This document shows positions 1-64,000 of a stretch of DNA of 64,000 nucleotides, one piece after another (position 1 is the first letter of the stretch; every line of letters begins with the position of its first letter). The position numbers were made by a program, and so were the translations under genes. This DNA is from Pagrus major. Lineage: Eukaryota > Chordata > Actinopteri > Spariformes > Sparidae. The stretch covers positions 27,690,040 to 27,754,039 of the forward strand of contig NC_133225.1 in the NCBI RefSeq assembly GCF_040436345.1, read 5' to 3'. The notes below the pieces were generated by a model, which ran no database searches, had not been told where the DNA came from, and saw only the letters and a list, made by a program, of their open reading frames with translations.

Positions 1-961
1 TTGACCAACTACCTATCAGATCTGGGGTGGCCACAGGGGTGGCCAATGAGTTTTCAGGCCACCCCTCAGAATCGCCATTGGTTCAATAATCCATCTGTGG
101 TGTTTTGGACTAACAAACTCCTACTGAGATCTACCAGCCTAGCTTCATTAATCCAACTTGACTTGCATATCTAACAGATGGTTACCCACATCCAGATTTA
201 AGGACAGTTGATGGCTCTCCCTGTGTGAAAGACCACAGTAAGCACAGCCTTCAATAAACATGTGCTTTGTTTAGTTTTTAGATCGGCAACTTCTTACTTG
301 CTCTCAGCATGCTGTAGAGCTCACGCTGGGCTGATCTGAGTAACTGTGAGAGACAGAGAGAGAAAGGGAGAGCATTTGGTAAAGCATGTGGTAAGAAATC
401 CCTTCACATCGCATTACGAGCCAGTTTAGCTCTTACATTTGGAATTCACGCCTGTCTCCATGCTCCTTTTTAACGCCTCTGCAGTTATCAAATCATTAAT
501 TAAGCTTATGTCGAATCCACCCAGAGAGCCTGGTGTGGGAGAGCGATACGACTGCAGGCGCCACCCGCCATCTGCTTCCAACATGCTGATGTTGCAGGCG
601 ATCAGTCCTAATAGGCCCTCCGTCCAGGCAGAGCCAGAACAAGCGTTATTTTCCACAGCACACTGACAGGGCTGAAACTGGGCAATCTACATCAGAAAGC
701 ATCCCACTATAAAATGTCCACAGAGACACCTGCAGGTAATGTAATTACACACTCAAAAATAGACGCACAGATGTACCATCACATGCACGTAATGAGCCCT
801 CATGAGAGCTGATTGCATACCTTTAAATGCAACATAAAGGCTACAAACTAGTTTCTGACTTCTGAGTTTAGGTTGCACCTTGCACCAGTTGGGTTGTGTT
901 ATTCAGTATTGGTAGTGTTTTACATTGAGCACACCAGTGTTCAATAACGTCTGTTCATATG

Positions 962-962
<1 letters not shown>

Positions 963-1021
<59 letters not shown>
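963..1021. repeat. (TG)n microsatellite
   Basis: About 29 uninterrupted TG units. It produces spurious Cys-Val and Thr-His reading frames on the two strands. Confidence 0.97.
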
Positions 1022-1022
<1 letters not shown>

Positions 1023-1723
1023 GGCAGTCTGGAACAGTCTGGAGGGAGGAAGCGCTGGGTTCTTTTTTCTCTGTGTTTTGTTTTTATTTTTCCCGTCAGC
1101 CTTGCAAGACAAAGTCTGCCTTGAATATGTGCTGTTCTAAATGAAAAATCAACTGAATATTGCAGTTACAAAACTTTTTTGTAATTACCTTGACTGTTTT
1201 AGTTGTGTTTTACACCCATGTAATATGTTGGTGATATTGACTGGAAGTCATTTAAAGCTGCTATTTGATATGTGTGCTTGTTTTGTCTGTAGACTGTGAC
1301 AAATCCACTTAAAACAGTGACGAGTTTTTCCTGTGAGTTTAGACAGGTTTCAAAATAATATAAAAATGCTCGACTTTCTGTGTTTCTGCTCTCATTAGTG
1401 ATGTGACGTGAAGTTTGTGAAGTTTCCCAAAAATGGTGGCTCACATCCTGATTGAGCTTTTTGATCCATACCAAACACCATTTTCGTTGACCAGATTAAA
1501 AGTGGAACCAAATCTACAATGTCTTAACATGATAAATCCATTTTTATCTGAGAGCAACACTGTCTTTCTTATGGTGACACATTCAAGCCAAACTTTATGT
1601 ATTTAGAATGACAAAGTTGAAACATTTGTGTTGTCTAATGCATCTGGACATCACAGCCTCACATGCTGCTAGCTTGGCTTTCAAATTTTTCACCTTGTTG
1701 CATGTAAATTAGTGAGCTTTAGC

Positions 1724-2466
1724 TTTAAAGGATAAGTTCACCCATAAGCTGATCAAAAGTTGGGGGAAATTTTGTAGTCCAAGAAACATTTCTAGAGCTT
1801 CACATTAAAACAGCATTGCAGCAATCCACTGAAGTAGATGAGGACTTGTTTTAAAGTGTAAAAAATGAAAAAGAAAACAAAGTTGGTCCCTACAGCTTGT
1901 CTGACATAATTCATGTCTCCAGAAGCCCAGAGATCAAATAGATTTCAAATAAATTTGAAAGGACATTATTTACACCCTTCACTGAGCTTCTGGAGATTTT
2001 TAAAAAAAAGATTTAATCACATTTGAAGGCTACGGTAACACACAACACAACGCAAATAAAACATTTGCCTCCCGTTCAATGTGCGCAGAGGGGCAAAAAA
2101 ACATTTGCATCTGGTTACAAAGCAAATACGCATCTTGGCTTCACATGGAGTTCTTCTTTAGTAAACCGTAAATAGGGAAATCACAGCCACAACCAATAGC
2201 AAAGATGTGTGCATCCTCGACCCCACAAACAGAAACAAACCAGCACACTGAGTTCTGTGTGTTTTGCACCTTCCAGTGAACACATTCAGCACCGGCAGGC
2301 GACTACCCGATCTACTTCAGTTGCTCTGGAGAATGATGCAACGCTGTATTGCTGTGAAGCTCCAGAAACATTTTGTAGACCACAATACTTCACCCGACTT
2401 TCCATTTACAAAAGGGCAAGTAGATCATGACAAAATTATTGTTTTTGGGTTGAACTTATCGTTTAA
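1724..2466. mobile_element. MITE-like element with TTAA-containing inverted ends
   Basis: The left end reads TTTAAAGGATAAGTTCACCC. The right end, reverse-complemented, reads TTTAAACGATAAGTTCAACC. Together they form imperfect terminal inverted repeats about 740 bp apart, each with TTAA at the edge. That fits a non-autonomous piggyBac-like element but does not prove it. No transposase frame is visible inside. A related right-hand fragment lies at 50545-50666. Confidence 0.55.
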
Positions 2467-2827
2467 ATCAATTCAAATCAAATCACATTACTTTCATTCA
2501 TGTAGCCCAAAACCACAATCACAATTACAATCATCAGCTGCATAAATCTAACAGCTGCGTCTAAGAAGAGATGCACAATAGTTTGGCAAAGTACAAAGGC
2601 TCAGGTGAAGACACCACAGGTGACAGTGAGAGCAAGTGTCAGGCAAAGTGTCCTTTCACTAGTTGAATGTGACAGAGCTGTTAGCGCATCATTGATATTC
2701 AGCACAGGTTTAGATCAAAACGGGCATTATTGGCCACATTTCATGGTCTGAATCTTTTAAATTCCATTTCCTTGCCAGCTAATGGAGGACTGCAGGTGGC
2801 TGCTCAGACACTGATCTGCACTCAGTA

Positions 2828-2831
<4 letters not shown>

Positions 2832-2897
<66 letters not shown>
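2832..2897. repeat. (TG)n microsatellite, interrupted
   Basis: Two TG tracts are joined by a short TCTC interruption. Confidence 0.95.
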
Positions 2898-4343
2898 TGA
2901 TGATAGGTAATCCTCACAATCTCAGATCCCTTTTGAACAATCAAAAAGGGCAAATCAGAGTAAAGTGGATCTTTGATTTATTTTTAAAATGTATTTGAGG
3001 CATGTATCTGAGTCGGAGAGATCTGAAGTGACTCTATACATCTTCTATTTATGGAGTTATTTTTCTTAGACTGCACTGTTAAGCACTTTCATCGTAACAC
3101 TCGACCCCAGGAATCACACACAGATCTTACAGGACTTGTAGGATATGTGGCAGCCTTCAGACAAATGGCTTGAGTGATTGAAGTAGTTTCTCTTCAGTTC
3201 TTGTGAACTTGCTGCTGCTAGTGGAACCACCCCTCCAAAAGGTCCCTCTGTGGGACAGACAGGCTCAAAGGCTCACAGCCGCATCACCTTGAACCCTCGT
3301 AAATCAGTGTTTCTGAGGGGTTTGTGGCTGCCTCGTTCACAGTGACACCAGCTGGAGGAACCGAGGAACTGCAGCAGCACGAGACAGTCCTCAACTTTCC
3401 TGCTGTATCACACAGGGTGAACCCTGCCTGAAACCAAAGATGTTTCCTGTATTTTATTTAATCAGCAGCTCCACTGGACAAACAACATGTGTTACTCCTG
3501 CATCCACATGTTTGTAGAAAGTCCAGAGAGCAGCCATCACACTGCAGAGAGACACGTGTCAGCTACATGCAGCCTGCAGGTCACAGACTGCTCCCACTGC
3601 TCAGTTCAAGTGTGTCAGATACAGTTTAAAGCAGAAATAGACCACTTTTCAACTTTTCCCCCCTCCCAGTGTTTCCCTGTGGTATTACTGTTGCCGTACA
3701 CACAGCATTAGCAACAGGGCTACCACTAACAATTTGGCTACTGTCCCAAGCAAAAAAGTAACTGTGACAATCCCAATCTGCCCTAGAAACCCTGATCTCA
3801 GTGCTATGAAAAGACAGAGTAAGACACTCAGTTTTATTAGAACACTGTCAGAAAATGGGGGTACTGTATGAGTCCATTTCTGTTCCCCAGTGTACAATCT
3901 ACACTAATGTACGGCCTATAGGGCTAAATATTGAACCTCAAGGTAAATGTGTACCTGTGTGGGTCAGTTTTTGTCCTCTTAAAATTGCCACCAGAGGCAC
4001 AAGACTGGGCTCTTTGTGGTACAAACCACAAGAGTACAAATAAGTACCCAATGTTAGTTTTTGTTTGCTGATGTGGTTTGCTGTCCTTGTATTATTATTG
4101 TCTTCTGTGCTCTATGTATTGATAAACCTTCTTTTCTGACAGTGTAGGCAGGTTTGGAATAGTAGAAAGAATGCAGTTCTGAACTTTCTCAAGTCCTGGT
4201 GGTAAAAGGAAATTCATCAATGGGGGAACAGACTGACACAACACCGGAGCTCTCTCCATCAAGTGAATGCCCGTCTTCACTCTTGTTTTACCTCGGTTTC
4301 TACCACTCTCCCTCTTTGCTTTGTTTGCCTCCTCCATCAGTGT

Positions 4344-4429
<86 letters not shown>

Positions 4430-4430
4430 T
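4344..4430. repeat. Compound (AT)n(GT)n(AT)n microsatellite
   Basis: An alternating AT tract passes into GT and back into AT. The structure is nearly symmetrical and could adopt non-B DNA. Confidence 0.95.
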
Positions 4431-4900
4431 TTGTTTCCAATTATTCCAGTTGTTCCATTGTTACCTGAGGATAGCTACTGGGGAAAACATTGCCTCTTTT
4501 TCTGTTTTGGTTGCGAAATGGCAGACATGTTTCCTTTGTGCCGTAATGCAACCCTCATTTTTGCAGAAAACATCCGCACACCATATACTTCAGAATGATG
4601 AGTAAAAGTAAAAAAGTTGTCGATTGCCAGTTTATCAGACTTGGTACCCTTTGTTAAAGGACTCGTAATCGGGATGGGGCCAAAAGAGGCTCTTCCACAG
4701 GATACAGGTTTCTCCTACAGACCTCCTAGGTTCAGAGTTACTTGAAAAAAAAACAATGTTCTCAAGTGTGACAAATGATTTTTGCCACAGTGCGCTGCAA
4801 TGCTTTGACACTGTCAGGCTACAGTGCCCTCTGCTGCCTGAAAGTTGTCATTACAGTCCACACATTAGAGTCATATACAACTTTCAGGTTTTCATATTTC

Positions 4901-4906
4901 TTTATT
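4901..4906 (-). terminator. cp: Polyadenylation signal of cp
   Basis: AATAAA on the minus strand, about 225 bases beyond the cp stop codon. It is the first canonical hexamer in the 3' UTR direction, so the cp mRNA probably ends near 4880. Confidence 0.65.
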
Positions 4907-5129
4907 TTTTACAATAATATTACAGTTTTCACTAGGAAAATATCCAAGCAGTAAGACAATTATAAAAATGCACATTTTAATGTAAAATGCCTCTTGGATT
5001 GTGATGTTTAATTCTGAGCTGTAATTGTGCCAGCTTTGTAAAGCAAATGAGTTTAATGAATTGGAGAACTGAAATTAAATTTCATCCAGTCTCTGCTGTT
5101 TTCTCTCTGAATGCATTTTCCTCGACTCT

Positions 5130-5491
5130 TCAGCCAAAGATTCCTCCTCTCCTTGCTGTCGAAGAGAAAAAACAGGATTCTCATCATCCTCCATTACTAT
5201 TTCTCTTAGTCTGAATAGTCTGAAAAGTCTACCTGCCTAATTTCTTACCTTTTTCGGCGACAGTATACATCGCCTCCATGCCGGCTTTAATGTGGTCGGT
5301 GACGTGACAGTGGAGCAGCCAGGTACCAGCGTACTGAGGGCGCATCTTTACTGTCTGAAGAGGAGAGAAACCGCCATGTGATTTATTGGTCGCAAGTTGA
5401 AATTTTATTCATGTTTGACAGCACTGACAAGCCCACTGAGACACTGCTGTTCCTCTAAGTTAATGATGCAAAATCTCCTAATTATGCCAGA

Positions 5492-5589
<98 letters not shown>

Positions 5590-5613
5590 TCTGGCATAAT
5601 TAGGAGATTTTGC

Positions 5614-5699
<86 letters not shown>

Positions 5700-7513
5700 T
5701 TATTTGCTATTAAAGATGATAGAATTAGAAAAGGAACACTTGGGCTTAGTCACAATTATAGCATCTTATTTTAATAATGCTTGTCAGTTTTGTCATTTGC
5801 CATCTGTTTGTGTGTTAAAAAATGTTTACAGAAAATTCATTTGTATTAACTATTTTGATTGTTTGCAGATTTATTATGACCTTTTTTAAGAAAACATCTT
5901 GTTAACAATGAAGATTTGACATTCCATTCCTTGAAGTTACACTAAGTGGTGAGTATTTTTTTTTTAAATGCAACATGCAGCATCTTTAATGTTGCTAAAG
6001 ACAAATTAAGTCTGTTGAAGCGAGGACAGAATGTGTGGAGGTTTCACCTGGAAGGTGGCTGGAAACAGCTCATACGTATCAGTACGATGAGGACCTCCAC
6101 CCAGCTGAAGAGAAAGGAGAGTTGGTATTTGTGTGTACTAGAGTATGTTTGTATAATGTGTGACTGTCTCGCATGTTTGTTTGTATTTATATACCTTATA
6201 TTCCACACTGTGTCCATGCCAGTGCACGGTGTGTATGTCCACATCATTGCCCATTGCCATCAGGTACCAGTACACCTTATCACCCACCTCCATGTTCAAA
6301 CCATTCACATTAGCATACATCAAACCATTAATGCCTGAGAAGGACACAAACACACACGCATGTATTGGAATGACATTTCGAGGACACTTCTTTAGATGTG
6401 GTTCATTTTGTGTGTATCTTCATCTCACCATGCATCTTGTTGCTCTCTATGAAGGTTTCATCATCTTTTAAGTTTGTACGAGGGTTCCTGATGTGGGTCC
6501 TGATATTTTCATCCAGATACCTAGAATAAGGAAAACAGTGACAAGTTGCAAATATTGCCAAATAATAAATGTACAACAGCTTCTTTTCCTGGCACTGATG
6601 CAAAGAGATTTAAACACTACACACAGTAACGTACAGTAGTATTCTGAAAGTGATGTGTGCAGAATGTTTCAATCTCGAGGCCAAAAACAGTGCTCTCACT
6701 GCCCCAGACTTAATAAATGAACATTAAGAAGAACATAATGTTAAAAGGGGATTAAGGTATGATGTGGGACCCGGTGAATTCATAACCAGCTCTTCTTGTA
6801 CAAAACTTTACACTTGAAATATGGAAATCAATCATCTTCGTTCTCTGGGCATATTGAGATTTCATCGTCCCCAATGTCCAAACTGAATTGGGAAAGAAAG
6901 CTTTTACATTTTCTGCACATATTGCATGGAACCTTTTACAGACTAATCTTAAACTCCAGGTTGCCTACATGCAAATTTGTTGTTGTAACTCTCTTATGTT
7001 GCCATTGTTGTCCACGTCTGTCTTGTAACAGAGATCCTTGATCTCAGTGGGACTAACTTGGTTAAATAAGGCAAACTAAATACATTCAAAAAGTTTCACT
7101 TGAACAATTGTCAATGTCAACAGAGGGGTCAGTGGATTAGATTGTTAAGTACTGTGACTCTTTACTCACCAGCTCTCGTTCTCATCAAAGACCATGAAAA
7201 GCAGTGCAAACTCTTCGACTTCCTTTTTTACACCAAAAGTCCTGGAAGCAGTTAATACAATTCTGCATTTATACTATAATATATTTATTGTGTTACGCAG
7301 TACAAAAACACATACAAAATTATCTCCTGTACCTGACATCACACAAGCACACTGTATACTGCATACAGTTATTGAAGTCATAACTAGTTTTGTGTTAATG
7401 TACAGCTGTGAAACACTCACCTGCCCCAGCTACGGCGACAGATCACCAACGGACCAATCAGACCGCTGTACAGGTCCTGGTAGGCAGGGAGATAACATAA
7501 GTGTGTGAATGCT

Positions 7514-7564
<51 letters not shown>

Positions 7565-10500
7565 ATACCTTGCTAACATCCACAGTGGAGTAGTATGCTG
7601 ACACTGAGCACTCCTCTTGCTCTGTGGTTGGTCCTGTTTTCTTTGTAACATACCAGTAGTAGGTGTGAGTCTCACCTGGGAAAGACAATACAGGTTTTTT
7701 TTCAAGGTTTTGAATCCCCTAGTACATTAAATGGTAGTCCCGGGATTTTTAATATTATTAAAAATATTATATTATAATATACACATGCAAATTACATATT
7801 TTGGGGTCTGAATGAATGATAGGAATATACAGTTTAGAAATTGATCCAGCAGATTTCCTCAGTCTGCAGCTGTGAAACAGGCTGCAGTGGCTGCAACTGA
7901 CAGGCTTAGATTGTTTTTGTAAATGTCTGACAACATTATGAAAAGGATCCCTACAGATATCCTTAATGTGTAAGCAGAAACAGTCATTATTTCACTCTGT
8001 TTAAAGCCACCAGACTCCAGTGACAAAAATGGCAATTTTACCTCAAAGAAGACTTGTAAGAGTTGCTGGTCTACTGCTGCCTCAATCGGTTACTTACTTT
8101 TTTTATTGTGTGACTTTGGTGTTTTAACACCATAGTTAGGATCCAAAATAACTTTTTAAAACACCAAAGTCACACAATAACACAAAATATCCAAATGAGG
8201 CAACAGTAAACCAGCAACTCCCGTTTTTCAAAGTAAAATTATTGTTTTTGTTGAGAGTCTGGTGGCTTTGAAGAGATTGATATAACACTTTTGCACCTAT
8301 AAGTCATTAGGACCCCAAAAAAAATGTAAAAATGAGGCACAGGTTTAAAAATACCCAAATTACATTGTAAGAAAACTGAAGTTACACACAGTCCGGTAGA
8401 GTTGGGTGGAAGGACAGACAGTATTAAGACCAAATAAGCTTTTGATTTTCAGGCTTAAGTGCACTGACAGGCTTTAATTTTATAACAAAATAAAAATTTA
8501 ATAAATAGGAAATTAGAATGAAGAGTTTTGTAAACTTTCTCGAAAGTTTCTTGATTGTCTGCCTCCCTTCTAGCTAATATTCTGTCTATCTTTACCTGGT
8601 CCGGTGGGGTGAACATCAGGCGTCTCTGTCTTGACTCCATGAGCGTGGATAGAATAACTCCTGGATGCCATGTTTTTAAAAACCACCTTCACTTTGTCTC
8701 CCACATCAGCATGAATTATTGGACCTGAGCAGAGGGAGAGTCTAATTACCCAAAAAAATTAGGCTTAACAAAAGGTAGGTCAAGCATAGTATAATGTGTT
8801 CCTTTTACTTTACGATCGCAGTTTATACATTCTGCTGTGCTGAAAGCCTACCCATAATGCCGAGGTGTTCCATATCAGCTGTTCTTTCCACCTGCGTGGT
8901 GAACTTGTCGTTGGTGAACTGGCGGTAGACCACCTTCTTGTATCGGGAGCCTATAAACCCACCCGCCTTATCCAGGAAGACAGGAGCAGGACTGCAAAAA
9001 GAGAGTTTAAGTTTGTTTTGCCATGTTGCGTTGAGAACAACCAGCACATTCATGCGTTACATGTCCTGGCGGTTTCGTACTTCTCCATACTGCGAAACAT
9101 CTCCGTCTCCCAGGTGCGGTTTGGAGAGTAGTCCCAGTCTGTTTCCATGGCAGCGATGTAGTAGGTTTTTGAATGGAGCATAACCTCACCCTGACGCTGA
9201 AAGAGGCTGCACTTCTGTACCGTGTAGTTGGCTCTCATCCCTCCTCGATAATTGTTCACTGTCGGTGACACCACTTCAAACTGACCTGAAACACACATGC
9301 ACATTATAAACAACTACATAAATATACAATATACATGCCATACTTAATATCAACCCCATGTATCAGTCGAATACAAGTCGGTTTGCCTTTGTTTAGTGGT
9401 TTATTTTTATCCATTCTTCTGTCAGACTCTGCCTTGTAACTAATTTATGTCCCTTTGAGCTCCTACAGTACATCCAGTTTTATGGGTGTTCACAAAGGTG
9501 TGCCACAGGATTCTAATCTGGGACCACTTCTCTTTACAGTTCTTATAAATAAATTTGGTGAAGAAGTTTAAAATAGTACAATTCACCTGTATGCAGATGA
9601 TGCCATTTTATATATAACAGCACAATCTGTTGGCCAGGTGGCTCAAAACATTCTGATTGCCATCTGATTTTGGGTAATCAGAAAGTAGGGTGATAATCTC
9701 TCATGTTTTTTTAACTATAAATTAAGATAACACTGTACTAGATCTCTGGACTATTTGGTCCTTGAGGATCACCAAGTCAATACTAAATTTGGGTAGATGG
9801 CTCCTAAATACCATGCAAATGGAACAACCTGCAGAAACTTTTTAAACTAGACACGCTGATTGCTTTTAATCCATTTAAATTCCCTTTAATAGATATTGAG
9901 CCATGTGAATTTCTGTGTTTTACCCATGCTGTCTGGCTCCATAGTGACAGTGCGGGAGATGTGGGGGAAGACGCTGATGGAGTCCCGTCTGTTCTGGCGG
10001 TATATGAAGCGGTTTCCCTGGAAGTAAAGGCTGTTGATGTCCGATTCTGAACCCATTCCTGACAGGTGCCATGTTATTGCATCCCCCTTACACATGGTCA
10101 GGCCTGGGAGGTTCCTATACACATACCCATTGATGGCTAGAAGTGGGAGCCAGAGAAGTAAAACATGCAGTCATTATCTCAACATTTAAAGCAGATATTA
10201 AACTTTATTGTTTTTTTCTCTTCTACACACCGTGCATCTTGTTGCTTTCCATAAAGCCTTCATCCTCCTTGTTAACAGTGGTGGGAGCAGTGCAGAAGGT
10301 CTTAATGTTGTCATCCAGATACCAGCTCAGGTTCTCATCAAACACTGTGGCCATGAGGTGGAACTCTTTGTTATAGTTTTTCTACATGAGGAGAAAACAG
10401 ACAATTGAGGAGGCATTTATTTAAATAATCAAATCAGACCTAAAGAAATCAGATTCGATGTTCCAACACATGGCCTTAAGTTTAGTTCCTGACGTTCTTT

Positions 10501-13500
10501 TTTTCACCTGCACTCCTCTCTTCAGAGACCCAGCTCGACAGATGAGCAGCGGTCCAACCAGTCCAGAGCTGGTGTCTTTAACAGGGTCCACTCCAGAGTA
10601 GTACAAATAGGTCAGACAGTCAGCCTCCCCCTGTACTGGACCAGCACCCAATGGCACCATCCACTCATAGGTGTGCATCGTCCCAGGTCTGACCAGAGCA
10701 GCTGGGGGAGGGGTCACCACTCCTGAATACATACAGTTAAATAAAGAGAGAATTATTATATTAAGAAGATATTTGTTAATGGATGCCAACGTAGACTTGT
10801 AGTGTAATTCAGGTTTAACTCACTTGGTTGTCTCTTTAGCTCCCGCAGCTTCTTTTCTGTGTAGGACTCTGAAAGGTGGAGATATAATGAAGGTTGAGAA
10901 AGCTCTTCATGTTTAATCTAGTACCTTGACAACAGAATATGTTTATGTATTAACCTTCCAGTTCATTGTAATAGAGCGTCCCATCCTGTTCCACACTGTA
11001 CTGAACACCATGTGGTTGTATACTGTAAGCACGGCTGGCTTTGTTCTTGAACACCACATTGATGGTGTCCTTTTCTTCAGCTCGCAGCACAGGACCTGTG
11101 ACATGGATGCACACAAACACACACAGATGTCGGTTTGTTTAATTTGTGACAAAGGACCATACAGTCATATTTTGAGGCAGATACCTCATCATAACAAGAT
11201 CCTGCTGACATATCTCGAACATTTTTCATTTTCATGTACTGGTTTCTTAGTCTGGACTAACTGGCAAACTGCTGAAGAAAAGAAGTAAGTCTGTCCAAAA
11301 TATGAATAAAAACTATCAACATTAATGCCTTCAACAACAATAATACCAGAAGTCGAGAAGATGAGATGATTTCTTACCCAAAAAGTTGTAGAATTTAGTC
11401 AATATTTTAGGAGTGGATTGACTGAACAGGCAAGAATTTGATTGACATTACAGCTTCTTAAATGTGAGGATTTGCTGCTTTCCTTTGTTTTTATTTGTTG
11501 AAACCTGAATATCTTTGGGTTTGAGAGCCGTCTGAAATGGTCAAGGAGCTTGTGATGTGCACCTGTTCCTGTTTTTCGACATTTAATTGACGAGACAAAA
11601 AAATAATCTGCAGATTAACTAATGATAGTTGGAGTCCTAATTGAGCTGTGCAGATAGTTCTTACTTGGAAGGGGATCAAGACAAACTAACCTGCTAGCTA
11701 ACTATTATGGAATCTAACTAAGTACATTTAGTCAAGCACTGTACTTAAATACAAATTTAAGTTATTAGTACTTCACTTTAATCTTAATGCCATTTTCTCT
11801 GAGAATTATTGTACTTTTTACTTTACTGCAACAATTTGACAGCTCTAGTTACTAAATTAACAGACCGAACAGCATATAGAGCTGAAACAATTAGTCAACT
11901 GAAAGAAAATTATTTGAAACTATGCTGAAGACATTTAATGGATCCGGCTTCACAAAGATGAGGATTTGCTGCTTTTCCTTTATATTAGATAGTAACTGAC
12001 AGTATTTCTTACTGTTTTCCATAATGTAAACTATTACTAATATAAATAATCTAATAATATATATTGTAGTTATCCCATTATGAAGCACTCGCCATCTTTT
12101 TTTTTTTTTTTAGCTGACTTTCAAGGTCCCTCTGGAATGATTGCAGTGGATTCAGATCACCTGTTGCAGGCTATGGAGACTGGCTCCTAATTAATGAGCG
12201 AAAGCAGCTTGTGGCATTCCTCTCCAGCTTAAGTGAGGTGGAGAATGGCCCCCAGATCAGTCTCTTTCTCATTCTGATTCTGTCCTTGACACACTGCAGA
12301 CCTCATCCAAACAGATTATCAGCCAGAAACTCTGCTCTGTGTAGGCCCTGGTGAGATGTCTTTGCTGCCCTTGTTCTTTCTAGTTGAGGGAAATTGCATT
12401 CTGCAACCTGAGTGACCAACAAAAGTCACCATTTAACTAGCCTACTTTCAGCAGGGCCGAGGTTATTTGTGCAAGCCTGGCACCTGCAGGATTTTTTTTG
12501 ATATCCAAGCCCCCTATATACCTTCAGTTTTTTCATTAGGGACTTAAGAGGTGGTAAAGGAAGTATATTTCAGTTTCATTATCCCCTATCGAGGCACTAT
12601 TTCGTTATCATCCAAAGAGACATTCATTCAAAGCATTAGTGACGTTGTTATTCCCTGTAAATATATATTCTTTTAGTCTATACATTTTTTTCATTGTTTT
12701 GGGGCTGGTTTGTAGGCATTTTCCTGCCAGTGCTGCCAATATGAAAGTATAACAGTCGCAGTTGACATTTTTCTGCACTGAGTACTAAACCTTCAAGTAT
12801 ATTTTCCTTATTGTACTTGCATACATGCACTTTTACTCAAGAAGCATTCTTAATGCAGGACTTTCATGTGACAGAGTATTTTATAAGTGTAGTAGTACTT
12901 CTACTAAAGTAAAGGATCTGAATACTTCTTCCACCACTCTCTCTGACTCTGAAATAGCTACCAACCCCAGCCCATTCTAATTTACCCATAATTCCAAGGT
13001 GTTGCTCCTCTGGGGCACGCAGCATCTTTGTGGTGAACGTGTTGTCAGTGTATTCCACATAGCGAACCTTCTTATAACGGCTTCCAATACGGTTTCGACC
13101 TCTGGTTACAAACATGTCCGCTTCACTACACACACAGAAAAAAAACATTATTAATGGAAGAGAGAACGAGACATGGGACCATTTCTGTGAAAATGTGTCG
13201 TCTGTGTGTACAGTAACCAACCCATCAGTAGGCAGTGTAGGAGCATAGTCCCACACATCTTCTTCAGCAGCGATGAAGAATTGTCTGAGCTCACCGTGTG
13301 GTCGAGGTTTATGGACGTTGGGGAAACACTTTTTGATCTCAAATATAGCCTGCATTCCAGCTGGACAAAACCACAAAACACAAACGAAACTGAAGAAATA
13401 AAATCATCATCCACAAAACACCACAGCTTAATCTTTGTGAAATGATCACATTAAGAATTGGGGGTTAAGAGCTTACCCATTAAATGGTCATTGACGGTGC

Positions 13501-16500
13501 ACGTCAGCAGCCAGTGTCCGGGGTTGTCTGCCACCATTTCAGCTGTAAAGCTGGAGGCGGGGAAAAGACTGACCGTGTCTGTATGGTGGTTCTGTACAGT
13601 CAGGATCTGGCCATGGAAATGAACTGAATGCATGTCCACCTGTTGTAAAGGGATGGGTGATACCAAACTTTTGTAATTTGATTTGATACTTTATGTTACG
13701 ATTTTATAGATACTGATACAGATACCATTGTCTACTTGCCATTAATAAAACATTAATATGAGTAGAAAAATAGTCCATTATTTTATATAAATACTATGAA
13801 GAATTTGAAGCTAGGGATTTTTATTAGGGGGCTGCATGTCAGCAGAATAACTGTAACTGAGAGTGGGAGATATTTTCACATACTCAGTGAATTTAAGGTT
13901 TATTTTGACCAAACCAGAGGTGACTGTGGAAAGACAAACCAGGGTGGTTTTGAGTGAGTTTTACTTTGTTTCTGTCAAGTTTGAATGAAGTCCGTTTTAA
14001 CTAAAAATGTAAAACAGACAATAATGCAAAATTTCTAAGGATTAAAGAGCTAATGGTACGGTATATTTTGTCAGCCTAGACTTTTGTTCACTGCAGGGGA
14101 AGATGATGCACAATGGAAAAACTAGAAGATTTTTTGTACACATTACATTGAACATTACAGAAACAGTTAAAGAATCCCTCTAGTGTCAGACGTTCTGGTT
14201 AGTATAATAATAATAATAATACAGTAGTTACCTCATTGCCTAAGGCAAACATATGCCAGCTGATCTTGTTGCCTTGACACATGCTCAGTCCAGGCAGGTT
14301 ACCGTACAGGAAACCATTTATACCTGCAATCCACACACAGAGAATTGAAGGTATTTTATGGGTATGTGTATGGTTACGTGTATGTGTATATCAAAGCTCC
14401 CCCCCTCACCGTGCATTTTGTTGCTCTCAATGAAATCTTCGTTCTCCTTCAGGCCACTAGCAGGATTCGTGATGTACGTCCTAATGTTCTCATCCAGGTA
14501 CCAGCTGAAGTTCTCATCGTTTACCATGAACAGCAGAGCATACAGGTAGTCTCCTGACCTGTCTCCATGTACGTCCAGAGTTCCTACAGAGGAGAGGAGA
14601 CAACACTTCAGGATTATGTGAATAGATGTATGTCTGTAACAGGTAAACACATTTATAGGGGTATTTTCTCATTTAACTTCTTACTATTATTGATGAGCTT
14701 GTACTTGAACTGTTTTGGTTATTGCACATAAGAGATTTCAATTTTTTCTGTGAGCTTCTTTGAAGTGGACAGACTCAGTAAGGAAAAGGTGATGGTACGT
14801 AGTTGTACCTTATGAGTATGACAATAAAATCTTATCAAGTCAGTGTTCAGTCTTGACAACGGCCATGTTCACTTGGAGCCTGGTACAGTCAGCCCCTGTT
14901 AGCGGTTACTTCAGCAACAAGTAAAGCCATCTGTCCACCAGGAAACTCCATAAATCACAGAGAGTTCAGGCAGGGCGGCCAGAGGGCATTAGAGAGTAAA
15001 CCACAAAAAATGTTCTCCATAAAATGATTTGGTGTTACCCAAATTAATAACTAAAAAAAATGTACGTTTTGAGACATGAAATCTGAGCAACGTGCCACTT
15101 GCTCACTGCTTTAAGCTGAAGTTTGATTGATTGATGGATGACATGATATTATTGGATGAAATTGGTTGGTTCAAGACAACGTAAATACACATGACATTTG
15201 GTTTTACAACGAGACGACGTAACTGGATTTTGATAGAAAAATAGAAAGAAATGTGTTTTTTGTCGTTTTTTTTTTGCAGATATTGTCAAAAATGGATGTG
15301 ACCTTTTTCATTTTTGCTTAGTTTTAACGATATAAAAAATGTGTTTGGAGCTTCAATGTTATAAAAGTTACAGTCAGTTAATGTGAGATATGTGATCAGA
15401 GTTAAGTTAGAGACACTGGCTGGTTGTGAAAACATGGTGAACACAGTAGAAATAGTGCCCAACATATTGGTTCATTAAAATTGATTCGTTGATCAACTTT
15501 TAGTTGAATTTAAGTGAAATTTGTGAGATTAGCTGTGTAAGAAATATTCAGAGCATACAACCATACAGAACTACTCCATTATAAATAGAAAATCTTAAAG
15601 CAATGAAAGCTCCTAATGCAGCAGACTCTTTTACTTTAAATACTCTTATTTTATCACTTTTGGGTGGTTTGATATACAAAAATGCATCATATTCTATAAA
15701 AAGATCAAATGTTTTGAATTGTATATCTTCATCTGTACAGTAAAGAGTTAAAAGTACCAAATGTCACCTCTAAAATGTAGTGTAGGGGAGGTATATAGAA
15801 AATGGACATAAAAGTAAAGTAAAGGCAACTTAAAAATGTGCATGAGTAAATGTTTAGTTCCATCACACGATACTATAAAAAACAAGGTTCTGGTACCTCT
15901 CTTACAGATGATGAGGGGTCCTATCAGTCCTGAGTTGATGTCTTTGGGTGCGGAGACGTGGGAGTGGTAGAACCTGGTCAGGCAGTTGTTGTCCTCTGCT
16001 GTTGGGCTGTGGGTCTCTGCCAGGGTCCACTCATATGTCACCATTGCACCAGGAGCCACTGAGTCGTCTCGCTTCAGCGCTGGACCGGTTCCATCTGGGT
16101 ATAAGGCTCCTGAAGAGACACAGAGTCACACATCTATCAGTCTGTTAGGTCTGTCCATAAACTGATTCTTGCATTAGGTCAGTATTTCCTCACCCTCGTT
16201 GCCCTTGCTGTAGTTGAGTCCATGTGGGTGGATGCTGTAAGGTCTGGTCGCTGCGTTCTTCAGGTGGATGAACACAGTGTCCCCCTGCTCGGCCATCACC
16301 AGGGGTCCCAGGTAGCCCAGCCACTCTGGCTTTGTCACCTCTGTCCTGAAGGAGGAGTCGCTGTACTGCTTATACACAGCCTTCTTATAGGAGGGGCCGA
16401 TACGCTGGGGGCCTCTCTTTAAAAAGACTGAGGCTTCTCTGCAAAGAGAGGGATAGAGAATGTGTGTGTGTGTCTTTGAATGTATTTTAGATTATGCTTA

Positions 16501-18368
16501 AAATATTTCAGAAACGTCCTTGGCTTCAGTATATCTGGTTGCATGCTAATTAGACTTTTTTTTACAGCAGACAATTTGACTTGTGATAGTTGGAAAGGTG
16601 AAAACAAATTTTGTTAATGACGCCACAGATCCAGGAAGCCATGACAGTGTGCCAGCATACAAAATGGCAGGATCCTGGAACTAGCTCGCCAAAATGGAAT
16701 TAAGTCATTATTTAATATTAATCAGCAATTTCTCTCCCTGCTGTGACATGTGAAAATGTCTTCTGTGAATTATTCAAAAACATGTCTTCTTAGGTCAGGC
16801 ACTCATCACATGCACATCAATAAAACACCAAATAACAATACTCTGCACATGCAAAATGAAAAAAAGTAGCACCACACTTCATCTTTAATTCTACTTGGCC
16901 TTGACAACATTTCAACCACAAACAGATTATTTAGATGAAGTCATTAATGTTGTATGCAGTTCACAACTGTGATTAATACTAACTCTGGTTTATATTTGTT
17001 AAAAACGGAATATTGTGGTTTTTTTCTGGTCTGTTGTGTTTGTAACCAATATTTGGCAAGAGTTTGTGAGGCCTTCAGGTACCTGCAGAGTTCTGCATGT
17101 TAGTGCTGTAAATGTGTAAGTGAAGTAATGAGCTTGTATTGCTGTTATTGTGTGAAGACCTTGACACTCATCTAGGTTCATGTGTTGTATTGCATGTTTC
17201 AGATCAAACCTATTGATTTAATTTATCTGGTGCTGGTCAGTTGCAGGAACATAAAGTATGAAGATCAAAGTTCACCACCACACACCAAAATGTTACGCAT
17301 TTTATTTTTGGTGTTACAGACAGATCTAAAAGTAGAAATAATAATAAGTAGGTGTGATACACATATGTACCAAATTTTGTAAATGTTGGAAAGTATTCCC
17401 AGGCGGTGTGTTTTAAATCCGTACATTTGTACCACTTTGAAATTTTGTGCAAAGTTTCGGTTTTTGAGCATGTTAAGGCCCTCAAAAAAGTAATTCTACT
17501 TAGGCGTGAAAGAAACAAACAAACAAACAATAATTATTTGCATTTCAAGAGGACCCATGCACCATTGTGGTGTTTGGGCCCTAATAATAATTCCAACAAA
17601 CATAAGTTTTGGTTTGGGCTAATAGACGTGCATTAAATAGAATATACAGAAACACATCACTGTCCAATGAAAGCTATTTATTTCTAAATGAAATTGGTGA
17701 TATTGTTTTTTTCTCATATGAAAGGAAGGAAATGTTGAGAACATTCTTCTACTTCTGAATTGACATGAATCACTTCAAAACCCACTGGATTAGCTGAAAA
17801 AAGTGACATCGGAGCTAAGAAAATAAGACTATATTTCATGTGACGTTAAGTTGACGTTTTAGAAATACGTAGTTTCATCCGACAGCCATTTCTGTAGTCC
17901 TGATCACACTGTATGAGTGTTGACCAATTGAGGGCATTAAATGCAGAGCAGTGATTGGCCCGTGTGTCTGACTGTGGGGGTGGAGTGGCCACTTGAATTA
18001 CAAAGAAAGGTGGAGAAGTAGCTCAAATCTATGCACTGCCTTAAAAACAAATCTTCAAATGTTATTTTTGAAGATTTTAAGTGACGCCAATACAGGAGAG
18101 ATACGGTATCTTTTCATGGCGCCAGTACTGCTCCTTCCTGGATGAGCTCCAGGAGTTTAAGGTCTGACTCCAACACAATTAAGACAGTGCAGTGTGCTTG
18201 TACTTACTCATCCTCCTGCACTGTGCGGTTCTGAATGATGTTCATCCCAGTTGGGGCATAGTTCCAAGTCACCTCCTCTATCCTGAGGAAGTACTCTCTC
18301 CTCATCCCAGACACACACACTGCTGCACAGCACAGCAGCAACGCCACCCTGAACCCCAACAGATGCAT
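5130..18368 (-). CDS. cp: Ceruloplasmin, secreted multicopper ferroxidase
   Basis: Coding exons on the minus strand: 18208-18368, 16194-16438, 15897-16109, 14410-14583, 14232-14323, 13477-13639, 13222-13360, 12986-13125, 10955-11095, 10824-10868, 10508-10722, 10231-10381, 9924-10136, 9081-9285, 8852-8991, 8596-8724, 7569-7675, 7421-7476, 7170-7241, 6429-6520, 6195-6334, 6048-6104, 5249-5354, 5130-5155. They sum to 3222 nt (1073 residues plus TGA) and all junction phases agree. The start ATG opens a hydrophobic Leu/Ala/Cys-rich signal peptide. Six cupredoxin domains follow, as in vertebrate ceruloplasmin (about 1065 residues). The trinuclear copper cluster is intact: His124 and His126, His184 and His186, His999, His1002 and His1004, His1045 and His1047. 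The domain 6 type-1 site is intact (His999, Cys1046, His1051, Met1056). Family role: plasma Fe(II) to Fe(III) oxidation and copper carriage. The chain ends in GIFG with no membrane segment, which separates it from hephaestin. Odd points: the domain 4 copper ligands are lost and the domain 2 axial ligand is Met. Confidence 0.97.
5466..5615. repeat. 150-bp palindrome with AT-repeat centre
   Basis: A unique arm of about 32 bases starting ATGCAAAATCTCC runs into an (AT)n core of roughly 85 bp. The exact reverse complement of the arm follows. It lies in the cp intron between the exons at 5249-5354 and 6048-6104. Both strands therefore carry the same peptide frame across it. Confidence 0.95.
5616..5700. 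repeat. Second (AT)n tract beside the palindrome
   Basis: AT dinucleotides with two ATACAT interruptions, directly continuing from the right arm of the palindrome. Confidence 0.9.
7515..7563. repeat. (TG)n microsatellite filling a 92-bp cp intron
   Basis: On the transcribed strand this is a CA repeat that starts about six bases after the 5' splice site of the cp exon at 7569-7675. It makes up about half of the 92-bp intron. Confidence 0.95.
8003..8269. mobile_element. Fold-back (inverted-repeat) element in a cp intron
   Basis: The outer ends AAAGCCACCAGACTC and GAGTCTGGTGGCTTT are reverse complements. So are the inner stretches around GAGTTGCTGGT and TTGTGTGACTTTGGTGTTTTAA. The arms are about 120 bp each with some mismatches, around a centre of about 27 bp (near 8128-8154). 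It resembles dispersed hairpin MITEs of fish introns. No coding capacity. Confidence 0.85.
9440..9740 (+). mobile_element. Decayed non-LTR retrotransposon, reverse-transcriptase fragment
   Basis: From 9497 the plus strand reads [14 protein letters not shown], the reverse-transcriptase block usually written GVPQGSxLGPLLF. After a frameshift it reads [10 protein letters not shown], with the YADD catalytic box at 9590-9601. Both are hallmarks of LINE polymerases. Stops and frameshifts interrupt the rest, and only about 300 bp is recognisable. It lies in the cp intron between exons 9081-9285 and 9924-10136, antisense to cp. Confidence 0.85.
11450..11650. repeat. Dispersed fish repeat (GTGAGGATTTGCTGCTTT family)
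   Basis: Shares the core 'cttaaatgtgaggatttg' and the following T-rich, 'atctttgggtttgag' blocks with copies near 11880-12060, 22826-23040, 33190-33470, 44240-44480, 47620-47960, 55830-56000 and 57700-57970. Full copies are flanked by 'gctgcaactaa..attaatcga'-type ends, suggesting a non-autonomous DNA transposon. The class is inferred. Confidence 0.6.
11700..12945. mobile_element. hAT-like MITE, apparently split by nested repeats
   Basis: The left part (about 11700-11860) has the 'aagtacatttagtcaagcactgtacttaaatac' type of sequence. The right part (about 12780-12945) ends 'aaaggatctgaatacttcttccacca'. These are the two halves of a very common percomorph hAT-derived element. Between them lie another dispersed repeat (11880-12060) and the long repeat at 12167-12597, so younger insertions seem to have entered it. 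It occupies a cp intron. Confidence 0.6.
12167..12597 (+). repeat. Long dispersed repeat, copy 1
   Basis: Shares extended near-identity with 38220-38743 in the same orientation. Shared blocks include 'agactggctcctaattaatgag', 'cagacctcatccaaacagatt', 'agccagaaactctgctctg' and 'tagttgagggaaatt'. No reading frame. It lies in the cp intron between exons 10955-11095 and 12986-13125. Confidence 0.85.
17270..17610 (+). repeat. Dispersed fish repeat with 'tttgggccctaataata' tail
   Basis: The stretch ends 'gcaccattgtggtgtttgggccctaataataa', a tail seen in many teleost SINE-like elements. It lies in cp intron 1. Recognition is from memory, without a repeat search. Confidence 0.5.
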
Positions 18369-18550
18369 TCTCGGGATAAAGTGCTACAACCACAAGTAAG
18401 TCCACAGCTGAACTGCCAAGAAGGAAGAAGAGTCTTGATTTCTGTTCAGTGATCCAGCGGACGATGATGACGATGAAGACAGACAGTGCAGAGAGCTGAC
18501 AGACGTTTATCAGTCACTCTGTCTGAGAGACTTTAGACCCTCTGTGGGTC

Positions 18551-18556
18551 TTTATA
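18551..18556 (-). promoter_or_regulatory. cp: TATA box of cp
   Basis: TATAAA on the minus strand within GGGGTATAAAGACC, about 185 bases upstream of the cp start codon. It predicts a start site near 18520 and a 5' UTR of about 150 nt. A TATA-type promoter suits a highly expressed liver secretory gene; expression is inferred from the family. Confidence 0.7.
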
Positions 18557-18559
18557 CCC

Positions 18560-20580
18560 CCAGCTGATTGACTGCTGGGAAGGGAACAAGCAGGGCAGAG
18601 GGGGTCACTGACCAACAGAGAAGACAGGCCAAACCCAAACCTTTCTGTCTGAACAAAAGGTCAGAGTTGCAAAAGAGCAGAATGTGTCACTCTGCGACCG
18701 TCCAAACATGAAAAGATTAGACTGACGCAGATGTGTCACTCAAGTCATTTGGTCCAAGTATCAAAGAAGTCATTTTTTCTTGGTCTAGTCAAGTCGATTC
18801 ATTAGTTACATCTGGTCCCTGCTTGGGCTGATAAAGAGACTTGGCTTGGAACTTTACTTGTAAGTAGAGTACATTAAGTAAGTCTTTCAAGTAAAAGTAA
18901 AAATGTGTAATAAGTAGATTTACTCAAGCAATGTAAAATTTTGAGGTACTTGATTGCTGGCGTTTTCTGCTACTTTATACTTCCACTCCACATTTTGAGG
19001 CCAAATGTTGTACTTTATACTCACTACATTAAATTGTTAAGTCTAGTTACAAGTTAATTTTCAAATAACATGTTGCATCAGAGCTAAAGTAGCACATTTT
19101 TAAATAAAATGATTTTATCCGCAATCAGATAAATAAAAAAACACTGACACTGATCAGAGAAATGCTGAAAATCTGATCTGATAACCAGCCAGGCAGATAA
19201 GTACACTGTATACATCATATACACATGTGATAAATATATAATTGAATTTTCCTTGTAATCTTAACTTTATTGCCAGAGAATTACACTATTACCAAGTATG
19301 AACTTTGAGTACTTTTTACAACACTGACCCAAGATATTTCAGTCTTACCTGGATCATTTGGCCTTTATAAAGAGATAAAGACAAGATACTAGTGCCTGTC
19401 TAATAATGATATTATTGGCAAATGTATCTTATATTTTCATTGTCCAGGTATGACAATTTAATTTCTAAAATAATTATTGATATTTAATTAAAAAAATAGT
19501 AAAAAACCAAAGCTTATAAAGGCTTATTTAAATCTGTGTTTAAATCAAAAATATTCCCTCTCAATTAACTTTAAATGGGGAAATCTAACAGCCAGACTAC
19601 ACTCCTCTCCTGTCCGTCTGTCTGCCTGTTTGCAGAACAGTCTGTTTGTTGTGAACAGTTTGGGCTCCAAAGCCACATATTTGTAAGGATTTCTTGTTCA
19701 TGCCCAATATTTGAATAACCATCAAGTAAATCATAAAATAAACACATGAGCGTGTGTCAAGTCACAAAACTTTAACTTCCAAGCCCAAGTCGAGTCATCA
19801 GAACAGTGACTCTGTCACAGACTCAGGTCACAAATCACATTAACCACATCTCTGGATTCAAGTAACATTTACATCGCACTTCATGTCCAGTTTTGGCTGG
19901 AATATTAAAAACAACCTGTGAAATGCAGCCAAAACCACTTTGATTTAGTTTAATGTATTACTTTCTTTCTACTTTATCTAAAGACTGGTTTATCATTGTT
20001 TTAAGGTTAATAAAGTATTTTGATTCATCTGCCACTGACAGAAAAGGAAATATTCTTTCCATAGCCACATTGTCACTTGTAGGAGTTGCTGTTGTTTCCT
20101 ACGAAGAGGCCTGATGGGCTTGGCTCCCAGGGTCAGAGGCCACATTTGCTCAGTTTGGATCCTTATATGGATCAATAACAGGCAACTCTGGAAACTCCAG
20201 AACAGTGACAGTAGTCCGGGAATTGATTACAACACAGCAAACAGTCTGCATGCATGATCACACGGCCACATACATCACAATATATCTACCTATCATGCGT
20301 CAGCTAGTGCTGCAATTGTGTCAGACCCTCCTCCTCTGTAAGAGTAATGGGGTCAGAAGTTAGGGGTTGAACCAAAAAGAGGATGTAAGATAAGTCGATG
20401 GAAACATTTCATTTACAGGAACAGTTTGAAGGAAGGGAGTCAAACACACACGTGCACAAATCTACTGCATCTCTGCCTCATACAACATACTGTGTGTAGT
20501 GTCAAATGTATGAGACTTTCCTGACAACCTGTTTTTAATCAGCTGTACAACCAGCTTCTACCAAATAACTCACTGGATAC
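18560..20580. other. Intergenic region between cp and the TM4SF18-like gene
   Basis: The cp promoter flank lies at the left. About 18860-19330 is a hAT-like MITE fragment of the 'tactttatacttccactccac' type. No gene-like reading frame was seen. Confidence 0.6.
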
Positions 20581-21142
20581 TTGAAATGGAAATAGTCATT
20601 TTTTTTAATTCAAGGCAGCACAAACAAACATACATTATAAAAATATGTCACTAAAATATATATAAAATGTCCGTTAACGCTGATCTGGCATCTGGAAGAC
20701 GCAAAGAAAACAATTTACAAACAAAGAAAATACTCTGAAAATGAAAACAAAATGTACAAACACACAAACATCTGCTCATAATCCAACACAGTGAATAAAT
20801 GCTGGAAGCACAAGAATAAAACTTTAGAGAAAGGACACTTCCTGGTGCATAATCATGTCAGCCAAGATGCTACCGAGCTTCTGTCATTTCAAACATTATC
20901 AAACAATATGTGGCTGCCATCTTACAGTAAGTTCACTAGTGTAATGGCATTGGTTTAAACAGCTGTAACATCAGTTTATGCAATAAAAACTGTAGCGGAA
21001 CAGAGGTTTACAAAGTATACAGTAAAAAATAATGATAGATAAAGTGAGCAACCTTGACCTTAAGAATACAGATTTCTTGAAGTGAACAGTTCTTTATCTT
21101 GACTGCACAATTACATCAGTGAAACCTTTTATCCTGTATACC

Positions 21143-21253
21143 TTTATTATATTAGTATTATCAAGAAGGAAGTTCTACTTTGTCTCTATTGTTTGTACAT
21201 AGTGGTCTGAACAGCCGTCTTTCATGAGGTACAAAGGAAACTGCATCTTTATT
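21143..21253 (-). terminator. Candidate polyadenylation signals of the TM4SF18-like gene
   Basis: Minus-strand AATAAA hexamers at 21143-21148 and 21248-21253, about 330-440 bases beyond the stop. Which one is used cannot be told from the sequence. Confidence 0.35.
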
Positions 21254-21585
21254 CTATGTTTCTATGCAGAATACATACATGCACATTATTACGTTATCAT
21301 GACCTGTTGCATTTGAATGTTGAGACTCATCATCAATGCTTGCAGAGAGATTTTTGCTGCTTTAACAGATTAAAAGCTTGAAAATACATTGATTACACTG
21401 ACTGTGGCTGTCAGGTGTCCATTAAACTGCATGTGTAAGTGTGTCTGATCAGAACACACAGGTGCTGGTCGGTGAGGCCTTGTATGCAAACATTGCTGTT
21501 GCATGTGTCCATTAATGTCCTTTGCTTGTGATTATTTTTGCTCTTGAGTCTCTGCAGGTGAGTCTACATATACGTGTGTGTTAAT

Positions 21586-24500
21586 CTAAGCATTGAGACT
21601 ATACTCCTGCTTGTAGCAGCAGGGCCGGCACACGGCATTGACTAAACCGTTGCCCAGCTGTAAGAGACAGATGATGAACTCGAGCACAGCCAGGCCCAAT
21701 AACACACACAGCAGAGTCACGTTCCACTCCACGATATGAACCGGCTGAAGACACCGGGACCAAGTCTCAGGTTGTAGGAGATACCTGGAACACAGAGAGA
21801 CGGATCAGAAGAGAATCAATCACAGACAGAGTGAGCTGTAACTGATGGAATGCCGGTAAAAGCAGCTTTAAGTACATACTGATGACTTAAATGACATAAG
21901 TAAGCAATAATGCATGACAAGGTGTCCTGATATGCAAAAAAACAAACAAGGTAGAGGCAAAGTCCTTTATTTTCTATATTAGGACATCTTTTTGTGTATC
22001 ATCACGTTTATATCATGGCCATTTCCCAGGCAGAGGGAAAAAATTCCATGTTTAAAGTCAGTTTGTAGTCACTTATACCCAGGGTTTGATCTGTTTCACT
22101 GGTGAAAGTTAAATGGTAGGTAAAAAGGTCCCACATTCTGCTAAATTTCAGGTTCATACTTTTATTTTAGGTGTCACAACCGTACAGAAGTCCTAATGGA
22201 TCTTTTGAAATCCCAGTTTATGAATACAGTCTGTGTGCATTACTCCATGTGAGTGTTTTGATACTTCCACAGTACTAATGTAGCACCTAGAACTACTTTA
22301 AAATAAAAAAAAATGGAAATTTCCTTTTATACAGTATGAGGCCTTTAATACACTTTGCGTACTCTTTTGTCGTGAATCTATGTTTGAGGTGTGTGTCAAA
22401 GTTCGTTCTTCATCTTGAAAACAGAAGTTGGACAAAAGCAAACTGTCAGTCAATCCTATATTTATGTTGCAAAGTATTGCTATAACATGGTACAAGGTAA
22501 TATTAATATTAAAGTTAATATTAAATTGAAAAAGGTGGGAAAACTAGGTGTCTTCATTTAGTGCAATGTCAACTAAATGGCCAAGTTCAGTCCAGCTAAA
22601 GGACTCACGTATCAACTTGGTATATTTCAGCATTTTGTGATCGTATCCCTGGTGTCAGCAGTATTACAAGAAACGCCTCACAAAAGACAAGATCTTGCAA
22701 AACTGGAAATCCCCAAAAAGTGTGAGTTCTACAATGTTGTTGGGTTTTTTTAATACAAAACCTGAACTGTGAAAATACACTTTTTATTGCATTGTTATTC
22801 ACAGAACTCAAAGTCTTTACGAACAAATTAGAGCTGAAATAATTGACTTATTATTCAAAACAAGAATAATTCTGACAATCAATCATTTATTAAGCATCAC
22901 TGCCAAATATAAATAAATCAAATAGCTGGCTTTAGCTTCTTGAATGTGAGGATTTCCTCCTTTTCTTCTTTTTCTTCTCCTTTTGTCACATGGGGCTCTG
23001 GGAAATTGTGATGCACTATTTTCTGACATTTTCTAAATGCTTAATAAATTCATTTAAAAAACAGAACATTTGGATCATGGTTTGCTGCCCTCCTGTATGA
23101 ACACATTCTACTGCCACAGACAGTAAGTATCTCCTCACCTGCCCCCCTGGTCTGCAAACGGGTATGACCATCCAAAAGAGGTGAAGCACTGGGGACCCTG
23201 CACCAAGGCGAACCCTGATATGACGAAACAGTAACCAGACCCCACCAGGCCGACCACAGCTGCCAACACTGACCCGCACATCTGGAGAGCAACACAGACA
23301 CAAAGTGATTCTAAAGGAGAACGTGCACGTGTTTGGATGCCTCAATGAATGTGTGTGTGACTGTCTGTTCATTTCATAGATAAGTTACTGAGGCAGCTGC
23401 TACACACACACGCACACACACAACTGCAGCTGTACATGAGGCTCAAGCGGTGTGAGCCAAGCTTACTGTTCTGACTGTTACCTAACAATGGGACCCTTGT
23501 TAAACTGTCATAGCTGGATTAGCATTAGCATTCCACCTCATAGGGACTCAGTGTTAGCTGGCTTATTGACAAATGTACAGTATTTTTCTCCAAGCGGTGA
23601 GAAAGAAAACCAGATAATAGAAACATTATGAAGAGTTACAAAGACAGTTTTGGGCCCCAGAAAAGTTCTAAAACCTTCTATTTTGATTTATGAAAAAGGA
23701 AAACAGCAACTGAAACTGAAAAAAATACAGATATCAACATTAAATTAATTACAAGTAAATAGTTCATTACCTGATATGACAAGTCAGATAGCATTATACT
23801 AATCTCGCATAAACACAGTATAAGACCCATCTACAATAGCATTAGCATTAGCTTGTTAATATGTCAAATCAGTTTTTTTGGCAGACTTAGCTTAGTATAG
23901 CGTACCTTCTGTAGATTTTGAGTATTCTTGACTGTTTAGTGAGTCTCTTACCATTAAGCTTTCATTCCAGCAGCAGCTACATTTCCCCAGAGTGATGAAG
24001 ACCACAGCTGGAATCAGCATCTGGAAGCACAGGAGAGAATATTGTTCAATTGACGACAGCATTTTTTTGTTTGTTTTATCCACTTGGTTTCATGCATGTA
24101 AAAAAAAAAATTGTTTTACCCGTTTTCACAAATAAAAACCAAAAAGTTGAGGAACTTACAAAGATTACCTTTTTTTTCACCAGTTCTCAAGTCAGATAAA
24201 GAATAGATAGAAAATAAATCAGATCGGACTAAGAAAATGGATCGCCAGAAAAAAAAAACAATAGTTCATATACATGCTGGAGTTACATTTATAATATTTT
24301 ACTAAAACGAAACATTACTGAACCTGTTTCTCTTTGCTGGGAGTATTTCATATACCAACTGAACCTGTGCAACCCTACACTACAAGTCCTAAAAGTCAAG
24401 TCAGTTCAAGCTGAATTATCTCACACAGGACCTTCTATCCATATTTTTTTGTACCACTAATCAATTAGAATCCTTGTTAAAAGCAGCGTTGATCATTTGG

Positions 24501-27500
24501 CTATTACTTAAAAGACTCATTACCCAAAAAGTAAAACAACTGACACTGGTGACATGACATTGTAATGCTCCTCATACACTAGAGTCAGATGAACAGATTA
24601 AGGGTACAGTCACACATGCACTAAATTACAGAAGCATGTGAGAAGATTGGCACCTTAGCTTCACGTGGCATCCAACTTTGGTGAACTTTGATCATACGCT
24701 TGAATTTGCACGTGTGAATATACCCTTAAACAGCAAAAAAAAACTTGAAAGCAGGTAAAGTGCACTGTAGAGTAAACAGGGAGTTGTTTTGGACTTTGCC
24801 TTGGACTGTTTGCATTCTATGTTAACAAAATTAGGCTTAAAAGGGTCGTTGTATAAGTGAAATCTTTGATTTGCTGTTTGATGACTAAAGGCTTATGGAT
24901 TCATCCTCTTGGGACCCTAAAAAAACATAAAAAACAATGAAAATCCATCTAATAGTTGAAATATTTCAGTTGATAGAGCAGATTAAACATGATTTTTGAT
25001 TGAAACTTCTTGAAACTAATATCTCCTGACAATACAAGAGCACACAAACAGTCTGTACTGTAAACGGTAACAGCAGCTTAGTTACACTGTAGTTGTTTGG
25101 AGAGCGTTACTGCAAATAACTGTGGAAGAAAGAGAGAAATAATGTCAATTCTACATCTGTTTGTTTCAGAGTTCTTCTTTCCTTTTTCCTCTCCTCCTCT
25201 TTCCTGTGTGGTTGTCTCTCTCCCAGTGGTCAAGGACTTTAAATCACATCCTAACAGAGGGAGGGAAGTTCCCAAGGTTTTACACACACACACACACACA
25301 CACACAGATCATAGGCATCATAACATACACATCCTGGATGGATCCTTTTGCAGGGGCAGTGAGAGGAGGACTGACAACACAGAGGGAAGCGCACAGCGAG
25401 AAAGGAAAGGAGGAAAGAGGAGGGAGGAAGAGCAAGGGCGATAGGAAAGGAGGGAGCTAAAGATAGATTTCTCTCGGGGGGGGGTTCAGTTTGCTCTTTG
25501 ACTCTCTGGTGTTCTCACATAAAGAAAGGAAAAGAGGAAAAGCCCAAAGAGGAAAAAATAAGACGGACAAAGGAAACACAAACGTAAAGTCATTTATGAT
25601 ATTCTCTACATGTGCTTGCAGAAAGAATCTTTCTCCTCATAAGAGGCTAACCCAAACACATATTCATTCTGAGTAGTCCTAAAACGTGAGCAAGATTTTA
25701 TTTCTCTCATCTGAAGTAAAGTCTAAACCATTACATGCTGTCAATGTGTTGCTGTTTGACGTTAACACAAACTAAACACTTCCTCCTTAGTTCACATTGT
25801 GCATAATCGCCCTCACTTTTATTGTGAAACATCTGCAGGAAGTGTCATTTAGGGCATGAAAGGAACATTATCTCTCATAACTCAAATGGACTTAATAATT
25901 CCACTGGTCATTGTTCTACATCCTGTCGTGGTCTGGGACTGCTTGGCCTCACACTCCTGTGCTGAATCATCAGCTCTATAAATAAAACTTTCTAACAATG
26001 ACACACTACAGCACTAAAGTGTGCAGATTATGGTATCTATTTCCGTAACAATAATATTAAGATATTCTAAGCAATTTCTTCCTCTTTCCTGCACAGGCTA
26101 TAAACAAACCATGAAATTATCTAAATATTTTAGAAAGTGAAGTTTTATGTACCCAACACAAGTGTTCTGCTGGTCAACAAGGTTAATCTTGTGTGGGTAA
26201 AACACAATCTCTCCTCTGTTCCTCCTTAAAACCAAACTAAAAGAACAGCTCAATTCTGCTCAGTGGGAGCATAAACCCATCAGATCAGCGGCATGTAGAG
26301 CAGACGGATTAACTATGAATTCACACAACACTCCATTGTTCCCAACGAACAACTGCAAACACACTCAGCCTGAATGGTGTTAAAGGGGAAACAAGTGACA
26401 TTCAATAATCTTTCAGGTCTGAAATTCAGGGTTTTTAGGAGTCAAAAGCTTAACCTGTGTACAGATGTTGATAAATCAAATGGAAAAAAGCAGACTGAAA
26501 GCATATATGAGTTTGAAAACTGAGGGAAAAAGGTTAAAAAAGGTCAACATAATGGCACACACTGTGTCTACATGTATCAGCGTCTGTCTCTGTTAACACT
26601 GAATAGGGAAGGAAGGAATGAAGGAAGGGGGGTTGATCATAGTTTTCAGTGAATGTGGCTTTAAGAAGCTGCTCTCAGTGGAGAGTTTTAGCATCACATG
26701 GCTCAAAAACAGTCAAAGAATCTCTTTGACTGTCTGTCTATAAACAGCAGTTAAGACAATTACTCGCTTTGGTTCCAGATGAAAACTGAATTTCATACTT
26801 TTAGTTTTGGTACATTTTCAGTGACCTCGATTTAAACCTCAATCCTCATTCATTTATCCTCTTCAAGCAAAATAATCCACATTATTTACTTGAAAGATGC
26901 TGCCACGTTATTAGCAACACCAAAACAATCCCCTCAAGTAACCTCAACGTCTCTTACTTAATTATTATTCATTTATTTCACAGTCACAGGTTTTATTTAG
27001 AATGAGAAAAATGATTTATCAATGACATGATGAAGTTCATACAGAAGCTGCAGTCAGATTAAACAGTGACTATTCACTTTCTTAAGTTACCGCTTTTAAT
27101 ATCAGCTTATTCTCCGATTTTTATGAACTTTCATCACTCACAACATGTAGAAATAAATACCAAAACCTGTCACATATATAGATTGTAAGCTTTGAGTAAA
27201 TATATTTAACTCTAAAAATAACAACATAATAACTTATAAAAAGCCCAGTCTGAATCTTGTTCAAGCAGCTAAAAATGAATGGAGGGACATGCACCACATG
27301 GGAGAAGTGCTTTTAGTTTTGAATGAGATATCAGGTTTTGGGGTAAAATCGTGTCTCACACAAAGAAAAAAATAAGATTTTTTTTCTATCATTGTTGAGC
27401 ATAAAAAACATTCAGAAAAAAAAGTAGAAAACATCATCATAGCAATTCAACATTCTGTTTTAAAGTTGCTAAACACTTTTAATACTGGATGAAGTTAAAG

Positions 27501-28041
27501 TTATCCCATGATGTTAAAATTGAGACTTGAAGAGAAGAAAACCACACCACACTTTGTCTGGCACCAAATGAAGACGTAACATCAATTGTAAAACAAAATA
27601 ATGGGACTTTAGTATTTCGTTGGCCTTTCTTCTAAATATGTCACAACCAAGACCAACACCCAATGTTTGATATTCACCAGACAACTAAAGCTGAAGTCAC
27701 ACCACCTCCAGAATTTTGATGATGTGGCCAAATCTGAAAAAATCTTGGATCAGAATATTGTAACAGCATCAAAACCTACAGAAAAACCCCAGAAATATAC
27801 CACAGGACTAACCAGAGGGCTTCAACATCTAATCAAAACACAAGTTCAGTTTTTTACTCACCACCAGTCCGCCTCCTCCAAGTCCACCAAAGTACCAGAT
27901 GAAGCTGGCCAGGCGGTCCTGCTGGATGTAGGTGATTTCCCCCATTGGAAACAGCAGCAGCAGGTTGGCGAGGATACAACAGAGGGCCAGAGGCAGCAGG
28001 GCCAGACCCAGAGACCGGGCGAAACCCACCGAACAGCACAT
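21586..28041 (-). CDS. tm4sf18: TM4SF1/TM4SF18-like L6 family membrane protein
   Basis: Four minus-strand exons (27862-28041, 23952-24020, 23139-23281, 21586-21784; phases 0, 0, 2) encode 196 residues ending in TAG. The protein starts MCCSVGFAR and has four hydrophobic segments: about residues 9-30, 46-70, 86-107 and 151-176. Landmarks shared with the L6 (TM4SF1) family are LFPMGE after helix 1, WYFGGLGGGGL before helix 2, GSGYCFVISGFALVQGP in helix 3, and WSRC..P.HIVEWNVTL before helix 4. L6 proteins are plasma- or endosomal-membrane adaptors linked to cell motility and endothelial growth-factor signalling. It lies head-to-tail behind cp, as TM4SF18 and TM4SF1 do in human. The fish gene may represent their common ancestor, so the symbol is tentative. 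The exon 2 intracellular loop is about seven residues shorter than in tm4sf4 and lacks the CCGCCG motif. Confidence 0.88.
22826..23040. repeat. Dispersed fish repeat copy (GTGAGGATTT family)
   Basis: Has the 'agctgaaataattgac' end and the 'cttcttgaatgtgaggatttc' core shared with the copies at 11450, 33190, 44240 and elsewhere. Lies in the TM4SF18-like gene intron 3. Confidence 0.6.
24021..27861. other. Intron 1 of the TM4SF18-like gene
   Basis: A 3.8-kb intron with no recognisable exon. It holds a short (CA)n tract at 25281-25307 and a purine-rich GGAAAGGAGG block around 25380-25460. The rest is AT-rich unique sequence. Confidence 0.6.
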
Positions 28042-28184
28042 CGCTCACCCAGAAACACACTCACGACCGCAGGGAGGAGAGGACAGAACTGGAATGGACT
28101 AGGGAGAGCCAAGAAAGAGGGGAGGGAAGGGAAGGGTCAGAGCAGCTGGGGAGCCAGGAAACAAAAAAAAGTGATGAGAGCCTG

Positions 28185-28187
<3 letters not shown>

Positions 28188-28262
<75 letters not shown>
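28188..28262. repeat. (TG)n microsatellite upstream of the TM4SF18-like gene
   Basis: About 37 TG units, 147 bases upstream of the start codon at 28041, so inside the likely 5' UTR or core promoter. A second TG/CG tract lies at 28411-28457. Confidence 0.95.
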
Positions 28263-28264
<2 letters not shown>

Positions 28265-28410
28265 GGGTGTAAGTGTTAAACAGAATCTCCTTCCTTACAG
28301 AGGGAGTTCTGCAATGACACAACAGGCACAAGGAAACACACTCGCAGGAAGGGGGCTAACCGACAGAGCTCAGCCAGAAATATGTCAAATCCCACAAGAG
28401 TGTGTGATTC

Positions 28411-28448
<38 letters not shown>

Positions 28449-28457
28449 TGTGTGTGT
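28411..28457. repeat. (TG)n microsatellite with a CGCGCG interruption
   Basis: Alternating purine-pyrimidine tract, a potential Z-DNA former. Confidence 0.95.
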
Positions 28458-28984
28458 TTCTCACAGCCTCTTAGTCAGCAGGGCCTCACACAGAACACTA
28501 AAGAATTAATTTCCCTCAGGATGACTGAGTCACTACAACAGGGCGACAAATTTAAATCAGTGTTTTTACACATTTGTACAGTCAATACACCCTATTATGC
28601 AAAAACTATGTCTAAACCAGGGCTGTTATCAATTATTGATCTTTTTTTCTGTAAGATGTTGGAAAGACAAATTGTGTGTCACAGTTTTTCAGAGCCCCAG
28701 GTGGCATCTTTAATTTGCTTATTTTGTCCAGACAACTACATAAAGGAAGACAAAAACTGACTGTTTAAGTACTACAGTAACCTCTGCTACACTCATACTA
28801 TTATATCACTTGATCATTTCATTTACTAGAGGAAGTAAAGGAAAACCAGCAGATTTGGCAACTAACACACACATTTGTTTCATCCTATGTTCCTGTTAAG
28901 ACTTTTTAGTGTGCAAGAAGCACAGGGCTAGAAGAAGTATTCATTTTCATCATTTACCTTGAAAAGCAGCACATTTTAATTCAT

Positions 28985-29440
28985 AAAACACTCTATTACA
29001 AGTGGTGGAATGTAACATACATTTACTCAAGAACTTGTACATGAACTTGTAAATTGTACAATTATGATGTACTTTTACTTTACTTAGTTAATCTTTCCAT
29101 TTTATGCTATTTTATACTTCTCCACATCATTTCAGAGGCTTATAATGTACTTTTTACTCAGACCGCTGTAGTTAGTATTTAATTTGCAGATAGAAATCAT
29201 TAATCAAAAGTATACATTTGATAAATATGTATGATGTATTACTAGAATACATTAAACTATACTCAGCAGTATATAAGTACATAAAAAGAGCTCCACTTTT
29301 ACCAGCTGTAACTTTAAAATGATGATGAACACACGAATGCACCAATGGTTATAATCCAGTAATATGATAAATATCATTCTGAACAGTGCCAGTCTGCATA
29401 ATGACTACTTTTACTTGTGGTACTTGTAATTCGTTGCATT
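28985..29440 (+). mobile_element. hAT-like MITE fragment
   Basis: Begins 'agtggtggaatgtaacatacatttactcaag' and continues 'ccattttatgctattttatacttctcca' and 'gtactttttactca'. This is the classic percomorph hAT-derived element. The right terminus is not clear. Confidence 0.65.
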
Positions 29441-29509
29441 CATATAAAAATGACAAGATATGCTGTAGTTATTTAGATCTGGATTAAAGTATATAGGCTT
29501 TAATAAAAT

Positions 29510-30565
29510 TTAAGATTTTTTCAATTCCCTGCATATAATTTTAATGCACACAGATGAAAACATAAAAAATGTCAAAAGCAGAGGTTTTCTCCAGACTGCA
29601 ACACTAATAAATTTGGGAACATCTTCTAAACATTTTGGATCTGACTTGTCCTTGTATAACTGATCCACAAAGTGCCCAAAGGCAAAGCTGCCTCTTTCTG
29701 GGTCAGGATGATACAACAGCTCAGCAGGTCTATGTGGGGCAATAGGGCACAACATGACTCCTAATAGTGCTGTGTCAGAAACACTCTGTATGTATACATA
29801 TGTGTGTTTCAGGGGCCCAGCATGTTGTGAGCTGCTTTATAATCCAGCTGGAATGCAGCACATCCAGATAAAGTGCGCTGTAAGCTGGAGTCAGCCACTA
29901 ACAAGCTGCTTCAACCAGGTTAATTAAGGCAGATTATGTAAAACAGAGTGTGTTTGGGTGACAGAACACATGGCTCTTTATAGGAGTACACGGTTGGTAC
30001 CAGGTTGGGTTCGGAGCTGTAAGGAGATCAATGAAACAAAGTCCAACATGGAGAGATTTGTGCTGAAGTAGAATCCTGTTTAAGCTTCCTGCTCCAGGCT
30101 GCAAGTGGTTTACAAGCTGTTTATCAACTTCAACATCCCGTCTCACACAACTCAAGCCACTAGACTGTAATTCAATTCATGCCGTCTGTGTCTGTATTTA
30201 TCTCGTCTCTTTGCTACTTTGAGGGAAAGCAGGGTGTTTCCCAACAGCAAAAAATTCCCTAAAAGATAAAGCTCATCCAGCTTGAAAACATGAAGTACAA
30301 TAGATGCTTTTTTTCCATGTGCCACATCAAGATCATATGTCCTTGGAGTTGTGCCAGTGGAAAAGGCCATGTTGTCATCAAAATCAAAAGCACTTTCAGA
30401 GTTGAATGCAGTGATGTCTTTTTTGCACGGCTGACATTTTGGTTTGCTCAGTAAATGTAAATGATTTTTGATGGTGGTACTAGAGAAAAAATCGTGTTGA
30501 CATTTTTCCTGCAAATTTTTTAAGGATTCACCTTCTGCGGACATAAAATCTCTAGTTGTTAACAT
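29510..30565 (-). other. Cluster of unrecognised minus-strand reading frames
   Basis: Three open frames lie close together on the minus strand: 30152-30565 (137 codons), 29934-30155 (73) and 29510-29755 (81). The longest has balanced amino-acid use, including a cysteine-bearing stretch (CQPCKK) and T-P-R-T-Y-D-L-D, and is preceded by an acceptor-like TTTTATGTCCGCAG. I do not recognise a family. It could be a decayed insertion, an unannotated gene or chance. Confidence 0.25.
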
Positions 30566-31082
30566 GTTTTACAAGTGTACTTTACATTTCTTACAGCAGT
30601 GCAAAGAATGATTATTAGGAAGCAACATTTGGGGATCCTAACTATCCACACATACTAGTCCTTTTTGAGACATCTTGTTCTGCCAGGACCCCTTGCCCTC
30701 TATATCACCCCGCTTTCTTTCTCTCCTGCTTTTCTTGTCTCTCTCCAAGGAACATAATGAAGAGAAAAGGGTCATTACGATCATCAGGTTCAGAAGAATC
30801 TGCAGACGATTATGAACTCATGAACACAGAAACCTTGAGAATAAAGCATTTGAAAATAGATTTAATTTATTTGTCATTTATATTAATGTATAAAATCATG
30901 AATAGAGCAGCACATTTCAAAGATAATTTGAAATACATACTGTTAAATCAGTTCAATTCCAATGACATCAGAAACAAATATACTTTAAAATGTAGGATAT
31001 TGATTGACAACACATTATTACATTCTTACATTATCTGAACTGTGTTTGTTTTGTAAAATGTCGCCCAGACGAAAACTGAACT

Positions 31083-31088
31083 TTTATT
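31083..31088 (-). terminator. Candidate polyadenylation signal of the GGT gene
   Basis: Minus-strand AATAAA about 590 bases past the stop codon of the gamma-glutamyltransferase-like gene. No nearer canonical hexamer was noticed. Confidence 0.35.
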
Positions 31089-31673
31089 AAGGGAGGAGGG
31101 TTTTATATATAAACACAAGATTAGCAGCAACTAATTACAGGGATTTAAGCAGATGATTATCTCAACCGTAGGACTGAGTTGAGGAAAGGCATCTTTGGTA
31201 TGTAATACAGTGTTACACAAAGATATGTTTTCCTGTTTCATTCAGCAACAAGACCAAAAACATATTGCACTAACTCACAAATGTAGCTTGGAATCAAGAG
31301 GATATAGAGGGACATGAGGAAAGTGGCACCATGATTCCATCACAAACTATGAAATATGGCACAGTTTCAACTCAAACTGTTAGGAGACTTTTTCATTTTG
31401 ACTTCATAAACTGATGCACAGTTCTGCTGCTATATCAAAGATTACAAAGAAAATGTGCTTGAAACATACAACAGGAACATCTTTATGAAGGTGTAATGTG
31501 TTGCGATGATGGAATGTGATAAACCTTAGTTGTTGTCAAGTTAATGTGTAAAATTAATGTTTACTGTGAATTATGTCACAGCCAAGTATTCAAAGTCCTC
31601 CTGCGCTTCATGTCAGAAAGCTTTGTGATCAACTTATCAACAGGAAACAGAAGAGGAGTCATGTACTGTATGT

Positions 31674-34111
31674 CTAGTATCCATGTGCACATCCATCCCC
31701 TCTGGGGTCTGATCCTGCCCACAGCACTGATGGGTGATCAGCTTGACTGACGGATGAGCTCCACCAATCCCCCACTGTGATGATCTGTCCCCGCCCAAAC
31801 TGAGACCTTTTGTGGCCTGTGTGTTTGAATGAAAAGATAAATGAAAAAATAAATTAAATAAAAAATAAAAAACACTGCGTCAATTAAACTGTCCCCTCTT
31901 ATTCACCGTAAATGTAATTATCCAATGTGTCATTAGCATGCTGAGATCATGAGATGAAGACTTCTGGTTGGACTCTGGCTTTCGTAGTAACAGAAAGTTC
32001 AGGGCCTGAACAGTTAGATATTTGGTTCCTTAAATCTGATTTGTTCATTAAAGAATGAATGATGTTAGAACCATGAGTCTGAATAACTTAATCTAAGGCG
32101 AGACCTTGTGAGCAAGTCTGTAGTCCACACACAGGCAAGAACTCTGTATAGTGGCTCGCAATGTCTTCACTGGTTAGTTTGAAACATGAACAGATTAGGG
32201 CAGTAAGGAAGAACGGGTTAATTTAATTTTGTATTTTTCTATAACTGAAACCTTGAAGTAATATTATTAAAATACATTAATGAGACTCAATTTTAGGAGG
32301 TCAGCATTCTACAGCTTATTTCATAAAAGGGGCTACATGTTTCCCTGGAAAATCTACATTTCGTTGAGGCATTTATTTTAAGAAAAGACCACCTTTTATC
32401 TTGAGAATTGTACTGTGATGGTTTCAGGGGTAACGGTTTTATTGTGTTTTTTTTATTTTTTTTATTTTATTTTATTACCTGGGGTGCCAGTCAGGGCTCA
32501 GCCTGACAATTTTTAAAACCCGATCCCTCTCGAGTAAACCACACAAAGGGTGCATAAATTCAAACAAAATTCATACAACCTTAGAACAAAGGTGAACAAA
32601 CCAAAAAAACACCACTTTCTTTTTCTTTTAACACTGTATTTCCCACAACAAGGAAAACAACAAACAATGTCCACTTTTCCAGCTCAGTTCAGTTCAGTTT
32701 AGTTCAATTACAAAAAAAAAAAAAACCCCAACACAAAACAACTGGCTTTTCTTTCAGTTTATGCCCAGCGAAAAAAATAGTTAAGTCACTATAAGCCTCT
32801 TCACTGCATTATACATTGTGTGCTACTGGGCTTTATGCAAAAGAACCGATGACGAGGGTTGTGCTGGTCCTCCAGAATGAACAAAGGTAATAAGTTCATA
32901 GCAGGAGGTGTGTGGGAGTGAAAGTGTGATAGAAGCTGAACACAAAACATGTTCATACTCTTCAGAAATTCCAGAGACCATGCTAAAGCCAGCAAGAACG
33001 ATTTACAGGGGAGGGAAGAGGAACTAATGACAACATCCTGTTTGCAACAGGAAGTAACAGCATTTATGGGAACAACGGTCTAATACCAGTCATTTAAGAA
33101 AACCAATTGTTTCACCCGTGGTATCTCGTGTTTATGGCCGTACTACACATCAATATAACGATTTATGTAGAACATTAACTTTTGAGAAGGTTACATGTAG
33201 GACCTTTTAATTATAGAATATAGCATTAATGAAACAACTATTTTGGTAATCAGTTAATAGTTTTGGCCATTTTTCAAGCAAAAACATCATATATTTGCTG
33301 GTTCCAGCTTGCTAAACGTGAGGATTTGAAACTTTTCTTTGGCATTTATGATGGGAAATGAAGAGTCTTTGGGTTTTGGACTGTTGCTTGGACAAAATGG
33401 AAAAATTGTGAGCATTTTTCACATTCAGTGGACAAAATGACTAATAGATTAATCGTGAAAATAATCGCTGGATTAATTAAGAATGAAAATACACGTAAAT
33501 TACAAGCTATTGAAAAGGTTGTTTTTTTTAGCCCCGTTTTTCTGAGATTTCCATTTATATTCTATTAATGAATAAATGAGAGAAATGTATGCCTTCTGGA
33601 AGTAATGCAAACTTATCATGTAAAAAATCCCATGCAGCTATACTGCTTATTGTATAAAAAAAAAAACGTACCTGTGATTGGCCAGTTGACTTTGTGGCCC
33701 CGTCTTCTCAGCTCTTCAGCTACCTGCTGGTCGACCCCCTCCTCCAGATTAACCGACCACTGATCAGCTTGACACACAGAAGGTTTGATCAGAATATGAT
33801 TTTGATCTTTTGAAAAAATGCTTTACATATGTAGGGCAAAATACACTGTCACAAAACTCCCATACATCTCCTGCACAAATTAAGATATGGTTTACAATGT
33901 AATTTAATCTAACTGTAGCGAGAGTAGAGTTCATCCAACCACTATCCTTCCATATGATGAAGTACACAGCTTCATCTTCTATCACTAATAGCACATGAAT
34001 GTTGGTATCTAATTACAGTCTAATTACATCAATCTAATGTAAGGTAATATACATAATGTTTATACTAACACACTGCTTTCTTTTTGTGACTGTACAGAAT
34101 CTGTGTGTATG

Positions 34112-34177
<66 letters not shown>

Positions 34178-37024
34178 GGAGGGGGCATACTTTTGTTGTC
34201 ATATGCTACATAAATTCTCGGTGCATCCAGAGCTTGTTGAGGATTCATCCCAAACTCCAACATGTTCAACAAAACCTAAACACAAGAGCGAGACGTTACA
34301 CTCGAGGTATGTTCCAGTTATTTCGACAAAGACTAAAACCAAAAATGTGTGTTTCCAATTAGAATTTTTCCAATACCTGATATGGTCTGACTTTAAACTA
34401 AGCAATGGCAACTTATTTAAAATCAGACAAATTTTAGATAAATATTCAAAAACGAAAGAGATAAAATAAATAAACACACTGTTAGGGACACTTCACTCTC
34501 CACCTCAGTCTCTTCTTGATTACAGCGTACCTGGACGTGTCCTTGTGGTTGCATGAAGGCCCCCATCACCCCCAGTGCAGCGAGGAGTCGAGGTTTTTGT
34601 GATTTGGTTGCAGACTCAGTGAGGAGTGCAGGTATTATGGTGTGATATGGCCGCTTCCCCCCAGCAACACAGTTAACATGGTTACGACGCAGAGTAAAGC
34701 TGGCACCACGGTTCTGTGAGATTTTACACAATGATACACACCAGAAATCAACCTTACAAATGTTCTCATTTAGTTCCATGTTTCTTTGTTTTAGTGCCTT
34801 TCTGGAAAACAATCTGCTAATTTTACTTTTACAGTGGAGAAGCTCTATGTAAATGAAGTTCATTCCATGATGTCATGTTATGTCATTTTTTATGTCCAGT
34901 CCATGATTTAAATAAATATTTCCATGGTGGCACCAGACACATATTTACATAGACACACACAAAGCACAAGCACATTATACATTCTTGCTCTTATGTAATA
35001 TTAGGAGGCAAAACAGGAGCATAAACTAGGAAAATGTATGACCACTTGCCATCAGATATTCCCACACATACACTGCACATCTAGTATCACAATGGACTTT
35101 TATTCTTATTCGTCAACTCCAATGAAGTTGCATCTACTGTGTGGCGATTATAACCCTGATTTTAGAAAAGTTAGTATTCTGTGTAAAACATGAATAAAAC
35201 TGATTGTGATATATGCTATTCCCTTTTTTACACATACTCTACTAAAAACTGAAAACAGCAGAAAGACAATTTAATAATGTTTTACTTCATCGCTGATTAT
35301 TGTTAATATATGATCTTTCTGAATTTGATGCCAGAAACACGTTTCAAAGAAGTTGGGACGGGAGCAGCAAAACACTTGGAAAGTTGTGTAATGCTCCGCA
35401 AACACCTGTTAGGAACATTCCACAGGTAAACAGATTCATTGGTAACAGGTGGTAGTATCATGATTGGGTATGAAAGGGGCATCCTCAAAAGGCTCAGTCA
35501 TTCTCAAACATTGATGGGGTGAGGCTCACCAGTTTGTGAAACACACGATTGCTAAGCTGTTGACAGTAAATACAGCGTCTGGGCTGTAGACAACACTCTG
35601 TTTAACACACCATAGCTACCTCACATGCACTCAAATACACACTCATACCCTCTCTCTGACCCCTCATACCTGTAGCGAGAACCCACAATCCTTAGGGACC
35701 AGCCCACTTCCAAACCCCATATAGGTGCTGTTGACAAACGAGCAGGCGTTGCCCTGACTGTCAATCACACAGAAATACACCGTGTCACTTCCTGTCATCA
35801 GGCCAGGCTCCAAGTCTTCCATGGCCCTACAGATACACACAAAAAAACCAAAAAATAAGCACAAACCCTCAATGTTGTCGTTGTTTTTTATGTGTTGTTA
35901 TGAAAAAAAATATCTAAGAAATGAGGATCCAAAACATTCTGCCTGAAGCACTTTTGGCACATTGTCTGTTTGTCAGTGATAAAAACTCATTATGGAGGAA
36001 ATCTTAGGGGAGTTCGACATTGTACGCTTTCTTGACTAAAGTTAGCTTGGAAGATCAACACTTCTATTATGTCTGTGAGGTAAATACCAGGCTACAACCA
36101 GCAGCCAGTTAGCTTAACTTAAAATAAAACTCAACTTGATGCTGTTGAAAATGTTGATCTATTATTTTTTCTTTGTTAAGCATGTTTGTGCAGCAAACTC
36201 TGAAGTTTTCCTTGCACTGAAAGTGATAAATAATAGGATTATAAATATAATATTTTATTACACATAGGAAAATAAAGCTCCTAAAAAGAAGAACAAGGCC
36301 CCAACTGCCAACCCCACATAGTGGAAGCATAGCCTATCACTTACATAAGCTTTATAACTGTGTGTTTTCTCACTACCTACCCTCTCACAGCACTGTCCAT
36401 GTTTCAACCATAACAAACAGCTCTTCAGCCTGTACTATATCACCAATAAACCATATGCCAGCCTAGGTTTAAAAATATCCTTGGGTGTTGGCTGAGATCT
36501 CAAATGTAAATACAGATTTTATGGTAACCAGATTATTAAACTTCATGTAAAAATAATTTGTAATTTCCTGCTTTCACCAGATTTGACTGTGAGGACAATT
36601 TTACAAGACCAACAAAATTTATTGTTTATGTTAATAGGAGACGTTACGTTAAAATTCATATTCAATTCTGGTAGAATTATTAAGGTTGAGTTTGGTTGCA
36701 GGACAACACCCTCAGTAATTTCCATTGATTATTAAAACATAAAACAACAGCAACAACAGAAGTATGAGAACATTATGCTGTTTTATACTTTTACAGTCTG
36801 TTTGTCTTTGTCTTACAACTGATAAAGAGCTAAAGTTCAAAGTCTACAGCACTGACCAGTAAACACACATTGCTGCCAAAATAGACACACACATAGCAGA
36901 CAGACGGAGCAGCAGAGGAGGGGCCGTGGCATGAAGGGATGGACATTAAAGTCGGAGGGATGTAAAAGTCTGCAGTCCTATCTTAAGTCAACAGAGCCCG
37001 ACTGGCACACGCTGGTACGAATAG

Positions 37025-37058
<34 letters not shown>

Positions 37059-39225
37059 ACACATACACAAAAACACACACACCTGTCCATGGAGATGCGC
37101 TGTGCTCGCTGTTGGCTGTAGCTCTTGTCCAGTAACGTTTCCAGAGGGATGGTCACATGTTCTGGGTCGCTCAGGTAATGCAGAGCATCTGCTATCGTCA
37201 GGCGCACAGCCTCCACCAATACATGGATGTAGTCAGGGCTGTTGTGGCCTAAAGCTACACACACACAAACACACACACACACACACAAACACATACATAC
37301 ACATAACCACAGGAGAACAACACTTACATTTTTAGAATGTAAATAAAATTTCATGATTTGTATTTTTTTGTGCGACTTTTTGTTGTGCCCACTTGAAGTA
37401 GTAAAGTAAAGATGACAGCTACTTTACAAAAGTATAAATAAATAAAAAAATAAATAGATATATCAGTTGGTTAAGCATTATGGCCATTATGGTACGTCCA
37501 TTTCATGTAATTAATTGGACGCCAAGGAGATTATGTTTTCACCAGTGTCAGTTTGTTTGGTTCGTTCGTTTGTCAGCAGGATTACACAAATGTACAGAAT
37601 GGATTTCCACAAAACTTAGATGGAGGATGGGTCTCGGCCCAGAATAGACCCTATTACCTTTTGGTGCGGATCAGGACAAAGGGACGGATTCAGGAATTCT
37701 TTCTCACTTTCTTTAAATTAATTTTAATTTCTCAGGGAATAATGCATGGATCTTGATAAAAAAAAACAGGCCTATTTAATGGCTGGTATCTATAAGTGAG
37801 TAGAATTTGATGCAGATATGGTGGTTTAAAGTTTAGGGTTAGTGAGTTTGATATTGGATTAGGCTTGATTGAATTAAAGGGGACTGTTGGGGCTTAGTAG
37901 AGTGGTAGTGGTAGTAGTAGTAGTAGTTTTCTTTTCTTATGACTGTCACTAAAGATATTGGACACTTTGCTCTAATTGCTGTGTTTGTTACCACTTCCAA
38001 GAGATCAGTTTTGAATCAGTTTCAGACAATGTTTCTTTTGGTGTAGTCACTCGATTGTTTGTTGCTCTGACAGGTTTGAGGGGGATTTCGAGTCCAAGAT
38101 GAATCAGATTGAGTGTAAGACGTCTGAGTCCTGTCTGATTCATGTCCTGCGTCTCCAGAAAGTGAGTCAGCTGTCACTGGCACTGTGTTGGTGTCCTGAG
38201 TCAACATTCCAGAGCTGCCCAGGCTGTGGAGACTGGCTCCTAATTAATGAGTGAAAGTAGCTTGGGGCATTCCTCTCCTAGCCAATCAGGGTTTGACTAC
38301 GGCCTTTTGTGATGGCTGAAGAGGTGGGCAATGCCCCCCAGGTCAGTCTGATTATCATTCTGTTCTTGACCCAGTGCAGACCTCATCCAAACAGATTGTC
38401 AGCCAGAAACTCTGCTCTGTTTAGGCCCTGTTGAGGTTTCTTTGCTGCCCTTGTTTTTTCTAGTTGAGGGAAATTGTTTGCATTCTGCAACCTGAGAGAC
38501 CAACAAAAGTCACCATTCAACTCAGCTACCTAAATCAGGGCTCTGCTTATTTGTGCTTATTTATTGCTTGCCTTTCAATAGCCTGGCACCTGCAGGTTTC
38601 TTTTGTTTTCTGTCTTCACTGAACCCCTTGATACACGAACCCTTACACACCTTTTTCACAGTTTTTTCCAATTTAATTTCGTTGGGGACTTAAGAGGCAG
38701 TAAAATAAGTATATTTCAGTGTCATTATTCCCTAAAGAGGCAAATAAAAACAAGACTTTATGGTTGAGTGAAATGTTTTTTGCTATTTCTTCTAGTAAGT
38801 GATTTCTGACTCATTCACATAACCAGATTATTATCTATATTTGAGATTCTTTAGTATGACGTCTTAATGCAATGCATGTCAGTGAATACCTTTGAGGGGG
38901 AAGTTCTCCAGGATGTTGAGTAGCAGCAGGGCAGCCAGTCCCTGACTGTTAGGAGGAGGCTCCCATAGACACACGCCCTGAACAAACAACAGAGTCATTA
39001 CCTCTGCTGACCATGTTATCAAAAATACAGATTCAAAAAGCCTCCACCGCCGCTGACCCCACCTTATAGTCTGTGCTTATGGGGGTAATGACCTCACTGT
39101 CATGGCTGCTGAGGTCATCCAGGGTCATAACTCCTCCATTTTGGTTGATGACATCGACGATGGCTTGAGCCACTCTGCCCTGATAGAAAGCTGGTTTGCC
39201 AAGTTCACCCAGCTCCTGTCGATAC

Positions 39226-39273
<48 letters not shown>

Positions 39274-42200
39274 ATCGATCGATCAATCAATCGATCAATC
39301 AACAGTTAACTGTTATCTTACATTCTTACATCCATGGGAGAAAACCCAAAAACATTTAACATTTAATGTTTGCATGACTTAATACCACACAAGTTTAACC
39401 TGAAATATAAGCAGGTGATGTGTTTGCTTTTGTGTATATCTCCCAGTTCAGTCAATGTTATCAATGGAACAGGATGGTGTGTGTGAATGTGTGATTTTTC
39501 ACCACAATGAAGTAACACACTGTTGTGACTGAGGAATGACCGTTATGATGCCATGGAAACCATCCATCAATGAGGCTGAGGTCACCCCTATTGTTTCTGC
39601 TGTTTCAGGAGTGTGTGTGAGGAGTCACCATAGGCGTACTTGGCAGTGTTCCTGCATTACTGCATTACTAAAGACTGAGTGTTTGATGTAGTAATACAGG
39701 ACAAAATCAATGAGTGCATACTTTAATGGTGACACACAAGCACACACACGCACACACCCATGGTGGGGTCAGCCAACGTTCTAGTGAAGTCACACTGACA
39801 GGAAACTACAGAATGAGTGTGGTTTTATGAATACGTCCACACACAGACAAACAATCATGGTCTCACATTCATATAAGTAACAATGTGCCAACAGATTTAA
39901 AATAGTTATGTCAATACATCAACATTTTGTTTCAAAGAATACTCTAAAGCACTTAAATGGAAATGTTCAAAGTGTCATCCATCCATTTTTTGCTATGACT
40001 CTTGTCAAAGTCAGAACTATATTCCAGTGTATTACACTATAAGAGGCTCAATTCATTTAGAGACATAACATTTAAAATGAATTCCACTGTAGCTGACTAA
40101 AGCAGAAGTCTTAACACAGGATCTCTGCTGAGCCGTCATATTTGACCCTTAAATGTTCTCAAATGAAATGTTGATTTGTTCCATTACTTCTATACTGCCT
40201 GAAGTACAGTAATACTTTCATAATACTCTCTATGTACTTAGGCACAGTGGTACTTTTAGCTAACGTCAAAGCAACGTATTGGAAAATATACATTCAATTG
40301 ACCTGCTGGTAGGGCTAAATGAATAGTCAGATTCATCCTCTGGGAGCCATGGAGTTCTGTACAACATTTCATGGCAATGCATCCAATAATTGGTGAATAT
40401 TCGCGCACACACACTTTTCACCTCTGCATAGAATAATTTATGAGAAAAGGTCGACAGTTCTGTCACAAAAGACCTTTCTCAAGACATAACAGTCACAACA
40501 TGATGGTCCACAGCTGTGCCTGAGGTGTGTCTATAATCACATGCAACAGCTCACCAAATCAAGATTACCATGAGCTTGCAAAGTCATACAATATCTATAA
40601 CCCCTGTGTGGTTTCTAACAGTAACAGGTTTTTTTTATGGTGGGAAAAATGTGTTGAAACATCCATAGAATCTTTATAACCTACTACTGAAGCATAACCA
40701 CTTCTGCTTGTTTATCACAGGTACCATTAAACAGTTTGAAAGTCGAATAAACTGGAACCAAGATCTGTTGGAAACTATTTTAGTGTGTGTTAAACTGTGT
40801 GTTAAAGTGTGTTAAACTATGAAGAATTTGGTTGATGGCCAAGTATACAGGCTGACTGACCTCAGCTTGACTTATGCACACAGTACTGTGGACACAATGT
40901 GATTCAGTTGATTTATTTGTATCATTTCATCATGTAATATGGATGTAGTTTTTTACTGTTTTTAAGTTTTTCATGTCAATGCTCTAATTCTTCTAATGCA
41001 TTTCTATAGTTTTACCATGCAATCCTCCATTCCTACTTCTTCCTTTCTCCCCACTCCCTCTCTTCTTTTACCATCCATCTATTATTCTCTCTGCTTCTGT
41101 CCAAATCCACCCAGTCCACCAAGCTGACTGATTCTACTATGGAAACAGTGTAACAAGTTATCAATCCTGTCTGATATCAGGCAATGTCTTCTAACCATTT
41201 CACCTTAGCGTTATCATCTCCCTGTCTGCTCTTCCTTGTCCTGTGTTCACTCCCTCCCCTTCAATCCTTCTCTCTCTTTTTGCCTCATTTAATGTCCTTC
41301 CTTCTTGGCCCACCCCAGCACAATCTATGCTCATCCCTCCCTCTATCTGCCTTGTTTTCCTTCCATATTAAGTCCCCTAATGGGTTCAGGCTTAATTTCC
41401 TACCATGCCCCTGGATTCATCCAAGGTCTTCCCATATAGAAAGGCTAAGGCAAGTTTGAAAAAACAGACAACCTCTGAGAGGAAATGGAACCAGTGCAGT
41501 GGTGTCTCTGGGGTACTACAGTGTTCTGTTTGCTTCTTCTCAAAATAACACAAGTTTAGAAAAAAAACCCACCCAGTGCTCCTCACATGACCTATAAACA
41601 TGAGTTTTTTGTGTTTTAGTTTAACATTTTTACCTTCAGGGTCTGAGCCAGGGCAGGGTTTCTGAATACTTGTCCACATTTGGGTGCATGACCATCAGTC
41701 AGCAAGTCTCCACCCAGATCCCTCCCAGCATCTCTCAGAGCAGCCACCCAGTTTGCCCAGTGGTGAGCCGCTACCTCGGCAACAGGAAACCCCACCTCTG
41801 CGAGCTCCACCGCCCCACTCAGCACCTCCTGCAAGGACAGCTAGGGAAACAGGGAGAGGAAACACATGCTTATTACCTCACAGTAAACCTCCCTGAGCAG
41901 GAAGTGTGAGTCACTGTTTGGAGATTAAACAATTTGCCAGTCTCTGAGGGTTTTCCAGGTTGAAAAAAATCTAATAATTGATATTAATCCATGCAAGTGA
42001 TATGACATTTTTGAATGTGACATAATTCTCTTAATATTCACAAGTCATTTCTAATTAGATTATTAATTTATTACAGTTTCTAAAACACATTCTCACAACA
42101 AACTTTTAGTGAAGTTTTTTCTAGTTCATTTGTTTATATGTGAGTGGGCACAGCTGTTGTGAAAAGTGTCTCTGATTCAAAACATTTAGAGTGAGTATGC

Positions 42201-43784
42201 CATATTCAGAACATCTGATGCCAGTTTTTATAGTCACTGGATTTAGAAAACTACAAATGTCAGACAGTAAAGCCTCTGAGATACTTTAAAAATGGATGAA
42301 CAGTTTCACACTGATTGACATTTTTCAGTTTTTTATTTCACGGGTTAAAAACTCCACTTTTGTTTTTTTGTCAGAGCTGGCAATGCTATTATTTGTAATT
42401 TGTAAAGTTATGTAGCCATGTAAGAAAAGCACTTCAGGGAAATAAAAATGAAAGAAGCTTTTGGGCATATGTAATTACTCTTACTGTACATTCTAAGGGC
42501 ATGTAACACCTTTTATTATTCATTTTAAAACAGGAGCTCAAACAGGTACTGGTTCCACATGCAGCCTGTGAGATCATTTCAATTTCATTGTTAAAGTCTG
42601 GCTGCAAATATAGCCAATTTTGAACAAGTCTTTTATTTTTGAGGAAACTTTTAACTTTATATCAGAACGGCAAAACTGAACAATGTAGAACCGAAATCGC
42701 ACTAATTCACTCCAGTGCATCTGGCACTAAAATGTCTCCTTTTGAACCTAAAAGTAACCTGGGGGATAAACAGTTTCAAAAGACATTAACTATATGTTCG
42801 TGTTTAATGTGTAATGCTACTGCTTTCATCTACAAATAGAAAGCTTTCATTCTCCCTGAACATCTCTAGTACACAAGCTGTTCAGATTTTGAGTGCATAT
42901 AGCTGAAATGTACTGTTGAGAGAAAAAAAAAGAAATTCAGTCTTCTATCTTGCTGAGTGTTAAAGGGCCCCCCAAGGAGAGAACAACCAGGTCAGTGGCC
43001 CCCTAGTAGTTAAATATAAGACCCCCATTTTCGTGGACCTGTAGGAACCCTACCATAGATGGCTAAGTTTATGCAGTTTGGACCAACGTTAAAGTGAATA
43101 TCCACAGAGCCCAATGATAGTTTGTCCACTCATTGTTTATATCTCCTTGATTCTCATCAACACCACAGTTTAGAACACACGCAAGAGTCAAGAGTTCTAC
43201 TTCCACATATGTTTGTGTTAGTGATATGAGTTAACATGGTGCCCTTTGCAGTGTGTTTGCACATGGGTTGTTTATGTGATGTAAATAATTATGTTAGATG
43301 GCCCCGATTGGGCTACCTGAGTGTTACATAAAACACATACCAGCACACACAGTTCTACACAGACAGATAAACAAACACACACACAGAGTCAAACCTTGTG
43401 ACTACCAAACAGCTGTACAGTATCACACCAGCATGCAGGGGCCCCGGGCACTGTGATATTCAAGGCATCAAAAGGGGAAGGAGGGGCCTCTGCAGTGTAA
43501 CCACGGCCTTCCAGGAAGTCCAAGGTCTGAGCTTTGGGCGAACGACCACTGAAGACACAGAGAGAGGCTCAGCTTATCATTCTGTATTATGAAGGCAATA
43601 GCAACCATATCGAGAAAGAAGAGTCTCCACCTGCCGTTAATTCCTGTCACCTCTCCAGTGCTGCTGTTGTAGAACAAGCAGAAGGCATCTCCACCAGGAC
43701 CGGTGCTGACCGGCTCTGTCACAGCCAGCGCTGCCGCTACAGCAACCGCAGCATCTGCTGCATTGCCACCACGCTTCAGGATGT
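31674..43784 (-). CDS. YwrD-type gamma-glutamyltransferase (glutathione hydrolase-like), 5' partial
   Basis: Eleven minus-strand exons: 43631-43784, 43395-43548, 41634-41840, 39063-39215, 38890-38977, 37083-37254, 35670-35826, 34531-34713, 34191-34275, 33672-33767, 31674-31816. They splice in phase to 529 residues plus a split first codon and TAG. Family signs in order: GGNAADAA and [13 protein letters not shown] near the N-terminus; [28 protein letters not shown], whose Thr is the expected autoprocessing and catalytic nucleophile that begins the small subunit; [39 protein letters not shown]; and a C-terminal FGRGQII. These fit the single-gene YwrD-like branch better than vertebrate GGT1/GGT5. 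The activity expected for the family is hydrolysis or transfer of gamma-glutamyl groups, as from glutathione. The first exon, expected to give about 25-35 residues, was not found, so membrane anchoring cannot be judged. Confidence 0.9.
33190..33480. repeat. Dispersed fish repeat copy (GTGAGGATTT family)
   Basis: A good copy with 'gcttgctaaacgtgaggatttgaaac', 'gaagagtctttgggttttggactgttg' and a terminal 'aatagattaatcgtgaaaataatcg'. It lies in the last GGT intron. Confidence 0.65.
34102..34174. repeat. (TG)n microsatellite beside a GGT exon
   Basis: On the transcribed strand it is a CA repeat starting about 16 bases after the 5' splice site of the exon at 34191-34275. Confidence 0.95.
35120..35560 (-). 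repeat. Dispersed fish repeat
   Basis: The minus strand carries the 'cctgttaccaatgaatctgtttacctgtgg', 'cccaacttctttgaaacgtg' and 'ctggcatcaaattcagaaagatc' series that recurs across many fish genomes. The element class is not resolved here. It lies in a GGT intron. Confidence 0.55.
37024..37081. repeat. (CA)n tract abutting a GGT 5' splice site
   Basis: On the transcribed strand this is a UG repeat that begins at the donor of exon 37083-37254 itself (GTGTGTG). Confidence 0.95.
37255..37303. repeat. (CA)n tract abutting a GGT 3' splice site
   Basis: On the transcribed strand a UG repeat runs up to the acceptor TAG of exon 37083-37254 and takes the place of a normal pyrimidine tract. Confidence 0.95.
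37495..37760 (+). repeat. Dispersed fish repeat
   Basis: Contains 'caaatgtacagaatggatttccacaaaactta', 'gatgggtct' and 'ttttggtgcggatcagga', a series met in many vertebrate and fish repeat copies. No intact frame. Confidence 0.5.
38220..38743 (+). repeat. Long dispersed repeat, copy 2
   Basis: Partner of 12167-12597 in direct orientation. It carries an extra block, 'ccaatcagggtttgactacggcc', absent from copy 1 and a longer right half. It lies in the GGT intron between exons 38890-38977 and 37083-37254. Confidence 0.85.
39225..39302. repeat. (ATCA)n tetranucleotide repeat
   Basis: About 19 units with three ATCG variants near the right end. On the transcribed strand it lies just upstream of the acceptor of GGT exon 39063-39215, separated by only about 10 bases. 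Confidence 0.95.
40290..40460 (+). repeat. Dispersed fish repeat fragment
   Basis: The 'gtacaacatttcatggcaatgcatccaataattg' block is shared by a common teleost repeat, here inside a GGT intron. Confidence 0.45.
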
Positions 43785-44239
43785 CTGGACAGAAATATGT
43801 GTGATCAACAAACAAAACACTGGTTTTATTTTCAGTTTTCCAGGTATCCAACTCCAAGTTTTTTTCCTCCACTCCACTCCAAAACATAGCATGTATAGTT
43901 TGAGGTCCATAAACTAACTTCCGTTCTCCCACTTTGTATCTCAACTCTCAGAGGCACCTGGACATTTGAAACAAGAACTAACATATGCAGCACCAGCTGG
44001 TGAAGTCTTTACATTTACAAATCAGAGGATGTACAGACCAAAATATGAAAATGAAAATGCCTGCTAGTGGAGCATTTATAAAACCACTCTTCACTTTCAA
44101 CTGCATTACCTTACAATATTCATACCAGGTTGTCGTTTAAAGGCACTGGCTGCCATGGATGAAGGGAATAAATATTCCAAAATTGATACAACTAGTATAC
44201 ATAGAAAATGGTTGCCAGTAATAAGATATTTGAAGTATG

Positions 44240-44480
44240 CTCTAGAGTTGAATGATTAGATGACTGATCGATGGTCAGAAAATGAATCAGCAACTTTTTT
44301 TAATGATAACTGAATAAATGAATAATCTGTCTTTTTTCAAGAAAACTGCTGGCGAGTTACTGGTTCAAGGTTCTCAAATGTGAAAATATGTTTTTATTTC
44401 TCTTTCTGATGGCAAACTGAATATATTTGTGTTTAAACTGTTGATTAGACAAAAGTTTGTCCTAAATATGTCACCTTGGG
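44240..44480. repeat. Dispersed fish repeat copy (GTGAGGATTT family)
   Basis: Has 'gattagatgactgatcgatggtcag', 'aataatctgtctttt' and 'caaggttctcaaatgtgaaaatatg' blocks like the other copies in the window. Confidence 0.55.
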
Positions 44481-44499
44481 CTCAGGAAGGGTTGTTGAT

Positions 44500-44740
44500 G
44501 AAGGTTCTCAGTCATCCCGGTCATGGTAATTCTGTATTTTATTAATTAAGTGTTGTATCGTAGGCAACTGGACTTGTTTCAGTTTTTCTTGAAGATGACA
44601 TTTCACCTCTCATCCAAGAGGCTCCTTCAGTTGTAACTAACTGGAGGGGAGCTGCAGGCCTTTAAACCGTGTGGGAGTGTCCTCACAGAGTCATTAAGGA
44701 CACTGAGCTCTGAGTTTCAGAGTTGTTAGGGCCACTTGTG
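44500..44740. repeat. Dispersed fish repeat
   Basis: Contains 'gaaggttctcagtcatcccggtcatgg' and 'gacatttcacctctcatccaagaggc', blocks that recur across teleost genomes. The class is not resolved. Confidence 0.55.
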
Positions 44741-44861
44741 GGTCGTTCTTTCAATGCATGTAATATCTAGTACTAGCAAAAAGTCGCGTTGTTTTCCTCT
44801 TAATGAGGTTAATTCAACTCCAACTGTGAATAGTCTACTTTATACTGTTTCTATCTTTATT

Positions 44862-45470
44862 AGAGGTGGGCAGATTGATCCAAAAATATCGATACTTTAT
44901 AATAATCATAATAAAAAGTAACTTGATATGTGCCTTTACTTACTTGGTAACTTGGTATCGCCCACCGCTACTCTTCATAATGTTCTGTGTTTCAGGTGCT
45001 CCGGTTCTCCTTCGTGTAATGACTTTGTAACTAACGTTAGCTTGTTTGTTTGCATTAGGTTAATGAGCTACATAGAAGTGTTCGGGGAAAGGTACCGATA
45101 CTGCTTTTTATGTCCTGTGTTACCTGTTATACTCTGTTACACTACAGAGTGTAACGCTTTCTGGCTGCTCAGACATCTTGCTGCCTGAACTTTTTACATC
45201 TCCATGGCAACTGTTTCCAACTCACCCAGTCCGACACTTGAAGCTAACGGCTGGCTGGAGGCCACGCAGCCGTGTAAGCACACCACAGGTGACCGACGAG
45301 AGGAGAAAGTCAAGTCGGTATCCATCCCGCTTCAACTACCAAAAAAACAAAAAAAAACACGGGACAAAGTCAAATGCGTTGAGACTTTCAACTCCTGATC
45401 GGTTACTCGGGAGTCGATTGAGTTTGGCTTAACTAGGACGGCAGCAAAGAGAAGTGGATGACAGATCACA
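44862..45470. mobile_element. Probable non-autonomous hAT-like element
   Basis: The left edge reads 'tagaggtgggcagattgatcc', like the CAGAGGTGGGC-type hAT terminus, followed by 'atcgatac' and 'ggtatcgcccaccgct' motifs. A plus-strand frame of 64 codons at 45204-45398 is rich in Lys and Thr but not recognisable. The right terminus was not found. Confidence 0.35.
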
Positions 45471-46790
45471 TCGATCTATGCTCTTGGAGATCAGCAGCAG
45501 AGATTAATACATTTCTACATTCATATATTCATCAATACAGTTCTACATTCCAGTTCCAAGTGTGTTTGTTTTTTTATTTTATATTTTAGGTTAGCATTCC
45601 CACTTTTTTTCAGGACGTAAATAATCATGACGGCTCTTGTGAGGGGCCCACCAGAAGCATTTTGCAGTTTGTCATTTTAGGCTAACAACTATTGTCAGGG
45701 GCGTGGATAGAAAACCAAGATGACTCCTGCACAGTGATACACAAAGACTTAATGAGATTCTGATCAGGTAAAATAGAAACAACCACAAGCTTTGTTGCAT
45801 TTGGATGAAATGCTCATCTCCCCCGAAAGTTACACTCCAAACTATTTGTAATAAAACAATCTAACAAGTTTAAGATGCATAGCAGAAATTCTCAGGAAAC
45901 TTAACCCATGTTGTCAAACTTTCAAATTCACTCCAGGTTGAGTCATTACATCCTCACACAGTGGGTGAAATTAGATAATAAGTCATTTCTTTGGGACAAG
46001 GGCACAAAAAACAGACAAAACACAGCAGCATGGCAAAAAGACCCTAACCCTAACTCTAATACTGTACTGCAGTATCTTCAGTCTGACAATTAGACATAGG
46101 TTGTTTGTTTTTTTTACATAAAAAAATATTTAATTGTGATCATTACTTAATAGTTTAACTTACAGAGACTGTTTTTGGGGGGACCAGGATCTCATCCAAG
46201 CCAATTTGGTCCCATATTAATGATTTATTTGAGTGTATGTTTGTCTTTTTCATCACACAAAGAGCAATTAATTATAAACCTTTCAAAATTGATGATTTAT
46301 GATGGATTCATTGAGTAGCCCGCGTCATGACCAGGCATGTTTGCATCCAGGTGATTCCTAATTTGTCTTCCTACTGGGCACTTTTGAAACATTTTGTGGT
46401 TTATCGCTATGTTTCACCCTCAGATTTCTCATATCTGTCAGCCTATAATACGCAATAAAAAACTAACTAGAGAACTCATCCAGAGTTTAACTAATGAAGA
46501 AGTCTCTCTTGTTACTCACTAACCAGTGGTAGGTGGTGAGGGCTCTGCTGTATCGACCAGCTGTCTGTCACTTCCTCTTCTGTCTCCATGTACACAAAAC
46601 ACATGGTAGAACATTAACCGCTGTCTTCACGGGTGTGCCTGTGTGCACACATGGATATGTATTGCTGTGTGTGTTTGCATGCAGTCACAAGCGAGCACAT
46701 GTGTGAGTGTGATCCTGCCATATTACAACTGGCTGCTGTAAAAGTGAAGCAGTGAGATCACTCAGGGAGACAGGTGGGGTGGGGTGGGGG

Positions 46791-46796
46791 TATAAA
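46791..46796 (+). promoter_or_regulatory. tm4sf4: Candidate TATA box of tm4sf4
   Basis: TATAAA preceded by a G-rich run (GGGGTGGGGG), about 380 bases upstream of the tm4sf4 start codon. If used, transcription would start near 46820 with a 5' UTR of about 350 nt, provided no further intron intervenes. Confidence 0.5.
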
Positions 46797-47175
46797 GGCT
46801 CAACTATAGCATCGACCATCCTAACACGCAGGACAGTTGAGGCAGATAGGGTTGTTCAGTAAAGAGGACAGAACTTTTCAGAGTAACGATCAACCTCAAG
46901 GGTTGTAAGGAGAAATTGTTAGGAAGTGCCGGGAGGCTGCAGCTGGACATAAATATAAAGACAACAGGTGGAGCGTTATCATTCCCTAATTTAAACCCCT
47001 GACTGAAGTGGAGTGGACAAAGACTGTACCAGATTTAAGTCTAAACTTCAATTTCAGTTTGATATAATTAAATTGAAAGATCAACTAAAGCAAAGTGAAG
47101 TTTTGAAGCCCAAAAGATACTTCGTAAACCCAGGGAGTTGTTACTGGTAGAGGCGGTTGAGACATCAGCGTCAGA

Positions 47176-48311
47176 ATGTGTTCAGGCGGCTTTGCCAAGT
47201 GTCTGGGGATCACTTTGATGCCTCTGGCTATTGTATGTGTGCTGTGTAACATCCTGCTCTTCTTCCCTGGTGGAAAGCCTGTGGACAGCGAACACATCAC
47301 AGTTGAGGTCTGGTACTTTGGAGGCATTCTGGGATCTGGAGTGCTGGTGAGTACGTTAAAATTTCAACAGTGACAGTAAAAGCTGGTACAATCCACTTTG
47401 CCACTACTGGATTAAATGTATCAAAGGGTAGAAGATGCACTCTGCCTGATACCAGCTGCTTTTATCATCACTGAAGACACATTTTCTGGATTCTTGTGAT
47501 TTTGTAGCTTTTCACATTTTAGATTTAGATTTTTAGATAGCACTTCATCATGATGGCATCCGTGTGCCTGTGGAGGCTCATGAACGCAGTAAATTATAAA
47601 TAACATACTAAAAAAAAATTAGGGCTGCAACTAATCATTATTTTGATTAGGCCTATATATATTAATCTGCCAATAAGCGTCTTGATTACAGTTATCGATT
47701 AATTTTGTGTTTCATAAAGTGTCAAAAAATAGAGGTGATGTCCTTAGATTGCTTGTTTTGTCTTATCATAAGTATGGTGTATAGATGTATATGTATGTAA
47801 GTCCAGAACCTAAAAATATTCAATTTAATATGAAGTACAACAAGGAAATAAATACAAATCCTCACATTTTAGAACCTGGAATTGAAGCATTTTTCAGCAT
47901 TTTTGCCTAAAAAAGGAATTAATTAACTCATCATTCAATCAACAGCTCTTTTAGCTCTAAAACTTATATACAGTTGTGCATCACCTGAAAGAGTTAATGG
48001 TCTTATTAGATCTTGTATGGTCTAACTAATCACATTAGAAATATTAGAAACACACATCATAGAAATGCTGCTTAAAAATCGGAATAATAGGTGTGATTTT
48101 AGCATCTTTGAAATTATTCGGATGACATATTTGTATAATATTTTGTCAGTCGTAGTGATAATTGATTAAGCACTGAAAAATGGCACATTAAGGTACTCGT
48201 TATGTAATACTGTGTATTTAATTTAGAATGGTGGGACGTTTGACAGTTCAATTTCCTCCTGCAAACAGCATAGGGACAAATAATCATCATCTGCTGTTTT
48301 ATAACTCTGTG

Positions 48312-48391
<80 letters not shown>

Positions 48392-51300
48392 CTTGGGGTG
48401 TGTTCGGATGGCAGATGATCTTCCCAGCTCTGGTCTTCCTGGGTCTGAAGAACAATGACTGCTGCGGTTGCTGTGGCAACGAAAGCTGTGGGCGGAGATT
48501 TGCGGTGAGAAGATGTTTCACCATTTAACTTCTCACCATCATGAAGTAATTATTCACAGCTGTGGCTTCAAATGTCACAGGACAGAATGATTAAAACGGA
48601 TCCCAAAATAATTCTGCAGCAACAAAAATGTTAAAGTTTATAAGTCTCAGTTTATTTTAGGGTAGGCTCAGTAAAACACTGATAATTAGGAAGTTAGTTC
48701 ATTTTGAAAAAGTTTGCCAGTTGGGACTGCTAACATGCACAATACCAGGATGTTGAGCTATTATTATTTCCATTATGTATTCCCCACTCTGACATGTCAA
48801 AATGTCTTCAGTGAAGGAAGCCTATTAAACCTTTTAAACCAGTTTTTAGGTTAGAGTTAGAAGTGCAAATCATGTAGCACCCAAAAACCCAGAACCCAGA
48901 ACAGGCAGTCAGCCAGACAGAGACAGGAAAAGTAACAAACATTTTTCATTTTTGCGTCAACAACTTTAATTGGAGTGAAATAACTTTCTTGTTTGGGCAC
49001 GTCATTGTTTTGGATATTTGGCACCTAGAAAATAACAAATAGTTAATGATAATTTGAATAAAAAAAATAAGAGGTGAAATTCAGACTTAAAGAATCAAAT
49101 GCTGGTATAGATAGGATTATGAAATACTAATAAAAATCATCATTAAATAAATCTAGACAAAAAACGCAATAACTGTGTGAACATGGGAGTTGTTGTCTTT
49201 GTTGACAACCACCTTTGCTGATTAAAATCTATGTGAGTCAGGCAAGATGTTCATGTGTTAAAGTTTTATTCGTTAAACGTTAAGTCACGTTCGCCGACTT
49301 CCTTCCTCACTCTCTGATTCTCTCCTGGAGGTTACAGCAACAGGTGACCAGATGAAACGCATTGTTACCACAAATATAATTACAGGTTGAACAGTTTGAA
49401 CATTGTCGGAAACATTTGGGATCATGTAAGTACTCAACCCCGCAAAAATATAAAACAAAGGTCCAGTCGTTTTTAGACATTTTACTGCAGAAATGGTACA
49501 TGTTAAGTTAGGGTTTATTTCACTTTTGTTTTATGAATCAGTAGCTTGTTTACATTTTCTCCACATTTTTGTCTTTATGTTAAGTATACCAGGCTGTGCT
49601 CGCCACAAGATGACCTTAATTAGAAGCAGCAGTGAAAATTTGTCTTTATGTTAAGTATACCAGGCTGTGCTCGCCACAAGATGACCTTAATTAGAAGCAG
49701 CAGTGAAAATTTGTCTTAGTTGTTTCTCCTCTCTACCAGTGGATCTACTATGTCACCTGTTTACTGTGGAGTCATTTAAAACAAACACAGTGACACTATG
49801 CACACACACCCTCCATGATTTACACAGCAATAAATGACAAAACAACACACACTCAACCATACACTCTCTCTCACACACACACACATACACACAAACTGAT
49901 CCAACATCAATAACTGTAAGAAGAAATTCCCCTGCTGGGAGTTTCACATGACTTTATCACACAGAGTGCGTATTGTTCTGGTCCAGACACACATACTGAT
50001 CGATACTTCAGGAATGTGTAGGTGTGTGGTTGTGTGTGGGGTCCAGCAAAGCATCAGCAAACAAAAGTCTGACACACACACACACATACACACACACCAA
50101 GTGTTGGCTGTGCTCTGCTTGTGACCCTCAGAGAGAATAACTTCATTGTTGTCACAGAAGTTCAAAGTGAGATTGTTAAAGAGAAGACCGATTCCCAATA
50201 TAAGTACCTGTTCTTTCTCTGTCCCTCTGTAGATGCTGAGTTCCATACTCTTTGCAGGTGTGGGTGTTTTGGGGGCTGGTTACTCAGTTATTGTTTCTTC
50301 TGTGGCCATAAACCACGGACCTATGTGTGAGGTTAGGAACGGGACAGGGACGATGTGGGACACTCCCTTCTCAAACGGGTGAGACACACAGCAAGTATTA
50401 AAACACTTACTACTTCTTCCAAATAACCTGCACGATCAGCAATGCAAAGATGTATGGTGCATGCAGTTTATTTCAGAGGAAAATGTAAAGCACATTTTCA
50501 TTTCACTTGTCATGAATTGAAACTTCAGTGATTATCTACTCACCCCTTAACCTGAAGCTCCAGAAATGTTTTGCTGACTTTGAAACTTCACCCGACTTTC
50601 CATCGACATGAGAGTGATCAGATAATGACCACATTTCTATTTCTGGGTGAACTGTTCCTTTAAAGGTACAGTTGACGTTTTGAGGAGATTCACTTGTTTG
50701 ATTTCTTGCTGATAGTTGAATATGAAGACTGACACCACGATCAGGTGTGTCATTCAGGTGGAAGTCATTTAGCTTAGCTTAGCTTTAATTAAGTCACCTT
50801 AGCTTAGCATAGGGACGGGGGGTACAGCCATCTTGGCTCTGTCCAAAGTTAAGCAGACTAATATTTTGTGATATTCCAGGAACTCACTGTTCCCCGACAT
50901 CTCCCAATTTTTGTGAACCAACTCATTTTAAAATGAACATTTTAACACCCGTAATAAGAATTTAATTAGCTAGCAAGCCCAATTTATTGATGCTACCTTT
51001 TACTACAGAACTCTTTTAACATAAAAAAGCTAGTACGTTAACACCACATTATTAAAGTAGCTGTAAACCACTGCTCACTCACTAATTAACCGGCTCTTCA
51101 CCAGTTTAAAGTGTCCACAGATAAAACATACCTCTTTTTCACCCTCTCTTTCCAGTGACTACCTGTCCAACAAAAGTTCCTGGGATGAATGTATAAAGCC
51201 AGATAACATGGTGTCCTGGCATCTCTCCCTGTTCTCTGTGCTGCTGATCATGGGTTTAATCCAGATGGCACTGTGTGCTGTGCAGGTGGTGAACGGCCTG

Positions 51301-52470
51301 CTGGGAGCCCTGTGTGGGGACTGCTGCGGCTGCTGTGGAGGGGTCAGTATCTATACTGCGATGACATGAGTTCACTTTCCTCCATTTATTAAGATAATTT
51401 GATAAATTTAAAGGGAAATCTAAATTTACATTAACATTTCTGAAATGATATTGTAAATCTGGGCAATATATCAATATTATATTGATATTGTGATATGAGA
51501 CAGTATATTATGTTAGAATTTATATCATGATATGTCATAAATGTTGTTTTTTTCCTGGTTTTAAAGGCTGCATTCCAGTAAATTAATTTAATTTTCAGAA
51601 CTTACCAGACTGTTCTATATATACTTGTTCAAATACTTGCCTTTACCCACTTAGTCATAATACACACATTACTGATAATTATTTATCACACTTTTTGAAC
51701 CTCCAGCCATTCCTTTATTATTGTCTCATTATGGATATCAAGGTATTTGGTAAAAAAAAATAAAAAAATTGTGACATTTGATTTGGTCATCTGGTCCTGG
51801 CATTTATGAAGTGCTTTGAGAAAATTTCAAAATACTGAAATACATAGAGTATCATAATATAATCTAAAATGTTTGTTATATAGTTTTTAAGGCCATATCA
51901 CTAAGCCCTTCATTGTTATTGTTATTGTCATACATACTTATCAATTATTACGTAAAAAGAAGAAAGGTAAGAGTAAAGATACGACTGTGAGATAAAAGAT
52001 GTTTTGTTGTTTTATGACTCTTTTTCATCTGGCTTCTTTGCTGAGATAGAGACTAACCTCGGTGGTACTTATACCTGCTTTAATAAAGGAAAAGAAGAAG
52101 AAGACTATGATTAAACTTAAATGAAATATAATGAAATATTAATAACAAAGATTAAACACCATATGTGGGCTTGTTGATGTGCAACGATCTGACAGGAAGT
52201 TTAAAAAATGGCATGCTTACCAGGTCAAACACTTATCCACATATTTTCCATTATTTAATATTTTAGCTGTGTATAGCCCATTTAATTCCAGATTTGATAC
52301 TCGGTTACAAAAAAAATAGGTCAGACACTAACTCGTTAACTGGGATTCAGTAAATTATGTAACAGCTTGGGGCTTTAGGAGTGTTGGTGTAAACAGGGAT
52401 GGATTCCATTTTTCAAGTAAACCACATGAAATTGTTCATAATCTTTGTCTTACAGAGCGATGGAAACTGA
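47176..52470 (+). CDS. tm4sf4: Transmembrane 4 L6 family member 4
   Basis: Five plus-strand exons (47176-47346, 48415-48504, 50233-50378, 51156-51342, 52456-52470; phases 0, 0, 2, 0) encode 202 residues, the length I recall for human TM4SF4. Diagnostic runs shared with TM4SF4 are NILLFFPGGK after helix 1, WYFGGILGSGVL, IFPALVFLGLKNNDCCGCCGN, GAGYS.I.S, and QVVNGLLGALCGDC near the C-terminus. Four hydrophobic helices are at about residues 9-30, 46-70, 91-113 and 156-184. The large extracellular loop has N-glycosylation sequons at Asn123 and Asn141. The family member is a liver and gut epithelial membrane protein linked to growth control. The last exon encodes only S-D-G-N and the stop. Intron 1 ends in a UG repeat next to exon 2. 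Confidence 0.96.
47620..47960. repeat. Dispersed fish repeat copy in tm4sf4 intron 1
   Basis: Begins 'agggctgcaactaatcattattttgatta' and continues with 'atcgattaatttt' and 'aatcctcacattttagaacctgga', matching the family listed at 11450 in opposite orientation. Confidence 0.65.
48308..48389 (+). repeat. (TG)n microsatellite upstream of tm4sf4 exon 2
   Basis: About 40 TG units ending 25 bases before the 3' splice site of exon 2 (48415). Confidence 0.96.
49568..49709. repeat. Perfect 71-bp tandem duplication
   Basis: Two adjacent copies of a 71-bp unit beginning TTTGTCTTTATGTTAAG appear identical. The period is 71 (49568 and 49639). It lies in tm4sf4 intron 2. Confidence 0.93.
50545..50666 (+). 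repeat. Right-end fragment of the 1724-2466 MITE family
   Basis: Shares 'gaagctccagaaa', 'cttcacccgactttccat' and the terminal 'tgggt.gaac....tttaa' with 2354-2466. Confidence 0.6.
50670..50890. repeat. Dispersed fish repeat with 'agcttagctta' block
   Basis: Contains the 'ttagcttagcttagcttta' and 'catcttggctctgtccaaagttaa' series common in teleost introns. It lies in tm4sf4 intron 3. Confidence 0.5.
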
Positions 52471-53034
52471 GTCTGAGCACCTCCAGCGAGTGTCTGAAGA
52501 CGGCTGTTTCCTGTGTTTATTCTGAGGACAGTTGTCTCTGCTTTCTGACGCTCCTTTCTGTTTCTGCATCAGAGCTCATTGATGGCATCGTGTGTGCTAT
52601 CTAAAAACACTAGTGAAATGACAGAGCTCCAATTTAAAGGGTTTTCCATTTACTCTCTAGCAAACACTAATGACTTCATTTTCAAACACTTACCGCTGTA
52701 GTTAATGATTTTCCTCTCGTCATATGTATTTGAATCAGTTCTTGCCAGTTCAGTCAAAACAGTAAGTAAATATCCTATTTTTATATATGTATGAAAATGA
52801 TATGGGAGCATGAGACAGGACAGGACCATGTTACTGCTTTAAAGATTGTTTTTTTCTTATCCAGTCAAAGTTAAACAAAGGCAGCAGCAACATGTTCAAA
52901 GATAATGAGTTTCTCTCTTCAGATAAGATATTTCTGGTGCATGGCTGCCTCCTGCTGGGCATTTTGGTGTTTTAAGTTTGATGGGATGGGGCGTTACAAA
53001 TTGTAAAGACAGACCTACATGTATCTACACTGTC

Positions 53035-53040
53035 AATAAA
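53035..53040 (+). terminator. tm4sf4: Polyadenylation signal of tm4sf4
   Basis: AATAAA in 'tgtcaataaaatctt', 565 bases after the tm4sf4 stop and followed by a T/G-rich stretch (tgttgtgatgtttatttgttgttg), the usual downstream element. Confidence 0.8.
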
Positions 53041-53059
53041 ATCTTACATCTTGTTATCA

Positions 53060-56040
53060 TAACAAATGTGTTGTGATGTTTATTTGTTGTTGTTTTTTTG
53101 CTGCATTACTTACAGTAGGTAGGGCTACAGCTGTCACTGGCCTTTTGTCACTTTTCTTTTATACACAATTACATATGAAGGTCTTCTTGTGAGGCACTCT
53201 AACTCTCTAACTTGTCTTATGTGTTATTAAAGTTCACATTTCTCTAAGTCTGTGAATGACTGATCTGAGTGTTTCAGGGTTATTTTAGTGAAATAAGCAG
53301 CCAGCAGCAATTACAGCATTGTCAGGTCATGGACACTTAAAATCACCAGGTTAAAATTGAACCCAGATCAATATCGTACAGTCGCAATACTGGTTTAACT
53401 TTACCCAATACCTGTGTGGTGTTTTGACCTAATGTCATGTTTATGGTGTTAATTTTACCCAGTACCCATGTGTAGAAAACCACCCAACATAAGGGTTGTT
53501 TTGATTCAGTAGCATATAATGTAAAAATAATGTCAACAGTGGGTAAAAACAGTGGAGTTAGCCTAGTATAGCACCATTCTGGAAACATTTTTTAACCCAT
53601 TGTTTAGTGAGTGCTGAAAAAAAGTACTAAGAATGAGAATACTCTCCACTACAAATTACAGTCTTGCATTCAAAACTGTACTAGAGTAAAACCGTGAGTA
53701 TCAGCAAAATGAACTTTTTGTAAAGACAATAATGCAGAAAAAGGTCCCTGTCATTGTTTGACTACTATATATGTTGGTTTTGGATTATTACTACAGCTGC
53801 GTTAATGTTTATGTTGCACTTTAATGCTGTAAACCTAGATGTTTAATCATGAGTTTAACCTGTTAAGCCCAAGCGGAGCCCAGTTGGGCTTTTTTTTGAG
53901 CACCTATGGTAACATATAAGTGAAATATATAGTCTGGTACCTGAGAAATTTCAAATGGCACAGATGGTGCCAAAATGTGCCAAAATGTTCTGCCTGAGTG
54001 CTCTGTACTAAAACCTCTCACTTTTGTTCTGATTCATTTTATTAGCATCAACGTTGGCAGAGGTAATGTTGTGCTATGGTTTGCTAGGGATTTGGAGCTG
54101 CAGCTGCATCATTCCTCAGAGATATTCAGTTTAAATTTGTAATTAAAAAAAAAAATCTTTAATTAATGCTGTGTGCCAACTTAATTTACTCAGACCCAGT
54201 GACATAAACAATATCTGAACAAATATTTAAAGTGTTCCCTTTATTACGATACCTTGATCATTCAAACAGACCTTGTAGTTTCAGATAGACACTGTTAATT
54301 ATCCAGCAGAGACACAAAATAGAGGCTAGTTCTTAACAGGTTAACAGGTTAAGAACTAGGAAATTTCTCTCAGCCCACTAAAGAACACTTAAAATGTTTT
54401 AATCAAAATCACCACATTTGGAAAGTAATATTTTCACTGTACAGGAGGGGTATGAAAACATGTAATCTGAAAAGAAGCTTCTACAGCTGTCAGGCAACTC
54501 TTGTGGAGTGGAAAGTGAGCTTACAACATTTGGACTACAATAAAGTCCAGTTAATAATGATGTTTGTCTTCTGTAATTCCAGCCCAAAAAAAGAAAGAAA
54601 AAAAACAAAATGAGTTGGTTTGAAACAAGTCGAGTGAATAATATTTATTTATCCAGCTAGCTTGCTTCTATTAAGCCTTCCTGCTTTCTGGTGGAACGGT
54701 AGTTTAAAGAACACGGAAGCATTTCAACGCGTACCAATTTGTTTCCCACTTCCTGCTGGGTGACCCCGGGGATAAATATTACTTGTAAGGATGAGGATTA
54801 CAACCTGAAACAGAGGTGATTGTACTGTTTGTGTTTCGGAAGTATGACTTTATATTGTAGCCAAGTGCTAACACAGGCTTTGGCTAGCTGTGTAACGCTA
54901 GCTGTTAGCTCGGTAGCTAACTTTTTTTGCTGTGTGTGTTGTGTCGTGTGAGGTCAGACAGTCTCTGCAGTACGAAGCAGCCTCTAGCTTCATTTGAATT
55001 TCTCACAGTATGCAGTTGTTACATGTGTCAGTCTGAGCTGTGCAGTTGTTGTTAGCTGCCGCAGAGACGTGCAGGTGTTGGTATAGCTCAGAGGTGAGGA
55101 TGAACCCAGTATCGTTACTGGTTTGACTGATTTCTGTGTCTGGTTCAGAGTCTGACCTCAGTCAGAGTCTTCATGGAGGCGAAGAAACAAGATTTAAACA
55201 GGTTTTCTCTGTTGAGTTTAATAAAAATGCACACATGATATTTTAGTTTGTATCAGTGATATACATTGCGATATGAAAATACACAGGAATTTCCACCAGA
55301 TAATTTTTTTCTTTTTTTTAAAAAAAAAAAAGGTTATTAGCCAACATAATGTTATTATTGACAGCAAATACAAAACAAACAGATAACAAACAGCAGCTAA
55401 TGCCAGGGGATCATAGCACAGACAGAAACCATAGATCAATGCATAAACATGTTACATAGGATACATAGGTTCAATGTTTAGATAGCTTTTCTATTTTTTG
55501 AGTATGTAATTGATGTAATGTATTGGTTCATTCATCTTCATTTTCAAAATATCGAAAGGACTGTTTTTGAAAATTTTTGATTCATGAATGTGTGATTTTG
55601 CTTGTAATGGCATGAAACTGATGATGCATGACATCATCAGTTTCATGCCATTACAAGCAAAATGATGATTTGTTTTGGTAGAGGAGTTATTAAAGAAGCC
55701 AAATAATAAATTTTCAGAAAATGAGTGGTAACTTTATGTTCAGCTTGATGCCGCAAAACATATAAATCACATCTAAAATGTGAAAAAAGATGAGTTAATT
55801 TGACTTTTCATTGCACATGCTATGATGCTAAAACAAAATATTCACAATATTCAACTCACTGTTTCCAGCTTCTCAAACATAAATATTGTCTGATTTGCTT
55901 TTTCTTGCATGAGCGTAAACTGAATATGTTTGGATTTTGACCTGTTGGGTGAATAAGACAAAATATCAGCTCTGGCTTTGCCTTTGGGAAACTAATGTGA
56001 TCTGTTTGATATTTTATTCTGTTTTATTCCTTTTTCCATC
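53060..56040. other. Intergenic region and tmem69 5' side
   Basis: No gene-like frame was seen up to tmem69. A non-coding first exon and promoter of tmem69 probably lie around 54700-55000, but no splice donor could be chosen with confidence. The stretch includes the perfect hairpin at 55595-55663 and a repeat copy near 55830-56000. Confidence 0.5.
55595..55663. repeat. Perfect hairpin, 32-bp arms with 5-base loop
   Basis: The left arm, beginning ATTTTGCTTGTAATGGC, ends at 55626. The right arm, 55632-55663, is its exact reverse complement. The loop is CATGA. Confidence 0.95.
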
Positions 56041-56042
56041 AG

Positions 56043-56987
56043 ATGCTCTCTGTTATATTTAAAAGAAGCACCTTTGCAGCCCAGAAGGTAACAACCATTG
56101 TGATTTGCATGCTTGAAAAGCTCTTTGACTCATTTTTTTGTATGATATGAATAAAATATACTGAATCTTTTTAAAGCTGAAATGTATTTTCATTTTTAAT
56201 ATGAATGTCTTTTTAGGTGTGGCTCTGGGCAGGTCCTCCACAAAGATGCTGGACATCAGCTCTGATCGGAGCTTCTTATGGTGGATCCATCTCACTGCAG
56301 ACCTGCTGTGCCTCAACAGCAAGGCTGCCGTTTTCAGAAAGGGACAATGGACGAGTAAAACCTTCACCAGTACTCCGTTTCAGGAGGACTGCAACACATG
56401 CAGCTCCATTCTTAGTGAGGAACCAACATTTCCACTCCTCTGCTGTGAAGCTGAAGAAGCGACCACAGCTTGAACCTCCTCCCAGAGAGCTGGATCTGCT
56501 GCGCTATGACATGAAGGACTTATGGAAAAGTCCCAAACCTGCCCTGTACCTGGGGTTTGCGGGGCTGATCCCCTTTGTCACCCCGCCTCTGTTCATGGCT
56601 GTGTCTGAGATCTACTCTCCAGAGTTGGCCTATGCTCAGTTAGCTTACAGCGCCTCCATTCTTTCCTTCCTGGGTGGAGCTCGCTGGGGATTTGCTCTTC
56701 CTGAGAGCAGCCCAGCCAAACCTGACTGGATAAATCTGGCCAACAGTGTGGTCCCTTCCCTGTTGGCCTGGGTGACTATGCTGATGAGCGACAGCATTGC
56801 TCCTGCAGCCACCATGATTATCATGGGACTTGGGATCTCACTGCATTACGATCTGTCTCTGCTGCCCACTTACCCCAGCTGGTTCAAAGCCCTGCGCACC
56901 GTCCTGACTGTTGTGGCGCTTTTTTCTCTTCTTGGTACTCTGATAATCAATGAAATGTACCCAGAAAAGAAGATATTCTCAGATTAA
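56043..56987 (+). CDS. tmem69: Transmembrane protein 69 (DUF3429 family)
   Basis: Two coding exons: 56043-56087 (15 codons, ATG directly after an acceptor CAG) and 56217-56987. They join in phase 0 to give 271 residues. The first 100 or so residues are rich in Ser, Arg and Thr with few acidic residues, like a mitochondrial presequence. The DUF3429 part starts with KPALYLGFAGLIPF at about residue 122 and has about five hydrophobic helices. Family landmarks are PLFMAVSEI, SFLGGARWGF and PSLLAW. It ends near KKIFSD. The molecular function of TMEM69 is unknown; an inner-membrane location is my inference from the N-terminus. The start codon sits two bases after the splice acceptor, so the upstream exon should be non-coding. 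Confidence 0.93.
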
Positions 56988-58475
56988 ATATTAAAAAAGT
57001 ATTTCAAACTATAAAGCCAACATGTTTTTATTTAAGTGAGTGATCACATTTCAAAGTTTTTTTTTAATGGGAGAGTTTTCTGTTCCTTAGGGCTGTAAGA
57101 TGTGACCGTAATCTCTTATCCCAACATGGGTAATTTTATATGCAGATATCGATAGCTATCACGATGCTGTAAATTAGTTGAAGAAATAGTCTATATAAAA
57201 AGACCACATGAAAAAGCCTATTTCCTATGACATTTTTTGTAGTATCTGTTATATGAATTAGACGTCCTAACTGCATCCATGCAGATGACGAAAAAATAAT
57301 GCTGTATAAATTTGCGTCACAACAAAGTAAACCAAATATGAAATGATAGACTGTCTGGTTAGAATCTGTATGGTTTATTAGGAGTTGTGCATTTTCAACA
57401 GAAACTGGCCGGAATAGAATTAACATCTAATGTGCTCTCAGCAGGACACACAGCCTGTTTCCTCTTTAATATTTTCCCCCTCATCAGGCCCTTACTCTAA
57501 AGCCCCTGTTTAGAGGTTTTATGTCACAAACCATCTTTCAAATTAGCCTTATTTCAGTGATACGTTTTTGTTTTTGACACCACAAATAGGAATCACCAAA
57601 ACCAAAGATTTTCAAACACCTCACATCAAAGGAACTGAGCAAAATTGATATATCACATTTCAGAGCCAGAGGTCTTTAATTTGTCATATAAAAGAGTAAA
57701 AAGAAGTGGAGCTGCAATGATAAGCCAAGAATCAGTTGGTCGATCAATGGAAAACAAATCAGCAACTAGTTTGATAATTAATTGTTACGCAATTTCTTTA
57801 GCAAAAATTACAAGAATTTCATTGTTACAGGTTCTCAAATGTAAAAGTCTAAGTCTGATCTAAATTGTTTTCTCTCCTGTGTTTATGACTTGAGAACTGG
57901 TTGGAAAAAAAAGTTTTGCCAGGATAATTTTTCTAAGTTCCTTAATTTTTTTGAAAATACATTAGATGGAGCCCTAAAAAGAAATAAATCTGAGAAACCG
58001 TATCCAAGATGTGTTTGGTATTCTTATTTGTCTTTAGGGATTCTTCAGAAATCATCAAAGTCAATATCAAAACATTTTTGAGTTATTCACCAGGAATTAA
58101 ACAGTGAAAATCAATTTCCCTTGCAGTCCCTTCTTTTGTGCAGTGCTACAAATTAGCAAAGCCACTGTTACTGCTTCCTTTTACATGGCCAGGATCAGAC
58201 AGCTAACGTCACGAGTATTAACATCACCGAAAAAGGTATTACATAAGATCTAACTGGAGTAATCTGTACTTAAAGCCTCAGAAGTCAAATGCACAACACA
58301 CAAGACTCCTGTGAGAGCTTGTACTGTCTCAGTGAAGAATACATCCTTGTTTACAGTTTTTTAAAATGTTTTGAGATCCCAACATGTAGAGCCAACATCA
58401 AACATATTCAAATACGTGTCAACCATAATATCAAATAAATACACAAAAAGCGTCTTACTTTTGTATTCAAATGTT
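56988..58475. other. Convergent intergenic region between tmem69 and the carrier gene
   Basis: The tmem69 3' flank, then a dispersed repeat copy at about 57700-57970 ('gagctgcaatgataag...cagttggtcgatcaatgg'). No gene-like frame was seen. Confidence 0.55.
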
Positions 58476-58481
58476 TTTATT
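58476..58481 (-). terminator. Polyadenylation signal of the slc25a24-like gene
   Basis: Minus-strand AATAAA about 1 kb past the stop codon at 59484. It implies a 3' UTR of roughly 1 kb. Confidence 0.55.
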
Positions 58482-59483
58482 CATGTAAACACCAGCATCT
58501 AATTAACCAAATATTGAAAACAAAGGCAAGAAAAACACAGAGGGGAGAGAAGTCCACAGATATCTGAGAAAAAGCACATAAGGCACATTACTCCCCTGTT
58601 CGCCAAACTGAAGAACTGAAAAGGTGCAATAATGACATCCAATATAAAAGAGACCAACACTGGGGTGAAATCCATTCCCAAACACATACCAGAATGGGAA
58701 TCACCAGAGAGTAAATATAGTATTGCACTTCAAAAGTTTCCTCAGATTTCTTAGTAAAACATCTCCCCACTGAAAAGTGACATCTTTGACAACATTTTGG
58801 GGAACTACATGAAGCTGGACGAGTGTCTGGACGAGTGAATTGAAAATTTTAGATAGCAAAAAATCAAGTGTTACTCCACTTCTGAGAGTGTTCCGCTTTT
58901 TGAGTTGGTACAATAAGGTGCCTTTTGGTCAGATATTAGAGGAACATGTGACGTGTTTACGGTGCAGTGACATAACGGGACCAATATTCAAAATTACTCA
59001 TATATATATATAAAAAGACATTTCTACCCAAAGAGACAATTAAACAAAACAAAACAAAACAAAAATGTAATGACATCAAAATTAACCTCCGACCAGTGCT
59101 TTTGGTTTTCTAATTCTAAATATCCACCTCTTTGGTTGATTAAACTGAAAGTCAGCTGACCCAAACTGGGCCCTGAGAGTGTTCTTAAATCTGTGGGTGC
59201 ATCCCAAACGCAGGTTGGACAAACAACAGTTGGAAACATTGTAGAAGTCTTATTAATCTGTAAGAGCCCTGTGTGAGCACTGCAGGATCTGGTAAACAAT
59301 TTCTTTTTTATAACGGCTCAACAGTTTAGACAAAGTCCTGCAATCGCTTTAAAAACTTCCACTATGACTCCATCTGCAGTCTGAGTCCAGACTTTGGGGA
59401 ACTAAAGGTAAACAAGTTCTTTACGCGACAGTTTGAAATAAAACAAAATGCTGCACATCCTCTTACACTCTGCTGTCTGCTGC

Positions 59484-63571
<4,088 letters not shown>

Positions 63572-64000
63572 CTCAAGCCTTTGACAAAGCTGCTGATCCA
63601 CAACAATGTAGTCCCCTCTCGACTCTAATTCTCAGACTGATCAGGATCCTTTACGGTTCTAATAAAGTGTCCAGTCAGATGTCGAGGGTCTGCAGATCCA
63701 ATCCAGCCCGAGAGGGGAAGCGCTGTATCCAGAGTAGCCAGTGACCATCTGCGTGAATACTGGAGAGGGTGGGAAGCTCTCACTGCCATAGATGTTACCA
63801 CCGATGCTTCATGTGAGCTACCTCACTCCTGTCCTGTTCTGTACTCACTTCCTTTCTCATCGACCCGTCTCAATCCCGCCGACTGAGCTAATCCTGCCGT
63901 AGGTCACACTGAAATTAGCTTATCTCCGCCTCAGTTTAGCAGCCACAGGTTTATTTAACCTCTGAGGATGTGTCAGTGAGCAGAGGCCACAAACGTCAGA
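63572..64000 (-). other. 5' flank of the slc25a24-like gene
   Basis: Upstream minus-strand sequence has an in-frame TGA 51-53 bases before the chosen ATG and no EF-hand-like frame. It probably holds the 5' UTR and promoter. No TATA box was identified. Confidence 0.45.

Follow-up and report, generated by a model that had tools for sequence, protein, structure and literature searches.

A fish ceruloplasmin lacking the Cys/His copper ligands of domain 4 and carrying a complete predicted type-1 copper and iron site in domain 2

The DNA analysed here, a stretch of 64,000 nucleotides from Pagrus major that we call the window, contains a ceruloplasmin gene whose protein has lost all Cys/His copper ligands of domain 4 (D4) and carries in domain 2 (D2) the full set of residues predicted for a classical type-1 copper and for an Fe(II) site. 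The best reading of this pattern is a reciprocal loss, in which mammals would have retired D2 and fish D4, each keeping two working type-1 sites; the gene would then encode an intact fish ceruloplasmin in which D4 is now merely a structural cupredoxin domain. For this explanation as a whole, the basis of which is a single fish sequence, we estimate a probability of about 0.68. The bare loss in D4 is not a new finding, because Vasin, Klotchenko and Puchkova (2013, PMC3600357) report in their text fish ceruloplasmins without the mononuclear site of this domain; the complete D2 is the overlooked half. Among the matches listed in a search of open-licence PubMed Central texts, no statement of a D2 Met or of a D2 iron site in fish ceruloplasmin was found; figures lie outside such a search, and Figure 4 of PMC3600357, which aligns the copper sites, may show the D2 Met.

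The gene lies on the minus strand, as do all its features given below, and its 23 coding exons (5249..18368, read from 18368 to 5249), joined from the raw sequence, give 1065 codons free of stops. Exons 2-23 are preceded by AG and all 23 are trailed by GT, at splice sites that we picked for continuity of the frame, and the model omits a further short C-terminal exon downstream of 5249, the placement of which is not fixed. A phmmer search with the translation matched human ceruloplasmin (4enz_A) at 1230.8 bits over query residues 7-1064, which indicates six-domain, full-length similarity, and rat ceruloplasmin (5n0k_A) at 1207.2 bits; the Pfam domains Cu-oxidase_2 and Cu-oxidase_3 were found in the protein. 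The text of PMC5610722 describes a ceruloplasmin primer for Eleginops maclovinus designed on a cDNA-derived sequence, and the forward primer agrees with our spliced model at 23 of 24 bases while spanning the junction of exons 22 and 23, which supports both the identity of the gene and that junction. The reverse primer agrees at 20 of 22 bases.

Domain 4 has lost the type-1 ligands His, Cys and His. In the phmmer alignment to 1kcw_A, N661 (AAC, 10033..10035), S704 (TCA, 9266..9268) and N709 (AAT, 9251..9253) stand opposite human H637, C680 and H685, and only the axial Met is retained, as M714 (ATG, 9236..9238) opposite human M690. The earlier note had named precisely these three losses and this one remaining ligand, and our rebuilt model returns its residue numbers and codons exactly. 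Exon 13 (9924..10136) encodes the first half of the copper region with N661 and E657, and exon 14 (9081..9285) encodes the 13-residue loop with S704, N708, N709 and M714. Where a type-1 copper takes two His and one Cys, D4 thus offers Asn, Ser and Asn. The iron site of this domain is likewise incomplete: in place of three acids and one His it reads E621, H626, N708 and D995. Half of it, E621 and H626 (10232..10249; human E597 and H602), is retained, N708 (9254..9256) stands opposite human D684, a ligand by its role in the literature, and D995 (6243..6245) stands opposite human E971, the domain 6 (D6) partner of the D4 site. We dropped the idea that D995 is proof of a D4 iron site under relaxed selection, as human hephaestin likewise has Asp there (D996). 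With D4 gone, the fish protein departs from the mammalian pattern of three type-1 sites in D2, D4 and D6, and since a fish ceruloplasmin without the D4 site is already in print in the text of PMC3600357, this pattern does not define ceruloplasmin as a whole.

Among the Cys/His copper ligands, the change is confined to this one domain. Three of three Cys/His copper ligands differ in D4 against none of the 14 elsewhere (Fisher p = 0.0015, in a test chosen post hoc), the latter being the eight His of the trinuclear cluster, three ligands in D2 and three in D6. The D1 cluster His and the D2 ligands were compared with human ceruloplasmin, and the D6 ligands including the cluster His with rat ceruloplasmin, since the human alignment covered D6 only in part. 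Within domain borders that we set ourselves, D4 is identical to human at 75 of 142 aligned residues (52.8%), and D1, D2, D3 and D5 at 96/186, 75/149, 95/206 and 109/196 (46-56%), with 52/76 over the aligned part of D6 only. Given this similarity to the other domains, we reject decay of D4 as a fold. Over the two copper loops, agreement with human is 11 of 26 residues for D4 and 15 of 26 for D2. We also reject chance or sequence error as the cause of the D4 changes, because three distinct codons, spread over exons 13 and 14, have changed in a domain that is otherwise conserved, and the loss has been printed for fish ceruloplasmin. By its residues, D4 would hold no metal.

Three residues past the axial Met714 lies an N-glycosylation sequon, N717-Y-T (9221-9229, minus strand), in a column that is Lys in human and rat. 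Intron 13 contains on the plus strand a 43-residue frame (9440-9571) with a motif that resembles a piece of a LINE reverse transcriptase; it has no Pfam match at E 0.01.

Domain 2 shows the opposite state. Its motif V-D-M-H299-S-V-H-F-H (13613..13639) is followed by C342, D346 and H347 (13484..13501) and by the axial M352 (13353..13355), giving in H299, C342, H347 and M352 the two His, one Cys and axial Met of a predicted type-1 copper site. The three acids and one His of a predicted Fe(II) site are present as E259 and H264 (14411..14428), D346 and, contributed by D4 as the predicted fourth ligand, E657 (10045..10047; human E633, with the role taken from the literature). Fish M352, H264 and D346 stand opposite human L329, Y241 and N323, and rat ceruloplasmin is identical to human in these three columns. 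That E657 is kept for the sake of the D2 iron site was considered and found not to be diagnostic, because human ceruloplasmin has Glu there too.

The human D2 copper is described as having an axial Leu and remaining reduced, with no iron site expected at E236, Y241, N323 and E633, so two of the three type-1 coppers are thought to be functional in the human enzyme. This idleness is not beyond doubt. The text of PMC6534290 cites a mutation of the human D2 site that keeps copper from being incorporated, and regards the site as functionally critical; the text of PMC3738974 calls its involvement in ferroxidase activity unconfirmed. The latter, a review of 2013, gives an aspartate as one of the human D2 counterparts, against which our alignment gives Asn323, in agreement with a review of 2025. 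D2 of human hephaestin has Met in the apical position, together with an iron site predicted to be of low affinity (E264, H269, S351, E652), and D2 of HEPHL1 is described in PMC6534290 as a typical type-1 site with Met357. As the D2 Met is common to the fish protein and both human paralogues, the Leu of mammalian (human and rat) ceruloplasmin is most simply read as derived, and on this comparison it looks so.

Domain 6 and the trinuclear cluster are complete. The cluster between D1 and D6 has all eight His, namely H124 and H126 (16222..16230), H184 and H186 (15958..15966), H1002 and H1004, which share the segment 6216..6239 with the type-1 ligand H999, and H1045 and H1047, which flank C1046. 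The type-1 site of D6 with its Cys-His link to the cluster consists of H999, C1046, H1051 and M1056; the segment 5277..5312 encodes H1045, C1046, H1047, D1050, H1051 and M1056 and thus the iron ligand D1050 as well, these D6 assignments being made on the rat alignment. E959 and H964 of the D6 iron site are encoded at 6430..6447, and its partner from D2, E295 (human E272, with the role taken from the literature), at 14232..14234.

How an electron might travel in such a protein can be proposed from the human enzyme, in which, as the text of PMC6614124 has it, about 18 A separates the type-1 coppers, and neighbours are joined through a contact between Glu and His that is direct in crystals and bridged mainly by water when simulated. 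The human pairs given there are E272...H1026 (D2-D6), E971...H685 (D6-D4) and, from a table legend only, H324...E633 (D2-D4). The fish sequence preserves the D2-D6 pair (E295 and H1051), in which E295 is four positions removed from H299 of the copper site, but not the D6-D4 pair (D995 and N709); an electron from D2 could therefore reach D6 bypassing D4. We propose that Fe(II) would dock at the D6 site formed by E959, H964, D1050 and E295, and that the second entry would be the D2 site formed by E259, H264, D346 and E657, each iron site feeding its own type-1 copper (H999/C1046/H1051/M1056 in D6, H299/C342/H347/M352 in D2). The electron of the D2 copper would go directly to the D6 copper along H299-M298-D297-V296-E295...H1051, and the onward step to the trinuclear cluster would run through C1046 and its flanking His (H1045-C1046-H1047). 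The proposal that the D2 copper cycles in fish gains some support by analogy with a fungal laccase in which, according to the abstract of PMC4220974, the change from axial Leu to Met lowers the type-1 potential by 140 mV. Human ceruloplasmin would be the reverse, with D2 idle (Leu329, Tyr241, Asn323) and D4 as the second entry.

The earlier note had concluded that D4 cannot hold a type-1 copper and that the protein should have one site fewer than the mammalian three. The first part stands, since D4 is without the Cys and both His and PMC3600357 reports the absence of this site in fish ceruloplasmin, but the comparison starts from the wrong baseline, human D2 being thought idle while fish D2 is complete. 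Given the Met and the full predicted iron set of fish D2, total copper would be one lower, but neither the number of redox-competent type-1 sites nor the absorbance at 610 nm need fall. The reciprocal loss predicts five integral coppers against six, and two oxidisable type-1 coppers as in human ceruloplasmin, hence about equal 610-nm absorbance per protein.

Among known systems, the nearest to the fish protein are the ceruloplasmins of Tetraodon nigroviridis and Chionodraco rastrospinosus, which are reported in the text of PMC3600357 to have six domains, no mononuclear site in D4 and the other copper sites as in ceruloplasmin. No difference from them is established, as the text consulted names no fish residues and is silent on the D2 axial residue and the D2 iron site. 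Human and rat ceruloplasmin (4enz, 2j5w and 1kcw; 5n0k and 5n4l) share with the fish protein the full-length similarity, the trinuclear cluster and the type-1 and iron sites of D6, but they keep D4 and have Leu, Tyr and Asn in D2, in contrast to the fish, where D4 is lost and the D2 ligand set is complete. A classical D2 type-1 site with Met is what human hephaestin and HEPHL1 (zyklopen) have in common with the fish, and both have a C-terminal membrane anchor, which we count as a probable difference. Hephaestin further shares the Glu and His of the D2 iron site and the Asp opposite human ceruloplasmin E971; unlike the fish it keeps the D4 type-1 site, and the Asp of the fish D2 iron site is replaced by Ser in hephaestin. 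Coagulation factor VIII, as described in the text of PMC3600357, also has mononuclear sites in D2 and D6 and none in D4, but it is a clotting factor with no ferroxidase activity.

The simplest rival takes the earlier reading to its end: D4 is dead, D2 does not cycle, and the fish enzyme runs on D6 alone. The lost D4 ligands fit it, and so does the complete D6, which has the residues proved critical by mutation in hephaestin, where high-affinity oxidation appeared not to need the D2 and D4 iron sites, a result that also counts against our preferred explanation. The fish D2, however, carries Met, His and Asp in the columns of human Leu, Tyr and Asn, as expected of a site that is kept and not idle, and we regard operation on D6 alone as unlikely. 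Another difficulty for the reciprocal loss is that the D4 iron site retains both E621 and H626, which a purely structural D4 leaves unexplained; D995, which hephaestin has as Asp too, may be old rather than a sign of decay. The two retained residues, despite the missing copper ligands, could be taken to mean that D4 binds another metal or a ferric ion through E621, H626, M714 and nearby Asn, for instance to hold iron once it is oxidised. The copper loop offers neither Cys nor His to such a site, and the remaining Cys inside D4 or at its edge (C606, C642 and C723) all lie outside the loop, so that this alternative seems quite improbable to us.

Two further rivals concern the gene itself. The hephaestin-like D2, with Met and His as in hephaestin and Met as in HEPHL1, raises the thought that the gene is hephaestin or a hephaestin-like paralogue rather than ceruloplasmin. 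Against it, the text of PMC3600357 reports the loss in D4 for fish ceruloplasmin, whereas hephaestin retains the D4 site; the Eleginops ceruloplasmin primers fit the model closely; and in the frames read over some 200 nt beyond exon 23, no membrane-like stretch comes ahead of a stop, although the last exon is outside the model. The PDB search does not bear on the choice, since hephaestin is not named among the best 60 of 91 phmmer matches and the two families are not comparable there. We consider a paralogue highly improbable. A wrong gene model, an alternative exon, a sequencing error or a pseudogene would find some room in the short final exon that is not fixed, in splice sites of our own choosing and in a model joined from genomic sequence. 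The 23 exons nevertheless have GT-AG borders and an open frame, the cDNA-based Eleginops primer fits across a splice junction, and the same D4 loss has been printed for fish ceruloplasmin in the text of PMC3600357. Moreover, a six-frame scan of 8852-10955 on either strand gave no unsplit alternative loop of the form C-x4-H-x4-[M/L], a search that a loop split by an intron would escape; the whole window has 34 matches to this pattern, and 20 random sequences preserving its dinucleotide steps have 26.6 on average. We hardly reckon with such an artefact.

Several other features of the window deserve mention. A 45-nt exon in domain 3 (10824-10868, minus strand) is in phase on both sides, so skipping it would preserve the frame, and most of it faces a gap in the alignment to human. 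A perfect palindrome of 150 bp (5466-5615), with two 75-nt arms that are 100% complementary and have no spacer, lies in the intron between exons 22 and 23; it consists of a TA run flanked at each end by some 30-35 nt of non-TA sequence, and another TA run adjoins it at about 5620-5703. TM4SF genes presumably adjoin ceruloplasmin on the human map. Pfam matches elsewhere in the window comprise a piece of an L6 membrane (TM4SF) protein (51067-51369, plus strand), a gamma-glutamyltranspeptidase-like gene in two pieces on the minus strand (PF01019; 35664-35897 and 43468-43947, E 4.4e-11 and 2.2e-16), a DUF3429 protein (56217-56987, plus strand) and a mitochondrial carrier in two pieces on the minus strand (60222-60503 and 62025-62273).

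A change in D4 may also matter for assays. According to the text of PMC3700992, p-phenylenediamine binds D4 of human ceruloplasmin, with H667, M668 and W669 among the residues of its site; the fish residues at these columns are T, M and E, those of rat L, M and T. The notion that fish have lost the p-phenylenediamine site is weak, because rat ceruloplasmin likewise lacks H667 and W669 and the change is therefore not specific to fish. Colour assays of ceruloplasmin activity in fish may nevertheless report on a different site. Two human mutations near the type-1 coppers of D4 and D6, G631R and Q692K, yield a copper-free protein, and it would be worthwhile to set them beside a fish enzyme whose D4 is entirely devoid of Cys/His copper ligands. 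The 610-nm absorbance would separate the earlier reading from the reciprocal loss, as the two predict different outcomes.

For the history of the family, we would lay even odds on an ancestor with three working entries, each an iron site with its type-1 copper, of which mammalian ceruloplasmin closed D2 and fish ceruloplasmin closed D4. The second entry of the fish enzyme would then be displaced by one third of a turn about the molecular axis and use a different inter-domain Glu-His contact to D6, with the blue colour kept and five coppers in place of six. Human ceruloplasmin poses the puzzle of why it should carry a D2 copper that remains reduced. A fish enzyme with a classical D2 and no D4 copper would be the natural counter-experiment, bearing on whether the entry sites are interchangeable and by which route their electrons reach D6.
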